The position numbers and the translations under genes were made by a program. Under the pieces are notes generated by a model that ran no database searches, was not told the origin of the DNA, and saw nothing but the letters and a program-made list of their open reading frames with translations. A DNA stretch of 64,000 nt, from contig REEV01000098.1 in assembly GCA_007694915.1 (NCBI GenBank), positions 1 through 64,000 of the forward strand, written 5' to 3'. Each line of letters starts with the position of its first letter. Position 1 is the stretch's first letter. The stretch is from Cyanobium sp. PLM2.Bin73. Its GTDB lineage: Bacteria > Cyanobacteriota > Cyanobacteriia > PCC-6307 > Cyanobiaceae. Below are positions 1 to 64,000 of this stretch, one piece after another.

Positions 1-130
1 GGCATTCGGGTACTTTCTCGCCAGTGCATCCAGATGACGCTTCAGGTCACCCACCTTGCTCTGTGGCAGCAGCGTCAGCCGGTTCTTTCGGCCGTTGCCA
101 TCGCGCCCGCACCACTCCCCGCCGGCCCCC

Positions 131-1453
131 TCAGCAGTCCAGACAGGCCAGCCGTTCGGCGTCGCTGATGTCGCCCCGTTCGCGCTGCCACTGGCGGCGG
201 CGGAGGTGTTCGTAGGCCTGGCAGAACTCCTCGCCCAGGCCCTGGCGCAGCCGGGTGTCGGCGGCGAAGGCGTCGAGGGCCTCGCCCAGGTCGGCGGGCA
301 GGCGCGGGCAGATCTCGGGGCCTAAGGGGGCGGCGTAGTTGTCGTTGTCGTGTCGGGGGCCGGGCTCCAGCTGCCGCTCGATGCCGTCGAGGCCCGCCGC
401 CAGGATCGCCGCCTGCAGCAGGTAGGGGTGGGCGGAGCCGTCGGGCAGGCGCAGCTCCAGGCGCTGGTCGTCGGGGATGCGCAGCATGTGGGTGCGGTTG
501 TTGCCGCAGTAGCTGATGCCCGCCGGGCTCCAGGTGGCCCCCGACGTGGTGGGCGGCGCCGCCAGCCGCCGGTAGCTGTTCACCGTGGGGTTGGTGAGGG
601 CGCAGAGGGCGGGGGCGTGCTCCAGCAGGCCCGCCAGGAACTGGTAGGCCAGCGCCGAGAGGCCCAGCTCGCCGGCGGGATCGTGAAACAGGTTGGTGCC
701 CGCGCCCGTGCCTGCAGTGCCGGCGGCTCCCCAGAGCGAGAGGTGGGTGTGGCAGCCGTTGCCGGTGCGCTCGGCGAAGGGCTTGGCCATGAAGCTGGCC
801 TTGAGGCCCTCCTGCTCCGCCAGCGTCTTCACCATCACCTTGAAGAAGGCGTGGCGATCGGCGGTGGTGAGGGCGTGGGCGAAGGTCCAGTTCACCTCGA
901 ACTGGCCGTTGGCGTCCTCGTGGTCGGCCTGGTACGGGCCCCAGCCCAGCTGCTCCATCGCCTCCAGCAGCGGCCCGATCAGCCCGTAGCGGCGCATCAG
1001 GGCCAGCTGGTCGTAGCAGGGCTTCTCCTGGTGATCGGCGGGATCGGCGATGCCGCCACCGTCGGCCCCCAGCAGGAAGAACTCCGCCTCCACGCCGCTG
1101 CGCAGCTCAAAGCCCAGGGCTTCAGCCCGCTCCAGCTGGCGGCGCAGCAGCCGGCGCGGGCACTGGGCCATCGGCGTGCCGGCCAGCACCAGCTCGGCCG
1201 CCACCCAGCCCACCTCCGGCTGCCAGGGCAGGGGGGTGAGGCTGGCCGGATCGGGAATCGCCATCACGTCCCCGTCGGCCGGGGAGAGATCCAGCCAGGC
1301 GGCAAAGCCGGCAAACCCGGCCCCATCGCGGGCCATGGCCGGGATCGCCGCGGCGGGCACGAGCTTGGCGCGCTGGATGCCGAACAGATCGGTGAAGGAG
1401 ATCAGCAGGAACTTCAGCTGCAGCTCGCGGGCCTGGCGGGCGAGATCGGTCAT
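131..1453 (-). CDS. glnT: Type III (GlnT-like) glutamine synthetase family protein
   Basis: 440 aa; N-terminal LLISFTDLFGIQRAKLVP, catalytic GVEAEFFLL, NGCHTHLSL and NPTVNSYRRL motifs typical of the glutamine synthetase fold. Confidence 0.85.
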   Translation of the reverse strand: MTDLARQARELQLKFLLISFTDLFGIQRAKLVPAAAIPAMARDGAGFAGFAAWLDLSPADGDVMAIPDPASLTPLPWQPEVGWVAAELVLAGTPMAQCPRRLLRRQLERAEALGFELRSGVEAEFFLLGADGGGIADPADHQEKPCYDQLALMRRYGLIGPLLEAMEQLGWGPYQADHEDANGQFEVNWTFAHALTTADRHAFFKVMVKTLAEQEGLKASFMAKPFAERTGNGCHTHLSLWGAAGTAGTGAGTNLFHDPAGELGLSALAYQFLAGLLEHAPALCALTNPTVNSYRRLAAPPTTSGATWSPAGISYCGNNRTHMLRIPDDQRLELRLPDGSAHPYLLQAAILAAGLDGIERQLEPGPRHDNDNYAAPLGPEICPRLPADLGEALDAFAADTRLRQGLGEEFCQAYEHLRRRQWQRERGDISDAERLACLDC

Positions 1454-1510
1454 GGCGGGATGGGGCGGCGGTGGGCGACGTGAGGGGACGGCAGGTGGAG
1501 CGCCGGGTGA

Positions 1511-2509
1511 TCAGCTGGCCAGCAGCTGCTCCACGATTCGCCGCAGCTGCGCCTGCTCCGGCGCGCTGCTGTGGGGGTTGCCGGCCCGGTGGCCGAGCAG
1601 CGACACGATGCGGTGGACGCGCGCCCCGGGGATCGCGGCGGCGTCGGTCTCCAGGTCGGCGGGGGTGAAGTAGAGGTCGTGACTGCCGGACACCACGGCG
1701 GTGCGGGCACGGATCCGGCCCAGGGCGTCGTCCAGGTCGCCGCCGTCGGCCACGTCGTGGGCCAGCCAGGTGTCGACCATGGCGATCAGGTCGCGAGGGT
1801 CGTGGCGCTGGTAGTGGGGCAGCCACTGCTTCTCCACGTGCTCCTCCACCGGCTCGCCGATGGTGCGGAAGAAGGGCTGGCTGGCGGCCCAGCTGGCGTA
1901 GATCAGGGCGTAGGTGCGCAGCCCCTGCTCGGGTGGGGCGGTGAAGCCGCTGCCGGTCCAGTGGGGATCGGCGGTGAGGGCCTGGCGCAGGCTGAGCAGG
2001 AACAGGCGGTTGTGGGGGGAGGTGCGGGCCGTGCCGCACACACAGCAGATGCGATCCACGGCCTTGGGATGGTCCACCGCCCAGCGGTAGGCCTGCTGGG
2101 CCCCCATCGACCAGCCATAAACCAGCGCCACCCGCTCCACGCCGAACACCTCCGCCAGCAGCCGGCGCTGGGCGCTCACGTTGTCGCGGTGATCCACCAC
2201 CCAGCCCTGTTCCGCCAGGCCCATGGCGCCGTGGCTGGGGCTGCTGGAGGCGCCGTTGCCGAACATGCCGGCGATCACCACGCACCAGCGCTGGGGATCG
2301 AACACCGGCCCCGCCAGCCAGGCCAGATCCTCCACCCGGGCGCCGTAGGAACTGGGCACCAGGATCAGGTTGGAGCGCGCGGCGTTGAGTTCGCCGATCT
2401 GCAGATAGCTGAGCCGGGCCTCGGCGATGGTGTGGCCGCAGACCAGGGGAAAGGGGCCCAGGGAGTGCAGGCCCTGGTGCCGGGGTGGCGCCGTTGCCTT
2501 GGAGGTCAC
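1511..2509 (-). CDS. Alpha/beta fold hydrolase, homoserine O-acetyltransferase (MetX)-like
   Basis: GTG start at 2509 overlaps the upstream stop by 4 bp; YGWSMGAQQAYRWA nucleophile elbow, SYGARVEDLAWLAGP, C-terminal SGSHDLYFTPADLE. Confidence 0.8.
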   Translation of the reverse strand: MTSKATAPPRHQGLHSLGPFPLVCGHTIAEARLSYLQIGELNAARSNLILVPSSYGARVEDLAWLAGPVFDPQRWCVVIAGMFGNGASSSPSHGAMGLAEQGWVVDHRDNVSAQRRLLAEVFGVERVALVYGWSMGAQQAYRWAVDHPKAVDRICCVCGTARTSPHNRLFLLSLRQALTADPHWTGSGFTAPPEQGLRTYALIYASWAASQPFFRTIGEPVEEHVEKQWLPHYQRHDPRDLIAMVDTWLAHDVADGGDLDDALGRIRARTAVVSGSHDLYFTPADLETDAAAIPGARVHRIVSLLGHRAGNPHSSAPEQAQLRRIVEQLLAS

Positions 2510-3438
2510 GCCGCAGCGCCGCCGGCGGGCAGGGCCAGGGCCGGCAGGTTGGCCAGCAGGCGACGGTGCACGCTCAGGTAGCCCCGATCGAGGTGCTCCA
2601 GGTGGGGCGCGATCAGCTGGTGGGCCGCCGGCAGGGCATGGAACGGCAGCGACGCATAGAGGTGGTGCTCGGCGTGGAAGGGCATGTTCCACATCAGCCA
2701 GCGCACCAGTGGGTTGGTGAGGGTGGTGCGGGTGTTGGCGGTGCCGTCGGCGCTGAAGCTGCAGCCGCTGTGCTCCGCCAGCAGCACGAAGCGCAGGAAC
2801 GGCTGGCCCACGGCCAGGGGCAGCAGCCAGAACCAGAGCAGAAAGCCGCTGCCGCTGATCACGGACAGCGCCGCCAGGGCCAGGTACACCCCCATCTGCA
2901 GCCACACCGAGCGGCGCACCTGGGGAATCACCTGGGCATTGAGGTAGGGAACCGCCGAGAGGTCACCCCAGAGCAGCTGGGCGTAGCCCTGGAGCTTGCC
3001 CGTCCACCAGGTCCAGCCGCTCAGCTCCAGCAGGTAGGCCGGCAGGCTGGTGGGCACCGGGTCATCCAGCTCGGGATCGAGGCCCGGCTGGTGGGTGTAG
3101 CGGTGGTGCCACTGGTGGTAGCGGCGGTAGGCGGTGGCGTTGTAGAAGCTCAGCAGCCCCAGCAGCCAGGCCGCCGCGTCGTTGACACGCTTGCTCCGGA
3201 AGGCGGTGCGGTGGCTGCACTCATGCAGGCCGGCGAAGCTGGTGGCCAGGCCCACCCCGCAGGCCACCAGAGCAGCGAGCCGCAGGGCCAGCGGCAGGGC
3301 CTGCTGCCCCCAGAGCATCCCGCCGGCGGCGATCAAGCCCAGATGGGCGAGCAGCCGCCGGAGCGCCGGGCCATCGCGGAGGCTGTTCAGCTCTGCCAGC
3401 CGGGAGCGTTCGATCAGGGCCGGTGTGGCGGGGGCCAT
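2506..3438 (-). CDS. Membrane fatty acid desaturase family protein
   Basis: His boxes HECSH, HQWHH, HAEHH plus hydrophobic segments; start taken at MAPATPALIERS. Confidence 0.8.
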   Translation of the reverse strand: MAPATPALIERSRLAELNSLRDGPALRRLLAHLGLIAAGGMLWGQQALPLALRLAALVACGVGLATSFAGLHECSHRTAFRSKRVNDAAAWLLGLLSFYNATAYRRYHQWHHRYTHQPGLDPELDDPVPTSLPAYLLELSGWTWWTGKLQGYAQLLWGDLSAVPYLNAQVIPQVRRSVWLQMGVYLALAALSVISGSGFLLWFWLLPLAVGQPFLRFVLLAEHSGCSFSADGTANTRTTLTNPLVRWLMWNMPFHAEHHLYASLPFHALPAAHQLIAPHLEHLDRGYLSVHRRLLANLPALALPAGGAAA

Positions 3439-3609
3439 GGGCTGGTGGGTGGGAACTTGCTGGGTGCGGCGACGGGGACCGGAACGCTGGGCCCGACGCT
3501 CTGCCGATTCGGTTGATCCCAGCAGCGCCACCGGCCCCGGTGCGGTAGGCGTTGTCACCGCTCTGAACCTTAAAGTCAGGATTCGCAGGACCTGACCCTG
3601 CAGGAGCCC

Positions 3610-3798
3610 ATGGCCACATCCCTGTTCATGGCCCACTCCCCGGCCCAGTCCGATCCACGCCGTCCGCAGCTGGTGGATTCCCTGCGCCGCCGGTATGCCG
3701 AAGCCGACCAGCGCCAGGATGCCGCAGCCAAGCAGGCGCTGTTCCAGGAAGCCGTGTACCTGGGCATCAGGCCCGACGAGTTCATGGCGTTGGGCTGA
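3610..3798 (+). CDS. Small hypothetical protein (62 aa)
   Basis: Complete ORF MATSLFMAHSPAQ...IRPDEFMALG; convergent with, and overlapping by 17 bp, the ABC ATPase gene. Confidence 0.55.
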   Translation: MATSLFMAHSPAQSDPRRPQLVDSLRRRYAEADQRQDAAAKQALFQEAVYLGIRPDEFMALG

Positions 3799-4597
3799 GC
3801 TGCGGATCCAGACCCCGCAGGCAACGGGCCAGTTCCTCCCGCAGATCCAGGAACTCCCGCGACACCCGCAGGTGGCGCAGATCGGAACGATCCAGATCCA
3901 CGGCCACGGTGCGCACGATGCGCCCGGGGTTCGGCGCCAGGATGTGCACTTCCCCCGCCAGCAGCAGCGCCTCCTCCAGGTCGTGGGTGATCAGCAGGGC
4001 CGTGAGGCCGGTGCGCTGCCAGAGATCGTGCATGAACTCCTGCATCGACTCGCGGATCTGCAGATCCAGGGCGCCGAAGGGTTCATCCAGCAGCAGCACC
4101 CGGGGCTGGGCGGCCAGGGCGCGCGCGATCGCCACCCGCTGCTGCATGCCGCCGGAGAGTTCCCGTGGCAGCCGCCGGGCCGCGTCGGCCAGCCCCACCA
4201 CCTCGAGGAAGTAGCTGGTGCGCTCGCGGATCTCGCGCCGGTTGAGCCTCTGCAGTTCCATGCCGAAGGCCACGTTCTGGGCGGCCGTGAGCCAGGGGTA
4301 GAGGCTGTACTTCTGGAACACCATGCCCCGGTCGGATCCAGGGCCCCGCACGGGGCTGCCATCGATGCTGATCACACCGGCCGTGGGGCGATCCAGACCG
4401 GCCACGAGACGCATGATCGTGGATTTCCCCGAACCCGAGCTGCCCACCAGGGCCACGAACTCGCCGGTGTTCACGCTGAAGCTGATCTGATCCAGCACGA
4501 GCTTGCGGTTGCGGCCCGTGCCGAAACTCTTGTCCACCTGATCGACGCGCAGCTGCATGGCGGATGGTGCGGGGTTGGCGGCAGTCAGTTGGCCCAA
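3782..4597 (-). CDS. ABC transporter ATP-binding protein (nitrate/sulfonate/taurine class), putative guanidine importer
   Basis: Walker A GSSGSGKST, signature LSGGMQQRVAIARAL, Walker B LLLDEPFGALD; operon context. Confidence 0.9.
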   Translation of the reverse strand: MGQLTAANPAPSAMQLRVDQVDKSFGTGRNRKLVLDQISFSVNTGEFVALVGSSGSGKSTIMRLVAGLDRPTAGVISIDGSPVRGPGSDRGMVFQKYSLYPWLTAAQNVAFGMELQRLNRREIRERTSYFLEVVGLADAARRLPRELSGGMQQRVAIARALAAQPRVLLLDEPFGALDLQIRESMQEFMHDLWQRTGLTALLITHDLEEALLLAGEVHILAPNPGRIVRTVAVDLDRSDLRHLRVSREFLDLREELARCLRGLDPQLSPTP

Positions 4598-5352
4598 GCG
4601 CAGGCCCGGCGCATCACCAGCCGGAAGCCCAGATCGATCACCAGGCCGATCAGGCCGATCACGATCAGGCCGAGAAAGATCTCGTCGGTGCGCAGAAAGC
4701 GCTGGGCCAGGCTGATGCGCCGTCCCAGTCCCTCGGTGGCGGCCACCAGTTCGGCCACGATCACCAGGTTCCAGGCCGCCGCCATGTTGATCCGGTAGGC
4801 ATCGATCACCTGGGGCGCGATGCAGGGGGTGATCACCCGCAGCAGCACCTGGGAGGTGCGGCCGCCGAGGGTGAGGGCCGTCTCCACCAGTTCGCGGGGC
4901 ACGAACTTCACCGCATCCATGATCATCAGCGTGTTGAAGAACAACGTGCCGATGAAGATCAGCAGGATCTTCGGCAGCTCCCCCAGCCCGAAGTAGATGA
5001 TCAGCAGGGGGATGAAGGCCGGCGCCGGCATGTAGCGGATCAGGCCCATCAGCGGCTCCAGCAGCCGGTTGATCACGGTGCTGGTGCCCATGGCGATGCC
5101 CAGCGGCAGGGCGACCACGGCCGAGAGGGCGAAGCCGGCCAGCACCCGCCCCACGCTGGCCACCAGATCAGCCCAGAGCAGCCCCTGGACGGCCTGGCTG
5201 CGGCCGGCCGCCAGCACGGACGATGGACTGGGGAGGAACAGGGGGTCGACCAGCTTGAGGCTGGTGGCCAAGGTCCAGATCAGCAGCACCAGCAGCACTC
5301 CGGTGAGCCCCAGCACCCAGGGGTGCTGGACCAGCTGCCTCAGTCGTGCCAT
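4585..5352 (-). CDS. ABC transporter permease, putative guanidine importer
   Basis: BPD_transp_1-type permease of about 255 aa; 13 bp overlap with the ATPase gene. Confidence 0.88.
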   Translation of the reverse strand: MARLRQLVQHPWVLGLTGVLLVLLIWTLATSLKLVDPLFLPSPSSVLAAGRSQAVQGLLWADLVASVGRVLAGFALSAVVALPLGIAMGTSTVINRLLEPLMGLIRYMPAPAFIPLLIIYFGLGELPKILLIFIGTLFFNTLMIMDAVKFVPRELVETALTLGGRTSQVLLRVITPCIAPQVIDAYRINMAAAWNLVIVAELVAATEGLGRRISLAQRFLRTDEIFLGLIVIGLIGLVIDLGFRLVMRRACAWAN

Positions 5353-5372
5353 GGCCGTCCCCGCTCGCGTCC

Positions 5373-6398
5373 TCAGCTGCCCTGCGCCGCCTGAAGGAAG
5401 CGACCCTCGAACAGGCCCTCCAGGTTCGGCGGGCTTGCCGCCAGGCCCACCTGCTGCAGGAAGGTGCTGATCTGCTCGGCGGCGAAGGGCAGCGAGGCCA
5501 TGGTGGTGCCGGGCTCCAGCGCCCGGAGGTTGTCCTCGAGGCTGAACAGGGTGGTGCCGGCCTCATACTCCCGGTACTCGTCCTCGCTCACCCCGGCCCG
5601 GGCGCTGAGGATGGCCAGCGATCCCTGGGGGTCAGCCTCCATCGCCTCCAGGGTGGCGAACCAGGCATTCACCACCTCCTGCACCTTCTCGGGGTTGGCC
5701 TCCACGAAGTCGCGGCGGCACACCAGGTGGTCGCTGATGGCACCGGGGAAATCGGCGGAGCTGAACAGGGTGCTGCTGCCGTCGCGCCGCAGGGCCTGGG
5801 TGGTGAAGGGGGCGAACACGCCCACCGCATCCACCTGGCCGGCCACGAAGGCGGCGGCGGCGGCACCCGTTTCCAGGGGCACGAAGGTGATGTCGTCGGC
5901 GCTCAGGCCGGCCTGCTCCAGACCCAGCAGCAACAGGTAGTGGTCCACCGTGCCCTCCTCGGCGGCCACGCGCTTGCCCTGCAGATCAGCCACCGAATTG
6001 ATCCCCTCGGCCACGATGATCTGGTCGTTGCCGGTGGAGTTGTCGTTGGTGAGCACCACCTGCAGATCGGCGCCACCGGCGATCGAGCTGATCGTGTCGT
6101 TGAGGGTCTGGCTGTTGCAGTCGAGCTGGCCGGCGTTGAGGGCGTTGATTGAGTCGAGATAGCCGTCGAACCACTGCAGGGTCACCGGCACGCCGAACAG
6201 GCCCTTCTCTTCGGTGACCTTCCAGGGGATCCAGCCCGGCCAGGCGCTGTAGCCGATGCGCACCGTGCCATCGGGGGCGCCACCGCAGGCGGTGAGGGTG
6301 GTGGCCCCCAGCCCCAGCAGCAGCAAGGTGGAGAGCAGGCGCAGGCGGCGGCGGCCGGGGCTGGAGCTGGGCAGGAAGGGAAATCGCATGGCAGACAA
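5373..6398 (-). CDS. ABC transporter substrate-binding lipoprotein, putative guanidine importer
   Basis: Lipobox LTACGG, VRIGYSAWPGWIPW as in NMT1/TauA-type binding proteins. Confidence 0.88.
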   Translation of the reverse strand: MSAMRFPFLPSSSPGRRRLRLLSTLLLLGLGATTLTACGGAPDGTVRIGYSAWPGWIPWKVTEEKGLFGVPVTLQWFDGYLDSINALNAGQLDCNSQTLNDTISSIAGGADLQVVLTNDNSTGNDQIIVAEGINSVADLQGKRVAAEEGTVDHYLLLLGLEQAGLSADDITFVPLETGAAAAAFVAGQVDAVGVFAPFTTQALRRDGSSTLFSSADFPGAISDHLVCRRDFVEANPEKVQEVVNAWFATLEAMEADPQGSLAILSARAGVSEDEYREYEAGTTLFSLEDNLRALEPGTTMASLPFAAEQISTFLQQVGLAASPPNLEGLFEGRFLQAAQGS

Positions 6399-6413
6399 TC
6401 GAGCGGTGATGGG

Positions 6414-7163
6414 TCAGCAGGGGAGCGGGCGGCGGGCAGGGAGGCGTGCCGGGTGGCGGGGCGGTATCAGGGCGGTCGGGGCCGCCGGAGCGATGGCCGC
6501 GAGCTGCGCCGCCAGCCACTGATGCCAGGCCGCGAAGCCCTCTCCACTGGTGGCGGACACCGGGATCACCGCGCAGTGGGGGTTCACCTGGCGGATGTGG
6601 GCCTCGATGCGCTCCAGCTGCACGGGCAGATAGGGCAGCAGGTCGATCTTGGTGATCAGAACGCAGTGGGCCTCGCGGAACATCACCGGGTACTTGAGGG
6701 GTTTGTCGTCGCCCTCGGTGACGCTGAGCAGGGCCACCTTGCGGTGCTCGCCCACCTCGAATTCGGCCGGGCACACAAGGTTGCCCACGTTCTCCACCCA
6801 GAGGAGGTCGAGCTCGGCGGGATCGAGGCGCTGGCGCAGGAGCTTCAGGCCGCCGCTCACCATCGCCGCATCCAGGTGGCAGCTGCGCCCGGTGGTGATC
6901 GGCACCACCGGTACCCCCACAGCCTCCAGGCGCTCGGCATCCAGCTGGGTGGTCATGTCGCCCTCCAGCACCGCCATGGCGTAGGCGCCGGCGAGGGCGG
7001 CGAGGCTGCGTTCCAGCAGGGAGGTCTTGCCGGCACCCGGGCTGCTCATCACGTTCAGGCAGAGCAGGCGCCAGGCGTCGAAGTGCTCACGGTTGTGCTC
7101 GGCCTGGTGCTGGTTGGCGGCCAGCAGGTTGAGGCCGAGGGTGTCTTCCAGGGGCATGTGCAT
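6414..7163 (-). CDS. ghaB: HypB-like nickel GTPase, probable guanidine hydrolase accessory protein
   Basis: [13 protein letters not shown]-loop, [23 protein letters not shown]; next to HypA-like and ureohydrolase genes; no hydrogenase genes in the window. Confidence 0.85.
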
Positions 7164-7168
7164 GGCGG

Positions 7169-7564
7169 TCAGGCCGGTGTGGCGGCGGGGAGGGCGTCGG
7201 CGGGGTGGTCGCTGAAGGCGTAATCAACGGAGCGGATGCGCAGCTCGCGGCCGCTGACGATCTCCTCCATCGGGTGCTGGCAGCAGGGGGAGCGGTAGGC
7301 CTGCTCGGGATCGGGGCTGTAGGTGGCGTTGCAGCGCACGCAGCGGCCCACCAGGGGCACCGGCTCGATCACCAGTTCGGCGCCATCGAGCCAGGTGTTC
7401 TGCACGGCCACCCGCCAGGTGAACACCAGCTGGTCGGGTTCCACGCAGGTGAAGCTGCCCACCTGCAGATGCACCCGGCTCACCCGGGGGATGCGGGGTT
7501 CGTGCTGCTGCTTCCACGCGTTCATGGAGAGGAGCAGGCACCTGGTCATGTCGACTTCGTGCAT
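7169..7564 (-). CDS. ghaA: HypA-like nickel metallochaperone, probable guanidine hydrolase accessory protein
   Basis: MHEVDMTR start (HypA MHE), zinc motif CVRCNATY...SPCCQHP. Confidence 0.87.
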
Positions 7565-7568
7565 GGCG

Positions 7569-8771
7569 TCACCTCCACGTCTGATCGACCTGCATGTTGC
7601 AGACGTCGCTGATCCAGCTGGGCTTTTCCTTGCGGGGCAGCTGGCCGCTCACCACCAGGTGGGCCATGGTGTCGCAGATCACCCGGCAGGCCATCAGCGA
7701 CGTCATGTCGCTGATGTCGTAGGGAGGTGACACCTCCACCACCTCCAGGCCGCACACCGGCACGTTGCGCACGATCAGCTCCAGCAGCTTGAGGGCTTCA
7801 CGCGGCAGCAGACCGCCCGGTTCGGGCCAGCCGGTGCCGGGCACGAAGCCGGCATCGATGCAGTCGATGTCGAAGGAGATGTAGACGCAGTCGGTGCCGT
7901 CGGTGGCCCGCTCGATGGCGTACCGGGCGGCCGCCTCCAGCCCCATGTCGCAGATGTCGGTGACGGTGAGCACGTTGGTGCCCCGCTCCCGGCACACCTT
8001 CACCCCTTCCCGGGGCACCTGCCAGCCGCCGATGCCCAGCTGCACCAGGTTTTCTGCCGGTGCGTTGGCCATGTTGGTGGCATGGAACCACGGACAGGTG
8101 TGCATCCGCTCATCCAGGTCGATCTCCTGGGTGTCGACATGGCGGTCGAAGTGGATGATGCCGACTTTCTTATCGCCCAGGTGGCGGCAGACGCCGCGCA
8201 CGGTGGGAAAGCCGATCGAGTGATCGCCGCCCAGGATGATCGGGAAGGCGCCGCTGGCAAACACATGGGCGATGCCCTTGGAGATCTGATCGAAACTCTT
8301 CTCGTTGTTGGCGGGGATGGTGAAGATGTCACCCACATCGCAGAGCCGGATCTGCTCGCGCAGGTCCACCCCCATTTCGTAGTTGTAGGGGGTGTAGAGC
8401 GCCGAGATGCGGCGGATGCCCTGGGGGCCGAAGCGGGTGCCGGGGCGGTAGGTGGTGCCGCTGTCGTGGGGCACGCCCACCACGGCCACATCGAAGTCTC
8501 CGACGCGGTTCACATCCTCGATGTAGGGCGCCTTCATGAAGGTGTTGATGCCCGCGTAGTGGGGCAGTTCGCCGCGCGAGAAGGTGGAGATGCGCCGGTC
8601 GACGATGCTCTCGGCGGCTTCCAGGCCGTAGCGGTGGCCCTGCTCCACCTCCTGTTGCCAGCCGGTGAGCGGCAGGCGGGCTTCCTTCTCCAGGGCCTCG
8701 GCGCCCTGCTGCCCGCGCGGACGTTCGAAGGCGCCTTCAGGGCCGGAGGGCGCGCCGGTGGAATCGCTCAT
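7569..8771 (-). CDS. gdmH: Ureohydrolase family enzyme, probable nickel-dependent guanidine hydrolase
   Basis: Arginase/agmatinase metal motifs GGDHSIGFP, HFDRHVDTQE, SFDIDCIDAGFVPGTGWPEPGG; guanidine-I riboswitch upstream and HypA/HypB-like genes downstream. Confidence 0.87.
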   Translation of the reverse strand: MSDSTGAPSGPEGAFERPRGQQGAEALEKEARLPLTGWQQEVEQGHRYGLEAAESIVDRRISTFSRGELPHYAGINTFMKAPYIEDVNRVGDFDVAVVGVPHDSGTTYRPGTRFGPQGIRRISALYTPYNYEMGVDLREQIRLCDVGDIFTIPANNEKSFDQISKGIAHVFASGAFPIILGGDHSIGFPTVRGVCRHLGDKKVGIIHFDRHVDTQEIDLDERMHTCPWFHATNMANAPAENLVQLGIGGWQVPREGVKVCRERGTNVLTVTDICDMGLEAAARYAIERATDGTDCVYISFDIDCIDAGFVPGTGWPEPGGLLPREALKLLELIVRNVPVCGLEVVEVSPPYDISDMTSLMACRVICDTMAHLVVSGQLPRKEKPSWISDVCNMQVDQTWR

Positions 8772-8796
8772 GGGGATGCACGGGTTGGTTCATGCG

Positions 8797-8916
8797 GTCT
8801 CCCGGGCTTTTATCCCTCCGTGCAACCGGGGCGATCCCCCGGTGAGCTTCTCTCGGACCAGACATTCCACCGCTGCACAGGGCAGAAACGGTGAGAATCG
8901 GAACCCTAGAAGCTGC
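8797..8916 (-). promoter_or_regulatory. Guanidine-I (ykkC) riboswitch
   Basis: Minus-strand sequence holds the conserved blocks in order: CTAGGGTTCCG ... CTGGTCCGAGAGA ... ACCGGGGgatcgCCCCGGT hairpin ... ACGGAGGGATAAAAGCCCGGGAGA, just upstream of gdmH. Confidence 0.93.
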
Positions 8917-8973
8917 TTCCGCACACCCACACTCACCTTGTTGGCTGAGCTTCGTTGTGCCGGTGGCTACGTT

Positions 8974-9621
8974 CTAGGCGCCAGTGGTTGCGTGGGCATC
9001 GAAGAAGCCGATCTCCAGCTCCATGGCCCGCCCGTAGATGCGTTCGGTTTCGGCGCTGGGCTCGGCCAGGCGGTTGAGCAGGTCCTCCAGGCGGCAGGCC
9101 AGGGCCTCAAAGGCCGGATCGGCGTAGGTGTCGATCCACTCGGTGTAGGCGTGGCCGGGGTGGCCCACCTGGGCGCGCAGCTCCTGGCCCAGCCAGGCGT
9201 AGAGCCGCAGGCAGGGGGTCATGGCGGCGCAGATCAGGCCGGCATCGCCCCGCCGGGCGGTGGCCAGCAGGAAGTCGGTGTAGGCCGTGGTGGCCGGCAG
9301 CGGCGTGGTGGCGCCCAGATCGATGCCCCAGCGGCTGGCATAGCCGGCATGGAGCTGCAGCTCCGCCAGCACGCCCTGCAGCAGTTCGCTGAAGGCGATC
9401 AGGCTGCCCTGGTCGGGGCTGGCGGCGATGGCCAGGGCGTAGGCGCGGGCGAAGCTCTCCAGGAAGTAGGCGTCCTGGGCCACATAGCCGGCGAAGCGCT
9501 CGCGGGGCAGGGTGCCGCGGGCCAGGCCCTGCACGAACGGGTGGTGCAGGCAGCGCCGGGCCAGGGCGCTGTGGGCGCTCCAGAGCTGGCGGGCCAGGGG
9601 CTCTGGCGCAGGACTGCCCAT
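8974..9621 (-). CDS. tenA: TenA family protein (thiaminase II / transcriptional activator-like)
   Basis: HPFVQGLARGTLPRERFAGYVAQDAYFLESFARAYALA, C-terminal YAWLGQEL...YTEWIDTYADPAFE; start at MGSPAPEPL (9621). Confidence 0.82.
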   Translation of the reverse strand: MGSPAPEPLARQLWSAHSALARRCLHHPFVQGLARGTLPRERFAGYVAQDAYFLESFARAYALAIAASPDQGSLIAFSELLQGVLAELQLHAGYASRWGIDLGATTPLPATTAYTDFLLATARRGDAGLICAAMTPCLRLYAWLGQELRAQVGHPGHAYTEWIDTYADPAFEALACRLEDLLNRLAEPSAETERIYGRAMELEIGFFDAHATTGA

Positions 9622-9629
9622 GGCGGCGC

Positions 9630-11014
<1,385 letters not shown>

Positions 11015-11018
<4 letters not shown>

Positions 11019-11668
11019 CGGCGGGCGGCTCCGGAGCCCACCACTTCCGCGTTGAGTTCGTTGAAACTCACGGTGCTGCCGCTGCCGCGGAAGGCTTCGG
11101 GCAGCTCGATGCCCGTGGCCTCACTCACCGCCCCGTTGATGGCGTCGAGCTCCACCTGGCCCTCGGCATCGAGCAACACCCGCCCGTCGCCGGCCAGCAC
11201 CACCACCTGGGGCGTGTAGCCGCGCCAGTAGTGGGCCGGATCACCGGGGCCGTCGTCGGGGCGGTTCTGGAGCGGATCGGTCACCAGCGGGATCAGGTCC
11301 ACGCTGTTGCCCCACAGGCGTTGCAGCTCCGACACCACCGGTGCGAAGCGCTTGCTTGCCGCGTCGTCGTCGAGGTAATACACCACCACCGCCGTTCGGC
11401 CCTGGGCCAGGGCCTGGGCCAGGGTGCTGCGGGGCGGCACCAGGGAGCCGTTGCCGGCGTAGAGGGCGTAGATGTTGCCGTCGTAGGTGTCGTTGCTGAG
11501 GGCGGCCCGGGCCGGCGGCGCCGCCACCAGGGGCAGCACCAGCAGCAGCAGGGCCAGGCCCAGCCGCGCGAGCCGTGCGGCCAGGGGGCTCGCAACGCCC
11601 CGCCTGCGACGCTGACTGGTGCTGTTGTGCCGCTCGCTGCTCACCCGTCTCGCCCGTGGTGGCGCCAT
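11015..11668 (-). CDS. Thioredoxin-fold secreted/membrane protein, likely thylakoid membrane photosystem I accumulation factor-like
   Basis: Signal peptide; [51 protein letters not shown]; 4 bp overlap with fumC. Confidence 0.65.
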
Positions 11669-11683
11669 TGTGGCTGGCGGCGT

Positions 11684-13357
11684 TCAGGGGCGGTGCAGGC
11701 TGCGGCCCATCCCCTGCAGGATGCCGCGGCCCACCAGGCCGATCGCCCGCCCCACCACCTGGGTGAGCAGCACCACCACCAGATCGCCGATCCCCTTGAG
11801 CAGGGCACGCAGCTGGGGGGCGACGGCATCGCGGGTTTCCAGCGCCAGCGTCACCAGCTGCTGCAGCCCGGCCAGCCGCCGCAGCTCCCCGTCCCGCGGC
11901 TCCAGCAGCTGCACGCTGGCGATGCCGGTGCCCTCCACGCAGAGCAGCTGGCGGCGGCTCTCGTAGAGCGCGATCGGTCGCTCCACCCAGCTCAGCCAGC
12001 GCTGCTGGGCATTGAGCTGGTTGCGCAGCCGCTCCAGGTTGCGGGTGGAGAGCAGCTCGGGGCGCAGCAGGTAGCGGCGCAGTTCCGGCCAGGAGCCGCA
12101 GCAGGCGAGCACATCGGCCGCCAGCAGCTCGGCGCTGCGCAGCAGCCAGTTGGCCACCAGGCGCTCCAGGTGCAGCACGGCCCGAGGGTCATCCACCGGC
12201 AGCAGCTGGCCGTCCACCAGCAGCGGCCGGGCCAGCACCAGGGCGGCGAGCATCGGCTGGGCATCCGGCAGTTCCGGGTCGTCGGCCTGCAGGTCGCTGC
12301 CGCTCACCAGGGTGGCCGCCACGGGGCGCAGATCGCCCGCCTGGGGCAGCTGCACGTAGGGGCTGGCCATCTGCCGCAGCGCCTGCTCGCGCAGCTCGGG
12401 CTGCAGGGCGTTCCAACGGGCCATCAGTTCGGCGACGGCACTGCCTTCCGAGGCGCTGGCTGCCGCCGGGCCACGACCGGCCATTTCGCTGGCCAACTGC
12501 CGCCGCAGGCGGTCGAGCTGCTGCACCAGGGCCATCAGCAGGTCGCCGCGGCGGTCGTGGTTGAGGCCATCGATCGCCAGCAGCTGGCCCGTGCGGTTGG
12601 CCAGGCCGGTGCTGATCGCGCTGTTGAGCCGCTGCTGCACCGCCACCCAGATGCCGGCGGCATCGCGCTCCCGCAGGGTGAGGCTGCCCGCCGGCCCGGG
12701 CAGCCCTTCGCCTGCGCTGGGCAGGGGCGTGGCCGCTGGAGCCGGGTCGCTCCAGGCCATGCTCACCGGACCCCACAGCCACAGCAGCAGGCGCCGGGCC
12801 CAGGCCAGTTCCCGCAGCCGCCCCTCCAGCATCAGCCGGGCCAGGGGATGGATGGAGGGGCGGGCCAGCAGCAGTTGGCAGCCGGCGGTGGCCATGGCGA
12901 TCTGATCCAGGCCGCTCAGCAGCAGGGCCTGGCCCAGGCCGCTGGCGCCGGGTGGGTCGTTGGTGCCAGCTGCTGCCGGCCCGGTGGCGGGCTGCAGGTC
13001 GAGCACCCGGCCGCCGCTGCGCAGGGTGGCGATCGCCTCCAGCAGCCGCTCCGGGCTGGGGTCCTCCAGCAGCCCCTGGCAGGGCAGTTCGAGCAGCGTC
13101 TCTCTGCCCAGCCCATGGCCGCCTCCCAGCAGCACCAGCAGCGGGGCCGGCTGCCAGCGCTCGCGCAGCAGGGTGGCCTCCCGGCGCAGGCTGGCGGCCG
13201 TGGTGCCGGTGGACGGTCGCCACAGCACCAGGCCCGGGGCGCCGGCGAGGCTGGCGGGGCCGACCGCCACCGTCAGGTCGGGGAGTTCGTCGCCGAGGAA
13301 ACGCTTCAGCCCGGCGGCGAGCAGGGGTTCAGCGATCAGCAGCAGCTGGGTGCTCAC
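11684..13357 (-). CDS. DUF3685 domain-containing protein
   Basis: 557 aa cyanobacterial protein pattern: N-terminal receiver-like region, then NAWLSWVERPIALYESRRQLLCVE-type C-terminus. Confidence 0.65.
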   Translation of the reverse strand: MSTQLLLIAEPLLAAGLKRFLGDELPDLTVAVGPASLAGAPGLVLWRPSTGTTAASLRREATLLRERWQPAPLLVLLGGGHGLGRETLLELPCQGLLEDPSPERLLEAIATLRSGGRVLDLQPATGPAAAGTNDPPGASGLGQALLLSGLDQIAMATAGCQLLLARPSIHPLARLMLEGRLRELAWARRLLLWLWGPVSMAWSDPAPAATPLPSAGEGLPGPAGSLTLRERDAAGIWVAVQQRLNSAISTGLANRTGQLLAIDGLNHDRRGDLLMALVQQLDRLRRQLASEMAGRGPAAASASEGSAVAELMARWNALQPELREQALRQMASPYVQLPQAGDLRPVAATLVSGSDLQADDPELPDAQPMLAALVLARPLLVDGQLLPVDDPRAVLHLERLVANWLLRSAELLAADVLACCGSWPELRRYLLRPELLSTRNLERLRNQLNAQQRWLSWVERPIALYESRRQLLCVEGTGIASVQLLEPRDGELRRLAGLQQLVTLALETRDAVAPQLRALLKGIGDLVVVLLTQVVGRAIGLVGRGILQGMGRSLHRP

Positions 13358-13435
13358 GCCGCGAAACCAGGCATCCGCCCACGGTAACGGTCACGGCAAG
13401 GGGCCCCAGGCCTGGGTCACCGGGCGGCTGGGGGC

Positions 13436-13918
13436 TCAGGGCCGCGGCCGCCCGGTGAGGTGGAGGGTGTAGCTCTCGATGCAGTAGCCGGTGTGCCGCT
13501 CGATCTGCTCGAGCAGCTCGGGCGGCAGCTCCACATCCAGGTCGCGGATGTCGCCGGTTTCAGCGCAGGTGAGGTGGCTGTGGGGATCGCTGCGGTAGCC
13601 GTAGAGGCGCCCACTGGCCCGGTCGAGGCACTCGATCACACCCGCCGACTGCAGAGCCTCCAGGTTCTGGTACACGGAGGTGTGGCCGATGTTGCGGCCC
13701 AGGTTGTTGAGCTTCTCGAAGATGTCGCGGGCGCTGAGGTGGCTTTTCTCGCTCCAGAGCAGATCGAGCACCATGCGGCGCTGGCGGCTGAGGCGCATGC
13801 CCAGGTCGCGACAGCGGCGGTAGACGTCGTCCACCCCGGTGCAGGAGCTGCCAGTTGGCTGGGTGCCGGTGCAGGGGGTGCTGCCGGCGGTCCCAGAGGT
13901 GGTTGGGGCGGCAGTCAC
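13436..13918 (-). CDS. Fur family transcriptional regulator (PerR/Fur-like)
   Basis: RLSRQRRMVLDLLWSEKSHLSARDIFEKLNNLGRNIGHTSVYQNLEALQSAGVIE winged helix and HSHLTCAETGDIRDLD. Confidence 0.88.
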   Translation of the reverse strand: MTAAPTTSGTAGSTPCTGTQPTGSSCTGVDDVYRRCRDLGMRLSRQRRMVLDLLWSEKSHLSARDIFEKLNNLGRNIGHTSVYQNLEALQSAGVIECLDRASGRLYGYRSDPHSHLTCAETGDIRDLDVELPPELLEQIERHTGYCIESYTLHLTGRPRP

Positions 13919-14005
13919 GGGTGGCAGCGGCGCTTGACAGCGGGTGGAAACCTTGTCCAGTTATAGGCCAACCCACAATCACTCCGCCTTGGCTGCACGC
14001 CGGCC

Positions 14006-14779
14006 TCAGGCGATGCCGGCGCTGCCCGGCGGTTCGAACACGTCCTGCAGCCGCCCGTCGTCGATCGCCTGCAACGCTTCGGCCAGGTTGACGCGGCCGT
14101 CGTAGAGCGCCCGGCCCACGATCACCCCCTCCACCCCCAGGGGCTCGAGGGCCAGCAGGGAGAGCAGGTGCTCGAGGCTGCCGATGCCGCCCGAGGCGAT
14201 CACCGGCACGGCGCTGGCCTCGGCCATGGCCCGCAGGGCCGTCAGGTTGGGGCCCGCCAGGGTGCCGTCGGTGGCGATGTCGGTGCTGACGATCGCGGCG
14301 ATGCCGCTGCCGCTGAAGCGCCGGGCCAGGGCGGTGGCCTCGGTGCCGCTCTCCTCGATCCAGCCGCGGGTGGCCACCTTGCCGTTGCGGGCATCGATGC
14401 CCACCACGATCCGGCCGGGATGGCGGGCCGCCAGCCACTCCACCAGCTCCGGCTGCTCCAGGGCCACCGTGCCCAGGATCACCCGCTCGAGCCCGCAGGC
14501 CAGCAGCTCCTCGGCCCGCTCGGCGCTGCGCACCCCGCCACCGAGCTGCACCGGAATGTCCAGGGCGGCGGTGATCGCCTTCACCGCGCTGTCATTCACG
14601 GGCAGGCCGCTGCGGGCGCCGTCCAGATCCACCAGGTGCAGGCAGCGCGCCCCCTGCCGCTGCCAGCTGAGGGCCTGGGCCACCGGCTCGTCCGAGAAGC
14701 GGGTCACCTGGTCGTAGTCGCCCTGGTGCAGGCGCACGCAGTGGCCGTCGAGCAGGTCGATGGCGGGGATGAGTTGCAT
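14006..14779 (-). CDS. hisA: 1-(5-phosphoribosyl)-5-[(5-phosphoribosylamino)methylideneamino]imidazole-4-carboxamide isomerase
   Basis: MQLIPAIDLLDGHCVRLHQGDY, VQLGGGVRS, VIASGGIGS. Confidence 0.95.
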   Translation of the reverse strand: MQLIPAIDLLDGHCVRLHQGDYDQVTRFSDEPVAQALSWQRQGARCLHLVDLDGARSGLPVNDSAVKAITAALDIPVQLGGGVRSAERAEELLACGLERVILGTVALEQPELVEWLAARHPGRIVVGIDARNGKVATRGWIEESGTEATALARRFSGSGIAAIVSTDIATDGTLAGPNLTALRAMAEASAVPVIASGGIGSLEHLLSLLALEPLGVEGVIVGRALYDGRVNLAEALQAIDDGRLQDVFEPPGSAGIA

Positions 14780-14835
14780 CGCGGGCTGGCGCTGAAGGCT
14801 GTGCCGGCCATCCTGAAGCTCCGTGCCCGCTGCCC

Positions 14836-15729
14836 TTGGCCTTCCTGCTGGAGCTGGTGCCGGCCCTGGCCGCCGGCCTGCTGCTGGCCCGACGCCATCC
14901 CCGGCTGGCCGGCCGGCTGGCGGTGCCGTTGATGCAGTGGGGGGTGCCGCTGAGCATCACGGCGCTGCTGTTGCGTGCCGGCCTGCACTGGCGCTACGGC
15001 GAGGTGCTGCTGCTCGCGCTGGTGGCGGTGCTCGGTGGACTGCTGCTGCTGGCCCTGGTGCCGGCGCTGCGAGCGGGCTTCCGCACCCCGCCCCAGCGCC
15101 TCGGGGCCGTGGTGGGCAACACCGCCTACTTCGGCATTCCCGCCGCCCTGGCGCTGCTGCCCAGCGGCGCCGTGGGCTACAGCATCAGCTACGACCTGGC
15201 CGCCACCCTGCTCACCTGGTGCATCGGCCCGGCCCTGATCGGCGGGGCACCGCTGCGACCGGTGCTGCTGTTGCGAGCGATGGCGGCCAGCCCGGCGACC
15301 AGGGGGCTGCTGGGGGCGCTGCTGCTGCACTGGACCCCCTGGCAGGAGGCCCTGGCAGCGGTCCTCTGGTGGCCGGCGCGGCTGGTGATCTGGCTGGCCC
15401 TGGTGGTGGTGGGCCTGCGCCTGGCACCGGCCCTGGGGGCCCGGCTGCCGCTGGGGTTGCTGCCGGCCCTGCTGGTGAAGCTGCTGCTGTTTCCCCTGCT
15501 GCTGCTGGCCGCGGTGGAGCTGCTGGGCATGGCAGAGCCGGCCCGCTCGGCGGTGGTGCTGCAGGCGGCGGCGCCCACGGCCGTGGCGGTGCTGCTGCTC
15601 TCGGAGGGGGCCACTGCCGATGGGCAGGCCAGTGAACAGGTGCTGGAGGCGGCGGCACTGGTGCTGTGGAGCACCCTGCTGGCCCTGGTCACCGTGCCCC
15701 TGTGGGCCTGGGTGCTCACTGGAGCCTGA
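14836..15729 (+). CDS. AEC family (auxin efflux carrier-like) transporter
   Basis: About 297 aa polytopic protein, GNTAYFGIPAALALL motif. Confidence 0.7.
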   Translation: MAFLLELVPALAAGLLLARRHPRLAGRLAVPLMQWGVPLSITALLLRAGLHWRYGEVLLLALVAVLGGLLLLALVPALRAGFRTPPQRLGAVVGNTAYFGIPAALALLPSGAVGYSISYDLAATLLTWCIGPALIGGAPLRPVLLLRAMAASPATRGLLGALLLHWTPWQEALAAVLWWPARLVIWLALVVVGLRLAPALGARLPLGLLPALLVKLLLFPLLLLAAVELLGMAEPARSAVVLQAAAPTAVAVLLLSEGATADGQASEQVLEAAALVLWSTLLALVTVPLWAWVLTGA

Positions 15730-15783
15730 GTCCGCGGGGCTTGAATGGCGCCCAGTTCACAGGGGCCCGGGGCCCGCCGGCGC

Positions 15784-16701
15784 ATGAAGATCCTGGTGAT
15801 GGGTGGCACCCGCTTCGTGGGCCGGCCCCTGGTGGAACTGCTGCAGGCGGCCGGTCACGAGCTCACCCTGTTCACCCGCGGGCGCAACCCCGTGCCGGCG
15901 GACGTGGAGCACCTGGTGGGCGATCGCAGCAGCACTGAGGGCCTGGAGCCGCTGCGGGGCCGGGCCTTCGAGGTGATCGTGGACAGCTCCGGCCGCAGCC
16001 TCGCCGACACCCAGGCGGTGATCGAGCGCACCGGAGCACCGGAGCACCGGTTGGTGTATGTGAGTTCCGCCGGGGTGTACGCCGACAGCGAGCTCTGGCC
16101 CCTGGACGAGAACAGCCCCACCGATCCGGCCAGCCGCCATGCCGGCAAGGCCGAAACAGAGGACTGGCTGCGCCGCCAGGGCATCGCCTTCACCAGCTTC
16201 CGGCCCACCTACATCGTGGGTCCGGGCAACTACAACCCGGTGGAGAGCTGGTTCTTCGATCGGATCGTGCACGGCCAGCCGGTGCCCCTGCCCGGCGATG
16301 GCAGCACCATCACCCAGCTGGGCCACGTCCGCGATCTGGCCACCGCCATGGCCCGCTGCATCGAGGTGGATGCCGCCGCCAACCGCATCTACAACTGCAG
16401 CGGCCGCCAGGGCATCACCTTCCGCGGCCTGGTGGCCGCCGCCGCCCGCGCCGCCGGCGTGGATCCGGCGGCGGTGGAGATCCGCAGCTTCGATCCCTCC
16501 GGCCTCGACAAGAAGGCCCGCAAGGCCTTCCCCCTGCGGATGGCCCATTTCCTCACCGACATCACCCGCGTGCGCCGGGAACTGGCCTGGGAGCCGGCCT
16601 TCGACGTGGAGGCCACCCTGGCCGACAGCTACGCCAACGACTACGCCCAGCGGCCGCCCACCACCCCCGATTTCAGTGGCGATGGGGCCCTGATCGGCTA
16701 A
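15784..16701 (+). CDS. NAD-dependent epimerase/dehydratase family protein, CSP41-like
   Basis: MKILVMGGTRFVGRPLVELL Rossmann motif; FRPTYIVGPGNYNPVESWFFDRI as in chloroplast stem-loop binding protein homologues. Confidence 0.85.
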   Translation: MKILVMGGTRFVGRPLVELLQAAGHELTLFTRGRNPVPADVEHLVGDRSSTEGLEPLRGRAFEVIVDSSGRSLADTQAVIERTGAPEHRLVYVSSAGVYADSELWPLDENSPTDPASRHAGKAETEDWLRRQGIAFTSFRPTYIVGPGNYNPVESWFFDRIVHGQPVPLPGDGSTITQLGHVRDLATAMARCIEVDAAANRIYNCSGRQGITFRGLVAAAARAAGVDPAAVEIRSFDPSGLDKKARKAFPLRMAHFLTDITRVRRELAWEPAFDVEATLADSYANDYAQRPPTTPDFSGDGALIG

Positions 16702-18137
16702 CCCGCCGCGCAGCAACCTCCCAAGCCGTTCAGTGTCTGCACCTGCTCGGCCGCTGCCAGGCCGGCCTCGATCGCCCCCTCGAAGTAGCCCGGCCAGCGG
16801 CTGGCCGCTTCGGTGCCGGCCCACACCACCCGCTGGTGGGGCTGCTGCCAGATCCGGCCGTAGCTGGTCCAGGCGCCGGGGGTGAGGAAGCTGGTGAAGG
16901 CCCCGCCGCTCCAGGGCTCCCCGTTCCAGTTGTGCAGCACCAGCTCGAGGGGCTCGGCGGCTGCGGGTCCCCACCAGGCCTGCAGATCGGCCAGCACCGC
17001 CTGGCGCCGCTGGCGCTCCGGCAGCCCCTGCCAGCGCACAGCCCGCTCGCCGGCGATGAAGCCGGCCAGCATCCCCGGTCCCCCTGGCGGCGAGCTGTCC
17101 ACGGTGAGCTCCAGGGTGGGCAGGTTGCCGATGCCCAGGCCGTTGAGCCCCCGCTCTCGCCAGAACGGGCGCGGGTAGAGGGCCAGCACCTTCACCATCG
17201 AGCCCATCGGCGAGCGCTGCAGCAGGCCGCTCCACTGCGGCGGCAGGGCAGGGTCGTAGTGGATCGCCTGGCGCAGCGGCGGCGGGATAGCCACCACCGC
17301 TGTCCCCGCTTCGATCACGCTGCCGTCGGCGCAGCCCACCGCCACCCTGCCGTTCACCTGACGGATCGACACCACGGGGGCGGCCAGCTGGATCAGCCCC
17401 GCCAGCTCGGCGGCCAGCCGCTCGGCCACCTGGGCAACGCCCCCCTCCACCAGCCAGGCCTCCGGCGTCTCGTGCTGGGGCGCCACGGCCTGGGTCCAGG
17501 CCAGGTGCAGGATCGAGCTCTCATGGGATTCGAAGCCACCGGAGCCGCCCATGCGGGTGAGCCAGGCCAGCGGATAGCCCGCCAGCTCGCCGGCTCCCTG
17601 GCGCTCCAGCCACTGGGCCACGCTGGTGCGGTCGAGGTCCTCGGCGCCGGGTGTGGCCCAGGGGGCCTGGGGCGGCACCTGCGCCACCAGCTGCTGGAAG
17701 CGGTCCTGCACCGCCAGGGCCGCGTCCAGCTCGGCCGGCGGCAGACCCAGCTCAGCTGGCCGGAAGAACAGCAGGCTGGCGGCGAAGTCGTGCTCCACGC
17801 CAGCGCGGTGCGGCACGCCGTTCCAGAGGAACACGCCGTCGCCGTCATAGAAGGTGGGGTAGCGGCGCAGGCCGAACTCCTCCAGCAGCGCCAGCAGCCG
17901 GTGGTGGCTGGCGCCTACCCACTGGCCGCCCAGATCAACCGGGATGCCGGCGGCAGTGGCCCGGCGATGCATCCGCCCCCCCAGGCGTTCGCGGGCCTCC
18001 AGCAGCCCCACCCGCAGGCCCGCGCGGCGCAGCGTCCGGGCACAGATCAGGCCGGACAGCCCGGCTCCCACCACCACGGCGTCCAGCACCCCTGCTGCCA
18101 GGGTGGTGCCGTTCCGGGTCGTGGTGGACATCGGCAT
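16698..18137 (-). CDS. Flavin monoamine oxidase family protein
   Basis: VVVGAGLSGLICARTLRRAGLRVGLLEARERLGGRMHR dinucleotide-binding motif; C-terminal VVWAGTEAASRWPGYFEGAIEAGLAAA. Confidence 0.9.
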   Translation of the reverse strand: MPMSTTTRNGTTLAAGVLDAVVVGAGLSGLICARTLRRAGLRVGLLEARERLGGRMHRRATAAGIPVDLGGQWVGASHHRLLALLEEFGLRRYPTFYDGDGVFLWNGVPHRAGVEHDFAASLLFFRPAELGLPPAELDAALAVQDRFQQLVAQVPPQAPWATPGAEDLDRTSVAQWLERQGAGELAGYPLAWLTRMGGSGGFESHESSILHLAWTQAVAPQHETPEAWLVEGGVAQVAERLAAELAGLIQLAAPVVSIRQVNGRVAVGCADGSVIEAGTAVVAIPPPLRQAIHYDPALPPQWSGLLQRSPMGSMVKVLALYPRPFWRERGLNGLGIGNLPTLELTVDSSPPGGPGMLAGFIAGERAVRWQGLPERQRRQAVLADLQAWWGPAAAEPLELVLHNWNGEPWSGGAFTSFLTPGAWTSYGRIWQQPHQRVVWAGTEAASRWPGYFEGAIEAGLAAAEQVQTLNGLGGCCAAG

Positions 18138-18185
18138 CTGGTGGGGATTGCTAAAGAACGGCGCCTCTCCGCGGCGACCTTGTTA

Positions 18186-19235
18186 TTGGAGTCTGTCTCG
18201 TCCACCACTGCTGGCCACGGGGCTGCCGGCACCGGTGCTGCCGGCGTGGTTGCCCTCCAGAACCTGAGCCGCCGCTACGGCGATCACGTGGCTCTGGAGA
18301 ACCTCAATCTCACGGTGGGTGCTGGCGAGTTCTTCTCCCTGCTCGGCCCCTCCGGCTGTGGTAAGACCACCACCCTGCGTCTGATCGCCGGTTTCGACCG
18401 CCCGGATCGGGGCCGGGTGCTGCTGCAGGGCCGTGATCTCACTGGGGCGCCGCCACACCAGCGGCCGGTGAACCTCGTGTTTCAGAACTACGCCCTGTTC
18501 CCCCATCTCAGCGTGTGGGACAACGTGGCCTTCGGGCCCCGCTCCCTGCGGCTGCCGGAGGCCGAAATCCGCCGACGGGTGGGGGAGGTGCTGGAGGTGG
18601 TGCGGCTGGCGGACCTGGCCCGCCGCCGCCCCCACCAGCTCTCGGGCGGCCAGCAGCAGCGGGTGGCCCTGGCGCGGGCGCTGGTGAATGCCCCGGCCGC
18701 CCTGCTGCTCGATGAGCCGTTGGCGGCTCTCGATCCCGATCTCCGCCGCACGATGCGCGCCGAGCTTCAGCGCATCCAGCGCCAGGTGGGCATCACCTTT
18801 GTGCTGGTGACCCACGATCGCGAGGAGGCCCTCAGCCTCAGCGACCGGCTGGCCGTGCTCCACGAGGGCCGGCTGGAGCAGGTGGGCACGCCACGGCAGC
18901 TCTACGACTCCCCCCGCAGCGCCGTGGTGGCCACCTTCCTGGGGGCCGCCAATCTGTTCAGAGAGGGTGCCGGCTCCGGGGTGCGGTTGCTGCGACCGGA
19001 GCGTCTGCGCCTGCGCTCCAGCGCCCCGGCCGAGGGGGAGCAGGGGATGCGGGCCCGGGTGCGGGAGCTGGTGTTCCAGGGCGCCACGGTGGAGGTGCGT
19101 CTGCGCACGGATCGGAACCAGGCGCTGGTGGCCATCGACACCGCAGCGGATGTGCCCAACAATCTGCGGGTCGGCTCCGAGCTCTGGTGCTGCTGGAATC
19201 CTGCCGACAGCCACCTGCTGGAGGAGCCGGCATGA
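18186..19235 (+). CDS. potA: Spermidine/putrescine-type ABC transporter ATP-binding protein
   Basis: GPSGCGKTTTLRLIAGF, LSGGQQQRVALARAL, LLLDEPLAALD; start uncertain (TTG near 18186), the long upstream ORF is a shadow of the oxidase. Confidence 0.88.
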   Translation: MESVSSTTAGHGAAGTGAAGVVALQNLSRRYGDHVALENLNLTVGAGEFFSLLGPSGCGKTTTLRLIAGFDRPDRGRVLLQGRDLTGAPPHQRPVNLVFQNYALFPHLSVWDNVAFGPRSLRLPEAEIRRRVGEVLEVVRLADLARRRPHQLSGGQQQRVALARALVNAPAALLLDEPLAALDPDLRRTMRAELQRIQRQVGITFVLVTHDREEALSLSDRLAVLHEGRLEQVGTPRQLYDSPRSAVVATFLGAANLFREGAGSGVRLLRPERLRLRSSAPAEGEQGMRARVRELVFQGATVEVRLRTDRNQALVAIDTAADVPNNLRVGSELWCCWNPADSHLLEEPA

Positions 19236-20413
19236 TCAGTCCCATCCATGGATCAAGCCCCCGGATCAGCCCTCGGGGCCGGCGGCGCTTCCTGCGCCAG
19301 CTGGGCCTGGCCGCCGCAGGCACCCTGGTGACCCCACCGCTGCTGCAGAGCTGCCGTGGTGGGGGCGGTGGAGCTGACGCCCCAGGCGCTGGCGGCGAGC
19401 TGGTGATCTCCACGTTCCCGCTCTATATCGACGGGGATGAGCCGGGCGCACCGGGCAGTGTGGCCCGCTTCCGCGCCGACACCGGCATCCAGGTGCGCTA
19501 TCTGGAGGACATCAACGACATGCGCCAGTTCTTCGCGCGCATTCAGCCGGACCTGGCCGCCGGCCGGCCCATCAGCCAGGACCTGCTCGTGCTCACGTCG
19601 TGGTTGGCGGAGCGGCTGATCGGCCTGGGCTGGCTGGATCCACTGCCCCTTGCCGAGGTGCCCAACGCCCGCAACCTGATTCCTTCCCTGCGCGATCCCT
19701 CCTGGGATCCCCAGGGGCGCTACAGCCTGCCCTGGCAGTCCGGCATCGCCGGCATCGCTTACAACATCAAGGCCACTGGCCGCGAGCTCACCGGTGTCGA
19801 CGATCTGTTCGATCCGGCCCTCAAGGGCCGGGTGTCGGCCCTGCTGGAGATGCGCGACACGATGGGGTTGTTGATGCTGGGGGACGGCAAGGACATCAGC
19901 CAGCCCAGCTGGGATGCGGCCCAGCCCTCCTTCGATCGGCTGGAGAAGGCCCGCCGTGACGGACAGATCCGCCGCTTCACTGGCAATGACTACCAGAACG
20001 ACCTGCTCGCGGGCAATCTGGCCGCCTGCATCGGCTGGTCGGGGGATGTGGCCCAGCTGTCGCTGGATGACCCCGACCTGCGCTTCCTGGTGCCCGAGAG
20101 CGGCGGCGTGCTCTGGGCCGATGTGATGCTGATGCCCAAGGGTGCCCGCCACCAGGAGGCGGTGGCCCGCTGGCTCAACTGGGTCTACGACCCGGTGGAG
20201 GCTGCCCGCATCGCCGCTGCCGTGCAGTACATCTCGCCGGTGGAGGGGGTGCAGGAGATCCTGGCCCAGGACCCCGCCACCGCTGAGCTGGCGCGCAGTC
20301 CGCTGATGTTCCCGGATGCCGGCATGCAGTCGCGCCTGAAGGTGTTCGGCCCCTTGAGCGAGACGGAGGAGGCCCGCTGGGAGGAGCGCTTTGCTCGCAT
20401 CACCGAAGGCTGA
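19232..20413 (+). CDS. potD: Spermidine/putrescine-type ABC transporter substrate-binding protein
   Basis: Tat-like RRRFLRQLGLAAAG plus lipobox LQSC; YSLPWQSGIAGIAYN; ATGA overlap with potA. Confidence 0.87.
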   Translation: MISPIHGSSPRISPRGRRRFLRQLGLAAAGTLVTPPLLQSCRGGGGGADAPGAGGELVISTFPLYIDGDEPGAPGSVARFRADTGIQVRYLEDINDMRQFFARIQPDLAAGRPISQDLLVLTSWLAERLIGLGWLDPLPLAEVPNARNLIPSLRDPSWDPQGRYSLPWQSGIAGIAYNIKATGRELTGVDDLFDPALKGRVSALLEMRDTMGLLMLGDGKDISQPSWDAAQPSFDRLEKARRDGQIRRFTGNDYQNDLLAGNLAACIGWSGDVAQLSLDDPDLRFLVPESGGVLWADVMLMPKGARHQEAVARWLNWVYDPVEAARIAAAVQYISPVEGVQEILAQDPATAELARSPLMFPDAGMQSRLKVFGPLSETEEARWEERFARITEG

Positions 20414-21299
20414 GGGTCACCGTCGGGCCCGTCGCTGGTGGCCGTGGGCGCTGCTTGCGCCGGGGCTGGTCTGGCTGATCGGCCTCTACCTGCTTCCCCT
20501 GCTGGCCCTGGTACCGCTGTCGCTCTCGGAGCCGGTGAGCCGCTTCGGCCTGGACACCGTGTTCCGCTGGCGCCTGGCCAACTACGGGGAGGTGCTGGGG
20601 GCCTATGGGCCGGTCCTGCTGCGCTCGTTCGGTTTCGCCCTGGTATCCACGGGCCTTGGGCTGCTGCTGGCCTACCCGCTGGCCTACGGGATCCGTTTCC
20701 GCGGCGGCCGTTGGCAACCCCTGCTGATCGGGCTGGTGGTTCTGCCCTCGCTCACCTCCTATCTGGTGCGGGCGATTGGCTGGACCAGCCTGCTGGGCGA
20801 CAACGGGCCGGTGCTGGGCCTGATCACAGCGCTGGGCCTCACCGACCTGGGCAACGGGCTGGGGCTGTTGCGCGATGGCCGTCTGCTGAACACCCCCACC
20901 GCTGTGGTGCTGGGACTGACCAGCAATCAGTTGCCCTTCCTGGTGCTGCCGCTGGTGGTGGCGATGCAGCGGATTGACCGGCGCCTGCTGGAGGCCGCCG
21001 CCGATCTGCATGCCGGTGGCCTGCGCCGCTTCCGGCTGGTGGTGTGGCCGCTGTCCCGCCCCGGGCTGGCCTCGGCCCTGCTGCTCAGTTTGATCCCGGC
21101 GGCTGGCGACGTGGTGAACCCCCTGTTTCTGGGGGGCCCGAACGAGCGAATGGTGGGCAACACGATCGAGAACCTGCTGCTGGTGCAGCTGCAGGCGCCC
21201 AGGGCGGCCGCCCTGGCCCTGGTGCTGATGGCGCTGATCAGCCTGGCGGTGGTACTGCAGCTGCGAACCGGTGGCCTCGACGACCTGGCCCTGCCATGA
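20391..21299 (+). CDS. potB: Polyamine-type ABC transporter permease
   Basis: About 300 aa permease, EAAADLHAGGLRRFRLVVWPLSRPG EAA loop. Confidence 0.85.
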   Translation: MLASPKAEGHRRARRWWPWALLAPGLVWLIGLYLLPLLALVPLSLSEPVSRFGLDTVFRWRLANYGEVLGAYGPVLLRSFGFALVSTGLGLLLAYPLAYGIRFRGGRWQPLLIGLVVLPSLTSYLVRAIGWTSLLGDNGPVLGLITALGLTDLGNGLGLLRDGRLLNTPTAVVLGLTSNQLPFLVLPLVVAMQRIDRRLLEAAADLHAGGLRRFRLVVWPLSRPGLASALLLSLIPAAGDVVNPLFLGGPNERMVGNTIENLLLVQLQAPRAAALALVLMALISLAVVLQLRTGGLDDLALP

Positions 21300-22081
21300 A
21301 CCGCATCGGTGGCTGGCTGCTGGGCCTGGCGAGCGTGCTGGCCTTCGCCCTGCTCTACGCGCCGATCGTGGTGATGGTGCTCTTCAGCTTCAATGCCCCC
21401 CGAGGTCGCTTCAATCTGGTGTGGCAGGGGTTCACCCTCGCCAACTGGCGCCAGCCGCTGGCCGATGCCGCCCTCACTCAGGCCTTTCTCGCCAGCCTGG
21501 CGCTGGCCCTGGCGGCGGCGGTGCTGGCGGTGCTGCTGGGCGGCCTGATGGCCCTGGCCCTGGGCCGCGTGCGCCTGCGGGGCGGCCGGGCAATCGCCCT
21601 GCTGCTGGCCCTGCCGCTCACCAATCCGGAGATCGTGCTGGCCACGGCCCTGCTCAACCTGTTCGTGGATCTCAACCTGCCGCGGGGACCGCTGACGCTG
21701 CTGCTCTCTCACAGCCTGTTCTGTCTGAGCTATGCCGCCCTCACCTTGAAGGCACGGCTGGCGGGATTCGATCCCAGCCTGGAGCTGGCAGCCCAGGACC
21801 TGGGCGCGCCTCCCCTGGCGGCCTTCCGGCGCGTCACCCTGCCGCTGCTGGCGCCAGGCCTGCTGGCCGCGGGCCTGCTCAGCTTCTCGCTGTCGTTCGA
21901 CGACTATGTGATCAGCAGCTTCACCGCAGGCGAAACCGTGACCCTGCCGCTGTATCTGGCCGGGGCGTTTCAGCGGGAGATTTCGCCCCAGATCCAGGTG
22001 CTCTCCACCCTGGTGCTGCTGGTGAGCGGGGTGTTGCTCATCCTGGCGACACCCCGCAGTTCCGGGTCCGGGCGGCGTTGA
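21296..22081 (+). CDS. potC: Polyamine-type ABC transporter permease
   Basis: ELAAQDLGAPPLAAFRRVTLPLLAPG EAA loop; SLSFDDYVISSFTAG; ATGA overlap with potB. Confidence 0.85.
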   Translation: MNRIGGWLLGLASVLAFALLYAPIVVMVLFSFNAPRGRFNLVWQGFTLANWRQPLADAALTQAFLASLALALAAAVLAVLLGGLMALALGRVRLRGGRAIALLLALPLTNPEIVLATALLNLFVDLNLPRGPLTLLLSHSLFCLSYAALTLKARLAGFDPSLELAAQDLGAPPLAAFRRVTLPLLAPGLLAAGLLSFSLSFDDYVISSFTAGETVTLPLYLAGAFQREISPQIQVLSTLVLLVSGVLLILATPRSSGSGRR

Positions 22082-22103
22082 GCCCCTCCGCTCCAGGCCG
22101 GGG

Positions 22104-22703
22104 CTAGTGCCGGGTGCGGTCAGGTCGTCCGGCGCCCAGGTAGCCCCAGGCCGAGGTGAGGGCCAGCAGCAGCGACGGCCAGAACAGCCACCAGCCGAGC
22201 TGCTGGAGGAGGGGCGGCAGACCCCCCAGTCCAAGATCGGCGCCCCAGGTCGCCGGCCAGAGCAGCAGCAGCAGACTGCTGAATTGCAGCACCGTCTTGG
22301 CCTTGCCGGCCAGGGAGGCGGGGCCGCCGCCGCTGGCGCCGCTGCGCCAGCCGGAGATCAGCAGTTCGCGGGCCAGCAGCAGCCACACCGCCCACAGGGG
22401 AAGCTGCTGCGGCCAGGCCGGCTGGGCCGCCAGCCAGAGCAGGGGGGCGGCGATCAGGATCTTGTCGGTGAGGGGATCGAGGCGGGCGCCCCATGCCGAG
22501 CCGCCACCGGCGCGCCGGGCCAGCAGACCATCGGCCCAGTCGCTGAGGCCGCCCAGCAGCAGCAGCCACCAGGCCAGGTCCGCCGCACCGCCGCTGAGGG
22601 CCAGGATCAGGGGCAGGCCGAGCAGGGCCCGACCCACGGTGAGTCCATCGGCCAGGCGCCGCAGGGGGGCGGCGGCGCGCGGCCGGTGCTGGTGGCTGCC
22701 CAT
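22104..22703 (-). CDS. pgsA: CDP-alcohol phosphatidyltransferase (PgsA-like)
   Basis: LSDWADGLLARRAGGGSAWGARLDPLTDK matches the DGxxAR...G..LDxxxD CDP-alcohol signature. Confidence 0.88.
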   Translation of the reverse strand: MGSHQHRPRAAAPLRRLADGLTVGRALLGLPLILALSGGAADLAWWLLLLGGLSDWADGLLARRAGGGSAWGARLDPLTDKILIAAPLLWLAAQPAWPQQLPLWAVWLLLARELLISGWRSGASGGGPASLAGKAKTVLQFSSLLLLLWPATWGADLGLGGLPPLLQQLGWWLFWPSLLLALTSAWGYLGAGRPDRTRH

Positions 22704-22794
22704 CCGGGGGTGCTGCGGCTGGGCTGCCCATTGTGAAGGCGGCACCGGCCCAGGCCCAGAATGCCCCCACAGCTCTCCCGCTCCCCCAGCCGCC

Positions 22795-23259
22795 GTGGTG
22801 CAACAGCCCGTCTCCGCCGTGATGACCAGCCCGGTGCTCAGCGTCACGGCCGACACGCCCCTGCAGAACGCCGTGAAGCTGATGAGTGAGCACCACATCA
22901 GCGGCCTGCCGGTGGTGGACGAGGCCGGCGCACTGGTGGGGGAGCTCACCGAGCAGAGCCTGATGGTGCGCGAGAGCGGCTTCCAGCCCGGGCCCTACGT
23001 GATGCTGCTCGATGCGGTGATCTACCTGCGCAATCCCCTCAGCTGGGACAAGGAGGTGCACCAGGTGCTGGGCAGCACCGTGGGGGAGGTGATGAACCGC
23101 CATCCCCACAGCTGCGCGGGCGAGCTGCCCCTGCCGGCGGCGGCGCGGCAGCTCCATGAGGGCAGCACCCAGCGCCTGTTCGTGCTTGATGAGTCCCGCC
23201 GCCCGCTGGGGGTGCTCACCCGCGGCGATGTGGTGCGCGCCCTGGCCACTGAGGCCTGA
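22795..23259 (+). CDS. CBS domain-containing protein
   Basis: VSAVMTSPVLSVTADTPLQNAVKLMSEHHISGLPVVDEAG and a second CBS repeat; GTG start. Confidence 0.88.
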   Translation: MVQQPVSAVMTSPVLSVTADTPLQNAVKLMSEHHISGLPVVDEAGALVGELTEQSLMVRESGFQPGPYVMLLDAVIYLRNPLSWDKEVHQVLGSTVGEVMNRHPHSCAGELPLPAAARQLHEGSTQRLFVLDESRRPLGVLTRGDVVRALATEA

Positions 23260-23272
23260 GCCCGTGACAGGG

Positions 23273-24205
23273 ATGGTGCCATCAGCTGCTGATCCGTTGC
23301 CCTCCTGGCGGCCTGGCGCCGTGAAAGAGGCCCTGCTCTCCTTCGTGACGGCGGTGACCGCGGAACACTCGGCGGCGTTTGTGCCGGAGCCGGAGCGGGT
23401 GGCGGTGTTCGACAACGACGGCACGCTCTGGCCGGAGCAGCCGATGCCCTTCCAGGCCGCCTTCGCCTTCGACGAACTCAAGGGTGCGGTGCAGCGCCAG
23501 CCCGCCCTGGCCGATGATCCGATGGTGCAGGCGGCCCTGGCCGGCGACATCGGCGCCCTGCTGGCCGGCGGGCATTTCGAGGGTCTGCTGCGGGTGATTG
23601 CCGTGAGCCACGCCGGCATGACCACCGAGGCGTTTGCGGCGGCGGTGGAGGCCTGGCTGCGCTCCGCCCGCCATCCCCGCTTCGAGCGGCCCTACGACGC
23701 ACTCACCTACGGGCCGATGCAGGAGGTGCTGCAGCTGCTGCGAACCCATGGTTTCCGCACCTTCATCGTGTCCGGCGGTGGCGCCGACTTCATGCGCGTG
23801 TGGGTGGAGCGGGTGTACGGCATCCCGCCGGAGCGGGTGGTGGGCTCCACCGGCCGCACCAGCTTCGAGCTGCGCGAGAGCGGCCCGGTGCTGCTCAAGT
23901 CGCTCGACACCCTGTTCGTGAATGACGGCGCCGGCAAACCGGCGGCCATTCATCAGTTCATCGGCCGCCGGCCGCTGATGGCCTTCGGCAACAGCGACGG
24001 CGACCTGGCCATGCTGCAGTTCACCACGATCAACAACCCACGACCCAGCTTCGGGCTGATCGTGCACCACACCGATTCCGAGCGCGAGTACGCCTACGAC
24101 GCCGAAACCAGGAGCACCGGCACGTTGGTGAAGGCCCTGCAGCAGGCCCCCGAGCGCGGCTGGCACGTGGTGGACATGCAGCGCGACTGGCTGCGGGTGT
24201 TCTAG
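23273..24205 (+). CDS. HAD family hydrolase
   Basis: VAVFDNDGTLWPEQP motif I, FIVSGGGADF motif II, FGNSDGDLAML. Confidence 0.88.
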   Translation: MVPSAADPLPSWRPGAVKEALLSFVTAVTAEHSAAFVPEPERVAVFDNDGTLWPEQPMPFQAAFAFDELKGAVQRQPALADDPMVQAALAGDIGALLAGGHFEGLLRVIAVSHAGMTTEAFAAAVEAWLRSARHPRFERPYDALTYGPMQEVLQLLRTHGFRTFIVSGGGADFMRVWVERVYGIPPERVVGSTGRTSFELRESGPVLLKSLDTLFVNDGAGKPAAIHQFIGRRPLMAFGNSDGDLAMLQFTTINNPRPSFGLIVHHTDSEREYAYDAETRSTGTLVKALQQAPERGWHVVDMQRDWLRVF

Positions 24206-24849
24206 AGCGCCAGCACGGCCCCTTCGGCCACCAGCCACTGGCGTTCGTGGCGGGGCAGGGGCATGCCGCCCGTGAGGGCGCCGAAGGCGGGCAGGGCGAG
24301 CCGCTCGCTGCGCGGGCAGTAACTGAAACAGGGCAGGCGCAGGCGGTCGCCCCTGCCGCCCAGCAGGGTCACCGGATGCAAGTGGCCGCAGAGGTTGAGC
24401 AGGCTGGAGCGCGGCTCGGGTTCGTGGCTGAGCCACCAGGGGCCCAGGGCCTGGCTGGGCTCCTGGGCCAGGCCGGCGATCCAGCTGCCGCGCTCGTGGT
24501 TGCCGCCGATCAGCCGCAGCGGGCAGCCGAGCAACTCGGGCAGGGCTGCCAGCTTGGCCCGCAGCTCGCCGGTGAGCCCCAGGCGGCCGTGGATCAGGTC
24601 GCCCAGCACGATCACCTGCTCGGGCCGCAGCCGCGCCGCCAGCTCCAGCAGGGCGTTGAGGGTGGCGGCGTCGCCGTCACTGGGCAGGGGGATGCCCTGG
24701 GCCTGGAAGCTCTCCGCCTTGCCCAGGTGCAGGTCGGCCAGCAGCAGCACCCGCCGCAGCGGATCCCACACCGCCCGCTCCGACAGCAGCTCCAGGGTCT
24801 CGCCGCCCCAGCGGAATGGCGCCGTCTCAGCCGTCGCCGCTGTGCTCAC
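24202..24849 (-). CDS. pdeM: Ligase-associated DNA damage response metallophosphoesterase/endonuclease
   Basis: LLLADLHLGKAESFQAQGIPLP, VLGDLIHGR, IGGNHERG, CGHLHP; GTG start overlaps the GST stop. Confidence 0.88.
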   Translation of the reverse strand: MSTAATAETAPFRWGGETLELLSERAVWDPLRRVLLLADLHLGKAESFQAQGIPLPSDGDAATLNALLELAARLRPEQVIVLGDLIHGRLGLTGELRAKLAALPELLGCPLRLIGGNHERGSWIAGLAQEPSQALGPWWLSHEPEPRSSLLNLCGHLHPVTLLGGRGDRLRLPCFSYCPRSERLALPAFGALTGGMPLPRHERQWLVAEGAVLAL

Positions 24850-25457
24850 CGGCTGCCCATCGCCCGCTGGTAGGCGGCACTGGCCTGGGCGCTGGCGATC
24901 GCCGCCCGCACCCCCGGCCAGGGCACCAGATCGATCTGGGGGAAGAAGATCGGCAGGTAGGCCAGATAGGACTGCACGGCGCAGTCGGCCGCGCCCCACT
25001 GCGCGCCCACCAGTGGCCGGCCGTCTGCCAGCAGGCCGTCGAGCACGCCCATCAGGCGTGGGAACTCCCGCTCCCGGTTGCTGGGCACGAACAGGGCCAC
25101 CGCCAGGGTGGCGTTGGCGAACAGCAACCACTGGGCCACCAGCGCCCGGCGGGCGGCCGCCTGCTCCGGCCCGCCGACCAGGTCGGGGTTGAATTCCCCG
25201 CCGAAGCGCTCGGCCAGGTGCAGCAGGATGGCGCCGCTCTCGAACAGCCGAAGCGGTCCGCCGCCGGGGGCTTCGAGGCCGTCGTCCTCCAGGGCTGGCA
25301 GCTTGGCGAAGGGGTTGATGGCGGTGAACGCCGGCTCGCGGTGTTCGCCCGCCTGCAGGTTGAGCTCCACCCAGCGGTAGGGGATGCCCTTCTCCTCCAG
25401 GTACCAGCGGGGCATGGAGGCCCGGGTGCGGGCACCGCCGTAGAGGGTGAGAGACAT
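24846..25457 (-). CDS. Glutathione S-transferase family protein
   Basis: MSLTLYGGARTRASMPRWYLEEKGIPYRWVELNLQAGEHREPAFTAINPFAKLPALED thioredoxin-fold GST N-terminus. Confidence 0.9.
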   Translation of the reverse strand: MSLTLYGGARTRASMPRWYLEEKGIPYRWVELNLQAGEHREPAFTAINPFAKLPALEDDGLEAPGGGPLRLFESGAILLHLAERFGGEFNPDLVGGPEQAAARRALVAQWLLFANATLAVALFVPSNREREFPRLMGVLDGLLADGRPLVGAQWGAADCAVQSYLAYLPIFFPQIDLVPWPGVRAAIASAQASAAYQRAMGSR

Positions 25458-25479
25458 GGCAGTGGGCGCGCCGCGCTGA

Positions 25480-25542
25480 GCCTATGGGCATACCAGATCA
25501 GCCTGTGGGCACCCAACCTCTCCCCAGGGGCACACAATCGGA
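25480..25542 (+). repeat. Three imperfect 21-bp direct repeats (core GGGCAY)
   Basis: gcctatgggcataccagatca / gcctgtgggcacccaacctct / ccccaggggcacacaatcgga, contiguous, upstream of the 25564 ORF. Confidence 0.55.
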
Positions 25543-25563
25543 ACAGCGGCGCGGACAGGGCGG

Positions 25564-27741
25564 ATGGCGGACACCGGCGGCAGCACCGATCCCGCTGTGG
25601 CCAGCCAGCAGGCCTGTCTGCTCAAGCTGGCGCCCCACCTGCTCGGCCGCACCCGCCGCGGGGTGGTGGGCAGCAGCCGCTACGCCGAGCGCCTGCGGGA
25701 GGCGGTGCGCCGGGCCGCCGCCGACCCGGAGGCCGGGCCGGTGCTGATCAGCGGCGAACCGGGCCTGGGCAAAGACAACCTGGCCGCCCTGATCCACTTC
25801 GGCAGCCCGCGCCGGCGGCGACTGATGGCCCGCATCGACGCCGCCACCCTGGGCGATGACGGTGCCGCCCTGTTCGGCAGCGGCTCCAGCGGCGGTGATG
25901 GCTCCCTGCTCGACTGCCTCGGTGATGGCGCCCTGCTGATCGACAACCTCGATCGGGCCGATCCCCGCCTGCGGCCCCAGTTGCTGGAGCTGCTGCGCAG
26001 CGGGCGCTGGCGGGCAGCGGGGGCGGAGAGCCCGGAACGGCACTTCAGCGGCCGGCTGTTCTGCACCACCGAGTCGGCCCTGCCGGAGTTCGACGGCTGC
26101 GCCACCGTGATCCGGGTGCCGCCCCTGCGGGTGCGGCGCCAGGATCTGGGCGAATGGCTGCGCTACGGCATCCGCCAGCAGGCGCGCGGGCTGGGCTGGA
26201 GCCGCCCGCCCCAGGTGAGCGAGGCCGTGGTGAAGCGGCTGCAGAGCCACGACTTCCCCGGCAATCTGCGGGAGCTGGAGGGCCTGATCGAGCGGGCCCT
26301 GCGCCAGAGCGCTGCCGACCTGATCGCTCAGCCGAGCACCGATCAGGCCGCCACCCTGCCTGCCACCCTTCCCGATGAGGTGTTCTGGACCGGCTCGCGA
26401 GCGGTCAGGGCGCGCTTCGATCTCTGGCGCTGGAAGCCGCGGCTGCGCTTTGTGATGCGCTCGCCGCGACTGTGGAACGCCCTGCTGTTCGGCCTGGTGA
26501 GCTGGGTGTTCGTGCTGGTGAACCTGTGGCTCTGGCAGGGTCCCCAGGACCGGGCCCACAACGGCGGCCTGAATCTGTTCTGGGCCTGGTGGTGGCCCCT
26601 GATCCTGCTGGGCTATCCGCTGGTGGGGCGGCTGTGGTGCTCCTTCTGCCCGTTCATGGTGTGGGGGGAGATCAGCCAGCGCCTGGTCCGTGCCTGCGGC
26701 TGGCGGCCGCGCCCCTGGCCCCGGGGCGATAGCGACCGCTGGGCGGCACCGCTGCTGGCGGCCGGCTTCGCCCTGATCCTGCTCTGGGAGGAGGTGTGGA
26801 ACCTGGAGAACACCGCCTGGCTGAGCAGTTGTCTGCTGCTGGTGATCACCGCCGGGGCAGTGCTGGGCTCGCTGACCTTCGAGAAGCGCTTCTGGTGCCG
26901 CCATCTCTGCCCGGTGGGGGGCATGAACGGCCTGTTCGCCAAGCTCTCGATCCTGGAACTGCGTGCTGAGGCCGGCACCTGCAGCGGCAGCTGCAGCACC
27001 TACGGCTGCTTCAAGGGCGGGCCGGCGGTGGGGGAGGGGCTGGCCACGGCCGGCTGCCCCCTCGGCACCCATCCGGCCCACCTGGCCGACAACCGCGACT
27101 GTGTGCTCTGCCTCACCTGCGCGGCGGCCTGCCCCCACCGCTCGGTGCAGCTGCGCCTGCGTCCCCCCGCCGCCGACCTGCAGCGGGAGATGGAGCCGCC
27201 GGCCGGCGAGGCCGGGCTGATCCTGGTGCTGGCCGGCGGCATCGCCCTGCATCACTGGCAGCGGCTGCTGGGCTGGTTGCCGCTGGCGCCGGCTTCCCTG
27301 CAGGACGGCCTGCTGCTGCCGCGCCTGGCCATCGGCGCCCTGGCCATGGCGATGCCCAGCCTGCTGTTCCTGCTCAGCCGGCCCCTGCTGGCCGCCCGCC
27401 AGCGGCGCCTGCTGCTCTACGCCCTGCTGCCCCTGCTCTGGGCACTGCTGCTGGCCCGCCATCTGCCCCTGGGCATGGCCGAGGCTGGCCGGGTGCTGAC
27501 GGTGAGCCTGGCGCCGCTTGGACCGGCCGTGCCTGAGCTGCCGGCCTGGAGCGCCGATCCCCACGTGATCGCCTTCTGCCAGAGCGCCGCGGTGCTGCTG
27601 GGGCTGGTGTGGGCGGTGGTGCTGATACGGCGGCTTTGGCCGGCGCCGCGGCTGCAGGTGGCCGGGCTGGGGGTGGCGCTGCTGCTGGCCGCCGGCGGGC
27701 GCTGGCTGGTGGCGGCACCGGCTGCGCTGATGCCGGGATAA
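25564..27741 (+). CDS. Degenerate sigma54-activator-like AAA+ domain fused to a NapH/NosR-type membrane polyferredoxin
   Basis: 725 aa; GEPGLGKDNLA (Walker A), LLIDNLDRADPRLRPQLLELLRSG, DFPGNLRELEGLIERAL; then TM segments with CSFCPFMVWG, CRHLCPVGGMNG, CSGSCSTYGCFKGG, CVLCLTCAAACPHRS. Confidence 0.88.
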   Translation: MADTGGSTDPAVASQQACLLKLAPHLLGRTRRGVVGSSRYAERLREAVRRAAADPEAGPVLISGEPGLGKDNLAALIHFGSPRRRRLMARIDAATLGDDGAALFGSGSSGGDGSLLDCLGDGALLIDNLDRADPRLRPQLLELLRSGRWRAAGAESPERHFSGRLFCTTESALPEFDGCATVIRVPPLRVRRQDLGEWLRYGIRQQARGLGWSRPPQVSEAVVKRLQSHDFPGNLRELEGLIERALRQSAADLIAQPSTDQAATLPATLPDEVFWTGSRAVRARFDLWRWKPRLRFVMRSPRLWNALLFGLVSWVFVLVNLWLWQGPQDRAHNGGLNLFWAWWWPLILLGYPLVGRLWCSFCPFMVWGEISQRLVRACGWRPRPWPRGDSDRWAAPLLAAGFALILLWEEVWNLENTAWLSSCLLLVITAGAVLGSLTFEKRFWCRHLCPVGGMNGLFAKLSILELRAEAGTCSGSCSTYGCFKGGPAVGEGLATAGCPLGTHPAHLADNRDCVLCLTCAAACPHRSVQLRLRPPAADLQREMEPPAGEAGLILVLAGGIALHHWQRLLGWLPLAPASLQDGLLLPRLAIGALAMAMPSLLFLLSRPLLAARQRRLLLYALLPLLWALLLARHLPLGMAEAGRVLTVSLAPLGPAVPELPAWSADPHVIAFCQSAAVLLGLVWAVVLIRRLWPAPRLQVAGLGVALLLAAGGRWLVAAPAALMPG

Positions 27742-27772
27742 TGGAGTTCTGCCCCCTTCGGCCGCCGCTCCG

Positions 27773-27853
27773 ATGACCACCGCCCTGCTGATCGCCCTGG
27801 CCGCCTCCCTGGGGCTGATGGCTTACATCATCAAGCGCCTGGAGCAGGCCTAG
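27773..27853 (+). CDS. Candidate 26-aa single-TM microprotein
   Basis: ATG...TAG encodes MTTALLIALAASLGLMAYIIKRLEQA; 31 bp after the polyferredoxin stop; below the ORF-track length cutoff. Confidence 0.4.
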   Translation: MTTALLIALAASLGLMAYIIKRLEQA

Positions 27854-29028
27854 TCGCCGGCCTGGGCTGCGATCTGCCCGGCGATCCGGCTGCAGCCGCC
27901 CCCCCGGGCCTTGGCTGCGTACATCGCCCGGTCGGCTGCCGCCAGCAGCTCGTAGGCGTTGCGCGCGTTGTCGGGGTAGCGGGCGATGCCGACGCTGGCC
28001 GAGAGGCTGAGATCGCCCGCCAGCGGGCTGAGGGGCTGTTCGCTGGCCCGGATCAACTTGGTGGCGATCTGGAGGAGTTCCTCGTCGCCGTCACCGTCGG
28101 ACACCAGCACCACGAATTCATCGCCCCCCAGCCGGCAGAGCAGGTCGGTTTCGCGCAGCACCCCCTGCAGGCGCCGGGCCATCAGCTGCAGCACCCGGTC
28201 CCCCTGAGCGTGGCCGTGGCGGTCGTTGACCCGCTTGAAGCCATCCAGATCCAGGAACAGCAGAGCCACGGCCCGTTGATGGCGCCGGGCCAGGGCCAGG
28301 TCACGCTCCAGCTGCTCCATCAGCAGGCCGCGGTTGCCCAGGCCGGTGAGCAGGTCGTGGCGGGCCTCGTGCTCCACCGCCTTCTCGGCGGCATAGCGCT
28401 CGGTGATGTCCTCAAGCATGCCCACGAAGTAGAGCGGACGGTGGCCGGCGCCGCGCACGGTGGAGATCGAGAGGTGGTGGCGGCGCAGTTCGCCGCTGCG
28501 CACCCGGTTCCAGAGGTCTCCCTGCCAGTGGCCCCGGCTCAGCAGGCTGGCCCACAGCTCGGCGTAGAAGTCGGCGCCGTGGCGGCCGGAGCGCAGCAGG
28601 TTGGTGTGGCGCCCCAGCACCTCCACCGGCCGGTAGCCGCTCAGCCGGCTGAAGGCCTCGTTCACCATCAGGATGCGGCCCTCGGGGTCACTCACCACGA
28701 TTCCCAGCCGCGACGCTTCGAACACGGTGCTGGCCAGGGCCCGCTCCCGGGCCGCGGCCTCGCTCACGGCCAGGGCTGCGCGCAGGGTGAGGTGGCTGTT
28801 CACCAGGGTCCGGGTGCAGAGCGCTGCCAGGCTGCTGGCCGCCGCGCCCATGGTCAGCAGCCCCCAGAGGTTGGGACCCGCTGCGCCGGCGGCGCCCACC
28901 AGGGCGGTGAGCAGCAGGCCGACGGCCAGCACCAGGGGTGGCAGGGAGCGCAGGGGCAGCCAACCCAGAGGCCGCCGGGATCGGCAGGACTCAGACGCAT
29001 ACCCGGCAGGCGCAGGTGCCTTGGCCAT
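27850..29028 (-). CDS. PAS domain diguanylate cyclase (GGDEF)
   Basis: PAS region (GIVVSDPEGRILMVNEAFSRLSGY) and an intact CRLGGDEFVVLV active site. Confidence 0.93.
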   Translation of the reverse strand: MAKAPAPAGYASESCRSRRPLGWLPLRSLPPLVLAVGLLLTALVGAAGAAGPNLWGLLTMGAAASSLAALCTRTLVNSHLTLRAALAVSEAAARERALASTVFEASRLGIVVSDPEGRILMVNEAFSRLSGYRPVEVLGRHTNLLRSGRHGADFYAELWASLLSRGHWQGDLWNRVRSGELRRHHLSISTVRGAGHRPLYFVGMLEDITERYAAEKAVEHEARHDLLTGLGNRGLLMEQLERDLALARRHQRAVALLFLDLDGFKRVNDRHGHAQGDRVLQLMARRLQGVLRETDLLCRLGGDEFVVLVSDGDGDEELLQIATKLIRASEQPLSPLAGDLSLSASVGIARYPDNARNAYELLAAADRAMYAAKARGGGCSRIAGQIAAQAGD

Positions 29029-29072
29029 CCCCTCGCGCCCCGGGGCCAGGGCCCATCCACGACCCCTCAGGC

Positions 29073-31661
29073 CTAGCAGGCTTCCGCCCGTTCTGCGTCG
29101 GCCCGCAGCCGCGCGATGCGCTCCAGCAGCGACTCGTTGCTCATGCGGTTGTTGAGCCGTTCGGCCAGCAGCGGGAAGGCCAGCGGCCCTGGCCTGGGGG
29201 TGCGCTCCAGCAGCAGGCGGCAGCCCAGCAGCCGCTCCATCGCCGAGCGGATGCGCGGCAGCTCCAGCTGCTCCTGGAGCACTTCGCGGCGGGCCTGGGC
29301 CAGCAGCCGGTTGCCGGGCTCATGGCGGCTGAACACATCGAAGAGCAGGGCGGCACTGATCTGCAGCTGGCCGCCGCTGCGGCTCTGGCCGGGGTAGCCG
29401 TTGCGCACCAGCCCGGCGATCTGGGCGATGGAGCGGAAGCGCCGCCGGCCCAGTTCCGAGAGATTCACCGCCTGCTCCAGATCGGCCTCGAGCTGGTCCA
29501 CCTCCAGCAGATCGTCGCCGTGCAGCTCGAACAGCTCCTCGAACGGGTAGCCGCGCGGGGCCAGCAGCTCGAAGCCGTAGTCGTTCACGGACACCGTGAT
29601 CGTGCTGGGCCGCTGGCGGGCCAGGCGCCAGGCCCACAGGAAACCCAGCCCCTCGTGCACGAAGCGCCCCTCGAAGGGATAGGCGTAGAGGTGGCTGCCC
29701 TCGCGGCTGCGGCACACCTCCACCAGGAACTCATCGCGGCGAGGCAGGCGCGAGAGGTCGGCCTGGCGGCGCAGCAGGGGTTCGAGGGCCCGCAGCTCGG
29801 GCGTGTCCAGCCCCGTGTTGGTGGCGTTCTGCCCCGGTGGGGCGGCCAGGGCGCGGGCGCAGCGGTCGACCTCGACCCGCAGCCCCTCGCTGAGCAGATC
29901 GGAGAGGGCCATCTGGCCGCCGGCCCAGGCCGGCACCGCCGAGCTCTTCTTCTTGGTGGCCTTCACCTGGGCGGTCATCTCGCGCAGACGCACAAACTCC
30001 AGCTGGCGGCCGGCGAAGAAGAACACATCGCCCGGTTTGAGGCGGGAGATGAAGGTTTCCTCCACATGGCCCAGCACGGCCCCGCGCACGAAGCGCACCG
30101 TCACCGCCCGGTCGGCGGTGATCGTGCCGATGTGCAGCCGGTGCAGGCGGGCGATGGCCTGATCGCGCACCACGTAGCGGAACCCGTCGCCAGCGGGCTC
30201 GCGCTCCAGCTTGCGGTAGCGGGGGTAGGCCCCCAGGCACTCGCCGCCCTCCTCAAGGAAGCGCAGGCACCACTGCCAGTCGTCGCGGCTGAGGCCGCGG
30301 AAGCTCCAGGCCGTGCGCACCACGGCCCACTCCCGCTCCGGCTCGAACCCCGGTCCGCAGGCCAGGCTGGTGAGGTGCTGAAGCAGCACGTCGAGCGGCG
30401 CCTCGGGCGGGCGCCGCCGCTCCACCAGCCCCGCGGCCAGGCTGCGGCGCATGGCGCTCACCTCCAGCAGCTCCAGGGCGTTGGTGGGCATGAACAGCAC
30501 CTGGGAGGTGCCACCGGGGCAGTGGGCGCTGCGGCCGGCCCGCTGCAGCAGCCGGGCCAGGTTCTTGGCCGAGCCGATCTGCACCACCCGCTCCACCGGC
30601 TGGAAATCCACCCCCAGATCCAGGGAGCTGGTGCACACCACCCAGCGCATCGCCCCACCCTTCACCGCCCCCTCGATCGCCTCCCGTTCGGCGCGGTCGA
30701 TGGCGCTGTGGTGCAGGGCCAGGGCCACGTCCATCTCCGGGCAGGCATAGCGCAGGCACTGGTGCCAGCGCTCGGCTTGGTTGCGGGTGTTGGTGAACAG
30801 CAGGGTGCTCACGGCCGGATCGAGGGCGGCCACCAGCTCCTCGTACATGCGCAGGCCCAGGTGGCCGGCCCAGGGGAAGCCGTCGATCGCCTCCGGCAGC
30901 AGGCTGCGGATGGCGGTGGGGCGCTCGATGGCGGCGCGGATGATCAGGGGCTCGGGGTCGCCGCCGCTGGTCGCCCCCGGCGCAGGCCGCCCCACCGCCG
31001 CCCGGGCGGCCTCCTCGAGGTTGCCGATCGTGGCGCTGATCGCCCAGGTGCGCAGCCCCGGCCGTAGCCGCCGCAGCCAGCTCAGGCAGAGCTCGGCCTG
31101 GCTGCCGCGCTTGCTGCCCATCAGCTCGTGCCACTCGTCGAGCACCACGCAGCGGAGCTGGCCGAACAGCTCCGGAGCCCGGGGATTGGCCAGCAGCAGC
31201 GACAGCGACTCCGGCGTGGTGATCAGGATCTCGGGGGGGCGCCGCAACTGCCGGGTGCGCTCACTGCTGGCGGTGTCGCCGTTGCGGATCGCCACCCGCA
31301 GCGGCCAGCCCATGGCCTCGATCGGCTGGCGGATCGCCAGGGCCAGATCCCGGCTCAGGGCCCGCAGGGGGGTGATGTAGAGCAGCCGCAGCCCCGCCGG
31401 GCTCCCCTCCTTCCCCGCCGGCTCGTCCTCGGCGAGCAGCTCGGCGATCGGGCCCATCACCGCGGCATAGGTTTTGCCCGAGCCGGTGGGCACCTGGATC
31501 AGGCCGCTGCGGCCCGCCAGGTAGGCCTGCCAGCACTGGCGCTGGAAGGCCAGGGGCGTCCAGCCCTGCCGTGCAAACCAGGCTTCGATCGGGGCCAGGA
31601 CATCGGGGCTGCCCCGCTTCGCCGTCAGACCCTGATTTGCCATCAAGGCCGGCTTCGCCAT
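29073..31661 (-). CDS. Ligase-associated DNA damage response DEXH-box helicase (Lhr-like)
   Basis: VPTGSGKTYAAVMGP, VVLDEWHELMGSKRGSQAEL, WAISATIGNLEEAA, LQRAGRSAHCPGG; start among several in-frame Met codons. Confidence 0.88.
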   Translation of the reverse strand: MAKPALMANQGLTAKRGSPDVLAPIEAWFARQGWTPLAFQRQCWQAYLAGRSGLIQVPTGSGKTYAAVMGPIAELLAEDEPAGKEGSPAGLRLLYITPLRALSRDLALAIRQPIEAMGWPLRVAIRNGDTASSERTRQLRRPPEILITTPESLSLLLANPRAPELFGQLRCVVLDEWHELMGSKRGSQAELCLSWLRRLRPGLRTWAISATIGNLEEAARAAVGRPAPGATSGGDPEPLIIRAAIERPTAIRSLLPEAIDGFPWAGHLGLRMYEELVAALDPAVSTLLFTNTRNQAERWHQCLRYACPEMDVALALHHSAIDRAEREAIEGAVKGGAMRWVVCTSSLDLGVDFQPVERVVQIGSAKNLARLLQRAGRSAHCPGGTSQVLFMPTNALELLEVSAMRRSLAAGLVERRRPPEAPLDVLLQHLTSLACGPGFEPEREWAVVRTAWSFRGLSRDDWQWCLRFLEEGGECLGAYPRYRKLEREPAGDGFRYVVRDQAIARLHRLHIGTITADRAVTVRFVRGAVLGHVEETFISRLKPGDVFFFAGRQLEFVRLREMTAQVKATKKKSSAVPAWAGGQMALSDLLSEGLRVEVDRCARALAAPPGQNATNTGLDTPELRALEPLLRRQADLSRLPRRDEFLVEVCRSREGSHLYAYPFEGRFVHEGLGFLWAWRLARQRPSTITVSVNDYGFELLAPRGYPFEELFELHGDDLLEVDQLEADLEQAVNLSELGRRRFRSIAQIAGLVRNGYPGQSRSGGQLQISAALLFDVFSRHEPGNRLLAQARREVLQEQLELPRIRSAMERLLGCRLLLERTPRPGPLAFPLLAERLNNRMSNESLLERIARLRADAERAEAC

Positions 31662-31677
31662 CAGCCCCCGCGTGCAC

Positions 31678-32286
31678 TCACCCGAATTCCTGCTCAATGA
31701 TGCGCCAATGGGCGGAGGAGACCGCGGGATCGAGACACAGCCGGCTGACGATCTGCTCGAGGGCCTGATCGTCCCGGGTCTGGGTCACCAGCTCCGCTTC
31801 CACCTCCACGCTGCGGGGGGCCTCCTCGCTGCTGCGGCAGGTGAAGGAACACAGGTAGCAGAGTTCCAGCTCGGTGTTCTCCAGCGGTTGCTGATTGATC
31901 CGGTACGACAGCGGCCGCAGGACCGTGTTTGCTAGCAGCACCGCCACGGCACCGAGTGTGGCCTGGAGCACAAAGCCGGCCCCGCACAGGGTGCCGATGG
32001 CTGCGGCGCACCAGAGGGTGGCAGCAGTGTTCAAGCCACGCACACTCAGCCCTTCTTTGAGGATCACGCCACCGGCGAGGAAGCCGATACCGGATACAAC
32101 CTGGGCCGAAACGCGCGTGGGGCTGGCGTCGCCGGGGGTGAGGACTGAAAGCATCACAAACAGGGCCGCACCTGTGGACGCAGCCCAACCCTTGGTACCA
32201 CCACTGGGCTGGTCATGGGTTAAGATCCGACCGCTGCGCCAGGGAGGGCTGCATGGAAGACCACAGTTGTAGTCCCCGGTGCTCAA
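31678..32286 (-). pseudogene. mgtC: MgtC/SapB family protein, apparently 5'-truncated
   Basis: STGAALFVMLSVLTPGDASPTRVSAQVVSGIGFLAGGVILKEGLSVRGLNTAATLWCAAAIG is MgtC-like, but the expected N-terminal GxxIGLER segment is replaced by unrelated MSTGDYNCGLPCSPPWRSGRILTHDQPSGGTKGW. Confidence 0.65.
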
Positions 32287-32318
32287 GCCAAGTTCAGTAG
32301 AGCTGACCGCGTAGAACT

Positions 32319-32348
32319 GCTGCGTACGACGCGGTTGCGTACGACGCG
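32319..32348 (+). repeat. 15-bp tandem repeat, 14/15 identity
   Basis: gctgcgtacgacgcg gttgcgtacgacgcg. Confidence 0.8.
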
Positions 32349-32635
32349 CCTACGTAGAAGCTGCTGAGGCGTGCTTCGCCTCAAGGATGTCGGCCTGGTG
32401 AAGCCAACGCCCAAGGTCGCCAGCTGGGTGACGGTTCGTCTGACTGGAATGGCGTCCTTGCCCCTGAGGGGCTGGCTGCTGATGGGCTGACCCTGTGCGT
32501 TCGCACAGGCCGGGGGAATGGGACCACGGCGTGTCGCTACTTCAGGGCGGCTCGGCTTTGTGACGCACTGCGATTCGTGATCGCTGGTGCGGACTGTTTG
32601 TGCTGTTTTTTCTTGTTCTGATTGAGGGTGAGCAC

Positions 32636-34015
32636 ATGCCCGCAACGATGCTCAAAGATTTGATTGCCGATGGCCACTACGAGGCCGCTAAACGGGAAGC
32701 CGAGCGCTACAGCGCCGGAGATCTTGTGCAGCTTCTCTATGCCCTGCCTCCCCAGCAGCGGGTGATCGGCTTCCGCCTGCTGCCCAAGGACACGGCCATG
32801 GCCATGTTCGACCTGCTGCGCCCCGCAGATCAGGCCGAACTGGTGCAGGCAATGGATCGCCCGGAGGTGGCGGGTTTGCTCGCCGAGATGGAGGCCGATG
32901 AACGGGTGCGCCTGTTCGAGGAGCTGCCGGCCAAGGTGGCCAAGCGTCTGATCGCCAGCCTGGAGGGCCGCGACCGCGAGGCGGTGGACCTGCTGCTCGG
33001 CTACCCCGAGGACAGCGCCGGCCGGTTCATGAACGTGCGCTTTCTGGCCATTCGTGACAGCGTCACGGTGGCTGAGGCGATTCAGGCGGTGAAAACGTCG
33101 CGCCTCAGTGATTCCCAGCTGGAAATCCTGTTCGTGATCGATGCCCAGCGCGGGTACTGCGGCTATGTGCGGCCCGCCGCCCTGATCCAGGCCGATCCCC
33201 ACCGAGCGATCACCGAGCTGATGCAGGGCGCCAATCTCGCCGTACCGGCCTGGCAGAACGTGGACCTTGCAGCCCGCCTGCTCAGTGCCAATCAGCTGCC
33301 TGCCGTGCCGGTGGTGGACAACGAAGGCCGCCTGGTGGGCGACATCACTTTCGACGATGTGATCGACCGCATCGAGGAGGAGGCCAGCGCCGAGATGCTG
33401 GCCCGTGGCGGCATCGGCAGCAGCATGCTCAGCCGGGATCAGGCCTGGAGTTCTCGCCTGGTGGAAGGCCCGATCATCTATGCCATTCGCCTGCGTCTGC
33501 TGTGTCTGGTGATCACCCTGATCGGTGGCCTTGTGGTGGGGGGTGTGATTGAAGGCTTCGAAGAAGTCCTCGAAACCCTTGCATTCACGGCCATCTTCAT
33601 CCCCCTTGTGATGGACATGGGCGGTAATGTGGGCACCCAGAGCACCACCGTGTTCGCCCGCGGTCTGGCCTGGCAGCAGATTGATATCAAGCGCTACGGC
33701 GGCTATCTGCTGCGGGAGCTGCGCATCGGCGTGACCATGGGCCTGGTGCTGGGTTCGGTGTCCGGCGTAGTGGCCTACTACTGGCAGGGTGTGCCCAATG
33801 GCTATCCCCAGCTGGGCCTGGCGGTCGGTCTGTCGCTGTTCGCCGTGGTGGTGCTGGGAGCCTGTCTGGGTGCCCTGCTGCCCTGGGTGCTGCTGCGCCT
33901 GGGTTTCGACCACGGCCCTGCCGCCGATCCCTTCATCACCACGATCAAGGACTTCAGCGGTTTGCTGCTGTACTTCTACCTGGTGTCGCAGCTGCTCGGG
34001 TTTGAGGCGATTTGA
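32636..34015 (+). CDS. mgtE: Magnesium transporter MgtE
   Basis: N-domain LLPKDTAMAMFDLLRPADQAELVQAM, CBS pair (QLPAVPVVDNEGRLVGDITFDDVIDRI), PLVMDMGGNVGTQSTT. Confidence 0.93.
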   Translation: MPATMLKDLIADGHYEAAKREAERYSAGDLVQLLYALPPQQRVIGFRLLPKDTAMAMFDLLRPADQAELVQAMDRPEVAGLLAEMEADERVRLFEELPAKVAKRLIASLEGRDREAVDLLLGYPEDSAGRFMNVRFLAIRDSVTVAEAIQAVKTSRLSDSQLEILFVIDAQRGYCGYVRPAALIQADPHRAITELMQGANLAVPAWQNVDLAARLLSANQLPAVPVVDNEGRLVGDITFDDVIDRIEEEASAEMLARGGIGSSMLSRDQAWSSRLVEGPIIYAIRLRLLCLVITLIGGLVVGGVIEGFEEVLETLAFTAIFIPLVMDMGGNVGTQSTTVFARGLAWQQIDIKRYGGYLLRELRIGVTMGLVLGSVSGVVAYYWQGVPNGYPQLGLAVGLSLFAVVVLGACLGALLPWVLLRLGFDHGPAADPFITTIKDFSGLLLYFYLVSQLLGFEAI

Positions 34016-34056
34016 GGTCTGACGCCCAGGGCTTCCCTGGGCGCCTCCCCATCACC

Positions 34057-34707
34057 ATGACTGTTCCGGTTCCCGCTGACCCCAATGTGGCCGCCTTCGG
34101 GGCCAGCTTCACGGCCATCACCCTGGCGGAGCTGGGGGACAAAACCTTCTTCATGGCGCTGATCCTGGCCACCCGTCACCGGGGCCGGTATGTGTTCGTC
34201 GGTGCCTTTGCCGCCCTCGCGGCTGTCACGCTGATTTCTCTGGGCGTGGGCTATGGCCTGCGGGAACTGTTGCCGACTGCTGTGCTGCCTTGGCTGGCGG
34301 CGGGCCTGTTCACAGCCTTTGGCCTCAAGTTGCTCATCGATGCCCAGCACATGGGCGCCGATGCCGACGAGGAGGAACGGCAAGCCCAGCAGGCGATTGA
34401 GGATGCCGAGCGCCGTCGCCCCATCACCAGGCCCTGGGCCGTGGTCTGGGAGGCCTTTGCCCTGGTGTTCATCGCCGAGCTTGGCGATCGCACCCAGCTC
34501 GCCACGATCTTTCTGGCCACCGCGCCGGCCTTCACCTTCGCAGGCCTGCTCGCAGGCACCCTGGCAGGCCGCGGCCTGCTGACCGGGGTGGCCGTGGGCT
34601 CGGGCAAATGGATCGGCCAGCGCATCAATGAGCGCCTGCTCTACCGGCTCAGCGGCGGCCTTTTCATTGCCTTCGGGCTGTTGTCCCTACAACAGGCACT
34701 GGGCTGA
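34057..34707 (+). CDS. TMEM165/GDT1 (UPF0016) family cation transporter, possible Mn transporter
   Basis: Duplicated signature: TLAELGDKTFFMAL and FIAELGDRTQLATI (E-x-G-D-[KR]-[TS]). Confidence 0.92.
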   Translation: MTVPVPADPNVAAFGASFTAITLAELGDKTFFMALILATRHRGRYVFVGAFAALAAVTLISLGVGYGLRELLPTAVLPWLAAGLFTAFGLKLLIDAQHMGADADEEERQAQQAIEDAERRRPITRPWAVVWEAFALVFIAELGDRTQLATIFLATAPAFTFAGLLAGTLAGRGLLTGVAVGSGKWIGQRINERLLYRLSGGLFIAFGLLSLQQALG

Positions 34708-34720
34708 GTCCTCCCCTGCC

Positions 34721-34798
34721 ATGGCTCCGGTGCGTCCCTACCAACCCTCCCTGCTGCGCGTTCTGCATGGAGCGATGGTGCTGCTGGCTCAGCTGTGA
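34721..34798 (+). pseudogene. N-terminal remnant of a cytochrome b561-type domain protein
   Basis: MAPVRPYQPSLLRVLHGAMVLLAQL* resembles the YQPxLLRxLHGxxALL first-helix start of cyanobacterial cyt b561-domain proteins, then a stop. Confidence 0.4.
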
Positions 34799-34871
34799 GG
34801 TGGCGCCGCCCTGGCGGCCGGTGCTGGTGGACGACCAGGGCTGCGGCCGCTGGCGTCAGACCTCACCCTGA

Positions 34872-35297
34872 TCAGAACTTGGAGAGGGCGGCGATCTTGG
34901 CCAGCTTGACCGCATCGAGGCCCTCCAGCTCATCCAGCGACAGCAGCTCGTCGCGCACCAGGCCGGCGAACACGATCAGCAGGCCCTCGAGCCGGAAATC
35001 GAAGCGCCCCTCAATGGCGTAGCGCTGGGTGCTCAGGTAGTCGTGCAGCACCCACACGCTCTCCACGCTGTCGAGACCACTGGAGTGGACCTGGACCGTT
35101 TCCACCAGGGAGCGGATGGCGCGTTGCTGGGCGCGGTCGAAGGCACAGCGGGCGACGATCCGCTCGGCTTCGCTCCAGCCAGCATCGGAAGCCTGGGACG
35201 GTTTGGGAGCGTTGCTCGGCTCCATGGCGTGGCTCGCGCCGTGCCCTGCCTGGGACGCCGGTGCTGGGTTGGACGACGTCTCGGCTGCCTGGGCCAC
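34872..35297 (-). CDS. frp: Fluorescence recovery protein (OCP quenching regulator)
   Basis: WSEAERIVARCAFDRAQQRAIRSLVETVQVHSSGLDSVESVWVLHDYLSTQRYAIEGRFDFRLEGLLIVFAGLVRDELLSLDELEGL parallels the known FRP WSQAE...LWKLHDFLSAKRHEIDGKYDDR pattern; encoded next to OCP. Confidence 0.87.
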   Translation of the reverse strand: MAQAAETSSNPAPASQAGHGASHAMEPSNAPKPSQASDAGWSEAERIVARCAFDRAQQRAIRSLVETVQVHSSGLDSVESVWVLHDYLSTQRYAIEGRFDFRLEGLLIVFAGLVRDELLSLDELEGLDAVKLAKIAALSKF

Positions 35298-35345
35298 GGG
35301 CGGGAGTGGGGGTTTGCTGACCTTTCGAACTTATCGCCTGTGCGC

Positions 35346-36071
35346 TCAGGCCGCGAGCCCGGACTGCTGGCGCAGGCGCCGGTGGCAGGCCGGCAGCTCG
35401 TACCAGGGCAGGGAGGGATGGCTGTGGTGCTCCACGTGGTAGCCGAAGTGGTAGCAGGCCAGTAGTGAAAGGGGTTCGGGCCAGGCCAGGGTGATGGCGC
35501 CGTGGGGCGAGGCCTGGGCCCGGCCGCGGTGGGGCAGGTAGGTGCCGAACAGGAACAGCTGCAGGGAGCTGAGGGCCAGGGGCAGAGTGCAGAAGCTGAA
35601 CACCACCTGCAGTCCATGGCCGTGGAGGGCACCGGCCGCCAGGGCAGCGCCACCCCACAGTGCCACCAGCACGGTGAGGGAGGTGAGGCTGAGGTAGCCC
35701 CCCAGGAAGCGCACGAACCAGCCCACGATGCCGGGCTGACGGGGGGCGTGAAAATCGGGATCGCGGCTGCTGCCGGGCCCGCGGTGGTGCAGCAGGTGGT
35801 TGCGGCGGCAGAGGGCGTAGGGCAGGCAGGCGTAGAGCGTCAAGGCCACCCGGCCGACGCGGTCGTTGAGGCGCTGACTGGCGGGCACCACCGAGCGGTG
35901 CATGGCGTCGTGACCGACGATGAACAGGCCAGTCTGCAGCAGGGTGCGCAGGAGTACCGCCGGCAGCCAGGCCACCGGCGGCAGGGAGGGGCCGAACGCC
36001 AGCAGCAGCACCAGACTGAGGCACCAGCCGCCGATCAGGGCGAGAGCGACGGTGGTGCCCCGGGTGATCAC
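35346..36071 (-). CDS. crtW: Beta-carotene ketolase (CrtW-type)
   Basis: GHDAMHRSV, RNHLLHHRGPGSSRDPDFH, YHFGYHVEHHSHPSLPWYELP; GTG start overlaps the OCP stop by 4 bp. Confidence 0.88.
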   Translation of the reverse strand: MITRGTTVALALIGGWCLSLVLLLAFGPSLPPVAWLPAVLLRTLLQTGLFIVGHDAMHRSVVPASQRLNDRVGRVALTLYACLPYALCRRNHLLHHRGPGSSRDPDFHAPRQPGIVGWFVRFLGGYLSLTSLTVLVALWGGAALAAGALHGHGLQVVFSFCTLPLALSSLQLFLFGTYLPHRGRAQASPHGAITLAWPEPLSLLACYHFGYHVEHHSHPSLPWYELPACHRRLRQQSGLAA

Positions 36072-37021
36072 TTGCCGAGCTTCAGCAGTTCTTCGGGGGA
36101 CGCCAGCAGGTCGATGGCCACGAAGTAGATCTTGTTGTCGGGATCGAGCAGGAAACGCCAGGCCACGTTCATGCCTACGCCGGCGCCGAACCAGGGGGTC
36201 TGCACCTTGCCGGTGACCTTGATCTGGTTGAAGCCGCCGTCCGCGGGTTCGCTGTAGCCCCGTTCGGGCAGCAGTTTGAGGTTCTGGCACTCCTCACGGA
36301 AGAAGCGCATGATCGCCTCGGTGCCCACGATCGGCTGCTTGAACGGGGGCTGTAGGGCGCCATCGGGCAGGAACAGCTGGATCAGCTGGTCGAAGTCGTT
36401 GGCGTTGAGCAGCTCCATGTAGGAAATCACCGTGGGATTGAGCACCCCTTCGATGAACACCTTGGTGCGCTGGTCCTCGGCCACAGGCACCTCCACCGGC
36501 TCCATCATCCGCTGGCCCTCGCCCTTGCCGGGATCGAAGCCCATATCCACCACGAAGTTGCGCAGCACGGTGATCTGCTGGCCCGCCTCCAGGCCCCGCA
36601 GGCTGGCCAACACCGAAGCGGCGTTGGCGGAGAGCTGGTAGCCGGCGGGAATCGGGGCCACGATCCCCTCATCCATCCAGTCGCCGAGCTTGTACCAGAA
36701 GCCCAGCTTGATGTTCACCGACCAGAAGGCGTAGGTGCGGCCGATCTCGGTGTCGACACGGTTGGCCAGATCGCACATCACCTGGCTCTGCTGGGTGAAG
36801 TCCATCGCCTTGATCTGGTTCAGCACCGGCTCGGCGAACTGCATCCGGGCCGCCCCCGGGGCCGCGATCGTGATCGTCTTGCCCATCTCCAGATAGGCGT
36901 ACCAGATCAGGGCCAGCTGATCTTCGGCGTTGAGCAGCCTGTAGCGGGCGGTGAGGGCGGGAACCGCATCGGCCGAGAGCGTTTCCGGAAAAATCTTGGT
37001 GGCCTTATCCAGCGTGAACAT
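36068..37021 (-). CDS. ocp: Orange carotenoid protein
   Basis: MFTLDKATKIFPETLSADAVPALTARYRLLNAEDQLALIWYAYLEMGKTITIAAPGAARMQFAEPVL N-domain and NTF2-like C-domain (NPTVISYMELLNANDFDQLIQLF). Confidence 0.97.
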   Translation of the reverse strand: MFTLDKATKIFPETLSADAVPALTARYRLLNAEDQLALIWYAYLEMGKTITIAAPGAARMQFAEPVLNQIKAMDFTQQSQVMCDLANRVDTEIGRTYAFWSVNIKLGFWYKLGDWMDEGIVAPIPAGYQLSANAASVLASLRGLEAGQQITVLRNFVVDMGFDPGKGEGQRMMEPVEVPVAEDQRTKVFIEGVLNPTVISYMELLNANDFDQLIQLFLPDGALQPPFKQPIVGTEAIMRFFREECQNLKLLPERGYSEPADGGFNQIKVTGKVQTPWFGAGVGMNVAWRFLLDPDNKIYFVAIDLLASPEELLKLGK

Positions 37022-37058
37022 GGGGCGGGTCTCCGGGGAGCAGGGGTCCACCCCAAAA

Positions 37059-38801
37059 TTAGGTGCTGCATCCCCCACCCGACTGGTGCGGTGACCCGCC
37101 CTGGGTAGGCGGTAACAGGGCCAGGGCGCTGGCGAGGGTGTCGGCCTCGCCGGCGGGCTTGTCGCGGCGCCAGCGGGCGATGCGGGGAAAGCGCACGGCG
37201 ATGCCGCTCTTGTGGCGGCTGGAGCGCTGCAGCCCCTCGAAGGCCAGCTCGAACACGTGCAGGGGCTGCACCGCCCGCACCGGCCCGAAGCGCTCGGTGG
37301 TGTGGCTGCGGATCCAGCGGTCGAGTTCGGCGATCTCGCCGTCATCGAGGCCGGAATAGGCCTTGGCGAAGCTCACCAGCTGGCCCTCGGCGTTCCAGAG
37401 CCCGAAGGTGTAGTCGGTGAACAGGTTGGCCCGACGGCCGCTGCCGGCCTGGGCGTAGAGCAGCACGGCATCGAGGCGGAAGGGGTCGAGCTTGTGCTTC
37501 CACCAGTGGCCCCGCCGCCGGCCGGCCAGGTAGGGGGAGTGGGCGGCCTTGAGCATCAGGCCCTCGGCACCGGCCGCGCGGGCCTGCTCACGGCGGTTCT
37601 CCAGCTGATCCCAGGCCTGCAGGGGCAGCAGCGGGGAGAGGCGCAGGCGCCCGGCTGCGGGGGCCTGGGCCGCCTGCGGGAGCCCCTGGATCAGCTCCTC
37701 CAGGGCGGCCCGGCGCTGGCCCAGGGGCCAGGGGCGCCGGTCGTCGCCCCCCCATTCGAGCAGGTCGTAGACCAGGAACACCACCGGGCACTCGGCCAGC
37801 AGCCGGCGGCCCGGGGCCTTGCGGCCCAGCCGGCGCTGCAGCTGGGCGAAGGGGGCCGGCCGCTCGCTGCCCTCGGGCCACACGATCAGCTCGCCGTCGA
37901 GCACGGTGCCGTCGGCCAGTCCGGCCGCCGCCGCGATCAGCTCCGGGAAGGCGTGGTTGATCAGCTCCTCGCCGCGGCTCCAGAGGAAGGCCTCGCCGCC
38001 GCGGCGGATCAGCTGGCCGCGGATGCCGTCCCACTTCCATTCGCACAGCCAGTCGCCGGCGCTGCCGGGCAGGGGCGTCGCTCCCCCCTCGGCGGGCGGC
38101 AGCGGCGAGGCCAGAAAGAAGGGATAGGGCCGGCTGGGCGCCGCCTCCTCTGCGCCGGCCGGGGCGATCAGCTGGCGGTAGGCCTGGGCGGAGGGCTGGA
38201 AGCCCCCCATCAGCCGGTGGGCCAGCAGGGGCTCCTCCACAGCGCTGAGCTGGGCCAGGGCCCGGATCACCAGCCCCTGGGCCACGCCCACGCGGAAGCC
38301 GCCTGTGAGCAGCTTGTTCACCACCAGCAGGGCGGTGGGGTCGAGGCCGCTCCAGAGCTCCCGCACCCGCCGGGCCTGGGGCTCGGGCTCGAGGGCGGCC
38401 GCCGCGGGCAGCAGCTCCCCCATCCAGGCGTGCAGGGGCCGGTCGTGCTCAGGGGCGGAGTGGCCGCTCGCGTGGGTCTGCTGCTGCCAGAGCAGGGCGA
38501 TGGTTTCGGCCGTGTCGCCCACGTGGGCGTAGCAGTCGTCGAACAGCCACTCCGGCAGCGGTGAGCCCTCCAGGCAGATCTGGCGCAGACGGCGGCCGGT
38601 GATCAGGCGCCGGCGCTGTTTGCCCAGCAGCACCTGCAGGGCCCAGGCGGCATCGGCGGGTTCGGCGCCCTCGAAGTAGTCCACCAGCGCCTCCACCCGC
38701 TCCCGGGTGCCGCGGCTGCGGTCCAGCTGTTCCACCAGCTGCACGAACGCGGCCAGCCCGGCCCTTGTCGTCTGGCTCAGCGCCGGCTCAGCTGCCGTCA
38801 T
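37059..38801 (-). CDS. ATP-dependent DNA ligase (ligase-associated DNA damage response type)
   Basis: Adenylation motif CEWKWDGIRGQLI, ELINHAFPEL, VLDGELIVW, EGLMLKAAHSPYLAGRRRGHWWKHK. Confidence 0.93.
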   Translation of the reverse strand: MTAAEPALSQTTRAGLAAFVQLVEQLDRSRGTRERVEALVDYFEGAEPADAAWALQVLLGKQRRRLITGRRLRQICLEGSPLPEWLFDDCYAHVGDTAETIALLWQQQTHASGHSAPEHDRPLHAWMGELLPAAAALEPEPQARRVRELWSGLDPTALLVVNKLLTGGFRVGVAQGLVIRALAQLSAVEEPLLAHRLMGGFQPSAQAYRQLIAPAGAEEAAPSRPYPFFLASPLPPAEGGATPLPGSAGDWLCEWKWDGIRGQLIRRGGEAFLWSRGEELINHAFPELIAAAAGLADGTVLDGELIVWPEGSERPAPFAQLQRRLGRKAPGRRLLAECPVVFLVYDLLEWGGDDRRPWPLGQRRAALEELIQGLPQAAQAPAAGRLRLSPLLPLQAWDQLENRREQARAAGAEGLMLKAAHSPYLAGRRRGHWWKHKLDPFRLDAVLLYAQAGSGRRANLFTDYTFGLWNAEGQLVSFAKAYSGLDDGEIAELDRWIRSHTTERFGPVRAVQPLHVFELAFEGLQRSSRHKSGIAVRFPRIARWRRDKPAGEADTLASALALLPPTQGGSPHQSGGGCST

Positions 38802-39073
38802 GGGTGGCGAGGGCGGCAGCGCTGGTCTTTGATGGTGACAGCGAACGAACTCGCAGGAGGGTTGATTGTATGTTAGGATATGTGAACAAATGATTAATGA
38901 AGATGAACTATGCCCTCCTGGCTACAGCAAACTCCCGCGGCTGATCGCTCCGCCTCCTGGACGCTCACCTGGGTGATCGCCGCATTCCTCACCATTCACA
39001 GCGGTGCGCTGCCACCCCGTCGTGCCAGCCTGTTGCGCGCCATGCCGCTGCGCTCCAGGTTGCTGCCGCCGGA

Positions 39074-40447
39074 TCATGGCGAGCCATCGCCGGCCTGAGA
39101 CCGGGGCAGCAGCCGCAGCCCCACCACCAGCCAGCCCAGGGTGAGCGCCAGGCAGAGCGCAGTCCAGCGCCCCAGCCCAAGGCTGGCCACCGCCAGCGGG
39201 GAAAACGCGGTGACCAGTCCCCCGCCGAGGAAGGGCTCGAACAGCAGCTGCTTGAACGAGAACGCCTCCAGCACCTGGCTGCGGCCCATCGGGTCAGCCA
39301 TGCGCAGCAGCAGCAGCCCGTTGGCCGTGGTGCCGGTGGCCTGGCCGAAATCGGCGATGCCGCGCTCGAACCAGGCGTCGGGGAACAGCCGCGGCGCCAG
39401 CACCAGCACCATCAGCACGTTCCAGACCAGACCCACCACCGCCAGCACCGTGAATGGCAGCAGGTTGTCGGCCAGCAGGGGCAGATTGAGACTGGCCATG
39501 GCGGCGGTGATCAGCACGTCCATCGACAGGGAGGCGATGCTGGCCTGATCGCTGGCTGAGGCCAGAAACGGCTGGTCGAGCGTCTGCAGCAGCAGCTGCA
39601 CCAGCAGCCCGCCCACCATCGCCAGGGGGAACACCGGCACGGCCTCGAACAGCGGCGAGATCTGCACCAGGATCTGCTTGATCACGGCGCCCACCCCCAC
39701 CGCCACTCCCGCCAGTGTGAGGTTGAGGGTGAGCACGTCGAGGCTGATGACCTGTTCGGGCGGAATCAGGCCGGCGGCCCGCTCGCCCGCCAGCCGGCCC
39801 TTGGCGCCGAAGCTGCCCTTGCGGCCACCCACCAGGGCGGCGGGGCTGCGGTGCCGTTGGCGCAGCAGCCAGCTGCGCGCCTGGCCGTAGAGCACCAGGG
39901 CGGTGCCGAGCAGCACCGAGGCCATCACGCCCACGGTGGCCATCGCCAGGGCCAGGGCCCGCCCGGCGGGAAACCCCAGCTCCGTGTAGGTGCGGCCCAG
40001 ACCGGCCGCCGTGCCGTGGCCGCCCTCGAAGCCCACCTCCACCAGGGTTGCCATCAGTGGGTGGCTGCCCAGCAAGGGCCGCAGCAGCACCAGCACCACC
40101 ACCCCGGCCACCAGGTACTGGCCGAAGCCGATCACCATCGAGAAGGCGGTCTGGTGGGCGGCCCGCTGCCACAGCCGTTGGGGGCTGGGCAGCCGCTGGC
40201 CCAGAAACAGGGTGGCGAACACCAGGGCGATCAGGGCCGCCGGTGCCTGCGACCACACCTCCACCACCGGGTCGCTCACCAGCTGCACAGGCCCGTAGGG
40301 GCCGATCGCCAGCCCCAGCAGCCCGGCGATCAGCGCCTCCGGCAGTCCCAGCTGGCGCAGCACTGTCACCCGCCGGCGCAGCACCAGGGCGATCAGCAGC
40401 AGCAGGCTGAGCACCGAGAAGGCGATCAGCACGTCGTAGACCTGCAT
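39074..40447 (-). CDS. Sodium:glutamate symporter (GltS)-like transporter
   Basis: GFEGGHGTAAGLGRTYTELGFPAGRALALAMATVG and the C-terminal DFGQATGTTANGLLLLRMADP repeat. Confidence 0.82.
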   Translation of the reverse strand: MQVYDVLIAFSVLSLLLLIALVLRRRVTVLRQLGLPEALIAGLLGLAIGPYGPVQLVSDPVVEVWSQAPAALIALVFATLFLGQRLPSPQRLWQRAAHQTAFSMVIGFGQYLVAGVVVLVLLRPLLGSHPLMATLVEVGFEGGHGTAAGLGRTYTELGFPAGRALALAMATVGVMASVLLGTALVLYGQARSWLLRQRHRSPAALVGGRKGSFGAKGRLAGERAAGLIPPEQVISLDVLTLNLTLAGVAVGVGAVIKQILVQISPLFEAVPVFPLAMVGGLLVQLLLQTLDQPFLASASDQASIASLSMDVLITAAMASLNLPLLADNLLPFTVLAVVGLVWNVLMVLVLAPRLFPDAWFERGIADFGQATGTTANGLLLLRMADPMGRSQVLEAFSFKQLLFEPFLGGGLVTAFSPLAVASLGLGRWTALCLALTLGWLVVGLRLLPRSQAGDGSP

Positions 40448-40449
40448 GG

Positions 40450-41547
40450 TCAGCGCTCCAAGGTGTCCAGTAAGGCGGCCTCCACCGTGAGGCCGGGCCC
40501 GAAGGCCAGGGCCAGCCAGGGTCCGGGGGCCCTCGCGCGGCGCATCCGCTCGAGGATGAACAGGATCGTGGCCGACGACATGTTGCCGTGGTCGCGCAGC
40601 ACGGTTTCGGACACGGCGATCTGCTGCGGCGCCAGCCCCAGGGCCTCGGCACTGGCCTGCAGGATGCGCGGGCCGCCTGGGTGCAGGGCCCAGGCGCCGA
40701 TGGCCTCGATTGTCAGGCCCTGGCGGCCCAACCAGCCCTCCAGCCAGGGGCGCAGGTGCGCTCCCACCGCCGCCGGCACCAGGGGCGAGAGGCCCATGGC
40801 GAAGCCGTGGTCGCCGATCGTCCACGACATCAGCTCCGCCGTGTCCGGGATCACGGTGGAGCCGGAGGCCAGAGCCCGCAATCCCGGGGTATGGGGCGGC
40901 TCGCTGGCTGCGGTGGCCACCAGGGCGGCGGCCCCATCGGCGAACAGGGCGTTGGCCACCACCTTCTCGGGATCCCAGCCGTAGTGCAGGTGCAGGCTGC
41001 AGAGCTCCAGCGAACAGAGCAGCACGCAGGCCCTGGGGTCGGCCTCCACGAAGGCCCGTGCTACCCGCAGGCCATTGAGGGAGCCGTGGCAGCCCATGAA
41101 GCCCACCTGGGTGCGCTCCACGTCGGGGTGGAGGGGCAGCTGGGCGATCAGTTCCAGGTCGAATCCCGGGGCCTGGAAGCCCGTGCAGCACACGGTCACC
41201 AGATGGGTGACGCGCTCCGCCGGCACTCCGGCGTCCGCCAGGGCCCGCCGCGCCGCCGCCAGGGCCAGGGGCCCGGCATGGCGGGAGAAGCGCTGCATGC
41301 GCTCGGCGGTGGAGGGATTGCGCTCGCCGTAGAAGGGCAGCCGGGCGGCGATCGGGCGTTCGCTTTCGCCGCTCTCCAGCAGCACGCTGTGGCGGGTGTG
41401 CACCCGCGTGCGCCGCTGGATGCGCTCCAGCAGGGCCAACCGCTCCGGGCTGTCGGCGATCAGGTGCCGGCCGAGGGCGACGGCGTCGTTCTGGTCGGCC
41501 CTGTGGGCGGGAACAGCGGTGCCGATGCCGCGGATGCTCAGCGGCAT
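40450..41547 (-). CDS. Type III polyketide synthase (chalcone synthase-like)
   Basis: Catalytic Cys in QVGFMGCHGSLNGLR, His in ALHPGGPRIL, Asn in LRDHGNMSSATILF. Confidence 0.92.
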   Translation of the reverse strand: MPLSIRGIGTAVPAHRADQNDAVALGRHLIADSPERLALLERIQRRTRVHTRHSVLLESGESERPIAARLPFYGERNPSTAERMQRFSRHAGPLALAAARRALADAGVPAERVTHLVTVCCTGFQAPGFDLELIAQLPLHPDVERTQVGFMGCHGSLNGLRVARAFVEADPRACVLLCSLELCSLHLHYGWDPEKVVANALFADGAAALVATAASEPPHTPGLRALASGSTVIPDTAELMSWTIGDHGFAMGLSPLVPAAVGAHLRPWLEGWLGRQGLTIEAIGAWALHPGGPRILQASAEALGLAPQQIAVSETVLRDHGNMSSATILFILERMRRARAPGPWLALAFGPGLTVEAALLDTLER

Positions 41548-42761
41548 GGCACTGGTCCGTACACGGGTGAGGGGGCGCCAGCGATGGCGGGCGGGTGGTT
41601 GAGCTGGCGGATCAGCCGGCGGGGCAGTGGCGGCACCCTCCTGGCCAGCTGGAACAGGGCGGCGGCGGCGACCGGCTGACGCAGCAGGGCGGCCACGCCG
41701 CGGCAGAGCCGCTGCCGCCGGCCGACCTGCCGCTGCAGGGTGCGGATCCACTGGCGCTCGAGGGCCGGCTGCCAGGCCCGCACGCCCGCCAGCACCAGGG
41801 GGGTGGCGGCGGCGGCGGCGGTGAGGGCCCAGCCCATGCCCTCGCCCGTGAACGGCTCCACGTAGCCGGCCGCATCGCCCAGCACCAGGAAGCGCTCCCC
41901 GGCCAGGGGCGTGGCCCGGCGGGTGAGGGCCGGGGTGCACTGCCAGCGGGCGGCGGCCAGAGCGGGCGGCACAGGGAAGCCGGCCTGCTCCAGCACCCGG
42001 GCGGCGCCGGCGGCGGGGCCGCCGGCCTCGGTCAGGAGGGGCCGATCGAAGGCGGCGGCCAGATCGAGGCGGCCGTCCTCCAGCCGCACCAGCCCCACGT
42101 AACCCCGGCGGCCCACGGCCATGTGGATGCAGCCCGGGGTATAGCCGCCGGTGCCGGCCGGCAGCACGCAGCCGGCCCCCACCCGGGAGCGGGGCTGGAT
42201 GTGCACGCCGGCGCCCGGCTCGTCCTCGAGGCAGCGGTGGGCCAGGCCGGCGGCCACCAACACCACGGCGGCCCGCACCGCGGTTTCACCTCCTGCGCCG
42301 GGCGGCCGGCCGCCACCCGGGCGCAGGTGCACCGTGCGCCCACGGGCATCCGCCGCCCCCAGCCGGGCGCTGGTGTGGGGCCGGAAGCTGGCACCGGCGG
42401 CGATCGCCGCCTGCACCAGCGCCTGATCGAAGCGCTCCCGCGACAGGGCCCGGCCATCGGGCAGCGGGAAGCTGGCCTGGCGGCCCCCCAGCCCCACGCG
42501 GATCTGATTGAGGGGCACGCCCCCCTGGCCGTCGATCAGCCCGCCCAGCCCCACGGCGGCGAGCACCGAGCAGGCCTGCCCGTTGAGGCAGCAGCCGCAC
42601 ACCTTCCAGCGCGGGAAGCGGCGCTTCTCCACCAGCAGCACGCGCAGCCCCCGGCGAGCCAGATCGAAGGCGGCCAGGGCCCCGGCGGGTCCTGCACCCA
42701 CAACCACCACATCCCAGTCGCGGTCTGGGGCAGGGTTGGCGGCGCTTGGGCTGGAACCCAT
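41538..42761 (-). CDS. FAD-dependent oxidoreductase/monooxygenase (geranylgeranyl reductase-like fold)
   Basis: VVVVGAGPAGALAAFDLARRGLRVLLVEKRRFPRWKVCGCCL; FLVLGDAAGYVEPFTGEGMGWAL; 10 bp overlap with the PKS gene. Confidence 0.9.
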   Translation of the reverse strand: MGSSPSAANPAPDRDWDVVVVGAGPAGALAAFDLARRGLRVLLVEKRRFPRWKVCGCCLNGQACSVLAAVGLGGLIDGQGGVPLNQIRVGLGGRQASFPLPDGRALSRERFDQALVQAAIAAGASFRPHTSARLGAADARGRTVHLRPGGGRPPGAGGETAVRAAVVLVAAGLAHRCLEDEPGAGVHIQPRSRVGAGCVLPAGTGGYTPGCIHMAVGRRGYVGLVRLEDGRLDLAAAFDRPLLTEAGGPAAGAARVLEQAGFPVPPALAAARWQCTPALTRRATPLAGERFLVLGDAAGYVEPFTGEGMGWALTAAAAATPLVLAGVRAWQPALERQWIRTLQRQVGRRQRLCRGVAALLRQPVAAAALFQLARRVPPLPRRLIRQLNHPPAIAGAPSPVYGPVPCR

Positions 42762-42762
42762 C

Positions 42763-43527
42763 TCAATCCCGGCTCCAGCGCAGAAGGTAACGCTCAGGCC
42801 AGCAGCGGCGCAGTTCGGCTCCCGCCAGCCCCGCCCGCTCGGCCATGGCGGCCACCTCGGCCAGCTGGAATGCCCCCCGCACCGACAGGGGGCCATCGGT
42901 GTGCACCACCGGCGAGCGGCTCAGCAGCCGGGTGCCGGCCCAGGCCAGGGCAAAGCCCAGGGGGCTGCGGATCAGGTCGTTCACCAGCACCAGCCGGCGG
43001 GCACGCCGGGCCATCAGGGCCAGCAGGCGCTCGGCGTCGCCGCCGTCGAGGTGGTGCAGGAACAACGAGCAGAGCACCACGTGGTAGCCCTCGGGGTTGG
43101 CGTCCCCGGGGCCCTCGGCCCAGGGATCGGCCAGGGCATCGGCCGCGAAGAAGCGCAGCGGCAGGCCACGTCGGTGGGCATTGGCCGTGGCGATGGCCAC
43201 CGCCTCCGGGTTGAGATCGCAGCCCTCCACCGCCAGCTCGAGGCCACGGCGCCGGCCCATCAGGGCCAGGTCGATGGCGGTGTCGCCACCGCCGCAGGCC
43301 AGATCCAGCACCCGCAGCGGCCGCTCCGGCAGGCGAGCGGCCAGCTCCTGGATCGGGGCGAACAGGCTGGCGGAGCAACGGCTGATGGCGTTGATGCGGC
43401 GCAGCCCCGCCAGGGCCCGCTGGTGCTCGGCGGGGTCGAGCCCGGGCTGATCCATCAGCTCGGGCAGGCGCTGCCGCCGGGCCAGGGGAAGGGGCATGGC
43501 GGACAGGCACTGGGCGGGCGCGCCCAT
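42763..43527 (-). CDS. Class I SAM-dependent methyltransferase
   Basis: VLDLACGGGDTAIDLALMG motif I, HVVLCSLFLHHL; 1 bp from the oxidoreductase start. Confidence 0.9.
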   Translation of the reverse strand: MGAPAQCLSAMPLPLARRQRLPELMDQPGLDPAEHQRALAGLRRINAISRCSASLFAPIQELAARLPERPLRVLDLACGGGDTAIDLALMGRRRGLELAVEGCDLNPEAVAIATANAHRRGLPLRFFAADALADPWAEGPGDANPEGYHVVLCSLFLHHLDGGDAERLLALMARRARRLVLVNDLIRSPLGFALAWAGTRLLSRSPVVHTDGPLSVRGAFQLAEVAAMAERAGLAGAELRRCWPERYLLRWSRD

Positions 43528-43537
43528 GGTGGCGGGC

Positions 43538-44581
43538 TCAGGCCGGGGCCGGGTGCGGGGTGCCCTCCAGCTCATCGCCCCGCTCGGCTGCGAAGCCGCC
43601 CTCCAGGGGTTCGGCGCTGATGCCCTCCGCCTCGCGCAGGTAGCGGGCCAGGCCGTCGCTGTTGCCGTGGGTCACGTAAACCTGGCGGGCGCCGCTGTCG
43701 CGCGCGCTCTGCAGCAGCCCCGGCCAGTCGGCGTGGTCGCTCATCACGAAGCCGCGCTCGTAGCCGCGCCGGCGGCGGGCGCCGCGCACGGCCATCCAGC
43801 CGCTCACGAAGGCCGTCTGGGGCAGCTTGAAGCGCTTCATCCACACCGAGCGGTGGGCCGAGGGCGGGGCGATCAGCAGCCGCCCTGCCAGTGATTCCGT
43901 CCGTGGCAGCTCGCTCACGGGCCGGGTGGGCGGCATCGCCACCCCCGCCTGCCGGTAGGCGGGCATCAGCGCCGCCACGGCCCCGTGCAGCAGCACCTCT
44001 TCGCTCACGCCGATGGCCTGCAGCTCGGCCAGCAGCCGCTGGGCCTTGCCGAAGGCGTAGGCGAACAGGATCGAGGGCCGCTCCGGCGCCGCCTGCCACC
44101 ACTGCCGGATCTCCCGGGCCACCGCCGCGCCGCTCTGCCAGCGGTAGATGGGCAGAGCGAAGGTGGCCTCGGTGATGAACACGTCGGCGCTCACCGGCTC
44201 GAACGGCGCGCAGCTGGGGTCGGCGCAGCGCTTGTAGTCGCCGCTCACCAGCCAGCTCTCGCCGCCGGCCTCCAGGCGGATCTGGGCGCTGCCGAGCACA
44301 TGGCCGGCCGAATGAAACGACACCCGGGCGCCACCGATGCGGTGCAGCTGGCCGTAGTCCACCGGCAGCAGGTTGATCGTGGCCCCCAGCCGCCGCCGCA
44401 GGATGGCCTCGCTGGCGCCCACGGCCCAGTACTCGCCGCAGCCGGGCCGGGCGTGGTCGGCGTGGGCGTGGGTGATCAGGGCCCGGGGCACCGGCCGCCA
44501 GGGATCGATCCAGGCCCCGGCGGCCGGGCAGTGGAGGCCCTGGGGCGTGAGGCGCAGCAGGCCGTCGGCAGGCAGGGCCAT
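43538..44581 (-). CDS. Ligase-associated DNA damage response exonuclease (metallo-beta-lactamase fold)
   Basis: LITHAHADHARPG, FHSAGHVLGSAQI, SGDYKR, MSDHADWPGLL, VYVTHGNSDGLARYLREAEG. Confidence 0.88.
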   Translation of the reverse strand: MALPADGLLRLTPQGLHCPAAGAWIDPWRPVPRALITHAHADHARPGCGEYWAVGASEAILRRRLGATINLLPVDYGQLHRIGGARVSFHSAGHVLGSAQIRLEAGGESWLVSGDYKRCADPSCAPFEPVSADVFITEATFALPIYRWQSGAAVAREIRQWWQAAPERPSILFAYAFGKAQRLLAELQAIGVSEEVLLHGAVAALMPAYRQAGVAMPPTRPVSELPRTESLAGRLLIAPPSAHRSVWMKRFKLPQTAFVSGWMAVRGARRRRGYERGFVMSDHADWPGLLQSARDSGARQVYVTHGNSDGLARYLREAEGISAEPLEGGFAAERGDELEGTPHPAPA

Positions 44582-44713
44582 GGGGTGCAGGGCGGCGGCG
44601 CGGCGCGGCAGGGAGCGGGCCAGGCCGTCATCCTGGCGACATCACGGCAGGGGCACGGGCCGTTGACAGCCCTGCTCCAGCGGCCTAGGCAAAGGGTGGG
44701 ACCGCAGGGCCCC

Positions 44714-45817
44714 ATGCCCCCCGCACCGGGACCGATGACGCTTGAGAGCTTCCGCGATGAGCTGGTGGCCACCGCCTGCTCCATTGCCGCCCAGGGCAAG
44801 GGGCTGCTGGCCGCCGATGAGTCCAACGGCACCATCGGCAAGCGCTTCGCCGCCGTCGGGGTGGAGAACAGCGAGGAGACCCGCCGTGCCTACCGCAGCC
44901 TGCTGGCCAGCACGCCCGCTCTCGAGGAGGCCATCAGCGGCGTGATCCTGTTTGAGGAGACCCTGTTTCAGGACAGCGTCGACGCCGATGGCCATCCGGG
45001 GCCGCCGATCATCGAACTGTTCCAGGACCAGGGCATCGTTCCCGGCATCAAGGTGGACCAGGGGGTGGAACCCCTCGCCGGCGGCCTGCCCGGTGAGAGC
45101 TGGTGCACCGGCCTCAAGGGACTGCAGGAGCGGGCGGCCCGCTATTACGAGCGCGGCGCCCGCTTCGCCAAGTGGCGCGCCGTGCTGAAGATCTCAGCGG
45201 AGGGCTCACCCTCGGAGCTGTGCGTGCGGGAGAACGCCTGGGGGCTGGCCCGCTATGCCCGCACGGTGCAGGAGGAAGGACTGGTGCCGATCGTGGAGCC
45301 CGAGATCCTGATGGACGGCAACCACGACATCGAGACCACCGCCGCGGTGCAGGAATGGGTGCTGCGCACGGTGTATCAGGCCCTGAGCCACAACGGCGTG
45401 TTTCTGGAGGGCAGCCTGCTCAAACCCTCCATGACCCTGCCCGGCAAGGATTGCCCGAACGCCCCCAGCCCCGACCAGGTGGCGGAGTTCAGCCTGCGCA
45501 CCCTGGAGCGCACGGTGCCGGTGAGTGTGCCGGCGATCCTGTTTCTCTCCGGCGGGCTGAGTGAGGAGGAGGCGAGCGTGTATCTCAACGGCATCAACCG
45601 GGCGATCTCGCCCGCCCCCTGGCATCTTGGCTTCTCCTACGGCCGTGCCCTGCAGCAGTCGTGCCTGAAGCACTGGGCCGGCCACGACGTGCACGGGGGG
45701 CAGCAGGCTCTGCTCGCCCGGGCGCGGGCCAACGGCCAGGCCGCCCAGGGCTTCTACGTGGCTGGCTCGGAGCCCTCTGACGGCGCTCCCCTCTACGAAG
45801 CCAACTACAGCTATTAG
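44714..45817 (+). CDS. Class I fructose-bisphosphate aldolase
   Basis: GLLAADESNGTIGKRF, FAKWRAVLKI, EGSLLKPSM (Schiff base Lys), C-terminal YEANYSY. Confidence 0.95.
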   Translation: MPPAPGPMTLESFRDELVATACSIAAQGKGLLAADESNGTIGKRFAAVGVENSEETRRAYRSLLASTPALEEAISGVILFEETLFQDSVDADGHPGPPIIELFQDQGIVPGIKVDQGVEPLAGGLPGESWCTGLKGLQERAARYYERGARFAKWRAVLKISAEGSPSELCVRENAWGLARYARTVQEEGLVPIVEPEILMDGNHDIETTAAVQEWVLRTVYQALSHNGVFLEGSLLKPSMTLPGKDCPNAPSPDQVAEFSLRTLERTVPVSVPAILFLSGGLSEEEASVYLNGINRAISPAPWHLGFSYGRALQQSCLKHWAGHDVHGGQQALLARARANGQAAQGFYVAGSEPSDGAPLYEANYSY

Positions 45818-45941
45818 ATCGGGGACATTCAGGCTGTCTGCTGGGGTTGGGGCAACGCTGAAGCCAGTGGCCACGACGCTCGCCGCACGAGCACCGCTTG
45901 GCGGTGTCAGATCGTTCGCGGTGTGAGAGCGACAGTGAGAA

Positions 45942-45995
45942 GCAGGCGCTGACTTGCAGCGAAGCCTGCAACCGGGTGGCCGCCCCTGCGGGCGG
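45942..45995. terminator. Two adjacent hairpins between convergent genes, possible bidirectional terminator
   Basis: gcaggcGCTGacttgCAGCgaagcctgc (45942-45969) and ccgcccctgcgggcgg (45980-45995); no T-tract. Confidence 0.4.
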
Positions 45996-45997
45996 AC

Positions 45998-47842
45998 TCA
46001 GCGGCAGTCCTGACGTTGGCTGTGGTCGCAGCCGTCGGCGTTGATGAAGCGCTGGGTGCTCATGCGCTCCGGCGCCGGACGGGTGAGCGGCTGGCCCGAC
46101 TCGGTACGCCCGCGCACATAGTTGACCAAGCTCTGGGCGTATTCGGCGAAGGTGTCACGGGCGCGCCCTTCAGCGCTGGCGCGGGCGAACACCGCGTAGC
46201 CGTCGCCACCCCCGGCAATGAAGGAGTTGGTGACCACCGAGTAGCGCTTCTTCGGATCGATCGGGGTCCAGTTGCCCGTCAGCCTCGGGTTCACCTCCAC
46301 CGTGCTGATGCGTGAGCCCGGCGCCGCGGACAGATCCACCGCAAAGCGCAGACCTGCCGCGTAGGGAAAGGCGCCTCCGCCGCTGGCGGTGTCGGCCACC
46401 GCCAGTTCCAGCGTTTCGATGATCTCCGCCCCGGACAGGTCCAGCACATGCAGGGTGTTCGTAAAGGGCAGGAGGGTGAACACATCGGCGATGGTGACCG
46501 GCCCGGCGGGCACACTGCTGCGCACGCCGCCGGCGTTCTGGATGGCGATGTCGGCACTGCCCTCCCGCGCCAGAAAGGCCTTCGCCACCAGTGTGGTGAT
46601 GTGGGCGCCCTGCACGTAGGTGTCCGCGCGCGCGCACAGCGGCTCGGCGCGACCCTCGCCGGGAAGGCGCACCAGGCAGAGGGTCTCGGCCACCTCGCCG
46701 ATCACCGCCTGGCGCAGTTCGCTCAACGCCGCCGTGAAGTGCTCCAGCAAGCGCGCGCTCTGCGGGTCGGGAACAACCGGGTGCAGCACCGGATGGGCAT
46801 CCAACGCTGCGCGCAGGCGGCTGCCGGCGGCGCTGGCGTCCACAGGGATGCGCGGTCTGCCCGAACAGTCGATCACCCGCCCATCGGCGTCGAAACGCAC
46901 CTGCAGCTCGCCCATCAGGCGGGCGTAGTCGAACGCCTGCACCACGCACACCGGGTCCCCGTCGGCGTTCACCTCCAGGGTGGGATAGGGCCCGTCGGGG
47001 CTGAACCCCAGTGGCACCAGCACCTCCGCGTCCCCGAGCAGGGTGTGCGAATCGCCGCCCACCACCACGTCCACCCCCGAGAGGGCGCGCGCCAGCGCCC
47101 GCTCGTTGGCGTACTGGAGGTGCGTCAGCAGGATGATCTTCTTCACCCCCTGGGCGCGCAGCCGCTGAATTTCCGCCTGCGCGGAGGCGATCTCATCGAG
47201 GAACTGCGTGCCGGGATCGGGCGACGATGACAGTCGCGTCTTGTTCGCGATCACCAGCCCGACGACCCCGATGCGCCGTCCAGCGCGCTCGAACACGGCG
47301 GACGGCTGCAGGCGCCCGCTCAAGGGCGACCTGTCGTGCGGCACGACATTGGCGCTGAGAACGGCGGTGTTGCACGAACCCTCAGCCAGACCATCGAGAA
47401 AGCGCGCCAGCGCGGCGTCTCCATGGTCGAACTCGTGATTCCCCAGCGCGAAGGCGTCGAAGCAGATCCGGTTCATCAGCGCGGCATCGGCCGCACCTTC
47501 GAACAGGGTGTAGTAGAGCGTGCCGGTGATCGCATCGCCTGCATGCAGGCTCAGCACCGCCTGATTGGCGCGCCTGCGCTCGTGGAACAGCGTGGTGAGC
47601 AGGGGAAATCCGCCGTGGTCGAGGCGCAGTGCCCCAGCCGGCGCACCCGCCCACCCCAGCACAGCGGGATCAAGGTCGAGCGGCCTGGGTTCGAGATGGC
47701 TGTGGTGGTCGTTGATGTGCAGGATGGTCAGGGTGAACGGGTCGGCGCCGCGACCCGTCGGCCGCCTGTCCGGCGGCGCGCCCCAGGCGGGAAGAACAAG
47801 GGCAGTGCAGGCCCAGGCCACAAGGCCGGCCATGACCGTCAT
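45998..47842 (-). CDS. Bifunctional metallophosphatase/5'-nucleotidase, secreted (UshA-like)
   Basis: Signal peptide, LHINDHHSHLEP, FALGNHEFDHG, GGDSHTLLG and a 5-nucleotidase C-terminal domain (VSTVEVNPR..YSVVTNSFIAGGGDGY). Confidence 0.92.
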   Translation of the reverse strand: MTVMAGLVAWACTALVLPAWGAPPDRRPTGRGADPFTLTILHINDHHSHLEPRPLDLDPAVLGWAGAPAGALRLDHGGFPLLTTLFHERRRANQAVLSLHAGDAITGTLYYTLFEGAADAALMNRICFDAFALGNHEFDHGDAALARFLDGLAEGSCNTAVLSANVVPHDRSPLSGRLQPSAVFERAGRRIGVVGLVIANKTRLSSSPDPGTQFLDEIASAQAEIQRLRAQGVKKIILLTHLQYANERALARALSGVDVVVGGDSHTLLGDAEVLVPLGFSPDGPYPTLEVNADGDPVCVVQAFDYARLMGELQVRFDADGRVIDCSGRPRIPVDASAAGSRLRAALDAHPVLHPVVPDPQSARLLEHFTAALSELRQAVIGEVAETLCLVRLPGEGRAEPLCARADTYVQGAHITTLVAKAFLAREGSADIAIQNAGGVRSSVPAGPVTIADVFTLLPFTNTLHVLDLSGAEIIETLELAVADTASGGGAFPYAAGLRFAVDLSAAPGSRISTVEVNPRLTGNWTPIDPKKRYSVVTNSFIAGGGDGYAVFARASAEGRARDTFAEYAQSLVNYVRGRTESGQPLTRPAPERMSTQRFINADGCDHSQRQDCR

Positions 47843-47849
47843 GGTCGTT

Positions 47850-47879
47850 TCCTCTGGCGTCCAGTCCTCTGGCGTCCAG
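47850..47879. repeat. Perfect 15-bp tandem duplication
   Basis: tcctctggcgtccag x2. Confidence 0.9.
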
Positions 47880-47908
47880 GAAGGGTCAACACCTCTTCTC
47901 TGGCTGGA

Positions 47909-48001
47909 TCAGAGAACGCCGAGTCCCAGCACCAGCTCGATGACCGTGAACCCGGCCAGGCCCGCGAGGGCGAGCAGGGTCGGCAGACCGGACAGAACCA
48001 T
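47909..48001 (-). CDS. Candidate 30-aa hydrophobic microprotein
   Basis: ATG...TGA encodes MVLSGLPTLLALAGLAGFTVIELVLGLGVL. Confidence 0.35.
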   Translation of the reverse strand: MVLSGLPTLLALAGLAGFTVIELVLGLGVL

Positions 48002-48024
48002 GGCCAAACACCCATTTCAACCAC

Positions 48025-48043
48025 ATCTAAAGGAAATCTAAAG
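48025..48043 (-). promoter_or_regulatory. Pho-box-like tandem 8-mer repeat with 3-bp spacer
   Basis: Minus strand CTTTAGAT-ttc-CTTTAGAT followed by gtg-GTTGAAAT; 11-bp periodicity. Confidence 0.4.
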
Positions 48044-48153
48044 GCGTCATCGCAGCGAGGGCTACCGGCGTGGCCATCGCAGGACTTCGTCACAAAGCCC
48101 TGCCGGGGAGCCGGTGGGTGGCCCGGCGATCCTCTGGCGTTCCTGGTTGGCGT

Positions 48154-48339
48154 TTACGTGCCGGAGGTGCGGTTCTCGGGGGCAGTGGAGTGGTCTGCCG
48201 TGTTGGTGCTGGCCAGGTCCTCCGCCTCCTGCCGGTCCTTGCAGGTGGAGCAGAGCACCAGGCCCTTCTGCTCCCGGTAGAGGCGCACGGAGCGCTCGAT
48301 CTGAACGCCGCATCGGCTGCAGGGGAACAGGGGACTCAT
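48154..48339 (-). CDS. Small zinc-ribbon-like protein (61 aa)
   Basis: MSPLFPCSRCGVQIERSVRLYREQKGLVLCSTCKDRQEAEDL, two CxxC knuckles. Confidence 0.65.
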   Translation of the reverse strand: MSPLFPCSRCGVQIERSVRLYREQKGLVLCSTCKDRQEAEDLASTNTADHSTAPENRTSGT

Positions 48340-48348
48340 GGCGGCGCC

Positions 48349-49356
48349 CTACCGGCTCATGGCCAGCATTTTCTCGATCGGCGCCAGGGCCCGCAGCCGG
48401 AGCTCTTCGTCCATCTCGATGCGCGGCTCGTTGGTGTGCAGGCAGCGCCAGAGCTTCTCCAGGGTGTTGAGGCGCATGTAGGGGCAGGCGTTGCAGCTGC
48501 AGCCATCGGCCCCCGGTACCTCGAAGAAGTCCCTGTGGGGCACACGCTTGCGCATCTGGTGCAGGATGCCCGGCTCGGTCAGCACGATGAAGCTGTCGGC
48601 GGCGCTGGTCTCGGCGCGGTGCAGGAGCTTGCTGGTGGAGCCGATGAAGTCGGCCAGATCGAGCAGGTGGGGCTGGCATTCGGGGTGCGCCAGCACCTCG
48701 GCGCCGGGGTGCTCGAGCTGGAGCTGCAGTAGCGCCTGTTCGCTGAAGGTTTCGTGCACGATGCAGCTGCCGGGCCAGAGGGTGAGCTCGCGGCCGCTCT
48801 GGCGCTGCACCCAGCGGCCCAGGTTCTGGTCTGGGGCGAACAGGATCGGCCGCTCGGCCGGCAGCTGCCGCACCAGGTCCACGGCGTTGCTGCTGGTGCA
48901 GATCAGGTCGCTCTGGGCCTTGACCGCCGCTGAACAGTTGATGTAGCTCACCACCAGGTGATTCGGATGCTCGGCCCGGAAGGCGGCGAAGGCATCCGGG
49001 GGACAGGCGTCGGCCAGGGAGCAGCCGGCCTCCAGATCCGGCAGCAGCACGGTTTTGTCCGGGCTGAGGATCTTGGCCGTTTCGGCCATGAAGTGCACGC
49101 CGCAGAACACGATCACCTCGGCCTCGGTGGCGGCGGCCTTGCGCGAGAGCTCCAGCGAGTCGCCGATGAAGTCGGCGATGTCCTGGATGGCGTCGTCCTG
49201 GTAGTAGTGAGCCAGGATGACGGCGTTGCGCCTGCGCCGCAGCTCGTCGATCGCCGCCGGCAGCTCAGCGGCGCTTGGACAGCCGGCGCTCGAGGACGCG
49301 GCCTCGCTCGACGCGGTGTTGGCCGCGGAAGCGGTTTGGGGGGCGGCGGCGAACAC
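48349..49356 (-). CDS. nadA: Quinolinate synthase
   Basis: [49 protein letters not shown] Fe-S ligand; GTG start at 49356. Confidence 0.95.
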
Positions 49357-49405
49357 CAACCGGGCACCTCGGCGGGCAGGATGGGTCAAGCCTAGGCAGA
49401 GGTGG

Positions 49406-50287
49406 ATGGCGGTCCTTCGCCTGGCTGTGGTGGGGGATCCGCACGGAGCCTGGGACGAGCGCGACGCCGGACTGCTGCAGCGCCTGGCGCCCGACGCCCT
49501 GCTGGTGGTTGGCGACCTCAGCGACGGCCAGCAGCGCGTCCCCAGCGCCCTGCGCCGCCTGCCGCTGCCGGTGGCCTGCATCCTCGGCAACCACGACGCC
49601 GGCCGCGATGCCTCCGGCCGCACCCTTCAGCGTCAGCTCCAGTGCCTGGGGGAGCTGCACTGCGGCTGGGGGCTGCGCCAGCTGCGGCCCCCGGGGCTGG
49701 CGGTGGTGGGGGCTCGGCCCGGCACCGCCGGTGGCGGTTTCCACCTCTCCAAGGCGGTGCGGGCGGTGTTCGGCCCCCTGAGCCTGGAGGAGTCGGCGCA
49801 GCGGATCACGGCGGCGGCGGCGGCGGCCGAACCTGCCCTGCCCCTGGTGCTGCTGGCCCACTGCGGTCCGGCCGGCCTGGGCAGCGCCGCCAGTGATCCC
49901 TGCGGCCGCGACTGGAAACATCCCGCCTGTGACTGGGGGGATCAGGACCTGGCCCTGGCCGTGCGCCGGATCCAGGCCCTGCGGCCCCTGCCGCTGGTGG
50001 TGTTCGGCCACATGCACCACCAGCTGCGGCGCGGGCAGGGCCAGCGCCGCAGCCTGTGTGTGGACCGCGCCGGCACGGTGTATCTCAACGCCGCCAGCGT
50101 GCCCAGGCACGGCCTCGATCTGGCCGGTCGCCAGTTGCGCCATTTCAGCTGGGTGGAACTGGACGTGAGCGATCCCTGGCGGGCCCGGGTGCTGCTGGCC
50201 AGCCAGCGCTGGTATGGCCTCGATGGCCAGCTGCTCTATGAGGAGCGGCTGCACCAGGCGCAGCTTGCCGGGCCCCTGCCGTGCTGA
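49406..50287 (+). CDS. Metallophosphoesterase (cyanobacterial/plant type)
   Basis: [38 protein letters not shown]. Confidence 0.87.
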
Positions 50288-51366
50288 TCGTGGCCTGCAT
50301 CAGCAGCCACGGCTTCGGCCATGGCTCCCGCAGCGCCGCGGTGCTCACCGCCCTGCACCGGCTGCGTCCCCACTGGCGCCTGGTGCTCTCCACTGCCCTG
50401 CCGCCGGGCTTCCTGGCCACCGCCTTCGGGCCCGTTCCCTACGTGCACCGGCCCTGCCAGTGGGATGTGGGGGTGCTGCAGGCCGACGCCCTGGGCTCCG
50501 ATCCAGCGGCCACCCTGCGGGCTCTCGAGGCCTTGGAGAGCCGGCTGCCCGCCCAGCTGGAGCGGGAGCTGGCCTGGCTGCGCGGCCAGGGGGAGGCGGT
50601 GCTGGTGCTCGGGGATGTGCCGCCGGCGGCGGCCCTGCTGGCCGCAGGGCTGGAGGCACCGCTGATCTGGCTGGCCAGTTTCGGCTGGGATGCGATCTAT
50701 GCACCCTTCGGTGCCGCCTTCACCCCCTGGGTGGAGCGCAGCCGCACGCTCTATGGGCGCGGCCAGCTGCTGCTGCACTGTCCGCTGTCGATGGCGATGC
50801 CCTGGGGGCTGCCGGAGGTGGCCATCGGGCTCACGGCCGGCGAGCCCCGCCTCGATGGCGCCGCCCTGGCCCGGGACCTGGAGCTCCACCCCCAGCGCGA
50901 CCGCAACGTGCTGATCAGCTTTGGCGGGCTGGGGCTGGATCTGGATCCGGCCCTGCTGGCCCGCTGGCCCGAGCACCGATTTCTGGGCCACGACCCCGCC
51001 CTGGCGGAAGCGGCCAACGGCCGGGTGTTGTCGGCCTCGATGCGTCCCCTGGAGCTGATGGGCCACTGCGGCCGGCTGATCACCAAACCCGGCTACAGCA
51101 GCTTCTGCGAAGCCATGCGCTACGGCGTGGGCATTCACCTGGTGCACCGCCGCGGCTTTGCCGAAGCGCCCGTGCTGGAGCGGGAACTGCAACGCCATGG
51201 CTGGCACCGGCTGCTCAGCCAGGCCCAGCTGCGCACCGGCGACTGGCAGCTTGACCAGCCCCTGCTGGCGCCGCGGGAGGGGCCGCTGCCGGCGCATGGT
51301 GCCCAGCAGGCGGCCGAGGCGATCGCCGCCTGGGGAGCAGAGGAGTCGGGCCGGGGTCATGGGTGA
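50281..51366 (+). CDS. Glycosyltransferase-like protein (GT-B / MurG-like fold)
   Basis: VACISSHGFGHGSRSAAV N-terminus, VLISFGGLG, ITKPGYSSFCEAMRYGVG. Confidence 0.72.
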   Translation: MLIVACISSHGFGHGSRSAAVLTALHRLRPHWRLVLSTALPPGFLATAFGPVPYVHRPCQWDVGVLQADALGSDPAATLRALEALESRLPAQLERELAWLRGQGEAVLVLGDVPPAAALLAAGLEAPLIWLASFGWDAIYAPFGAAFTPWVERSRTLYGRGQLLLHCPLSMAMPWGLPEVAIGLTAGEPRLDGAALARDLELHPQRDRNVLISFGGLGLDLDPALLARWPEHRFLGHDPALAEAANGRVLSASMRPLELMGHCGRLITKPGYSSFCEAMRYGVGIHLVHRRGFAEAPVLERELQRHGWHRLLSQAQLRTGDWQLDQPLLAPREGPLPAHGAQQAAEAIAAWGAEESGRGHG

Positions 51367-51561
51367 TCAGCAGATTCGATCATTCAAGGGAGCGTGATCG
51401 GCGTTTCTGTTGTACTTAGTGGCAATTTTCCTGTGGTGTCAATGAGTTCAACCCGTCTGCGTCGTCATTGATACGAGTGGACGCTTGTGCGATTGGCACA
51501 TATGCAATCACTGCGCCGCCCAGATGTAGCCAAATTGCGGCACACGTTTTTGTTGTGACTT

Positions 51562-52416
51562 TTGGTTCACTTCTTCGCCAAAGCAACAGCAATCCTTGGT
51601 ATGGCCGCTTCAGCGCCTGCCCTGCCCCTGTTGATGGCGCCTGCCGCCATGGCGGCCCAGCCCGGAGTGCCGAGCTACCAGCTCCCCAATTCCCTGCAGG
51701 TGGACGAGCTCGCCGATGGCCGCCTCGCCAGCGCCTCCGGCACATCGGTGGCCCTGTCGGTGCCGCTGCCCCCGGCCGCGCCGCGGATCTTCGCCATCAC
51801 CCCGGAGCGCCGGGCCCTGCTCAACACCATCCGCTACGCGGAAGGCACCTGGGCCAACGGTGAAGACCGGGGCTACTGGATCATGTTCGGCGGCGGCCTG
51901 ATGCCCTCCCTCGACCGTCACCCCGACCGGGTGGTGCGCTCCGCCCGCTACGCCAGTGCCGCCGCCGGCGCCTACCAGTTCATGCCGCCCACCTGGGCCA
52001 TGGTCACCCGCTCCCTGGGCCTGCGCACCCACGGACCCCAGGCCTTCGGTCCCCACGTCCAGGACCAGGCGGCCATCTACCTGGTGCAGCGCCGCGGCGC
52101 CCTGGCCCTGGCCGACCGCGGTGAGTTCAGCCCCGATCTGGCCAACCGTCTGGCCCCGGAATGGGCCTCGTTCCCCACCCTGGCCGGCCGCAGCTTCTAT
52201 GGCCAGCCGGTGAAGCGCTACGACGACCTGCGCCGCTTCTACGAGGCCAACCTGCACCAGCTGCGCGCCCATGTACGCGCCCGTCAGCAGGAGGCCCTGC
52301 TGGCCGCGGCCGCCGAGTCAGCCAAAGCGGAGCCTGCCGAGGTGTGTGCCCCGGCCGATTCCCTGCGCTGCCGCCTCGAGGCCCTGGAGACCATCGGACC
52401 CCGCAGCCGCGGATGA
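51562..52416 (+). CDS. Secreted lambda-lysozyme/GH24-like muramidase
   Basis: Signal peptide (TTG start), LNTIRYAEGTW...YWIMFGGGLMPSLDRHP...SAAAGAYQFMPPTWAMV. Confidence 0.75.
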   Translation: MVHFFAKATAILGMAASAPALPLLMAPAAMAAQPGVPSYQLPNSLQVDELADGRLASASGTSVALSVPLPPAAPRIFAITPERRALLNTIRYAEGTWANGEDRGYWIMFGGGLMPSLDRHPDRVVRSARYASAAAGAYQFMPPTWAMVTRSLGLRTHGPQAFGPHVQDQAAIYLVQRRGALALADRGEFSPDLANRLAPEWASFPTLAGRSFYGQPVKRYDDLRRFYEANLHQLRAHVRARQQEALLAAAAESAKAEPAEVCAPADSLRCRLEALETIGPRSRG

Positions 52417-52431
52417 GAGCCTGACCCCGGC

Positions 52432-53265
52432 TCAGCTCTCGTCGCTGCTCAACCTGCTGCGCCCCACTGTGTTCTGGGCCAGCAGGTAGGCGGCGAGCAC
52501 CGCCCCGGAAAAGCCAAGGGCGTTGCGGGCCAGGGGCAGCAGGTCGCTGGTGCGGGTGACGATCGGTGCAACGCCGAACACCCCGAACAGAATGATCCAC
52601 AGGGGCGAGAGCAACAGCACCCAGGTCCACTCCACGGTGCGCCCCGGCTTGCGCGGATAAGCGGCAAAGCCCACGATCAGGCCACCCAGGATCGACGTCA
52701 CCAGCGTGAGCACCCACTGTTCCTGGGGCAGACCGGGCACCACCTGGCAGCCTCCCCGGTCGAGGCAGAGCTCCACCGCCGCCAGGGCATCCACGATGGC
52801 GCCGTCTTCGCCGTGGTCACGCACGTAGTACTGGTTGCCGAAGCGCGTCTGCAGCTCCACCCAGTAGGTGCGGGGCATCAGGGCGAACAGGGCGTCTCCC
52901 ACGTTGAAGTTGAGCAGGTTGCCACCGCGGGGATCGGCCACCAGCAGCAGGGAGCGCTCGTCCAGTTGCCAGAAGTCCTTCACCGCCAGGCCGGGGGTGC
53001 GCTCGTACTGGGTGAGCACCCGCAGCTTCCAGCCGCTGCGGGCCTCCACCGCGCTCAGCTCCTGCTCCAGGGCGGTGCGCTGGCTGTCGGTGAAGGCCCG
53101 GGCCAGATCGATCACCGGGGTGGGGTGATCTGGCAGCAGCTCAGGGTTGTCGTAGGCCAGGGCCGGCGCCGCCCAGCTCCCCAGCGTGAGCAGCAGCACC
53201 AGGCCGGCCGCCGCCAGATGGGCCCTCAACCGTGCCGCTGTCCTCGCCGTGATCACCCCAGCCAT
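52432..53265 (-). CDS. TPM domain-containing membrane protein (TLP18.3/Psb32-like)
   Basis: Signal peptide, VIDLARAFTDSQRTALEQELSAVEARSGWKLRVLTQYE, C-terminal TM helices. Confidence 0.75.
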   Translation of the reverse strand: MAGVITARTAARLRAHLAAAGLVLLLTLGSWAAPALAYDNPELLPDHPTPVIDLARAFTDSQRTALEQELSAVEARSGWKLRVLTQYERTPGLAVKDFWQLDERSLLLVADPRGGNLLNFNVGDALFALMPRTYWVELQTRFGNQYYVRDHGEDGAIVDALAAVELCLDRGGCQVVPGLPQEQWVLTLVTSILGGLIVGFAAYPRKPGRTVEWTWVLLLSPLWIILFGVFGVAPIVTRTSDLLPLARNALGFSGAVLAAYLLAQNTVGRSRLSSDES

Positions 53266-53313
53266 GCCCCTGCTCCGTCGAAGATGCATTCTCCCTGAGC
53301 CGGAGTCTGCGGC

Positions 53314-54507
53314 GTGAGCGTTCCCGGCTGGCTGCGGCAGCGCCTGGAGGCCGCCGGCGGTGCCGTGCCCTTCTCCACCTACATGGACTGGGTGCTGCAC
53401 GATCCGCGCCATGGCGCCTACGGCAGTGGCCGGCTGCGGATCGGCACCGCCGGCGACTTCGCCACGGCCCCCTCCCTGGGCCCCGACTTCGCGGGTCTCC
53501 TGGCCCCCCAGCTGGCCGACTGGCTGGCGGAGCTGGCGGCGGCCGGGCCGGGCCCCGTGGCCCTGGTGGAGGCCGGACCCGGCGAGGGCAGCCTGGCGGC
53601 GGATCTGGCAGCGGCCCTGGCGGCCGGCTGGCCCGAGCTGGCCCGGCGCTGCGAGCTGGTGCTGGTGGAGCCCAACCCCGGCATGGCCGAGCGCCAGCGC
53701 CGGCGGCTCGCCGATGGCCCCCTGCCCTGCCGCTGGAGCTCCTTCGCCGAGCTGGCGGCAGCGCCGCGGCGGGGGGTGCTGCTGGCCCATGAGGTGCTCG
53801 ATGCCCTGCCGGTGGAGCGGATCACGTGGGACGGGGCACTCTGGCGCCGGCAGCAGGTGGTGCTCCGCGATCGGCCTGATGCTGAGCCCTCGCTGCGGCT
53901 GGAGCCCGGCGAGTCCCTGGAGGCGGCGATGCTGGCGCCTCTCGCCGCCCTGGAACTCCTGAGCCCCGGCGCCCAGCGCCCGCCGGGCTGGACCACCGAG
54001 CTCCATCCGGGCCTGGGGGCCTGGCTGCAGGAGGCGGCCGCCGCCGTGGCCGAGGGCCCGCTGCTGGTGATCGACTATGCCCTCGAGGCCCACCGCTACT
54101 ACGCCCCGGCCCGCAGCGACGGCACCCTGATGGCCTACTGGGGCCAGCAGGCCGGTGCTGACCCCCTGGACCAGCCCGGCAGCACCGACCTCACCGCCCA
54201 CCTCTGCATCGACAGCCTGCAGGAGGCCGCCGCCGCCGCCGGCTGGCGGTCCCTGGGGCACTGCCGCCAGGGCCAGGCCCTGCTCGCTCTCGGTCTGGCC
54301 GAGCGCCTGCACGGCCTGCAGAGCCTTCAGGGGCCGGCCCTGGCCCAGGCCCTGGCGCGCCGCGAAGCCCTGCTGCGCCTGGTCGATCCCCATGCGCTCG
54401 GGGATTTCCGCTGGCTGGCCTTCGCCCGCGACCACCTCGACGGCCACCCGGAACGCAGCCCCCGCGGGCAGCCCCGCTTCCTCGCCGAACCCGCCGCCGG
54501 CCCCTGA
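53314..54507 (+). CDS. Class I SAM-dependent methyltransferase, MidA/NDUFAF7 family
   Basis: PFSTYMDWVLHDPRHGAYGSG, ALVEAGPGEGSLAADLA, LLAHEVLDALPVERI. Confidence 0.9.
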   Translation: MSVPGWLRQRLEAAGGAVPFSTYMDWVLHDPRHGAYGSGRLRIGTAGDFATAPSLGPDFAGLLAPQLADWLAELAAAGPGPVALVEAGPGEGSLAADLAAALAAGWPELARRCELVLVEPNPGMAERQRRRLADGPLPCRWSSFAELAAAPRRGVLLAHEVLDALPVERITWDGALWRRQQVVLRDRPDAEPSLRLEPGESLEAAMLAPLAALELLSPGAQRPPGWTTELHPGLGAWLQEAAAAVAEGPLLVIDYALEAHRYYAPARSDGTLMAYWGQQAGADPLDQPGSTDLTAHLCIDSLQEAAAAAGWRSLGHCRQGQALLALGLAERLHGLQSLQGPALAQALARREALLRLVDPHALGDFRWLAFARDHLDGHPERSPRGQPRFLAEPAAGP

Positions 54508-54556
54508 CCCAACCGCCGGATGGCACGGCTAAGGTTCGTCGCTTCCCGCCGCCGCC

Positions 54557-54964
54557 GTGCCCGACCCCTTCCGATTGCTGGAGGCCATGGTGCTGCTCAC
54601 GGCCCTGGTGGGATTGCTGGGGCTGATCTGGCGCCGCAATCTGTTTCTGCGTGCCCTTGCCCTCGATGTGATGGGCACGGGTGCGATCTCGCTGTTCGTG
54701 CTGGTGGCCGCCCGCAGCGGTCTGCGCACGCCGATCCTGGCCCGCGGGGAACTGGCCCTCACCGCCGTGCCCTCGATTGCCTGGGCTGACGCCATCCCCC
54801 AGGCCGTCATCCTCACCGCGATCGTCATCGGTCTATCGATCCAGGCCCTCCTGCTGGTGGTGATCGCCCGCCTGTCGCGCCTCGATCCCCTGCTGGACAC
54901 GGCCAGCTTCGAGGCCCTGGTGATCGCCGCTCCCCCCGAGGCGGCAGCGGGCCGGCGCGCCTGA
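54557..54964 (+). CDS. mrpC: Mrp/Mnh Na+/H+ antiporter subunit C
   Basis: NuoK-like small membrane protein; AIPQAVILTAIVIGLSIQALLL; start of Mrp operon. Confidence 0.82.
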   Translation: MPDPFRLLEAMVLLTALVGLLGLIWRRNLFLRALALDVMGTGAISLFVLVAARSGLRTPILARGELALTAVPSIAWADAIPQAVILTAIVIGLSIQALLLVVIARLSRLDPLLDTASFEALVIAAPPEAAAGRRA

Positions 54965-54968
54965 ACCG

Positions 54969-56543
54969 ATGGTCGATCCCACGACGCTGGATGCCTGGTT
55001 GATTGCCTGGCTGCTGCTGCCCTTCCTGGCGGCCTTCAGCTCGGCGTTGCTGCCCCGTCTGGCCCGCCCCCTCGCTCTGGTGTGCGTGCTCACCACCCTG
55101 GCCTGGGGCGTTTGGGCCAGCCTCCCCGGGCGGCAGGTGCTGTTTGAACTGATCGGCAGCCTCGGGGTTCAGCTGCAGCTCGATGGGGTCGCGGCACCGT
55201 TTCTGCTGCTCAACGCCCTGGTGGTGCTGGCGGTGCTGGTGGACAGCTGGCGGCAGCCGCCACCGGGTCCCTTTCTGCTGTTGCTGATGGTGCTGCTGGG
55301 GGGCCTCAATTCCTCCTTCCTGGCCACCGATCTGGTGAGCCTCTACGTGGCCCTGGAGGTGGTGGGAATCACCGCCTTCTTGCTCATCCTCCAGAGCCGT
55401 GAGCCGCGCCAGCTCTGGATCGCCCTGCGCTACCTGCTGGTGGGCAATGGCGTGATGACGCTGTTCCTGATCGGCACTGGCCTTCTCTATCTTTATACCG
55501 GCAGTTTTCGCCTGCAGTCCCTGCAGGACCTGCCACCAGGCAGCACCACCCTGGCTGTGGGGCTGGCGCTCGTGATGCTGGGTCTGCTCACCAAGGCGGG
55601 CGTGTTCCTCAGCGGACTCTGGCTGCCCCAGACCCATGCCGAGGCCCCGGCCCAGGTGTCGGCGCTGCTCTCGGGGGTGGTGGTGGCCGGCGGGATCTGC
55701 CCTCTGCTGCGGCTGGCCCTGCTGCTCCCTGCCCAGCAACCGGTTTTCACCTGGGTTGGCCTGGCGAGTGTGCTGCTCGGCCTGGTGTATGCCCTCGGCG
55801 ACGGTGATCTGAAGCGCCTTCTGGCCTGGAGCACCCTCTCCCAGATGGGCTTCGCCCTGCTCAACCCCGCCGCCGGAGGCCTGTTCGTGCTCGGCCATGG
55901 CGTAGCCAAGGGGGCCCTCTTCCTGGCCGCTGGCAAGGTGCCCAGCCGCGACCTGTCCCTCTGGGGCCGGCAACCCCTCGCTCCGGCCCTGGCCCTGCCC
56001 CTGCTGGTGGGAGCCCTCTCGATCGCTGGAGCGCCGCCGCTGCTGGGCTACTACACCAAGGCCACCCTGGAGACCCTGCCGATCACCGGCATTCCCGGGC
56101 TGCCGGTGCAGCTGCTGGGTTGGCTCCTGCCGCTGCTGATGGTGGGCACGGCGGCGGTCTACGCACGCATCTGCTGGCTGCCCCTGGGAGCCGGCTGGCA
56201 GGTGCCGGCGCCCGGGGGGCTGCTGCTCGCCCTAGTGCTGGTGCTGGTGGGCCTGGTGGCGCCCCTCCTCCCCGGTGGTTCGCCCTTCCCCAGTACAGCG
56301 GCGCTCGGGAAGGGGCTGGGGGTGCTCGCCGCAGGCGCCGCTGTGGAGGCCCTGCGCCGCGGGCTGCGCAGGCCGGTGACGGCCCTTGGCTTCCGCCATC
56401 GCCTGAGGCTGCCTAACCTGGAGAGCCTGATCGACCTGCTCGGAGCCCTGGCCGTGGTGGGGGCGGGGCTGCAGCTGCTGCTGCTGCGCATGCAGCCCCT
56501 GAGCGCCGATCTGCTGGTAGTGGAGGCGGTATGTCTCGTCTGA
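54969..56543 (+). CDS. mrpD: Mrp/Mnh antiporter subunit D (proton-conducting membrane transporter)
   Basis: NuoN/NuoM family: SLYVALEVVGITAFLLI, LPQTHAEAPAQVSALLSGVVV, LAWSTLSQMGFAL. Confidence 0.9.
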   Translation: MVDPTTLDAWLIAWLLLPFLAAFSSALLPRLARPLALVCVLTTLAWGVWASLPGRQVLFELIGSLGVQLQLDGVAAPFLLLNALVVLAVLVDSWRQPPPGPFLLLLMVLLGGLNSSFLATDLVSLYVALEVVGITAFLLILQSREPRQLWIALRYLLVGNGVMTLFLIGTGLLYLYTGSFRLQSLQDLPPGSTTLAVGLALVMLGLLTKAGVFLSGLWLPQTHAEAPAQVSALLSGVVVAGGICPLLRLALLLPAQQPVFTWVGLASVLLGLVYALGDGDLKRLLAWSTLSQMGFALLNPAAGGLFVLGHGVAKGALFLAAGKVPSRDLSLWGRQPLAPALALPLLVGALSIAGAPPLLGYYTKATLETLPITGIPGLPVQLLGWLLPLLMVGTAAVYARICWLPLGAGWQVPAPGGLLLALVLVLVGLVAPLLPGGSPFPSTAALGKGLGVLAAGAAVEALRRGLRRPVTALGFRHRLRLPNLESLIDLLGALAVVGAGLQLLLLRMQPLSADLLVVEAVCLV

Positions 56544-56938
56544 TCGTGATCGCCCTGCGGATGCTGATCTGGCTGCTGCTCAGCGCCGATCCAGAGCTGC
56601 TCAATGTGGCCATCGGTCTGGCGGTATCCCTGGCACTGCCGCTGCCGCGGCGTGTGCGGGCTCTCTCTCCCGGTCAGTTCTGGCGAGCCCTCGGCGAAAG
56701 TGTCACCGCCCTGCCCCAGGCCTACAGCCAGGCCGCCCGGCTGCTCCTGCACCGACGGCTGGAGGAGAGCGTCGTGCACGATGAGCCGGCCCGGGTCGGC
56801 GGCCGTGCTTCCAGCGTGCTGGTGTTCCTGGACGTGTTCCGCATCACCCTCACCCCCTTCACCATTGCCCTGGGGCTGGAGGGCGGCGGCCGCCGCTACC
56901 GGGTGCACGAGCTGGTTTTCGAGGAGAAGGAGCGATGA
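56531..56938 (+). CDS. mrpE: Mrp/Mnh antiporter subunit E
   Basis: ITLTPFTIALGLE...YRVHELVF; 13 bp overlap with mrpD. Confidence 0.85.
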   Translation: MSRLIVIALRMLIWLLLSADPELLNVAIGLAVSLALPLPRRVRALSPGQFWRALGESVTALPQAYSQAARLLLHRRLEESVVHDEPARVGGRASSVLVFLDVFRITLTPFTIALGLEGGGRRYRVHELVFEEKER

Positions 56939-57183
56939 GCCTGCTCGTGTTCGGCATGGTGCTGGCCCTGCTGCTGCCGATCCTGGTGGTCTGCCGCCGC
57001 ACCGATGTGTGGCACCGCCTGGCCGCCTTCGCCAGCGTGTCCACCAAGGTGGCGATGGTGATGCTGGTGGTGTCGGTGGTGCGCGACGACTGGATGGTGG
57101 GTCTGGTGGGCGTGATCGTGCTCAGCGTGGGCAACGGCGCCGTGATGCTGCTCGCCAACCTGCTGCAGGGGGTGGAGGGATGA
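56935..57183 (+). CDS. mrpF: Mrp/Mnh antiporter subunit F
   Basis: 82 aa membrane protein, 4 bp overlaps on both sides. Confidence 0.82.
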   Translation: MSLLVFGMVLALLLPILVVCRRTDVWHRLAAFASVSTKVAMVMLVVSVVRDDWMVGLVGVIVLSVGNGAVMLLANLLQGVEG

Positions 57184-57500
57184 GTGGCGCGCTGCTGGCC
57201 GATGCCCCTGGGGTGCTGGCGGCCCTGGCCCAGGGCGCCAGCGCGGTGCTGCTGGGGCTGGGGCTGCTGTTCTGGTTTGCCGGCAGTTGGCCCCTGCTGG
57301 GCCGGGCCAGCTACCTCACCAAGCTGCACTACCTGGGCATCTCCGACACCCTCGGCTCGGCGCTGATGTTGCTGGGGCTGCTGCTGCGCTTCCAGCGCGA
57401 GTGGCCGCTGCTGGTGCTGGCGCTGCTGTCGCTGGTGGTGTGGAACACGATCTTCGGCTACGTGCTGGCGGCCTGCTCCCAGCCCCGCCGCCGCCCCTGA
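57180..57500 (+). CDS. mrpG: Mrp/Mnh antiporter subunit G
   Basis: GLGLLFWFAGSWPLLGRASYLTKLHYLGISDTLGSALMLLGLLL. Confidence 0.85.
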   Translation: MSGALLADAPGVLAALAQGASAVLLGLGLLFWFAGSWPLLGRASYLTKLHYLGISDTLGSALMLLGLLLRFQREWPLLVLALLSLVVWNTIFGYVLAACSQPRRRP

Positions 57501-57508
57501 CCCTGGCC

Positions 57509-58063
57509 ATGACCCTCGGCTCCGACCTGCCCCTGCTGCTGCCGCTCACGGCCCTGCTGCCGCTGACGGCGATCCTGGTGGTGGTGCAGAGCAACCCCTA
57601 CCAGACCCTGGTGCTGCGCGGCATCCTCGGGGCCGTGGCGGCGCTGATCTACGCCCTGCTGGGCGCGGCCGACGTGGCCCTCACCGAGGCCCTGGTGGGC
57701 ACCCTGCTCTCCACCACCCTCTACGCGGTGGCCCTGCGCTCCTCGATGGTGCTGCGCCTGGCACGGCCGGCCGGCGCCGAGCCCTTGCCGGGGGAGCTGC
57801 GCCAGCAGCTGGAGGCCTGGCTGGAACCCCTCAGCCTGCGGCTGGAGCTGCTGGAGCAGGGCCAGGCCGGCGACCTCCATGGCCTGCTGGAGTGGCAGCC
57901 CCAGGCCCGTGAGCTGCAGCTGCGCCTGCACAGTCCGCGGCTGCTGCAGCGCCTGGCCGCCCTGCCGCGCACCGGCGGCTGGGGTGATCTGAGCGCCGCC
58001 TTGCGGCTGGTGCCGGCTGCTAGCGAGCCCAACCCCGACCCAACCGTGAGCGCGGAGCGATGA
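57509..58063 (+). CDS. Truncated MrpA-like subunit (DUF4040/MbhD region)
   Basis: RGILGAVAALIYALLGAADVALTEALVGTLLSTTLYAVALRS; no upstream MrpA antiporter domain. Confidence 0.8.
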   Translation: MTLGSDLPLLLPLTALLPLTAILVVVQSNPYQTLVLRGILGAVAALIYALLGAADVALTEALVGTLLSTTLYAVALRSSMVLRLARPAGAEPLPGELRQQLEAWLEPLSLRLELLEQGQAGDLHGLLEWQPQARELQLRLHSPRLLQRLAALPRTGGWGDLSAALRLVPAASEPNPDPTVSAER

Positions 58064-58737
58064 ACAGCATCCACCTGCGCGTGGTGTACGGACCGGCGGC
58101 CGTGCTGGTGTGTCTGCTGCCCCTGGGCCTGACCCTGCCGCCCCTGCCGGATGTCAGCGCCACGGTGGCCGAGCTGCTGGAGGCGGGGCGGGTGCCCAAC
58201 CTGGTGGCCACGGTGATCCTGCACACCCGCCTCTACGACACGGTGGCCGAGGTTGTGGTGTTCACACTGGCCTCGATCGGCGTGCGCTGGATCTTCAGCG
58301 GCGATCCGCTCCAGCGCCGCATCCGCGTGCTCCAGGACGCCCCCTCAGTGGTGCTCTGCCAGCTGGGCGCCACGGTGTGCGCTCTGGTGGGGGTGGAACT
58401 TGCCCTGCGCGGCCATCTCTCCCCCGGTGGTGGCTTTGCGGCCGGGGTGGCCGGCGGCACCGCCATCGGCCTGCTGCTGATCAGCGGCTCGCTGCGTCTG
58501 GTCGACCGCTTCTACAACCGCTACCGCGCCGACCTGTGGGAGAAGGGGGCGGTGGTGGTGTTCCTGCTGCTGGCCTTCCTCAGCCTCGAGGGCCTGGGGC
58601 CGGCCATGGGTGGACGCTTCGGCGCGATCGCCAGTGGCGGCCTGATCCCCCTGCTCAACGTGCTGGTGGCCATGAAGGTGACGCTGGGGTCGTGGGCGAT
58701 GGTGCAGCTGCTGGTGCGCTACCGGGGGCTGCTCTGA
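58060..58737 (+). CDS. mrpB: Mrp/Mnh antiporter subunit B
   Basis: GHLSPGGGFAAGVAGGTAIGLLLISG MnhB signature. Confidence 0.88.
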   Translation: MNSIHLRVVYGPAAVLVCLLPLGLTLPPLPDVSATVAELLEAGRVPNLVATVILHTRLYDTVAEVVVFTLASIGVRWIFSGDPLQRRIRVLQDAPSVVLCQLGATVCALVGVELALRGHLSPGGGFAAGVAGGTAIGLLLISGSLRLVDRFYNRYRADLWEKGAVVVFLLLAFLSLEGLGPAMGGRFGAIASGGLIPLLNVLVAMKVTLGSWAMVQLLVRYRGLL

Positions 58738-58765
58738 GCGATCAGCGGGGTTCCGGTCGCGGGGT

Positions 58766-60106
58766 TCAGGAGGGCTGAGCAGCCACTGCGCTGCGGCTGC
58801 CGATCACCAGGCGCAGCAGCACCGGGGCCAGGAAGGTGGTGCCGATCACCATCACCAGCACGGCGGCCTCGAGGGAGGCGGAGAGGATGCCGGCCTGGGT
58901 GCCGAGGCCAAGGAAGATCAGGCCCACCTCGCCGCGGGGCATCATCCCCAGCCCCACCACCAGCCGGTTGCTGGGCTCCTTGCTGGTGTACGTCCAGCCC
59001 GCCGCCACCTTGCCGGCCACCGCCACCACCAGCAGGAACGCCGCCACGATCAGCCCCTCGCGGTTGGCGGGATCGAAGGGGTTGAGCACCGAGAGATCCA
59101 TGCCGGTGCCGATCAGCACGAAGAACACCGTGGCGAACAGCGCCACCAGTGGTTTCACCGCCGTATCGATGTCGTGGGTGTGCTTCGAGGCACTGAGGAT
59201 GAGGCCGGCGGCGAAGGCCCCGAGCGCGGCTTCCAGGCCGATGGCCTGGGCGGCGAAACAGCTGAGCGTGAGCACCACGAAGCTGGCCACGGCCACATCA
59301 CCCGGGGCCTTGAGGCGGTCCACCACCCAGTCGAACGCCGGAGCGGCGGTGCGGCTGAGGAACAGGGCGGCTGCCACGAACACCACAGCGGCGGCGCAGA
59401 GCTTGAGCACCGGGCCAATGCTGAAGGCACCGCCGCCGGCCAGGCTCACCACCACCGCAAGGATGACGATGCCGAGGATGTCGTCGAGCACCGCGGCGCC
59501 GATCACGATCTGGCCCTCTTTCCGCTTCAGCCACTGCAACTCACTGAACACACTGGCGGTGATGCCGATCGAGGTGGCGGTCATGGCCGCGCCGGCGAAC
59601 ACCGCCGGGATCAACGGCACAGCGAACAGGTAGTGGAGGCCAGCCGTGCCCAGGGCGAAGGGCAGCACCACCCCAGTCAGCGCCACACCGGTGGCCTGCA
59701 ATCCCACGGCCACCAGTTCATCGAGCTCGCTCTCCAGGCCGGTGAGGAAGAGCAGGGCGAACAGACCGATCTGGGAGACGGCCTGCAGGCTGGGGAAAGT
59801 TTCCCGGTAGATCTCGGCCACGGTGTCGGCCGGGACATCGGCCAGCGAGCCCACCAGCCCCAGAACGGCTTCACTGAGCTCGGCCTGGGCATCCGGAGGC
59901 ACCACCAGGTGGAGGCCGGAGGCGCCGATCAGCACGCCGGCCACGAGTTCGCCCAGGATGGTGGGCAGCTGCAGGCGCACCATCAGCTCGGCGATGGCGC
60001 GGGCCGCCACGAAGATCACGAGAAAGCGGCCGACCCCGATCAGCGTTTCGGCCACCTCGATCTGGTGACTGCCGATCTCCATCAGCAGTGCGGGTAAGGG
60101 GAGCAT
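58766..60106 (-). CDS. CPA2 family cation:proton antiporter (NapA-like)
   Basis: LPTILGELVAGVLIG, FLTGLESELDELV, GAAMTATSIGITASVF, MPRGEVGLIFLGLG. Confidence 0.92.
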   Translation of the reverse strand: MLPLPALLMEIGSHQIEVAETLIGVGRFLVIFVAARAIAELMVRLQLPTILGELVAGVLIGASGLHLVVPPDAQAELSEAVLGLVGSLADVPADTVAEIYRETFPSLQAVSQIGLFALLFLTGLESELDELVAVGLQATGVALTGVVLPFALGTAGLHYLFAVPLIPAVFAGAAMTATSIGITASVFSELQWLKRKEGQIVIGAAVLDDILGIVILAVVVSLAGGGAFSIGPVLKLCAAAVVFVAAALFLSRTAAPAFDWVVDRLKAPGDVAVASFVVLTLSCFAAQAIGLEAALGAFAAGLILSASKHTHDIDTAVKPLVALFATVFFVLIGTGMDLSVLNPFDPANREGLIVAAFLLVVAVAGKVAAGWTYTSKEPSNRLVVGLGMMPRGEVGLIFLGLGTQAGILSASLEAAVLVMVIGTTFLAPVLLRLVIGSRSAVAAQPS

Positions 60107-60151
60107 CGAGCCGAGAGACAGAGTGCGCGCGCCAGTGTCTAGTACAGGTGC

Positions 60152-60219
60152 CAGGGAAGTTGGTGGCTCGGCAGGAGCCGCGTCCTCAGTCCTACTGATG
60201 GCACCAATCAGCTTCCCTG
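60152..60219 (-). ncRNA. Candidate structured leader RNA (three-way junction) of the antiporter gene
   Basis: Closing stem cagggaag+ttggtg / caccaa+(tcag bulge)+cttccctg; internal hairpins ggctc-ggcag-gagcc and tcag-tccta-ctga. Confidence 0.4.
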
Positions 60220-60581
60220 ATCACGTTGGGTCTCGCTAGCAACGGTTGCCCCGCGCGAAGATGTTGTAGCGAGGGGACTGCCCCGGACCGGCCGTCTTGA
60301 TGCCGTCACGGCGTCGGTCGCAGACCGTGAGCTCGGTGTCGATCAGTCCTCAGCCTCCTAGGAGCGATTCCGGAGCGAGGCGCGAGATCGAACGCATATG
60401 CGTGGGACTGAGATGGCCGCGCATGTCCGTCTCCAGCCAGGCCAAGGCCAGCAGGATCAGCAGGCTCACCGTCGGCACTCAAAGGGTTTCGAATCATGGC
60501 CACAGGGCGGCGCCCGTGGCGAACACGACCCAGTTCGTTCCCGACACGCCTAGGTTTCGCCGCCCACCTTCGCCTGTATCA

Positions 60582-62303
60582 ATGACCACAGCATCGGCGC
60601 CTCCTCGGCGTCCCGGTCTGAGGGTGTTCAATCACATCAGCACCAACAACATCAAGGGCGATCTGTTCGGCGGTGTCACCGCCGCGGTGATCGCCCTGCC
60701 CATGGCCCTGGCCTTCGGTGTGGCCGCGTTCGGTGGCGCCGAGGGCGGCGCCGTCGCCGGGCTCTGGGGGGCGGTGCTGGTGGGGCTGTTCGCCGCCCTG
60801 TTCGGTGGTACGCCCGCCCTGATCTCCGAGCCCACCGGTCCGATGACGGTGGTGATGACGGCGGTGGTGGCCGATCTCACCTCCCGCGATCCGCAGAACG
60901 GCCTGGCCATGGCCTTCACGGTGGTGATGCTGGCAGGGGTGTTCCAGATCGCCTTCGGGGTGCTGAAGCTGGGCCGCTATGTCACCCAGATGCCCTACAC
61001 GGTGATCTCGGGCTTCATGAGCGGCATCGGCATCATCCTGATCGTGCTGCAGATCGGCCCGTTTCTGGGCCAGCCGATCCCCGCTGGCGGCGTGCTGGGC
61101 ACCCTTTCGGCGCTGCCGTCCCTGGTGGCCAGTGCCGAGCTGGACGAGGTGCTGCTGGCGGTGATCATCCTGGCGATTCTGTGGTTCACCCCCCGGCGGT
61201 TGCGCAGCGTCGTTCCGGCCCAGCTGATCGCCCTGGTAATCGGCACCCTGCTCTCCCTGTCATTGCTGCAGGGCGATGCCGACGGCCTGCGCCGCATCGG
61301 CGTGATCGCCTCCGGTTTTCCCCAGCTGCAGATCCCTCACTTCGAGCTCCCCCTGATCCGGGTGATGCTGATCGATGCAGCGGTGCTGGGGATGCTCGGC
61401 TGCATCGATGCTCTGCTCACTTCGGTGATCGCTGACAGCATCACCCGCACCGAGCACAACTCCAACAAGGAACTGATCGGTCAGGGTCTGGGCAATCTGG
61501 CCTCCGGGCTGTTCGGTGGCCTGCCCGGTGCCGGCGCCACCATGGGCACGGTGGTGAACATCCAGAGCGGCGGCCGCAGCGCCCTCTCGGGCATCGCCCG
61601 GGCCCTGGTGCTGATGCTGGTGATCCTGGCCGGTGCGCGGCTGGCCGGCCAGATCCCCCTGGCGGTGCTGGCGGGCATCGCCCTGAAGGTGGGCGTGGAC
61701 ATCATCGACTGGGGATTCCTCAGGCGCGCCCACCAGATCTCCATCAAGGGCGCCCTGATCATGTATCTGGTGATCGCCCTCACGGTGCTGGTGGATCTGA
61801 TCGCCGCCGTGGGCATCGGCGTGTTCATCGCCAACATCCTCACCATCGACAAGATGACGGCACTGCAGTCGAAGTCAGTGAAGTCGGTGAGCACCGGTGA
61901 TGGCGGCCTGATCCTGCCGGACGATGAAAAAGCCCTGCTCGACCAGGGCAAGGGCCAGGTGCTGCTGTTCCAGCTCAACGGCGCCATGCTCTTCGGTGTG
62001 GCCAAGGCGATCGCCCGCGAGCACAATGCCATCCGCGACTGCAAGGCGGTGATCTTCGACCTCTCCGAGGTGTCGCACCTAGGCGTCACTGCCTCCCTGG
62101 CGGTGGAGAATGCCGTGGAGGAAGCGATCGAGAAAGGCCGCCTGGTGTATGTGGTGGGCGCCACAGGTACCACCCAGCGACGCCTGGAGAAGCTGGGCCT
62201 GTATCAGAAACTGCCGTCTGACCACATCAGCATCAGCCGTTGTGAGGCACTCCAGCAGGCCGTCACCGCGATTGCGGCAGGGCCCGATGCCGGCAGTACG
62301 TGA
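60582..62303 (+). CDS. bicA: SulP family anion transporter, Na+-dependent bicarbonate transporter BicA
   Basis: NIKGDLFGGVTAAVIALPMALAFGVAAFGGAEGGAVAGLWGAV, GTPALISEPTGPMTVVM, C-terminal STAS domain. Confidence 0.92.
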   Translation: MTTASAPPRRPGLRVFNHISTNNIKGDLFGGVTAAVIALPMALAFGVAAFGGAEGGAVAGLWGAVLVGLFAALFGGTPALISEPTGPMTVVMTAVVADLTSRDPQNGLAMAFTVVMLAGVFQIAFGVLKLGRYVTQMPYTVISGFMSGIGIILIVLQIGPFLGQPIPAGGVLGTLSALPSLVASAELDEVLLAVIILAILWFTPRRLRSVVPAQLIALVIGTLLSLSLLQGDADGLRRIGVIASGFPQLQIPHFELPLIRVMLIDAAVLGMLGCIDALLTSVIADSITRTEHNSNKELIGQGLGNLASGLFGGLPGAGATMGTVVNIQSGGRSALSGIARALVLMLVILAGARLAGQIPLAVLAGIALKVGVDIIDWGFLRRAHQISIKGALIMYLVIALTVLVDLIAAVGIGVFIANILTIDKMTALQSKSVKSVSTGDGGLILPDDEKALLDQGKGQVLLFQLNGAMLFGVAKAIAREHNAIRDCKAVIFDLSEVSHLGVTASLAVENAVEEAIEKGRLVYVVGATGTTQRRLEKLGLYQKLPSDHISISRCEALQQAVTAIAAGPDAGST

Positions 62304-62349
62304 TCACGGCACCAGCTGATCACGGCCAAAGCTGCTCGCGATCATGGAG

Positions 62350-62374
62350 GCCCCGGCAATGGCCGGGGCTTTTT
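62350..62374 (+). terminator. Rho-independent terminator downstream of bicA
   Basis: gccccggc-aatg-gccggggc followed by TTTTT. Confidence 0.93.
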
Positions 62375-62580
62375 CGTGGCCGTGCTGCTGTTGATGCTGG
62401 AACATGATTCGCAAAACAACATGCCAAAACGGGTGATTTGGCCACGTCAACGGGCGGCAGCCGCTCACCGATCAGCTCCACTGATCGCTCCGATTCAGGT
62501 TGCTTCTAGCGGCCAGAAATGCCGCCATTGCGCCTCGCACAGTCTTTAATCTTGACCGACTTCATTCATTCCCCCCTCCG

Positions 62581-63552
62581 ATGCCTGCGCCACAGGAGCG
62601 CCCCCCGGGCGGCTGCGACGCACTCAGCCAGCACATGCGTACCATCGGCCGCATTCCCTTACTCACCGCCGAGGAGGAAATCAGCCTGGCCCGCCTGGTG
62701 CAGGCGGGCCGCCAAGTGCAGGAGGTGGCCGAGGAAATGAAGCTTCGCGCCGGTGGGGTGGTCCCCAGCCTCGAGGCCTGGGCTCTCGAAGCGGGCATGG
62801 ACTCCGGCGAGCTGCGACGCTGTCTGCGCCAGGCCAGCCAGGCCCGCAGCCGCATGGTGATGGCCAACCTGCGCCTGGTGGTGAGCCTGGCGCGCCGCTC
62901 CATGCACCGCCCGGCCGACCTGGAAGACCTGATCCAGGAGGGCACGATCGGTCTGATCCGGGCCGTGGAGCGCTTCGATCCCAGCCGCGGTTATCGCTTC
63001 TCCACCTATGCCGTGTGGTGGATCCGCGACGGCATCGGCAGGTCGGTGGTGGCCCGGGGCCGCACCATTCGTCTGCCCTACTCGATGGTGCAGCAACTGC
63101 ATCGGCTGGCCCAGGCCCAGCAGGGCCTGGGCCAGCAGCTGGGCCGGGATCCCAGCCTGGCTGAGCTGGCGGCCGCCACGGGCCTCAAACCCCTGGACAT
63201 CCGCGAGGTGCTGTTCCGGGCGCAGGAGCCCCTCAGCCTCGACGGCCAACGGGGCGGCGACGCCGATTCGCTTCTGATCGACAGCCTGGCCTGCCAGGCC
63301 AGCCGACCCCAGGAGCAGGTCATCGCCGCCCTGATGCGCCAGGAGATCGAGCAGCTGCTGGATGAACTGCCGCCCCTTGAGGCCGAGCTGCTGCGGCTGC
63401 GCTACGGCCTGCGGTCGGCCGAGCCCCTGAGCCTGAGCGCAGTAGCGCGGCAGATGGGGATCAGCCGTGACAGTGCCCGCGGGCTGGAACGGCGGGCCAA
63501 CGCCTCGATCCGCCGCCTGTCCAACCACGTTGTTGACTACTTGGAAGCCTGA
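62581..63552 (+). CDS. Sigma-70 family RNA polymerase sigma factor (group 2 type)
   Basis: ANLRLVVSLARR...DLIQEGTIGLIRAVERFDPSRGYRFSTYAVWWIRDGIGR; region 4 ISRDSARGLERRANASIRRL. Confidence 0.93.
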   Translation: MPAPQERPPGGCDALSQHMRTIGRIPLLTAEEEISLARLVQAGRQVQEVAEEMKLRAGGVVPSLEAWALEAGMDSGELRRCLRQASQARSRMVMANLRLVVSLARRSMHRPADLEDLIQEGTIGLIRAVERFDPSRGYRFSTYAVWWIRDGIGRSVVARGRTIRLPYSMVQQLHRLAQAQQGLGQQLGRDPSLAELAAATGLKPLDIREVLFRAQEPLSLDGQRGGDADSLLIDSLACQASRPQEQVIAALMRQEIEQLLDELPPLEAELLRLRYGLRSAEPLSLSAVARQMGISRDSARGLERRANASIRRLSNHVVDYLEA

Positions 63553-63562
63553 AGCCCCCGCG

Positions 63563-64000
63563 ATGCCCTGGCATCCCCACCTGTGGCATCCCACCACCCA
63601 GGTGGCCTCCGCTCCGGCGCCGCTGCGGGTGCGCGCGGCCCGTGGCAGCGAGCTGGAGCTGGAGGACGGCCGGCGGCTGATCGACGCCATCAGCAGCTGG
63701 TGGGTGACCCTGCACGGCCATGCCGAACCGGCGATCGCCGCGGCCATCGCCCGCCAGGCCCAGCAGCTGGAGCAGGTGATCTTCGCCAATTTCAGCCACG
63801 AACCGGCCGAGCGGCTGGCCACCCGGCTCAGCGCCCTGAGCGGGCTGAAGCGGCTGTTCTTCTCCGACAACGGCTCCACGGCGGTGGAGGTGGCCCTCAA
63901 GATCGCCTGGCAGTGGTGGCGCAACCAGGAGGGAGTCGGCGACGGCGGCGCCAGTGAGCGGCGGCAGCTGATCGCCTTCGAAGGCGCCTACCACGGCGAC
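63563..64000 (+). CDS. bioA: Adenosylmethionine-8-amino-7-oxononanoate aminotransferase, runs off the window
   Basis: MPWHPHLWHPTTQ, DAISSWWVTLHGHAEPAIAAAI, FFSDNGSTAVEVALKIAWQ, FEGAYHGD; no stop before 64000. Confidence 0.92.
   Translation, partial: MPWHPHLWHPTTQVASAPAPLRVRAARGSELELEDGRRLIDAISSWWVTLHGHAEPAIAAAIARQAQQLEQVIFANFSHEPAERLATRLSALSGLKRLFFSDNGSTAVEVALKIAWQWWRNQEGVGDGGASERRQLIAFEGAYHGD

Follow-up and report, generated by a model that had tools for sequence, protein, structure and literature searches.

What can an AAA+ domain of the type that activates sigma54-dependent transcription do when it is fused to a membrane polyferredoxin, in a phylum where a 2011 survey of 29 cyanobacteria found neither sigma54 nor its activators in any of them (PMC3162934)? 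The question is posed by a gene of Cyanobium sp. PLM2.Bin73, located in a 64,000-nucleotide stretch of DNA (the window) at positions 25564–27741 of the + strand, where an uninterrupted open reading frame of 725 codons plus stop has relatives in other genomes. An NtrC/PspF-type AAA+ domain forms the first third of the protein, and a nine-helix NapH/NosR-type membrane polyferredoxin forms the remainder.

Pfam profiles, alignments and an AlphaFold model were used to delineate the domain order. The model, for which 66 family sequences served as input, has a mean pLDDT of 85.8 and contains nine long predicted helices; it is weak in the ferredoxin segment (pLDDT < 50 at residues 474–510). At the N-terminus, a helix (residues 10–25; 25591–25638) aligns with the linker that follows a cNMP-like domain in longer relatives. 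The AAA+ core of enhancer-binding-protein type (residues 35–174; 25666–26085) and the lid domain carrying sensor II GNLREL (residues 189–254; 26128–26325) come next, followed by predicted transmembrane helices 1–4 (residues 301–438; 26464–26877) and 5–9 (residues 547–716; 27202–27711). An eight-Cys ferredoxin-like segment (26980–27135) is placed between helices 4 and 5, and the module extending to helices 5–9 is also alignable in stand-alone relatives. All features are on the + strand, and the charges of the loops are consistent with an N-terminus and Cys motifs on the cytosolic side.

The original prediction, made from the sequence of this locus, had allowed that the fusion might be an assembly artefact. 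This is ruled out, as the same fusion recurs in 26 of 40 relatives and in hundreds of genomic stretches. The architecture and the motif losses described below are confirmed. A genome-collection scan returned at least 509 confirmed stretches, and the 80 listed all carry cyanobacterial titles. Among 292 genomes sampled across the phylum, strong matches (E < 1e-50) were found in the window's class, the other classes giving short matches only, to the AAA or cNMP parts. Within the window's taxonomic family, the fusion is present in 83 of 201 genomes (67 of the 131 of good quality). Three fusion genes are split into two frames (L013 and L029 in G007; G287:C1:2174894-2176853; G349:C8:7146-9172), either as pseudogenes or through sequencing errors; two of these genomes are single-contig assemblies.

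The search of domain databases that the original prediction had proposed matched both an AAA+ profile and Fer4_5/NapH-type profiles. For the AAA+ part, Pfam Sigma54_activat matched residues 35–174 above its cut-off (E = 8.7e-10) and AAA_lid_14 matched residues 189–254 (E = 3.1e-9); a Synechococcus elongatus genome used as a control also has a match to the AAA lid family. The same relationship was recovered in a PDB sequence search, which matched the AAA domains of NifA, PspF and NtrC (best 7.9e-18), and in a Foldseek search with the AlphaFold model, which matched the AAA domains of NtrC1/PspF with a TM of about 0.74 on the target as well as NtrX AAA structures. The core and lid therefore resemble those of NtrC, PspF, NifA and NorR by profile, PDB sequence and fold; the fusion protein differs from these activators in having no GAFTGA, Walker B Glu, arginine-finger segment or HTH, in being membrane-anchored and in occurring in a genome without sigma54.

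We then counted motif residues across 125 aligned cyanobacterial members of at least 600 aa each. The four motifs quoted in the original prediction are present in the window protein: the P-loop GEPGLGKD (residues 64–71; 25753–25776), ALFGSGSSGGDGSL at the site of the lost GAFTGA loop (residues 102–115; 25867–25908), the Walker B LLIDNL with its catalytic Glu replaced (residues 124–129; 25933–25950) and FPGNLRELEGLIERAL (residues 231–246). The P-loop Lys is retained in 125/125 members, preceded by Glu in 98 and by Gly in 21, the window protein being one of the latter, and 122 have Asp at the P-loop Thr/Ser position. Neither GAFTGA nor the Walker B Glu was found in any of the 125, the Walker B Asp is changed to Asn in 88, and the sensor II position is occupied by Arg (62), Lys (28) or Thr (19). 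No arginine-finger segment FRxDLYYRL was found in a 19-member alignment, and the alignment gap to PspF/NifA falls on FRxDLxxRL; three FRxDL pattern matches among the members are taken as the linker FRVDLL of L024, L025 and L027. Pfam detected no HTH family in the window protein or six relatives, and no output domain (HTH, kinase or receiver) was found in the same set. The predicted losses of GAFTGA, of the Walker B Glu, of the arginine-finger segment and of an HTH were thus all recovered, whereas the description of the motifs as eroded does not hold for this lineage, as the substitutions are phylum-wide and conserved. Decay restricted to this species is ruled out because the losses are common to all 125 members, and on the alignment the motif loss is old. 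Since GEPGL(E/G)KDN is nearly invariant, the P-loop looks rebuilt under selection rather than decayed. With the Gly before the Lys mostly replaced by Glu and the Thr/Ser mostly by Asp, nucleotide binding by most members of subfamily A (defined below) is uncertain.

Searches for sigma54 itself gave a consistent picture. No Sigma54_DBD match was detected in the window's own genome (99.99%-complete), where the original prediction had called for an rpoN search, and only two of the 292 phylum genomes exceeded the cut-off, one clearly and the other just crossing it, in agreement with the general lack of RpoN in cyanobacteria that the original prediction had taken as background. The clear match (L149, G160:C1:411956-412339; E = 2.3e-16) could reflect either transfer or contamination. 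The absence of rpoN, GAFTGA, the catalytic Glu, the arginine-finger segment and an HTH supports the prediction that the protein is not a transcription activator, in particular not a sigma54 activator.

The membrane half was assigned as NapH/NosR-like, as had been predicted, through three lines of evidence. Pfam Fer4_5 matched residues 425–461 (E = 3.3e-7; 30.6 bits against a cut-off of 22). The best NCBIfam redox match was of NapH type (residues 352–533, E = 1.3e-9), with 37.6 bits lying far below the equivalog cut-off of 234. Twelve Cys are invariant in the 125 members: C359 and C362 in a membrane-proximal CxxCP (26638–26652), C445 and C449 in a membrane-proximal CxxxCP (26896–26913), and C473, C477, C482, C498, C513, C516, C519 and C523 in the ferredoxin-like segment. 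The latter eight would leave room for two predicted [4Fe-4S] clusters, and an additional redox site may be formed by the four Cys near the membrane. Conservation is highest in the membrane/ferredoxin part, with a mean majority-residue frequency of 0.80 versus 0.66 for the AAA part. Within the window's clade, Ka/Ks ranges from 0.07 to 0.23 for the membrane/ferredoxin part and from 0.10 to 0.54 for the AAA part, being lower for the former in five of six pairs; both halves are under constraint, the membrane/ferredoxin half more so.

A four-helix module with two CX3CP motifs, for which a role in quinol oxidation has been proposed, is common to NapH and NosR (PMC5928378). Given the comparison with this description, the membrane half is most economically read as serving quinone-linked electron transfer. 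Like the PF12801-type proteins NapH, NosR and RdhC (PceC), the fusion protein has multiple helices and two Cys-Pro motifs at the membrane, and it shares with NapH and NosR the Cys sets for two 4Fe-4S clusters. It departs from them in its CxxCP first motif (one CxxxCP and one CxxCP in place of two CxxxCP), an unusual ferredoxin Cys spacing, five further helices and the AAA+ domain in front; no FMN domain was found in it. Stand-alone 4Fe-4S proteins of Deinococcus ficus and haloarchaea contain the same membrane module over ~250 residues, including both Cys-Pro positions, but are without the AAA+ or cNMP-fold parts, and the haloarchaeal ones miss part of the ferredoxin Cys. A sequence search for a solved homologue of the membrane module found none. 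The Synechocystis ferredoxin Fed9 (slr2059) was rejected as a model-organism homologue, as its published Cys at 84–125, arranged in two CxxCxxCxxxC sets, do not fit the family.

The N-terminus varies across the family. It is long in 89/91 members outside picocyanobacteria and short in all 34 picocyanobacterial members. In all five long relatives that were profile-scanned, the extension matches cNMP_binding; Pfam found no such domain in the window protein, none of the 34 picocyanobacterial members is long enough to contain it, and tblastn revealed no convincing cNMP-like remnant upstream of the window gene. The Glu and Arg usual in the phosphate-binding cassette are not evident by eye in the cNMP-like domain, which makes cyclic-nucleotide binding by the extension doubtful.

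By sequence, the family divides into two subfamilies, a division that is new here: A, which includes the window protein, and B, whose members are 35–37% identical to it. Mapping the phylogeny, as the original prediction had suggested, separated the two in a tree of the membrane half, where a branch with an SH-aLRT of 100 has all 10 B rows on the same side. In this tree the picocyanobacterial rows cluster amid the A rows on long branches, a placement in which such branches may join falsely. The P-loops also differ, B having a canonical GxGKT and A the rebuilt form; B could accordingly bind ATP without hydrolysing it.

Gene neighbourhoods distinguish the subfamilies further. A is a stand-alone gene: no neighbour recurs beside it across lineages, and an operon partner for it was rejected on this ground. 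The window gene itself is flanked by a glutathione-S-transferase-like gene and a PAS-GGDEF gene, both on the opposite strand, and two strong SQR homologues of the window's genome lie on other contigs. Cysteine synthase (cysK) occurs within 6 kb of B at 11/15 loci versus 1/89 for A (Fisher p = 7e-11, counting one locus per gene with varying flank lengths; the B loci share descent, so the p-value overstates the evidence), the single A case being a distant homologue 4.3 kb away. In counts that are descriptive, as the neighbour set was picked after viewing the B loci, rhodanese (5/15 versus 0/89), SQR-like flavoproteins (4/15 versus 0/89) and cytochrome bd (3/15 versus 0/89) are also found near B. 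At one B locus (L210), an SQR homologue matching mitochondrial sulfide:quinone oxidoreductase at 1e-108 lies near the B gene together with cydA, cydB, rhodanese and an ArsR-type regulator; the flavoproteins of L160 and L161 give weak matches to SQR profiles. In two plasmid-borne B genes (L157, 4924–7617; L158, 4963–7677), cysteine synthase follows after 9 to 21 bases. Two B genes without cysK (L168, L169) adjoin heterodisulfide-reductase-like genes, another thiol-redox context, identified by a CCG domain in one and otherwise by eye. We infer a sulfur role for B from these neighbourhoods, and any such role of A would be an extrapolation from B. The redox role proposed originally remains reasonable given the membrane module, but the one genomic context that points to a process, sulfide, belongs to the paralogue B and not to A.

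Taken together, the fusion family comprises conserved uncharacterised proteins, best read from their sequences as membrane electron-transfer proteins with a non-hydrolysing AAA+ domain. In the explanation that we favour, at roughly even confidence, the protein is of the NapH/NosR kind, its AAA+ domain acting as sensor or scaffold, with B serving sulfide and cysteine metabolism and A the same type of redox chemistry. The membrane half would carry electrons to or from a partner protein, exchanging them with a quinone or some other partner on the membrane side by way of the CxxCP and CxxxCP motifs and two cytosolic 4Fe-4S clusters. The cytosolic N-terminal half would be an enhancer-binding AAA+ domain whose residues for sigma54 contact and ATP hydrolysis disappeared long ago. 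It would have been retained, alongside a cNMP-fold domain in most relatives, as a module without hydrolysis that may sense a nucleotide or other small ligand or provide an oligomerisation scaffold. Paralogous subfamily B would work in sulfide and cysteine metabolism, and A probably performs a redox step of the same type but is controlled differently. This reading is favoured by the 12 invariant Cys, the NapH-type match, the high conservation of the membrane part, the stand-alone occurrence of the module in Deinococcus and haloarchaea, the motif loss, the lack of rpoN and the B–cysK association; it is weakened by the lack of a conserved A neighbour, which leaves the process served by A extrapolated from a paralogue of only 35–37% identity to the window protein, by CxxCP in place of CxxxCP, by the lack of a solved homologue and by the weak model of the ferredoxin segment.

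Several alternatives were weighed against the same evidence. One of them overlaps the favoured explanation and differs in the ligand being named: a nucleotide-gated complex whose electron transfer is switched when the AAA+ domain binds ATP or ADP. The invariant P-loop Lys, the Gly before it in the window protein and the canonical GxGKT of B speak for such gating, as the original prediction had proposed, but the Glu and Asp substitutions make it doubtful for A, and with no Walker B Glu in any member and the arginine-finger segment missing, we consider it rather unlikely. In a redox or sulfur sensor, the Fe-S membrane part would not serve metabolic electron flow; it would convey the state of quinones or thiols to the AAA+/cNMP-fold part, which in turn would signal to a cytosolic partner. 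This would suit N-terminal parts that descend from signalling modules, and two loci at which B lies near SQR, rhodanese and ArsR-type regulators. The lack of an output domain, the missing AAA+ catalytic residues, the altered appearance of the cNMP cassette and the conservation peak in the Fe-S membrane part render this unlikely.

Two further possibilities place the protein among other known families. CcoG presumably belongs to the same superfamily as the membrane module. It is a cupric reductase (PMC8456105). A CcoG-like role for the fusion protein, in reducing metal (Cu) or in redox maturation, is suggested by a haloarchaeal stand-alone relative next to genes for a metal cation transporter and P-type ATPases; CcdA is also nearby. 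That relative is only remotely similar (29% identity across 30% of the query), and the neighbours of a second one differ. Beside A no gene for metal handling recurs, and beside B such genes (an ArsP-type permease) are isolated cases; we regard this role as improbable. Activation of transcription without sigma54, as is thought for the sequence-related VpsR and TyrR, finds some backing in the view that GAFTGA-deviating members are probably sigma54-independent (PMC3162934). VpsR, a regulator of polysaccharide production considered to be such a bEBP relative (PMC3162934), resembles the fusion protein in its bEBP-type AAA+ domain, whose GAFTGA region is altered; unlike VpsR, the fusion protein sits in the membrane with nine predicted helices and has no DNA-binding domain, making this role extremely improbable.

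Returning to the electron-transfer reading, a more specific form of it is a new redox system in which a non-catalytic AAA+ domain controls a quinone-linked polyferredoxin in sulfide, persulfide or thiol metabolism, B as its sulfide-island version and A as its general one; we advance this tentatively, as possible rather than probable. All parts are of known kinds; what is new, as judged from the literature searched, is that they are combined, that the combination is conserved across cyanobacteria and that B is linked to sulfide. No report of this fusion architecture was found in the open-access literature, most subscription journals being outside the scope of the search. In contrast to the reported absence of sigma54 and its activators, an activator-type AAA+ domain persists in a large part of the phylum, without catalytic residues yet well conserved. 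Behind database names that suggest a transcription regulator there is probably a protein that transfers electrons and carries a sensor or scaffold domain; if so, annotations such as 'nitrogen assimilation regulatory protein' and 'cyclic nucleotide-binding', carried by the two plasmid B copies, mislead. The A/B pair would then open an uncharacterised redox protein of oxygenic phototrophs to genetic study and offer a direct prediction about sulfide.

Downstream of the fusion gene, after 31 bases, a 26-aa single-helix open reading frame (MTTALLIALAASLGLMAYIIKRLEQA; window positions 27773–27853, + strand) was observed. At a loose threshold, similar frames occur in 44/61 genomes of the same taxonomic family. 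Its candidacy as a subunit of the fusion system is not supported, as some genomes that lack the fusion gene have it too, and it is probably an independent small membrane protein.
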